15,810 nt of DNA from Chloroflexota bacterium (GTDB taxonomy: Bacteria; Chloroflexota; Anaerolineae; Promineifilales; Promineifilaceae), in contig JAAEOP010000357.1 of NCBI GenBank assembly GCA_024223125.1, positions 1-15,810 on the forward strand, given 5' to 3'. The notes under the pieces are model-generated. The model was not told the origin of the DNA. It searched no databases and worked only from the letters and a program-made list of their open reading frames with translations. The position numbers were made by a program, and so were the translations under genes. Below, in pieces: positions 1 to 15,810 of this stretch. Numbering within the stretch: position 1 is the first letter of the stretch; every line of letters starts with the position of its first letter.

Positions 1-42
1 TCCTTAGGAATGAGGATTAAATAATCCCATGAACTTTAATTT

Positions 43-108
43 GTCATTCCCGCGAAGGCGGGAATCCACTCGACTAAAAAGATGGATACCTGCCTTCGCA
101 GGTATGAC
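43..108. repeat. REP-like double-hairpin palindromic element
   Basis: This 66-bp element consists of two adjacent hairpins bounded by inverted ends GTCATtCC / GGtATGAC. The left hairpin has arms ATTCCCGC and GCGGGAAT around a GAAG loop. The right one has arms ATACCTGC and GCAGGTAT around a CTTC loop, and 17 nt separate them. This is the layout of widely dispersed REP/REPIN-type intergenic elements, whose spurious translation (a run containing IPAFAGM) is a common database artefact. It lies downstream of the minus-strand HAD gene. I cannot see a second full copy in the window, and no REP-associated transposase is present. Confidence 0.8.
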
Positions 109-196
109 AAGTTCGGGGTTTAATAAAATCCCCATTCCTTATCTAAATGCGGATTGCGGAATAATAACGCGAACCCGTCAATTGCATACTTGCCAC

Positions 197-868
197 TCAC
201 GTCAAAAATTGCAGCAGTTCTCTAGTACTTTGTAAAATCAAGTGCGCTCCAGCGTTTTCCAATTCTTCTCGTTCGCCAAAACCGCAAAGGACGCCGGCCG
301 CCCACGCGCCTGCGTTCCGTCCGGCCAATACGTCCACTGTTGTATCCCCCACCATCAGGCAATTTTGTACGGGCACGCCAATCTGTTCGGCCGCCAGCAG
401 CAGCGGCGCTGGGTTGGGTTTCATATGGCGCGTATCTTGCAGCCCGCATGACACAGTAAACGCCTGCGCCAGTTCTGGAAATTTTTCAAAGAAGGCATCA
501 ATATGGTAACGGCCGCGGATGGTAATGAGGGCGAGGGAGTAACGGCCGTCCAACGCCCCAATCATCTCTTCCACTCCCGAAATCAACTGCCATTCATGCG
601 CCGCATACACCCCGCGCCGCCTTCGTAGCCAATCTGTAAAGCCCATCAAGGGCACATCCAGATGCAGCCAATCCAGCAACCGCACCAGCAGCGTCCCCGG
701 CCGTTCCGAACGCATCAACAACCATCGGGCTGTTTTGGGAGCGCGTTGACCGAAAAACGGCCGCAGCCAACGCTCCCACTGCGCCACAATCTGATCATCC
801 GTATCCACCAACGTCCCATCCAGATCAAAAAAGATAGCTTGCAGGTTTGGAAACAGGGAGTTATTCAC
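197..868 (-). CDS. HAD-superfamily hydrolase (phosphoglycolate phosphatase-like)
   Basis: This 223-residue protein is a HAD-type phosphohydrolase, probably a small cytoplasmic phosphatase; the substrate cannot be told. Motif I FFDLDGTLVD is at residues 13-22, with D15 as nucleophile and D17 as acid/base. Motif II is the threonine T116 in LALITIRG, motif III is K150 in HMKPNP, and motif IV is VGDTTVDV with D175 and D179. The cap is inserted between motifs I and II, as in subfamily IA, and the length is normal. The predicted start is GTG at 868, overlapping the TAG stop of the upstream endonuclease gene by one base, so translational coupling is possible. It contains the genome-typical CGGCCG-rich octamers that the upstream restriction genes lack. 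It may therefore be a native gene that the cassette landed next to. Confidence 0.85.
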   Translation of the reverse strand: MNNSLFPNLQAIFFDLDGTLVDTDDQIVAQWERWLRPFFGQRAPKTARWLLMRSERPGTLLVRLLDWLHLDVPLMGFTDWLRRRRGVYAAHEWQLISGVEEMIGALDGRYSLALITIRGRYHIDAFFEKFPELAQAFTVSCGLQDTRHMKPNPAPLLLAAEQIGVPVQNCLMVGDTTVDVLAGRNAGAWAAGVLCGFGEREELENAGAHLILQSTRELLQFLT

Positions 869-1806
869 TATAGCAACCAGCCCCTTTCTAATCCTTGCTC
901 AATGGTACTTTCCCAATCTGTTATCAGATGAGTGCGTACTGTTTGATATAGATGCCAGACAACTTCTGGATCAATTAGATTCTTTTCATAATCTGGCGCA
1001 AAACGAAACTCTCTGTCTGTATTTTTCTGCTTTCGAAAAACGTAAATCTGATCCACTTCATACTTCCGCAAATTGACAGCGCTGGTTAATTTGAGCCATT
1101 CCATGGCCACCATATAAAGAGCATTTGGATTTCTGGCTTTCAATTGTTCGGCCGCTCTTGACGACCCTTCAAGCATCGTTTTATCGAGATAAGTTTTACA
1201 CTCTATGGCGACTGCTGCGACATCAAATAGATGATTCTCTAAATCATCTTCAATATGAACAGTATAGCGTATGGGAGGCTCTCCAAGTTGGGACTCCTGG
1301 CTCGCTTGCTCCTTCTTCGGCTGATGTAATTTCAAAGATGCTTCAAGTGTAACCCCTATAACAAAGTCATGATCCTTCCTCTCAATCCTAGCATAAGCTC
1401 GTTCAGTCATGGCCCGGAAATTAGGTGGAACAAAGAAAACATCCTTAAAAGCATGGGATCTCCCCAGAAGTGCATTACTTCCAAAATTGGAAACCAAATC
1501 TCTGAAAAGATAATAGAGAAACTCCTCAATTACCGTCGAATGTAAATTTGAACGGGAATCAAAATTTTCTGCATATTTCTGTTGATCTATAAAACTTTTA
1601 TAGTTCTCTAACAACGCGACTCTTTGATGTACAACTTCATTATCAGAAGGTTTTAGATTTGAATATGGACCTTCGAGATTCTTATTGGCAAGATGCCATT
1701 GATCATATTTTACACGTATTTCAGCAAGGAATTTACGACTCTGGGAGTCAAGATACTTAGTGCGATGGTTCTCTTTCTGGCTTATGTTCGATCCGTGAAC
1801 GAGCAT
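868..1806 (-). CDS. Type II restriction endonuclease, PD-(D/E)XK, possibly Bpu10I-like
   Basis: This 312-residue protein lies directly downstream of a C5-cytosine methyltransferase on the same strand and overlaps its 3' end by 50 bases, the usual layout of a type II restriction-modification cassette. A plausible PD-(D/E)XK core is visible: an acidic pair in RKDHDFVIG (D145/D147), then IECK (E202, K204) at the end of a hydrophobic strand. An acidic helix, TVIEEFLYYLF (residues 91-101), could supply a further residue. The stretch ECKTYLDKTMLEG reminds me of the Bpu10I-type endonuclease family. That is recall, not a search result, so specificity is not assigned. ATG at 1806 has a good Shine-Dalgarno, AAGAGG, about nine bases upstream. 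The gene is visibly AT-rich and has no ACGGCCGT octamer, consistent with horizontal acquisition. Confidence 0.72.
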   Translation of the reverse strand: MLVHGSNISQKENHRTKYLDSQSRKFLAEIRVKYDQWHLANKNLEGPYSNLKPSDNEVVHQRVALLENYKSFIDQQKYAENFDSRSNLHSTVIEEFLYYLFRDLVSNFGSNALLGRSHAFKDVFFVPPNFRAMTERAYARIERKDHDFVIGVTLEASLKLHQPKKEQASQESQLGEPPIRYTVHIEDDLENHLFDVAAVAIECKTYLDKTMLEGSSRAAEQLKARNPNALYMVAMEWLKLTSAVNLRKYEVDQIYVFRKQKNTDREFRFAPDYEKNLIDPEVVWHLYQTVRTHLITDWESTIEQGLERGWLL

Positions 1807-3022
1807 TCGTTAATACCTCTTGAATATGGCTGGCAATCGCCTTTGCCAGTAATGGGGGAACAGCATTCCCAATTTGATTATATTGGCAAAGGTGCTTGTC
1901 ATGTAACCGTCCCTCACGTTGTAATAGCTTGTGGGAGGGTGTCGTTTTCTTACCCATAAAGCGATATGAGTCGGGGAATGATTGGATTCGTGCGCCCTCA
2001 CGAGCAGTTATATTGCGATGTTGAAAAGGATGTATGAAATTCGCATAAAATGATGCCGCAATTGTATGCGAGGGCTTGTACGGGTATAAACGACGGTTAT
2101 TTTGATCATACGCCTTTTTTGAGATCTTCCCATTTCCATTTCGTTGTCTTGGCAAATGTTCTTGAGGTACATCAGCGGACGATTCACCCCAACTTATATG
2201 CTCAAATCGTTCGACCAGACGTTTAGAATGATTCATGGCCACATGGTTATAAACTGTTTTCCGCTCTCCCCTAGCCCATTTCTGATACGTTGTTTGCGGA
2301 TTGGCATTGTATTGTTGTTCTTCTTCCCCATCTCCAGCATTCAATTCAGGTAAGTCTGAGATAGCATCCCATAACGTTAATGCCTTTGGTAAAGATGGGG
2401 CATTAAAAAGGGTTAGTTGGTTGTTATCAGAAATCACCTGTCCTGTGGCATATGTTTTTGGTGGTTCTCCTATCCTTTCTAAACCAACACGATTACCAAC
2501 GACAAAAACCCTTTTTCGATTTTGGGGGACGCCATAATCTGCGGCATTAAGCAACCAAACCTCAACAGTGTAACCTAAATTTGCAAAGGTTTGTTTAATA
2601 ATGTTAATGACCGGTTCACGATTTACATTTCTCCGTGAGAGCAGCCCCTTAACATTTTCCATTACAAACAGTTGAGGCCTTAAAAAATCAACCCAACGGG
2701 CAAAATCCTTAAATAAACTATTTCGAGGGTCTTGGGGATCTTTTTGTGCGGGACCGGCAACACTAAATCCTTGACAAGGGGGGCCGCCAATGATGATGTC
2801 GGGCGAAATAGGACAGACGGTTCGCACTTGTTCTAATGTTTGATATTTTCTGATGTCATCCTGGATAACAAGTTGATCTGGATTGTTTTCACGTAATGTA
2901 TCAGCTGCCCATTGATCTATTTCCAGTGAACAGACAACATTATAGTCTGCAAGTTCAAAACCAAGTCCAAATCCTCCTGCTCCCGCAAATAAGTCAACAA
3001 CTTTCATTTTATTTGGCAACAT
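1757..3022 (-). CDS. DNA (cytosine-5-)-methyltransferase, type II R-M
   Basis: This enzyme transfers a methyl group from S-adenosylmethionine to C5 of cytosine and is presumably the protective half of the cassette with the endonuclease downstream. Motifs appear in canonical order, numbered from the start used here: motif I VVDLFAGAGGFGLG (8-21), motif IV GGPPCQGFS with catalytic Cys about 83, motif VI ENVKG (122-126), motif VIII QNRKRVFVVG (167-176), then a target-recognition region. Motifs IX and X follow as REGARIQSFPDSY and QIGNAVPP near the C-terminus. Length, about 421 residues, is normal. An in-frame ATG also exists at 3052, but the ATG at 3022 has GAGG eight bases upstream while 3052 has no clear ribosome site. 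The last 50 bases overlap the endonuclease gene in another frame. Recognition sequence unknown. Confidence 0.93.
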   Translation of the reverse strand: MLPNKMKVVDLFAGAGGFGLGFELADYNVVCSLEIDQWAADTLRENNPDQLVIQDDIRKYQTLEQVRTVCPISPDIIIGGPPCQGFSVAGPAQKDPQDPRNSLFKDFARWVDFLRPQLFVMENVKGLLSRRNVNREPVINIIKQTFANLGYTVEVWLLNAADYGVPQNRKRVFVVGNRVGLERIGEPPKTYATGQVISDNNQLTLFNAPSLPKALTLWDAISDLPELNAGDGEEEQQYNANPQTTYQKWARGERKTVYNHVAMNHSKRLVERFEHISWGESSADVPQEHLPRQRNGNGKISKKAYDQNNRRLYPYKPSHTIAASFYANFIHPFQHRNITAREGARIQSFPDSYRFMGKKTTPSHKLLQREGRLHDKHLCQYNQIGNAVPPLLAKAIASHIQEVLTNARSRIEHKPEREPSH

Positions 3023-3030
3023 ATCAGTTT

Positions 3031-3034
3031 CCTC
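3031..3034 (-). promoter_or_regulatory. Ribosome binding site deciding the methyltransferase start
   Basis: On the minus strand GAGG lies eight bases before the ATG at 3022. The upstream in-frame ATG at 3052 lacks a comparable purine stretch. This favours the shorter methyltransferase. Confidence 0.5.
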
Positions 3035-3100
3035 AATATCAGAATGTGACATTATCAGAACTTACATTCTACACGATTGAGCAATCAATTGCATACACAT

Positions 3101-6100
3101 TTAATATTCCCGCTCCTGTCCCAAAACCATGAGCGCCATAGAGAGGGCACGGCCGGCCGTTTGTAGTTTATCGGCCGCAATGTTGTCAGGCGTATCCTCG
3201 GCCGTGCGAGCTGTTTCTTCCCACCCTTCCCAAAATAGGCGCACTACCGGGGCTGTCTGGGTTGATTGGCCACCAGGGGCCACATCCTCATATATTTGGC
3301 TGATATCTATGGTTTCATTGCTACGTAATGATTTGCCGCCAGTTTGGGACACGGCCGTTTCAAACAAATCTGCCAGCCGCAAACTGCCCGAAGCAGCCAC
3401 CTCCACCCGGTCGCCGAAACCATCCCCCAGGCCGCGCAGCTGCACAATCGCTACCGGTTCATACGCTGTAGCAAAACCAATTTTGGCCTGTAAAAAGCGA
3501 GTGATATTGGGGTTGTTCACCGGCTCGCCGCCATCCAACCCTTCGCCACTGTATGCCACAAATAAGAAAGAGCGGTTCGGTTGGAAATCAGCCTCTTGCA
3601 GCACACGGATCGCTTCCAACATCACTGCGACGCCGCTGGCATTATTGTTGGCCGCTAGGAAAGGCGTGGCGCCGGGAGGCAGTGGGGGACTATCATACTG
3701 GGCCATCACCACCACTAGTTCTGCATCCAGACAATCAGGGCAGCGTTCATATCCCGCTTTGCCCGGCAGCAAGCCAATAACATGCTGCACCGGCCAGCTT
3801 TTTTCAATTTCGCCACTAACCTTCAGGCTTGCCTGAGTAGACAAAGGGGTTTGCAATAGCCCTTCCAACGGCAGCAAATCAATCTGGTCGCGTATCCCGT
3901 CTACCGTCAAACCATTTGCCGCCAGTATGTTATCGGCGACCTCTTCGGTAATCCACATGGATGGGGTCTCTTCGCCGCGTGGTTGGCCAGAAAAGGATAA
4001 CGACTGACCCGACCGACCTGAATAGGTGAAATTACGGTGCAGCAAATCGGGATTATCCGTTACTACCAACAACCCATCCATATCCTTACGAGTGACAATA
4101 CTTGCCTCTCTATCCGAAAAAACCATCACCACCTGCCCCTCAAGTGACGTCCGGTCTAATTCTGGATAGGAGGTACGAAAGCCGGTCGCTCCCGATGCTT
4201 CACCCAGGCCGACAACGGTAATGGAGGCATTCGCTTCACCGTCGGTCATATTACGGCCGGGGTACGCGGCAAAATCTACACCCGGCGTCAGGGCAGTTCC
4301 GTCAATGGCTAATTCCGGTTCGGAAAGCAGACGCTCAAAAGCGTGTTTGCGATTTTGGAAGTAGGTGTTTGCTTGTCCACCCACTTGTAAACCCAATGCT
4401 TCAAACTGATCGGCAATGTATTGGGCGGCTATTGCTGGTTCTTCTGTACCCAGGGCACGGCCGTTCATCTGCGGCGCAGTCAAATCATCCACATAAGCTT
4501 GGGCATTGTCGCCGCTAAACAATTGGGCCTGTTGCCGCAAAAATGGCGTCGAGCCAGAATTGTTTTGCAACCAGCTAAACCCCAATGTAAACAGCAGTAA
4601 AACCGCAATCGTCCAACGGTTGATGAAGCGGCTAATAACCAGATTGCCTTCATCTACTGCCCGGCGCACCCCCTCACCAAACAGGTTAAAAGCGAAGATG
4701 GTGATGAAGAAAGCCATCATGGGGAAGAGGGCTGTCCAGGGATACGGCCGTGCCAGATAACGTACATTACTCAGCAGCGCCCCCCACTCTGGTACATCCG
4801 AATACAGCATCGGTCCCACGCCAGGCAGTTCAATAAATGCTCCACCGCCGATAAAGATGCTGAGGAAACCCAATTCACCCAACAACATTAACACGGCCGA
4901 AATTTCTAAAGCAGCAATGGAGATGAGCGACCCCAACAAAACAGGCATAATGTGCCGGTTAAAAATACGGCTGGTGCGTGCCCCAGAAGCAACAGCGCTT
5001 TCAATAAACTGCTGCGGTCGCACGGCCGTTACCTCTCCGCGCACAAACTGCATAATCTCCCCCCAGCCCACAAAACAAATAGCAATAACAAAGGAAGATA
5101 TCCCCTCCCGAATACCAAAAGCCAGCACCAGGATCATCGCCAGCAGCAGAGTGGGAAAAGCAGCAATTATTTCTGCCAAACCAGTGATGAAGCGATCCAG
5201 AGCACGGCCGTTATGCCAGCCAGCCAATGCGCCTAAAATGACGCCGACAACCAGACGCGCCCCCACTGCCAGCGTCACCAATGTCAACGTCTGCTGCGCC
5301 CCGGAAAAAATCAAACTTTGTATATCCCGTCCCAGCGAATCAGTGCCCCAGGGGTAGGTATCGTCGGGAGAAAAAGGAGGTACCGTAAGCTGGCCATCAA
5401 CCATTTCCAGACCGCGTGTACTGTACGGGTTATGGGGGGCAAATTGTGGCCCAAACAACACAACCACGATCATGCCGATTACCAGCAGACTACCAATAGT
5501 AAAAGCGGCGTTGGTACGCACGGCCGTCCAGATGGAACGTTTTCCCTGGTAGGGAAACTCCAATTCAACCGTTCCCTCTTGCAGCCTGTCCAACGAGGTT
5601 TGGAAGGGACTGGGTTCCGGCGGTGTTTGACGGCGTGTCCACCAGCGGGTGAGGGCAGTATCTGTCACCGCATCATGGGCTGTCTCACGCCACGATCGCA
5701 CCCGCTGGCGCCAGGTAAAATGGCTGCCCGCGCCCAAAAAAGAGGGGTCTTCCCACAAACGAGGGTCAATGAGACGGTAGCTGAGTTCCAGCAAAATATT
5801 GACTATGACAATCAGCAAACCAAATGTCAAAGTCAGAGCGACAGTTAAATTTTCATCTTGCTGGGCAATCGCTTTTAACAAAGTGGCCCCTGCGCCCGGC
5901 CAGCCAAAATACAGCTCCACTACCGGCAAACTGCTCATGGCAAAATGGAAGGAGATGCCAATGGTGGTCAGAATGGGAATAGCGGCATTGCGTAATACGT
6001 GGCTGTAGGTGACATTAAACGGCCGTAACCCCTTACTATGCGCTGTGCGTACATAATCTTGCCGCAGTACATTCCGCAAGGTAACAAATGAGATGCGGGT

Positions 6101-6727
6101 AATTTGGGCCAACGGCCGTGCAGCCAACACAATCAGCGGCAAAATCAGGTGGGCGTCCCAGCCAAAACCACCCACCGGCAGCAATGAGCGACCAGAAAAG
6201 CGCGTGTAGGTTGTTACTGCCCATTGCAGTAAAAAGGCGGCAAAAAAGCTGGGCACAGAAATACCAATCAAAGTAGTGAGAATAATGCCTAACGAGCGGC
6301 GATTATTGCTGCGGGCCGCCCGTATTCCCAAAATGACACCCAGCAGGGAAGCTACAAACAGGGAAGCTGCCAACAAACCCAGACTGCGGCTCATGCGTTC
6401 GCGCAATACCTGGGTCACTGGCAGCGGGTTTACATTGCTGCTGCCGGCTGTACTCAACCCCATGTCGCCTTGTAGCAAACGGCCAAAGTAGGTGATTGTA
6501 TCTTGAGCGGCAGCAGGCACGGCTAACCTCAAACCGGCGCCATCAATCATCCCCAAACCTAAATAAGTCAGAAAAACAATACCGATCAAAACAAGCAGCG
6601 CAAAAGCAAGCCGTTTACCTAAAAAGTTTAAGATTGCTAAAATGGTGTCGCGGATATGGTGGTCAGACACGGCCGTGTCCGATGGCGGCGTCTGGTTTTG
6701 GGTAGGAGAAAGCTGTATTTCACTCAT
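3101..6727 (-). CDS. Fused DppB-DppC ABC permeases with C-terminal inactive M28 peptidase-like domain
   Basis: This 1208-residue single frame joins normally separate genes. Residues about 35-325 are a DppB-type permease with its EAA loop in QDYVRTAHSKGLRPFNVTYS (223-242). A cytoplasmic linker (about 325-400) leads to a DppC-type permease (about 400-690) with TDSLGRD (462-468) and EAA loop SAVASGARTSRIF (577-589). A further hydrophobic helix (704-720) should carry the chain outside. Residues about 740-1205 then resemble peptidase M28 with a PA-like insert (about 835-945). The usual zinc ligands are all changed: His to Q1010 (AQYDS), Asp to N1028 (NNNASG), second Glu of EE to G1063 (GEGLDG), Asp to R1098, His to R1174 (ARTAEDTPD). 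Only E1062 remains. Catalysis is therefore unlikely; substrate capture is possible. No ATPase or binding protein lies nearby. Start ATG 6727; the ribosome site (AGGA) is distant. Confidence 0.88.
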   Translation of the reverse strand: MSEIQLSPTQNQTPPSDTAVSDHHIRDTILAILNFLGKRLAFALLVLIGIVFLTYLGLGMIDGAGLRLAVPAAAQDTITYFGRLLQGDMGLSTAGSSNVNPLPVTQVLRERMSRSLGLLAASLFVASLLGVILGIRAARSNNRRSLGIILTTLIGISVPSFFAAFLLQWAVTTYTRFSGRSLLPVGGFGWDAHLILPLIVLAARPLAQITRISFVTLRNVLRQDYVRTAHSKGLRPFNVTYSHVLRNAAIPILTTIGISFHFAMSSLPVVELYFGWPGAGATLLKAIAQQDENLTVALTLTFGLLIVIVNILLELSYRLIDPRLWEDPSFLGAGSHFTWRQRVRSWRETAHDAVTDTALTRWWTRRQTPPEPSPFQTSLDRLQEGTVELEFPYQGKRSIWTAVRTNAAFTIGSLLVIGMIVVVLFGPQFAPHNPYSTRGLEMVDGQLTVPPFSPDDTYPWGTDSLGRDIQSLIFSGAQQTLTLVTLAVGARLVVGVILGALAGWHNGRALDRFITGLAEIIAAFPTLLLAMILVLAFGIREGISSFVIAICFVGWGEIMQFVRGEVTAVRPQQFIESAVASGARTSRIFNRHIMPVLLGSLISIAALEISAVLMLLGELGFLSIFIGGGAFIELPGVGPMLYSDVPEWGALLSNVRYLARPYPWTALFPMMAFFITIFAFNLFGEGVRRAVDEGNLVISRFINRWTIAVLLLFTLGFSWLQNNSGSTPFLRQQAQLFSGDNAQAYVDDLTAPQMNGRALGTEEPAIAAQYIADQFEALGLQVGGQANTYFQNRKHAFERLLSEPELAIDGTALTPGVDFAAYPGRNMTDGEANASITVVGLGEASGATGFRTSYPELDRTSLEGQVVMVFSDREASIVTRKDMDGLLVVTDNPDLLHRNFTYSGRSGQSLSFSGQPRGEETPSMWITEEVADNILAANGLTVDGIRDQIDLLPLEGLLQTPLSTQASLKVSGEIEKSWPVQHVIGLLPGKAGYERCPDCLDAELVVVMAQYDSPPLPPGATPFLAANNNASGVAVMLEAIRVLQEADFQPNRSFLFVAYSGEGLDGGEPVNNPNITRFLQAKIGFATAYEPVAIVQLRGLGDGFGDRVEVAASGSLRLADLFETAVSQTGGKSLRSNETIDISQIYEDVAPGGQSTQTAPVVRLFWEGWEETARTAEDTPDNIAADKLQTAGRALSMALMVLGQEREY

Positions 6728-6826
6728 TGATATTTGTCATGTTCCTTTCCTTTTTCGCCGCCCAATTATACGCCTTCTCAAATCTAGCGTCAGGTAAGAT
6801 GTGTTACTGCCACCAGAATACGCTGC

Positions 6827-7054
6827 GACAACTCCAACTGGCGCGACCACATCCTCTTTTACGAATACTTTCATGGAGACAACGGCGCCGGCATCGGAGC
6901 CAACCATCAGATTGAGTGGACGGCCGTTGTTGCCCGCTTGCTACAAAATAGTGGGAAAAAGCCTTTATGCTGGCCCCCTTTCTATCCATACTCAGCAAAA
7001 GTTATGCACCTTCTCTGGCAACAATGCGTTTGCGGTACACAAAGGCCGATTTAA
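6827..7054 (+). pseudogene. Remnant of a GH63-type glucosidase C-terminus
   Basis: In the gap between the permease fusion and the NADH dehydrogenase, the plus-strand frame starting at 6827 reads [20 protein letters not shown] and then [20 protein letters not shown]. This matches the well-conserved C-terminal signature of GH63 / mannosyl-oligosaccharide-glucosidase-like glycosidases (family consensus roughly [22 protein letters not shown]). There is no start codon or upstream catalytic domain, and after about residue 40 the frame drifts into unrelated sequence before a TAA at 7052-7054. It is thus a 5'-deleted gene fragment. It contains a genome-typical ACGGCCGT octamer (6920-6927), suggesting a native gene. 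The identification rests on recalled motif similarity. The rest of the 6728-7178 gap holds nothing else recognisable except the inverted repeat at 7103. Confidence 0.62.
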
Positions 7055-7102
7055 TATACCAGCGTGTCAGAGCAGGCATGATTGTTTTCCTTGCGAGCAT
7101 TC

Positions 7103-7168
7103 AGGTAGCAGTCACTTTCTCCCAGATATAGCGGCAATATTGAGATCATTTTCAAGTGACTGCTACCT
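7103..7168. repeat. Perfect 15-bp inverted repeat with 36-nt spacer (MITE-like or terminator)
   Basis: AGGTAGCAGTCACTT (7103-7117) is exactly inverted as AAGTGACTGCTACCT (7154-7168). The 36-nt centre has no strong secondary pairing that I can see. It starts eleven bases past the stop of the minus-strand NADH dehydrogenase and follows the glycosidase remnant, so it could act as a bidirectional transcription stop. There is no T-tract, however, and the long spacer is more like a small palindromic mobile repeat. Confidence 0.7.
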
Positions 7169-7178
7169 CTGGGGCAGA

Positions 7179-8507
7179 TCACGTTTTGTCTGTATGCGGC
7201 GAGATTTCGATGAGTGGGTACGGGTCTTTCCCTGTGATTAAGAGAGCGCCCCGTTTGCGCGCCAGGTAATACCAGGCCCATTGGAGCATCACGAGCAGCT
7301 TATTATCAAAGCCGATCAGAAAACTAATGTGGACAAATATCCAGATCAACCAGGCAAAATATCCGCTCAGGTGCAACGAACCAATGTTAGCCACAGCCGC
7401 GTTCCGGCCAATGACCGCCAGCGTACCTTTATCTTTATAGCGGAAAGGGGACGCCGCTTTGTCACTCTCACGAACCAGCAAGAGTCGAGCCACATAAACG
7501 CCTTGCTGCATCGCTACCTGAGCCACGCCGGGCAGTGGTTCCCCCATTTGGTGCGCGTAATGGGCTAAATCACCGATAACAAAAATATTCGAATAACCCG
7601 GTAAGGTCATATCCGGATTGACAATGACGCGACCCAAATTATCAGGTTGTATACCAGCTCTTTGGCAGAGGATCGGCCCTAGATATGAAGCCTTGACTCC
7701 CGCCGCCCAGATGATCGTTCTCGCGGTTAGTTGCGTTTCGGCCCCACTACTTGTATCCCGAAGGGTGATGACGCCATTTTTGCTGTCGGTTAACAGTGTG
7801 CCCGTTAACAGTTCCACGCCATGTTCCGTCAGGGCTTTTTTTGCCTTGTCTGAAAGCGGTGTTGGAAATGTGTTTAGAACCCGGTCTGTTCCCTCAACCA
7901 GGATGATTCGGGACTGACCAGGATTGATATGGGTAAATTTCTCTTGCAACGTCTCCTTTGCCAGCTCGCTAATAGCGCCGGCCATTTCTACGCCGGTTGC
8001 CCCGCCGCCAACGACGACAAAGTTGAGCCAGGCCTGTTGTCTTTGCGGGTCGGTTTCTCTCTCGGCCGTTTCAAAAGCCAACAATATTCGCCGACGAATG
8101 AATAAGGCGTCTTCAATGCTCTTTAGACCCGGCATCTCTTCCGCCCATTCATCATGACCAAAATAATGGTGCGACGCTCCGGTAGCAACGATGAGGCTGT
8201 CATAAGTCAAGTCGCCATCTCGCAAGATAATCCGTTGTTCATTTGGGAGAATATCTACCGCCTCGGCTGCAACCACCTCAATATTCTTGGCTCTGGAAAC
8301 TGCCTCTCGCAAAGGATAGGCAATATCACCGGGGGAAAGACCGCCTGTAGCCACTTGATAAAGCAGTGGCTGAAATAAGTGAAAGTTTCGTTTGTCCAGT
8401 AAAGTTACCCGCATCTTCACTGAACGTCCCAGCTTTTTGGCTGCGTTCAAGCCGCCAAAGCCGCCGCCGATGATTACAATGTGATGTCGTTGATCATGTT
8501 GATTCAT
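7179..8507 (-). CDS. ndh: Type II NADH dehydrogenase (NDH-2), FAD-dependent
   Basis: This non-proton-pumping NADH:quinone oxidoreductase would be a peripheral protein on the cytoplasmic face of the membrane, passing electrons from NADH through FAD to quinone. The 442 residues show the FAD dinucleotide fold IVIIGGGFGGLNAA (10-23), the NDH-2 stretch FQPLLYQVATGGLSPGDIA (45-63), and the NADH fold VVVGGGATGVEMAGA (165-179). The second FAD motif FVIGDLAH is followed by GVAQVAMQQG. The C-terminal segment SGYFAWLIWIFVHISFLIGF and WAWYYLARKRG provides the usual membrane-anchoring helices. A TTG three bases upstream is in frame, but ATG at 8507 has GGGGA six bases before it and is preferred. It is monocistronic here, diverging from the kinase pseudogene. 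Sulfide:quinone reductase relatives are less likely because the NDH-2 C-terminus is present. Confidence 0.92.
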   Translation of the reverse strand: MNQHDQRHHIVIIGGGFGGLNAAKKLGRSVKMRVTLLDKRNFHLFQPLLYQVATGGLSPGDIAYPLREAVSRAKNIEVVAAEAVDILPNEQRIILRDGDLTYDSLIVATGASHHYFGHDEWAEEMPGLKSIEDALFIRRRILLAFETAERETDPQRQQAWLNFVVVGGGATGVEMAGAISELAKETLQEKFTHINPGQSRIILVEGTDRVLNTFPTPLSDKAKKALTEHGVELLTGTLLTDSKNGVITLRDTSSGAETQLTARTIIWAAGVKASYLGPILCQRAGIQPDNLGRVIVNPDMTLPGYSNIFVIGDLAHYAHQMGEPLPGVAQVAMQQGVYVARLLLVRESDKAASPFRYKDKGTLAVIGRNAAVANIGSLHLSGYFAWLIWIFVHISFLIGFDNKLLVMLQWAWYYLARKRGALLITGKDPYPLIEISPHTDKT

Positions 8508-8540
8508 CAAAAATCCCCATCATTCGTTCTTCATATTTCC

Positions 8541-8569
8541 TTGACAATCATCGCCCCGCCCCGTCTACT
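8541..8569 (+). promoter_or_regulatory. Candidate sigma-70-type promoter for the kinase gene
   Basis: A perfect -35 hexamer TTGACA (8541-8546) is separated by 17 bases from TCTACT (8564-8569), a 4-of-6 match to a -10 box. It lies in the divergent region between the NADH dehydrogenase and the kinase, pointing toward the kinase, whose start follows about 140 bases later. No experimental support; the -10 is weak. Confidence 0.35.
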
Positions 8570-8707
8570 TTCGAGTATTTTTTAATGCTTGCGCTTCGCG
8601 GATTACAGAGTACTATCCTGTCGCGCCATCGTCAAATAATGGCTCAGGCGCGATCTGTGCCGGCGATTGGCGACATTCAGCAACCCACATTTTTGAGAGG
8701 ATCGTTC

Positions 8708-9420
8708 ATGACAACAAAACAATTTGTACTTGTGGCCGGTAATATTGGTGCTGGCAAAACTTCACTCACAGAACGTATTGGCGAACGGCTGGGCTGGTAT
8801 ACCGCTATGAATCCGTCAGCGACAACCCCTATCTGGCCGATTTTTATGAGGATATGAGCCAGTGGGCTTTCCATCTGCAAGTCTTCTTTATCGGACATCG
8901 GGCGGAGCAATACTTGGAGCTGTATCAATCGCCCCAATCAACCATCTCTGACCGCAGCATTTATGAAGATGCTCACATCTTTGCCCGCGCCCTGCACCAT
9001 ATGGGCGCTTTCACTGAGCGAGATCATGCCGCTTACCGGCGTACCTTCAACCTGGTCGTTAACAGCCTGCCCAAACCGGATTTGCTCCTTTATCTCAAAT
9101 GTCCTGTGCCCGTGTTGATGAAGCGTATTCGGCAGCGCGGCCGTGAAATGGAAAATAACATTACGGCCGAATACCTATCTCTATTAGAATCGTTTTACAA
9201 CGAATGGCTGCACAACTTTGACCTGTGCCCAATGTTGGTTATTCCCAGTGAAAACCTGGATTTTTGTATTGGTCAAGGGTTAGTTGAAACCTTGAATCCC
9301 GCGCCGGAATCGAGGCTTCAACCGGTCGTGAACAGGCGGGAACCGGCTGAAGCCTCGATTCCGGTCAAAAAGAGGAATTTCAAGCAATCTCTGACCAATA
9401 CAGAAAAAAGGTTGTTTTAG
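8708..9420 (+). pseudogene. Deoxynucleoside kinase (dCK/dGK family), frameshifted
   Basis: The product would be a cytoplasmic kinase that phosphorylates deoxynucleosides in nucleotide salvage. The ATG at 8708 follows GAGAGG and starts MTTKQFVLVAGNIGAGKTSL, a P-loop. After GWYT the correct reading shifts by one base: from TAT at 8806 it continues YESVSDNPYLADFYEDMSQW, then DRSIYEDAHIFARA and LYLKCPVPVLMKRIRQRGRE, all typical of the family. One missing base after 8805 (a GCN codon) explains everything. The reading frame is otherwise clean, so recent inactivation or an assembly error is more likely than old decay. The C-terminus runs about 50 residues past the usual end (after NLDF) through an inverted repeat at 9304-9364. 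The true stop may therefore have been displaced by that insertion. Confidence 0.85.
9304..9364. repeat. 61-bp inverted-repeat element inside the kinase C-terminal tail
   Basis: The arms CCGGAATCGAGGCTTCA (9304-9320) and TGAAGCCTCGATTCCGG (9348-9364) are perfectly complementary over 17 bases. They continue as ACCGGT / ACCGGC for a 23-bp stem with one mismatch around a 15-nt loop. It is read in frame by the kinase gene as an atypical Arg/Pro-rich tail. With such a strong stem it could stop transcription, but no T-run follows directly, so a dispersed palindromic insertion is equally plausible. Confidence 0.8.
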
Positions 9421-9422
9421 CC

Positions 9423-9439
9423 AAAAAACCCGGTTTTTT
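9423..9439. terminator. Possible weak bidirectional terminator (A6CC-C-GGT6 palindrome)
   Basis: AAAAAACCCGGTTTTTT is an almost perfect dyad that begins two bases past the kinase stop. The stem is AT-rich and ends in six T residues, resembling a short intrinsic terminator. The GC core is too small for certainty. Confidence 0.35.
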
Positions 9440-9468
9440 CAGTGGACTCATATCAAGTTGAAAACAAC

Positions 9469-9474
9469 AAGGAG
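9469..9474 (+). promoter_or_regulatory. Shine-Dalgarno deciding the GTG start of MBL hydrolase 1
   Basis: AAGGAG lies seven bases before GTG at 9482. The paralogue at 11947 has the identical AAGGAGAAAAA context before its ATG, which supports the GTG rather than the upstream in-frame TTG at 9458. Confidence 0.7.
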
Positions 9475-9481
9475 AAAAATT

Positions 9482-10747
9482 GTGTCTGATACACTCAAAA
9501 ATCCATATGGTGGCGGCCCAGGAACTGGTATTAGCTTACCCGATTATTTCCGGCCCACCCCCTCAGTAAAAATACGTAACAACTACTTTCCAGGATCAGA
9601 AACGCTTGGCCCAGATGAAATGCGAATCTCATACGTGGGTAGTTGTCCATTCCCGCCTCGTCGCAGTCAGGCAGGGACGGCCATTATGGTCGAATTGGGT
9701 AACGGCGACCGTTTCTTCTTTGACTTTGGCCCTGGCTGTATGCGTAATATCATCTCATTGGGCATACCCGTGCAAGAAATAAATGATATTTTCATCTCCC
9801 ATTTACACGTAGACCATTATCATGATTTGTCTTACTTACGGCCGTTTCGGGCTTGGGCTGGTGGCTACACACCATTGCGCGTTCATGGTCCATCGGGACG
9901 CACCCCAGAATTAGGCACGCAAGGCATGATAAATGGCATGGATCAGATGCTCAAATGGCACACAGAAGCGTTTGATGTCTTCCCCATCGGCGAAGGATAC
10001 GAATGTGAAGTTAACGAATTTGACTGGAAAGACGAGAACGGTATTTGCTATGAAAAGAATGGCGTTACCGTACGTCACTGGCGTCGTTCACACGCCAAAG
10101 ATGGTGCCACTGGCTACCGTTTAGATTGGAATGGCTTGAGTTTTGTTTGGACAGGAGACGGCCGTCCCGATGAACTATCCGTTAAATATGGTGCCGGCGC
10201 AGACGTGTTTGTCACCGAATGCCAAACTGATACAGCTCGTTTGATGGCGTTGAAATACGGCTTCCCTGAGTGGCTCACCAATTACACTATTGACACTCAT
10301 CACACCGTCCACTATGCCGTCGGCCACATGATGAAAGAGGTCAATCCACGCATCGGCATGGTGACTCATATTGATTACGATGAAGCCACCATCACCGAAG
10401 CCGTTGCTGGCATCCGCGCGCATTGGGAGGGGTTGTTTGCTTTTGGCGCACCAGACGGCATTATTGTTAATGTCACCAAAGATGAAATCTGGGTGCGCGA
10501 AGCGGCACTACCTGAATCGACAGGGATGGCTGCCCCCGATTTGCGTAAGCTATTTCAAGCTGATGAAAATGGTCTTGCTGTCTTGCCTCAACCACGCCGC
10601 ACACGTGCAGAACAACAAGAGCAACTGACCCGTGATCTTGAAATTGACCCCGCAAAATATTATCCACTAGATGTGGCCCGTGATCTATTGACAGAACTTC
10701 CAAATCCATTGGAAGTTCAATTTCCTCCTAAAAAGAAGGAAGATTAA
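9482..10747 (+). CDS. RNase Z-like metallo-beta-lactamase-fold hydrolase, paralogue 1
   Basis: This 421-residue MBL-fold enzyme should bind two Zn ions. The signature SHLHVDH sits at residues 106-112. Further likely ligands are the His of RSHAKDG (about 204), the Asp of WTGDGRP (226), the HH of DTHH (about 273) and the His of MVTHID (about 296). The order and the SH...GYRLDW stretch resemble the tRNase Z branch rather than beta-lactamases. There is no signal peptide, so it is probably cytoplasmic. It resembles proteins that I recall being named after GntH of guanitoxin clusters, but nothing else of that pathway is visible, so I do not transfer the function. It shares long conserved blocks with the paralogue at 11947, including AFDVFPIGEGYE, CYEKNGVT and RLDWNGLS. 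A terminator-like hairpin follows, then the CobW GTPase. Confidence 0.87.
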   Translation: MSDTLKNPYGGGPGTGISLPDYFRPTPSVKIRNNYFPGSETLGPDEMRISYVGSCPFPPRRSQAGTAIMVELGNGDRFFFDFGPGCMRNIISLGIPVQEINDIFISHLHVDHYHDLSYLRPFRAWAGGYTPLRVHGPSGRTPELGTQGMINGMDQMLKWHTEAFDVFPIGEGYECEVNEFDWKDENGICYEKNGVTVRHWRRSHAKDGATGYRLDWNGLSFVWTGDGRPDELSVKYGAGADVFVTECQTDTARLMALKYGFPEWLTNYTIDTHHTVHYAVGHMMKEVNPRIGMVTHIDYDEATITEAVAGIRAHWEGLFAFGAPDGIIVNVTKDEIWVREAALPESTGMAAPDLRKLFQADENGLAVLPQPRRTRAEQQEQLTRDLEIDPAKYYPLDVARDLLTELPNPLEVQFPPKKKED

Positions 10748-10766
10748 CTAAATAATTCTAATTTAC

Positions 10767-10802
10767 GTGCGACGCTCTATAAAAGTGCGTCACACTTTTT
10801 TT
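10767..10802 (+). terminator. Rho-independent terminator after MBL hydrolase 1
   Basis: The arms GTGCGACGC (10767-10775) and GCGTCACAC (10787-10795) pair with one mismatch around an 11-nt loop. Seven T residues (10796-10802) follow. It lies between the MBL gene and the CobW gene, so the GTPase may be expressed partly by read-through or from its own promoter. Confidence 0.65.
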
Positions 10803-10818
10803 ATTTTTGGAGCTAACT

Positions 10819-11823
10819 ATGGAAATTATTGAAAACGGAGAAACGGCCGTTCCCGTTACCATCCTTGCTGGATTTTTAGGCGCAGGCAAAACCACATTAC
10901 TCAACCGCATCCTCAATGGAGATCATGGTCTACGTATCGCCGTCCTCGTCAACGACTTTGGAGCCATAAATATTGATGCCGAACTCATCGTCGGCGTCGA
11001 AGACAACGCCATCAGCCTAGCAAATGGCTGTGTCTGTTGTGAAATTCGGGATGATTTGGTGGAAACAATTGAAGAAGTGGTTAGTCGGCCTGAAAACCCA
11101 GAATACATCTTGCTCGAAGCCAGCGGTGTTGCTGACCCCGCAGGTATAGCCATGACCTTTGTCCAACCTCAATTCCGCGACCGCATTCGCCTAGACAGCA
11201 TCATCTCCATTGTCGATGCCGAGCAAGTATTTGCCTATCCCGAATATCCCCAACTTCAGGAATTAAAAATGCGTCAGATTGCTTTCTCCGACATGGTCAT
11301 CCTCAATAAGGTTGACCTGGTAGACGAGGCGCAATTACAAAAAGTAAAAGATTGGATTGGTAAACGACTGACACGGGTACGCATTGTCGAGGCCGTGCAA
11401 TGTGACATACCCTTAGAAATTTTGCTCGGTGTGGGGCGTTTTGATGTCCAACAATTGGCCGAAATTCCAGACAGTCATCCCCACGATCACGAGACTAATC
11501 ATGGACAAGTTTTTAGCACGTGGAGTTATCAGTCAGATAAACCCTTTTCGCTCGAAGCACTACAAGAAATGATCAGGCGAAAACTACCCGAAAACATCTA
11601 TCGCTGTAAAGGTGTTATCTATGCGCTAGATGCCCCCGATAATCGGGCAATCTTGCAAGTCGTCGGTCGCCGTTCTGATGTTGCCTTGGGGGAAGAATGG
11701 GGAAACGTGCAGTCACGCACACAAATTGTAGCCATTGCCGCCGCAGGCAGCATTGACACAGAAGTTTTGACAGCTTTGTTTGAGGAGTGTGTCCACGAAA
11801 CCACAAACAAAGCTGCTCTATAA
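10819..11823 (+). CDS. COG0523/CobW-family G3E GTPase, putative metal chaperone
   Basis: This 334-residue protein is a G3E-class P-loop GTPase of the CobW/YjiA/ZNG1 group, cytoplasmic metal (often zinc) chaperones or insertases. Visible motifs are Walker A GFLGAGKTTLL (18-28), the metal-binding GCVCCEIRDDL (CxCC at 71-74), LLEASGVADP with the Walker B-type Glu (98-107), and NKVDL (163-167). A His-rich loop SHPHDHETNH (219-228) follows, then a CobW C-terminal domain ending LQVVGRR...VAIAAAGSID...LTALFEEC. ATG at 10819 is preceded by GGAG six bases away; an upstream TTG is unlikely. It sits between two zinc-dependent MBL paralogues, which suggests that it loads them with metal (inference). Its 3' end is repeated in two downstream gene fragments. 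Confidence 0.92.
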   Translation: MEIIENGETAVPVTILAGFLGAGKTTLLNRILNGDHGLRIAVLVNDFGAINIDAELIVGVEDNAISLANGCVCCEIRDDLVETIEEVVSRPENPEYILLEASGVADPAGIAMTFVQPQFRDRIRLDSIISIVDAEQVFAYPEYPQLQELKMRQIAFSDMVILNKVDLVDEAQLQKVKDWIGKRLTRVRIVEAVQCDIPLEILLGVGRFDVQQLAEIPDSHPHDHETNHGQVFSTWSYQSDKPFSLEALQEMIRRKLPENIYRCKGVIYALDAPDNRAILQVVGRRSDVALGEEWGNVQSRTQIVAIAAAGSIDTEVLTALFEECVHETTNKAAL

Positions 11824-11864
11824 AAGTATTTTGGGCTGGTCACTGTTTTGCCCACTTAATGATC

Positions 11865-11890
11865 ATCATTTCCGCCTATGCAGGGATGAT
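11865..11890. repeat. Degenerate REP-like hairpin
   Basis: ATCATTTCCGCCTATGCAGGGATGAT style dyad (outer arms ATCAT/ATGAT, inner CC.../...GG), sitting between cobW and the second MBL gene. Its TCATT-CC-GC...GC-GG-ATGA pattern resembles a mutated half of the element at 43-108. Similarity is partial. Confidence 0.35.
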
Positions 11891-11946
11891 ATTTACCGAA
11901 AGGATGATTGTTCTCAATCATTCCACTGTTTTAACAAGGAGAAAAA

Positions 11947-13308
11947 ATGACAGAAAAGAAAATAGTAACCGATCCAGAAGAATTGCAAAAAGTTTTATCT
12001 GGCGGTGTCCCTATGGGACGCTGGCAAGAAGGGTTAATGTTTGAGGGTATTGAACCGATGCCCTGGTTGAAGAGTGCCGCCAACTGGTTCCCAAACACTG
12101 AAGAAATTCAACCAGATGAGATGCGGATCACCTTTATGGGGTCTTCGCCGACCCTCCGCCCAGGTCAGATGAATACCTCGATTTTTGTTGAACTGGGCAA
12201 TGGCGATTCATTCATCTTTGACATTGGTGAAGGGGCTATATCGAACTACAGCGCCTGCCGTTTGTCTTTGAATGAGTTGAATAATATCTTCATCACCCAT
12301 TTACATGTGGATCATTTTGGCTCATTGCCCTATCTGTACATGTTTGGAGCCTGGGCTGGCCGCTGGCATGAGCCGTTGCGGGTAACTGGGCCATCTGGAC
12401 GTACAGAAAAAGATGGCGTAGCCTACATGGTCGATGGCATGAAGCGTATGTTACATTGGCATCGTGATGCTTTTGATGTCTTCCCCATTGGTGAAGGGTA
12501 CGAAGTGGACGTGCATGAGTTTGATTTCATGGATGACGGCGGCGTATGTTACGAGAAAAACGGCGTCACGATTACCCACTGGCGGCAATCCCATGCTAAA
12601 GATGGCGCTTCGGCTTACCGTCTCGATTGGAATGGCTTGAGTATGTCGTTCACTGGCGACGGCCGTCCCAATTCTCTAACCGAAAAATATGCGGAAGGTG
12701 TGGATGTATTGATCACTGAATTGATGGCAGAAGTTATTTCGATTTCTTCGGGTGTACAGGGCGTACCTCCTTTCCTCGGTCGCTATACAGTCGATACACA
12801 TCATAATCCCGGATATGCGGCTGGATATCTGTACGATAAAGTAAAACCGCGTTTAGCTATGGCGACGCATGTCTTTAACGATGAGTACGCCAACCCTGAA
12901 ACGCTGGCTGAAGTGCGCGAAAATTGGAAGGGACCTTTCCACTTTGGTTTTGATTTGGTTGTTGTTAATGTCACCAAGGACAAACTTTGGATACGCGAGG
13001 GTGTCGTATCAGATCACCCCAACCTCAAACCGCCTCAGTTTGACCTGTCTGCAGGCTTTTTGCATGTCCCCCTGCCGCGTAATCAGCGCGTAGACATTCA
13101 AGAGCCAACTATTAGAGAGGCCGAGATTGCACCGGAAAAATATTATCCCGAAGCTAATTACCCCGTCCTCCTTGAAGAGTGGCCTGTTGATGGCGATATT
13201 CAAGCCGATTTGGACATGTTCCCCGATGATTTCACAAACAGTATCGGTGAAAATTACCAACGTAAACAAAGATTGAAAAAAGCGCACGAAGAAAAAGAGA
13301 ACAAATAA
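11947..13308 (+). CDS. RNase Z-like metallo-beta-lactamase-fold hydrolase, paralogue 2
   Basis: This 453-residue paralogue of the protein at 9482 is collinear along its length. The metal-binding signature THLHVDH is at residues 117-123, the third-motif His is in QSHAKDG (about 216), the Asp is in FTGDGRP (238), DTHH is at 283-286, and the final His is in MATHVF (308). It differs by an N-terminal extension (MTEKKIVTDPEEL...), an insertion after LITEL (about residues 260-277), and a charged, Lys/Glu-rich C-terminus. DTHHNPGYAAGYL replaces the partner's DTHHTVHYAVGHM, so a nearby His is lost. ATG has AAGGAG six bases upstream. Two diverged paralogues in one cluster could form a heterodimer or use different substrates (inference). 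No signal peptide. Confidence 0.88.
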   Translation: MTEKKIVTDPEELQKVLSGGVPMGRWQEGLMFEGIEPMPWLKSAANWFPNTEEIQPDEMRITFMGSSPTLRPGQMNTSIFVELGNGDSFIFDIGEGAISNYSACRLSLNELNNIFITHLHVDHFGSLPYLYMFGAWAGRWHEPLRVTGPSGRTEKDGVAYMVDGMKRMLHWHRDAFDVFPIGEGYEVDVHEFDFMDDGGVCYEKNGVTITHWRQSHAKDGASAYRLDWNGLSMSFTGDGRPNSLTEKYAEGVDVLITELMAEVISISSGVQGVPPFLGRYTVDTHHNPGYAAGYLYDKVKPRLAMATHVFNDEYANPETLAEVRENWKGPFHFGFDLVVVNVTKDKLWIREGVVSDHPNLKPPQFDLSAGFLHVPLPRNQRVDIQEPTIREAEIAPEKYYPEANYPVLLEEWPVDGDIQADLDMFPDDFTNSIGENYQRKQRLKKAHEEKENK

Positions 13309-13346
13309 CCAGTTAGGCTCACCTAAATAGGTGGTTTGATTTGAGG

Positions 13347-13384
13347 GTCGGGGCTTGGCATAAAACCCAAGCATCGGCCCCGAC
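13347..13384. other. Imperfect GC-rich hairpin downstream of MBL paralogue 2
   Basis: GTCGGGG-CTTGG (13347-13358) can pair with CCAAG (13367-13371) and CCCCGAC (13378-13384), leaving a six-base bulge (13372-13377). A small CACCT/AGGTG hairpin precedes it at 13320-13333. Either could slow or stop transcription after the MBL gene, but neither is followed by a good T-run. They lie exactly where the truncated cobW remnant begins, so they may mark a recombination junction. Confidence 0.4.
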
Positions 13385-13399
13385 TATTACCGCCAATGC

Positions 13400-13588
13400 C
13401 GCAACAACACCGCCGAACAGCCAGAACGACGGGGTATTTTGCAAGTGGTTGGTCGTCGCGCCGATATTTCGCTTGAATCGGAATGGGGTGAGCGCGAACC
13501 GCACACCAAAATCGTCGCCATCGGTGCACCCGATAGTATTGACAATGGCGAATTGACGGCGTTGTTTGAGGCGTGTATCGCTCAATAA
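13400..13588 (+). pseudogene. 3'-end remnant A of a second CobW-family gene
   Basis: The frame ending at TAA 13586-13588 reads TAEQPERRGILQVVGRRADI and continues SLESEWGEREPHTKIVAIGA, then ...GELTALFEACIAQ. This is the final part of the CobW C-terminal domain and aligns with DNRAILQVVGRRSDV...TEVLTALFEECV of the intact gene at 10819. The GTPase domain and any start are absent; the sequence before about 13400 does not resemble CobW. The frame has no stop within the aligned part, so it was either truncated recently or kept for translational context. It lies 17 bases before the membrane protein's ATG. Confidence 0.82.
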
Positions 13589-13604
13589 TTTAGTTGGAAG
13601 AAAT

Positions 13605-14060
13605 ATGAGTGCAAACAAAACAACACAGGTAACAATTACACAAAAACAGCATCTTTATGTTTCATGGACATCTGATGTTCTGGTCTACATTGTTGTTCTA
13701 AACCTTTTCGTAGAATTTGTAGATGCAATTGTCATTGATTCGTTTTGGATTTCGATATTAACGGCCGTTCTTCTTAAAGCCCTCCTCGATGTTGTTATTC
13801 ATCTAGAACATCGTGTTGGTGATTTTTTTGATAAAAAAGGGGGGCAATTCTTCAAATTCGTTGGAATTGTTGCAAAATTCCTGATTCTGTTTACGTCTAA
13901 GTTTATAATCCTTGAAGTTGTTGATATCGTCTTTGGAGATCATGTTGAGCTTGGGCATTTCATCGATGTACTCGTCCTCATTATCGCCATGATTGTGGCA
14001 AAAGCACTCATGGTGAAGGTTTACAAAAATCTTGGCGAATCCACCCCCTCGGCATCCTGA
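13605..14060 (+). CDS. Small four-helix integral membrane protein of unknown function
   Basis: This 151-residue protein is not recognised. It has a polar N-terminus (about residues 1-22) and four hydrophobic segments, near 24-44, 47-65, 80-105 and 113-135, with no signal-peptide cleavage pattern. The two halves look alike: LFVEFVDAIVI followed by a helix ending in LEHRVG, and FIILEVVDIVFG followed by a helix ending in VYKNLG, which suggests an internal duplication of a two-helix unit. Charged residues inside the helices (E, D, K, H) could line a channel or metal path. ATG at 13605 follows GGAAG; an in-frame TTG at 13566 lies within remnant A and is less likely. It carries one ACGGCCGT octamer. 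It lies between two CobW fragments and may have entered by the same rearrangement. Confidence 0.75.
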   Translation: MSANKTTQVTITQKQHLYVSWTSDVLVYIVVLNLFVEFVDAIVIDSFWISILTAVLLKALLDVVIHLEHRVGDFFDKKGGQFFKFVGIVAKFLILFTSKFIILEVVDIVFGDHVELGHFIDVLVLIIAMIVAKALMVKVYKNLGESTPSAS

Positions 14061-14063
14061 AAG

Positions 14064-14223
14064 GAATAGGGTGAGCGCGAACCACAGATGCAAATTGTGG
14101 CAATCGGTGCGCCAGGACAGCATGGATGAGGCTGAGTTGACAGCTTTGTTTGAGGGATGTGTGGCAGAATTGGAAACGACCGTTTTCGACAACGACCATT
14201 CCCCATCCATTGGCTCATTCTAG
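14064..14223 (+). pseudogene. 3'-end remnant B of a third CobW-family gene, with nonsense and frameshift
   Basis: From 14064 the sequence reads E-stop-GEREPQMQIVAIGAPG. After a one-base shift near 14118 it reads SMDEAELTALFEGCVAELET, ending at TAG 14221-14223. This is the CobW C-terminal end once more. The first 20 bases match remnant A (13481-13500) with one difference, which turns the TGG Trp codon into TAG. TTGACAGCTTTGTTTGAGG (14137-14155) is identical to 11767-11785 of the intact cobW. Only about 50 codons survive. The stop TAG overlaps the Shine-Dalgarno of the following sulfatase. Confidence 0.8.
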
Positions 14224-14234
14224 GAGATAAACTC

Positions 14235-15810
14235 ATGAAACAACAAACAAGTGACCGCATGTCCCATAAACCCAATATCTTAATTATTGTGACCGATCAA
14301 GAGTACGCTCATCAATCATTGCCATCAGGGCTCACATTACCTAACAGACAACGCTTGCATGATCGGGGAACAACATTTAACAATCACCAAGTCACCACCA
14401 CCGTCTGCACCCCGTCCCGCTCAGTGATGTGGACGGGGCAGCACACGCCCTTCACTCGCATGACCGACAATACCAACTTGGCTTGGATCGAAGATATTCG
14501 CGCCGATCCAGAGAGCTTGCCGACCATCGGCCACATGCTGCGCGACTTGGGCTACTACACAGCCTATAAAGGCAAATAGCATGAATCAGAGTTCGCAGAA
14601 GGGGACAGCCGCGATGCCATGGAGCCTTTCGGTTTCTCCGATTTTCAGGAGTGGGGCGATGCGTATGGCACACCTTTTGACGGTCTTAACAAAGACCCGA
14701 TGACAGCAGCCGATGCACAATCTTGGCTAAAAAACCGCACTCCAGAAATCGCTCAAATCCAACCGTGGTTTCTAGCCGTAAACTTTATCAACCCTCACGA
14801 CATCATGTATTTCGATACTGACGATGATGAGATGGTGCAAGTGCGAGGCATGATGCCTATCTTTAGCGCGCCAGATACACCGCTTTACCAGCAGCAATGG
14901 CCGACCACACTGCCTGCATCCTTTTTTGACGATCTGACTGACCAGCCAACGGCCGTTCGCAATTACAAAACATTTAGCGATGGAACTTACGGCCGTATTC
15001 CCATGAAACGCCGCGACATGTGGCACAACCACATCAACTACTATCTCAACTGTTTACTTGATGTAGACCAACACATCGGCACCGTCTTGGACGCACTCGA
15101 AGAGAGCGGACAAGACGCAAACACAGTCATCATCTTCACCTCAGATCATAGCGAAATGGCTGGCGCACATCACTTGCGCCAAAAGGGCAGCGTGGCTTTC
15201 AAAGAGACGGTAAACGTGCCGCTAATCATCACCGATCCACGACGTAAAGATGGTGTCCGAACAGATATGGTCGGTTCCCATCTTGATTTAGTACCTACAA
15301 TGCTGGCTTACGCTGGCCTGCCAGAGAAAGAACAACGCGACCGCTATCCTTTCCTCAAAGGACATGACCTGTCTGGGGCGGTGATCGATCCAACCGCTGA
15401 CGGGGCGCGGGGCAGTGCAGGCAATCCGGGTAAAGGTGTACTCTATACCTATGACATGATCGCCACCGTTGATGCCGAGTGGTTGATGGGCAACGCATCC
15501 CTGTTGTTGGATTCGGCAGCAGCCGCAGCCGGCCTTGAGTTTCATCGCGGTACGGAAGCATTCATGGCTATGCTGGATCAGGTTGGTATGCCAGACATGG
15601 ATAAAAGAGAGTTGTTTTGAGGTGTTTTTGACGGCCGTTATAAACTGATTCGTTACTTCGGTATAGGCTATTACAACCTGCCAGGGTCGGTAGCAGAACT
15701 ACTGGCCGATAATGACGTAGCTCTTTACGACCTGTGGAATGATCAGGAAGAGATGGATAATCTGGCTAATCCAGATAATCCCAACTACGACGAAACCTTA
15801 TTGGCGACGA
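14235..15810 (+). pseudogene. Formylglycine-dependent sulfatase, two in-frame stops, runs off the window
   Basis: The original product would be a type I sulfatase (sulfate ester hydrolase). Visible are the N-terminal ILIIVTDQE (15-23), the formylglycine motif VCTPSRS with C58, YKGK before the first stop, then IIFTSDHSEMAGAHH and KGSVAFKETVNVPLII. A late FDGRYKLIRYF follows the second stop. The first stop, TAG at 14577-14579, replaces the Trp of the conserved GKWH motif (TGG to TAG). The second, TGA at 15618-15620, most likely replaces CGA (Arg). The frame is otherwise continuous across both stops to the window edge, so inactivation looks recent. ATG at 14235 has GGAG eight bases upstream. No signal peptide is apparent. 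Choline-sulfatase or arylsulfatase specificity cannot be told apart. Activity would need a formylglycine-generating enzyme elsewhere. Confidence 0.87.

Follow-up and report, generated by a model that had tools for sequence, protein, structure and literature searches.

Double-permease ABC fusions of Chloroflexota with an M28-like ectodomain lacking zinc ligands: a possible tethered peptide receptor

M28 enzymes hold two zinc ions through a set of five residues (His, Asp, Glu, Asp, His), and membrane-anchored M28 folds without peptidase function are known from nicastrin and from TfR1, a protein-binding receptor. The proposed substrate contact of nicastrin is a Glu which, in one report (PMC2647162), is placed by analogy to aminopeptidase active sites. 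Among ABC transporters, a report on OpuA (PMC11065425) describes a binding domain attached by a linker of 11 aa together with a hydrophobic anchor in the membrane. Here we have characterized a single chain from a 15,810-nt stretch of Chloroflexota DNA (the window) that resembles the Opp/Dpp permeases DppB and DppC in its pair of BPD_transp_1 domains, its OppC_N-like start and its EAA loops, and that ends in an M28-like ectodomain. DppB–DppC–M28 fusions form a large, conserved family that is apparently undescribed; no published account of it was found in a literature search whose scope excluded bioRxiv and most subscription papers.

Layout of the fusion and side of the ectodomain

The fusion is encoded by a single ORF of 1208 aa on the minus strand (3101..6727; all features given below lie on this strand). 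An earlier note on this DNA had proposed that DppB-like and DppC-like permeases share one frame with an added helix and an M28-like domain, and this was confirmed by profile searches and a structure model. The arrangement is a covalent joining of an extra domain to the permease. After a short N-terminal tail, the DppB-like permease (residues about 34–325; 5753..6628) has six model helices, a BPD_transp_1 match at 130–325 and an ATPase-contact (EAA) loop at residues 224–247 (5987..6058) with the conserved motif DY.RTA..KG...H..RN. A variable and probably cytoplasmic linker (residues 326–397; 5537..5752) leads to the DppC-like permease (residues 398–692; 4652..5536), which has the second BPD_transp_1 stretch, an OppC_N match slightly under cut-off and an EAA loop at residues 574–595 (4943..5008; conserved motif ESA.A.GA..RI..H..P). 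In the alignment of relatives, mean column entropy was 2.52 bits for the linker as against about 1.0 in the permeases, and the linker region (residues 313–406) carried a net positive charge in 96 of the 108 relatives. The NCBIfam NikC and Opp4C profiles match the DppC-like half almost from end to end, the matches stopping at residues 691–692, with scores below their cut-offs; the window protein fell under each of the 25 NCBIfam cut-offs displayed. The EAA pattern was found in the first permease of 233, and in the second permease of 228, of the 248 DppB–DppC fusions listed. Presence of these loops in more than 90 % of the listed fusions indicates that a working ABC core is likely.

The extra transmembrane helix (residues about 696–714 by hydropathy, 4586..4642; 697–723 in the model) had been proposed to place the C-terminal domain outside the cell, and this claim was sustained in part. 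In its favour, the model contains one helix more beyond the point where NikC and Opp4C end, and the loop preceding this helix has a positive charge in 103 of the 108 relatives. Against it, hydropathy of the window copy alone gives 14 windows, an even number that, counted literally, would leave the ectodomain inside, and the same loop in this copy (residues 685–695) has two K/R against three D/E. Loops 167–184 and 502–519 also depart from the positive-inside rule. The M28-like ectodomain is probably outside the cell, with the C-terminus carried across by the extra helix.

Conserved loss of the zinc ligands

The M28 fold of the ectodomain, as had been suggested, was borne out by a match to PF04389, by comparison of the structure model and by alignments. 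In the predicted model the whole ectodomain matches 2ek8, BSAP and TfR1, each of which carries a PA domain, and on this basis residues 735–995 (3743..4525) are probably PA-like; the profile scan gave no Pfam match to a PA domain in the window copy. The M28-like part proper (residues 996–1208; 3104..3742), from which the metal ligands are absent, also had profile matches to TfR1 and nicalin, and nicastrin was absent from the same profile listing.

Alignment to the zinc aminopeptidase BSAP upheld the earlier claim that all five ligand positions are replaced. The first ligand (His) position is Q1010 (3698..3700; Q in 98 of 108 relatives) and the bridging Asp position is N1028 (3644..3646; D in 93 and N in 13 of the 108). 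The E1062–G1063 pair (3539..3544; each residue in 108/108), which aligns to the EE pair that both BSAP and the Vibrio enzyme have here, retains the catalytic-base position and has lost the ligand Glu. The ligand Asp position is R1098 (3434..3436; R in 101/108) and the last His position is R1174 (3206..3208; R in 95/108). Four of the five metal ligands are gone in the window subfamily as a whole, and E1062, D1012 and N1029 are invariant in all 108 relatives. By analogy, and not by alignment, we equate the nicastrin Glu with the position of E1062. Relocation of the zinc ligands to another part of the chain is disfavoured, on sequence order, as a regular-expression test found the full M28 ligand motif set, in order, nowhere along the chain.

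We examined whether the loss is conserved using protein searches that returned the best 120 of 338, of 1497 and of 163 matches, so that all family counts are lower bounds; each entry is a 90 % cluster, and fragments are among them. None of the 248 DppB–DppC fusions listed (247 with a recognised M28 part) passed the motif test, and the same fusion with all ligands, which had been set beforehand as the refuting case, was thus not encountered. The test passes 35 of 55 M28-only proteins, a group in which some chains have further domains that were not profiled, so part of the misses reflect the expression itself or fragments; it also passes 14 of 37 single-permease (DppC–M28) and 12 of 17 double-M28 proteins. 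The absence of motif-complete copies among the listed fusions argues that ligand loss is not the decay of one copy. In a second subfamily the set lost is different: Tyr mostly stands in for the first His, the Glu pair is missing, Asp is mostly replaced by Ser, and the last His is mostly retained. Three M-M proteins were left out of the family ligand alignment. The five ligand columns have a mean entropy of 0.50 bits against 1.29 ± 0.41 bits for random M28 columns, a value as low being obtained in 1.9 % of draws. Ectodomain dN/dS was 0.09–0.20 (permeases 0.08–0.23) in eight pairs from four locus groups of related loci; these pairs overlap in the loci they draw on, none lies close to the window copy, and dS is around or above 1 in most of them. 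Together with full-length frames throughout the family, these data show that the ligand loss is conserved, with fixed replacements, and that counterparts of the ectodomain in related loci are under purifying selection. In these features the window ectodomain resembles M28 pseudoenzymes of the nicastrin and TfR1 kind. Since the family is large and conserved, the dead enzyme is probably used for a purpose other than cutting.

Proposed role and alternatives

We tentatively favour a reading in which the ectodomain is a tethered, non-catalytic peptide receptor or gate on an Opp/Dpp-type ABC core, working beside soluble binding proteins. The single chain would provide the complete membrane core of the importer, the added helix would tether the extracytoplasmic PA–M28 pseudopeptidase, and power would come from DppD/DppF-type ATPases encoded elsewhere. 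With cutting presumably lost, the old substrate cleft, which keeps D1012, N1029 and E1062 and has R1098, R1174 and Q1010 at former zinc sites, may hold or gate peptides at the permease mouth. The layout can be likened to the tethered binding domain of OpuA.

A search for associated DppD/DppF genes had been suggested. No DppD/DppF ATPase gene and no SBP_bac_5 binding-protein gene was found among the seven ORFs scanned in the window, and within flanks of up to 8.9 kb per side a canonical Opp gene was near 3 of 25 related double-permease fusions and near none of the other 22. Oligo_HPY (DppD/F-type) ATPases occur in all eight genomes of relatives examined (2–13 matches each). The same eight fusion-bearing genomes (a double-permease fusion in seven; in G193 only a single-permease one) all retain SBP_bac_5 (7–23 matches each), which lends no support to the suggestion that the ectodomain replaces DppA; both sets of figures are matches, and some proteins give two. 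The neighbourhood search for binding proteins used phmmer with one query and missed distant members. In G618 a second binding protein adjoining the fusion, unlabelled by phmmer, was seen with the SBP_bac_5 profile.

Neighbourhoods of single-permease relatives raise the alternative that the ectodomain binds no peptide and is a docking platform recruiting a soluble binding protein or an active M28 peptidase, so that cutting and import occur at one place. A separate dppB gene directly precedes dppC–M28 in 15 of 15 such loci. Downstream, 10 of the 15 have a double-M28 gene whose first M28 reads by eye as ligand-complete; this layout ties the permease lineage to peptide processing and fits the favoured reading as well. 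Docking would also fit the few double-permease loci with canonical Opp genes alongside (L007, L144, L158 and L161) and the presence of TfR1 among the structural matches. We nevertheless consider it unlikely, because the columns of the former active site are conserved beyond background, a constraint not called for by docking through the outer surface alone, and because no canonical Opp gene was found in 22 of the 25 double-permease neighbourhoods and no double-M28 gene in any of them.

A second alternative, which we regard as quite unlikely, is that the permease fold and the ectodomain act together with a cytoplasmic module as a transmembrane receptor, which senses and signals peptide outside the cell and imports nothing. 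Varied N-terminal additions point this way: a TPR in P0073, an ABC-2 membrane piece at L007, a stretch in P0055 and P0077 that reads by eye as receiver plus roadblock (with no Pfam match), and an ABC ATPase domain in at least 42 relatives. This last domain is mostly dead, with the Walker A Lys in 8 of 43 aligned sequences and the H-loop His in none, and a non-transport role fits that branch at least equally well. The first-permease profile begins past residue 160 in 72 of the 248 fusions listed. However, the window copy has its short N-terminal tail only, and both EAA loops, needed for ATPase coupling, are present in over nine tenths of the family.

The invariance of E1062, D1012 and N1029 could indicate that the ectodomain is still an enzyme, its cleft of E1062, D1012 and two arginines performing other chemistry or binding another metal; this is improbable given the ligands missing from the window subfamily, and the different set lost by the second subfamily suggests no shared new chemistry. 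Drift of a functionless pseudo-domain, for which the missing ligands and the further loss at N1028 relative to most relatives might speak, was rejected on the fixed replacements, full-length frames and low dN/dS, the last of which largely refutes it for related loci.

A broader reading, possible but doubtful, is that Chloroflexota have evolved single-chain ABC proteins in which an intact permease fold is surrounded by recycled, dead enzyme modules (M28 outside and, in the ATPase-bearing branch, also a mostly dead ATPase on the inner side). Such proteins would be gates or receptors responding to peptide, served by working ATPases and peptidases in trans, and not self-contained importers.

Origin of the fusions and comparison with known systems

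Three kinds of relative, recognised from sequence, are new here: single-permease proteins with an apparently active M28, loci that pair a single-permease gene with a double-M28 gene, and proteins with the N-terminal, mostly dead ATPase. Ligand-complete single-permease relatives make an enzyme ancestor plausible, and a likely path would begin with an active M28 attached to a DppC-like permease and proceed through loss of catalysis to fusion with DppB. In the permease tree, whose comparison set was 20 ordinary DppC sequences picked by similarity, all M28-bearing DppC sequences lie across a 100/100 branch from 17 of these 20; the other three (L087 and the identical L086 and L115) fall on the fused side with long branches and a program warning. 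Ligand-complete M28 occurs in two sub-branches of the M28-bearing sequences, and the degenerate DppC–M28 set groups with ligand-complete ones (89/80). In contrast, the ectodomain tree puts the two degenerate sets on one side with weak support (91/41), possibly through long-branch attraction, and places P0219 outside its set. This disagreement over degenerate DppC–M28 means that more than one order of events is compatible with the trees. P0147-type ligand-complete fusions group with M28-only proteins (100/100, ectodomain tree) and appear to have been acquired separately. Locus L112 was not resolved in ORF picking.

These fusions would add a second fold, that of a dead exopeptidase, to those known on the substrate side of ABC permeases. 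As relatives range from ligand-complete to ligand-free, a change from peptidase to receptor is testable by domain swaps, with a bearing on peptide handling by nicastrin and other M28 pseudoenzymes. In one branch, the fused and mostly dead ATPase prompts the question of whether a permease core could function with no motor of its own.

Compared with Opp/Dpp systems, the window protein carries both permeases in one chain with an extra helix and an M28-like ectodomain, and related fusion loci are mostly apart from dppA, dppD and dppF. OpuA and GlnPQ likewise have a domain covalently tied to the permease, on the substrate side, as is probable for our protein; they differ in that the tethered domain of our protein has an M28 fold throughout, not that of a periplasmic binding protein, and in that both of its permeases share one chain. 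M28 aminopeptidases with a PA domain (2ek8, BSAP/YwaD) have the same fold across the whole ectodomain, the window copy being without their zinc ligand set. Nicastrin and TfR1, unlike the window protein, are not joined to an ABC permease.

Conservation of the degenerate metal site

The window copy, a minus-strand ORF at 3101-6727 encoding 1208 aa, was said in the earlier note to have lost all five zinc ligands of its M28 part. Alignment by family profile to BSAP (6hc6), in which all five ligand positions were covered, gave the same residues that the note had named (Q1010, N1028, G1063, R1098 and R1174), as did motif alignments with ligand-complete M28s; the catalytic-base position is occupied by E1062 in the BSAP alignment. 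In 108 relatives no shorter than 1130 aa, among them the window copy, position 1010 is Gln in 98, Pro in nine and Arg in one, position 1028 is Asp in 93, Asn in 13 and Val in two, E1062 and G1063 are invariant, and Arg occupies positions 1098 and 1174 in 101 and 95 relatives, respectively. These counts indicate that four ligands are missing throughout the subfamily of the window copy, and that loss of the fifth is confined to a minority including this copy. The five ligand columns had a mean entropy of 0.50 bits; five M28 columns drawn at random had 1.29 ± 0.41, and 1.9% of such draws were as low.

Relatives were collected by three protein searches (best 120 of 338, of 1497 and of 163 matches), and the 357 proteins from the matches listed were sorted with profiles built from the family of the first search. 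With B, C and M denoting the DppB-like permease, the DppC-like permease and the M28 part, the architectures were B-C-M (243 of 357), B-C-M-M (three), B-C-C-M (one), B-C (one), C-M (37, part of which are B-C-M fragments), M (55) and M-M (17). A fusion of the same kind retaining every ligand was sought, and none of the 248 double-permease proteins among the matches listed, 247 with a recognised M28, passed a motif test for the full set; ligand loss is thus conserved. Among the same matches the test was passed by 14 of 37 C-M (P0122-P0132, P0147, P0170 and P0174), 35 of 55 M and 12 of 17 M-M proteins. Two main patterns were seen in B-C-M proteins: that of the window copy (Gln, Asp or Asn, Gly, Arg and Arg, with the base Glu retained), and a second in which the first His is mostly replaced by Tyr and Asp mostly by Ser, the Glu pair is absent and the last His is mostly retained. 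Eight pairs of related fusion genes from four locus groups, none of them a near relative of the window copy, gave dN/dS values of 0.09-0.20 in the ectodomain and 0.08-0.23 in the permeases; these similar ranges indicate that the ectodomain is kept about as strictly as the permeases in related fusions.

Ancestry, distribution and gene neighbourhoods

In the permease tree, a branch with 100/100 support parts every M28-bearing DppC from 17 ordinary DppC rows, and B-C-M proteins form a single group (93/98) with two C-M entries within. In the ectodomain tree, B-C-M proteins again group together (100/99, with the M-only entry P0228 within) and 13 of 14 degenerate C-M proteins form a separate group (100/100), both apart from the ligand-complete M28s; long-branch effects are possible in these trees. 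A ligand-complete ancestor is plausible. The M28-bearing side of the permease tree also holds a long DppC (L086/L115) and, on a long branch, one with another ectodomain type (L087). At L087:524-3717, what looks like dppB precedes a DppC-like permease joined to a PQQ/beta-propeller-like domain, and L115:4815-7984 holds dppB and a DppC-like protein of 740 aa, the extra part of which had no Pfam match.

The few named relatives among the matches listed are nearly all Chloroflexota, mainly Anaerolineae and including Thermanaerothrix daxensis; one entry, P0076, carries the label Zixibacteria. In the class of the T. daxensis genome, 75 of 396 genomes match at E<=1e-70, part of them not full-length, and in its phylum we counted from the listing five of 400 genomes with a match spanning permease through ectodomain.

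A canonical Opp gene lay near the double-permease fusion in three of 25 neighbourhoods (L144, L158 and L161, from L144-L163 and L179-L183), several of which are cut by contig ends. In L156 an ABC ATPase containing two ABC_tran stretches lies near the fusion, L149 carries a tandem pair of fusions, and an ATPase (by motif), a binding protein, dppB and dppC stand upstream of the fusion in L007. All 15 single-permease loci fetched (L164-L178) have a separate dppB upstream of dppC-M28, at most 369 bases away and overlapping it in L164, L173, L176 and L178. In ten of the 15, a two-M28 gene follows on the same strand, no more than 2.2 kb downstream; its first M28 looks ligand-complete by eye and the permease's own M28 does not. 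Giant double-M28 genes adjoin the dppB/dppC-M28 pairs in L164, L166, L168-L172, L174, L175 and L177, some also with MA-peptidase, PA or DUF418 parts. M28 domains are joined to the membrane family DUF418 in L018:4437-7164, L019 and L166:10954-17127, a sign that the M28 ectodomain is mobile in these genomes.

Elsewhere in the window, a C5 cytosine methyltransferase gene overlaps a Bpu10I-type restriction endonuclease gene (868-3052, minus strand), and two similar metallo-beta-lactamase-fold proteins, the second read by eye, flank a CobW GTPase gene (9458-13308, plus strand). Sulfatase-like (14157-15620) and deoxynucleoside-kinase-like (8585-9420) genes on the plus strand each read by eye as two ORFs, and are perhaps broken or sequencing errors.

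Topology and motor

DppC-like permeases end in the cytoplasm. Near-complete NikC and Opp4C models finish at residues 691-692 of the window protein, so the extra helix comes after a whole DppC-like permease. A net positive charge was found on the loop preceding this helix in 103 of 108 relatives and on the stretch following it in 18 of 108, and the EAA (ATPase-contact) loops are positive in 108 (first) and 106 (second) of this set. We infer that the ectodomain lies outside the cell. Against this placement count loops 167-184 and 502-519, which run contrary to the positive-inside rule, and the 14 hydropathy windows of the window copy alone; the latter number arises because segment 596-637, one long helix in the structure model and one merged peak in family-mean hydropathy, splits in two.

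The EAA pattern is retained in 233 (first permease) and 228 (second) of 248 proteins among the matches listed, summed over three groups. DppD/F-type ATPases (oligo_HPY, 2-13 matches per genome) were found in all eight fusion-bearing genomes, seven with the double-permease fusion and G193 with the single-permease fusion only; these genomes thus offer a motor in trans. The same eight genomes keep 7-23 SBP_bac_5 matches each; soluble receptors have therefore not been lost, contrary to the loss of DppA raised in the earlier note.

Among the matches listed, an N-terminal ABC_tran-like domain is found in at least 42 relatives, almost all of them close to 1440 aa long, in which one chain thus combines ATPase, both permeases and M28 (L179:8350-12678, L180:8669-12997, L181, L182 and most of P0240-P0283). 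Of 43 such rows aligned from these matches, two (L179 and P0279) apparently represent one protein. Eight of the 43 retain Walker A Lys and none retains H-loop His; the Walker B Glu position holds Glu in 33 and Asp in ten, and no LSGGQ-type string is among the 20 commonest signatures. The EAA loops persist in 37 (first) and 42 (second) of 42 listed ATPase-bearing relatives; by these motif counts, most combine a degenerate motor and a degenerate peptidase with remaining EAA loops. The N-termini of P0055, P0060, P0076, P0077 and P0048 have about 130-300 additional residues reading like receiver and roadblock-type domains; those of P0055 and P0077, the two scanned, had no Pfam match.

Possible roles and known systems

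The M28-fold ectodomain may act without catalysis, as a tethered receptor or gate for peptides, a reading that we favour with slightly less than even confidence. Alternatively, it may be a docking platform recruiting a partner protein to the permease, or the fusion may be a transmembrane sensor signalling extracellular peptide; both are live rivals. We found no paper on a permease-M28 fusion of this kind in the open-licence PMC literature, and the parts are of known kinds and their combination, as far as searched, is new.

A substrate-contacting role for a Glu of nicastrin is reportedly contested. PMC2647162 puts forward, on the model of aminopeptidases, that this conserved Glu of an M28-like ectodomain contacts the substrate, and we take it as equivalent to E1062, invariant in the window copy's subfamily. 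For the tethered receptor or gate, a study of OpuA (PMC11065425) describes a substrate-side domain that can hang on the permease by a short linker and hydrophobic anchor, a precedent for an ectodomain tethered to a permease as found here.
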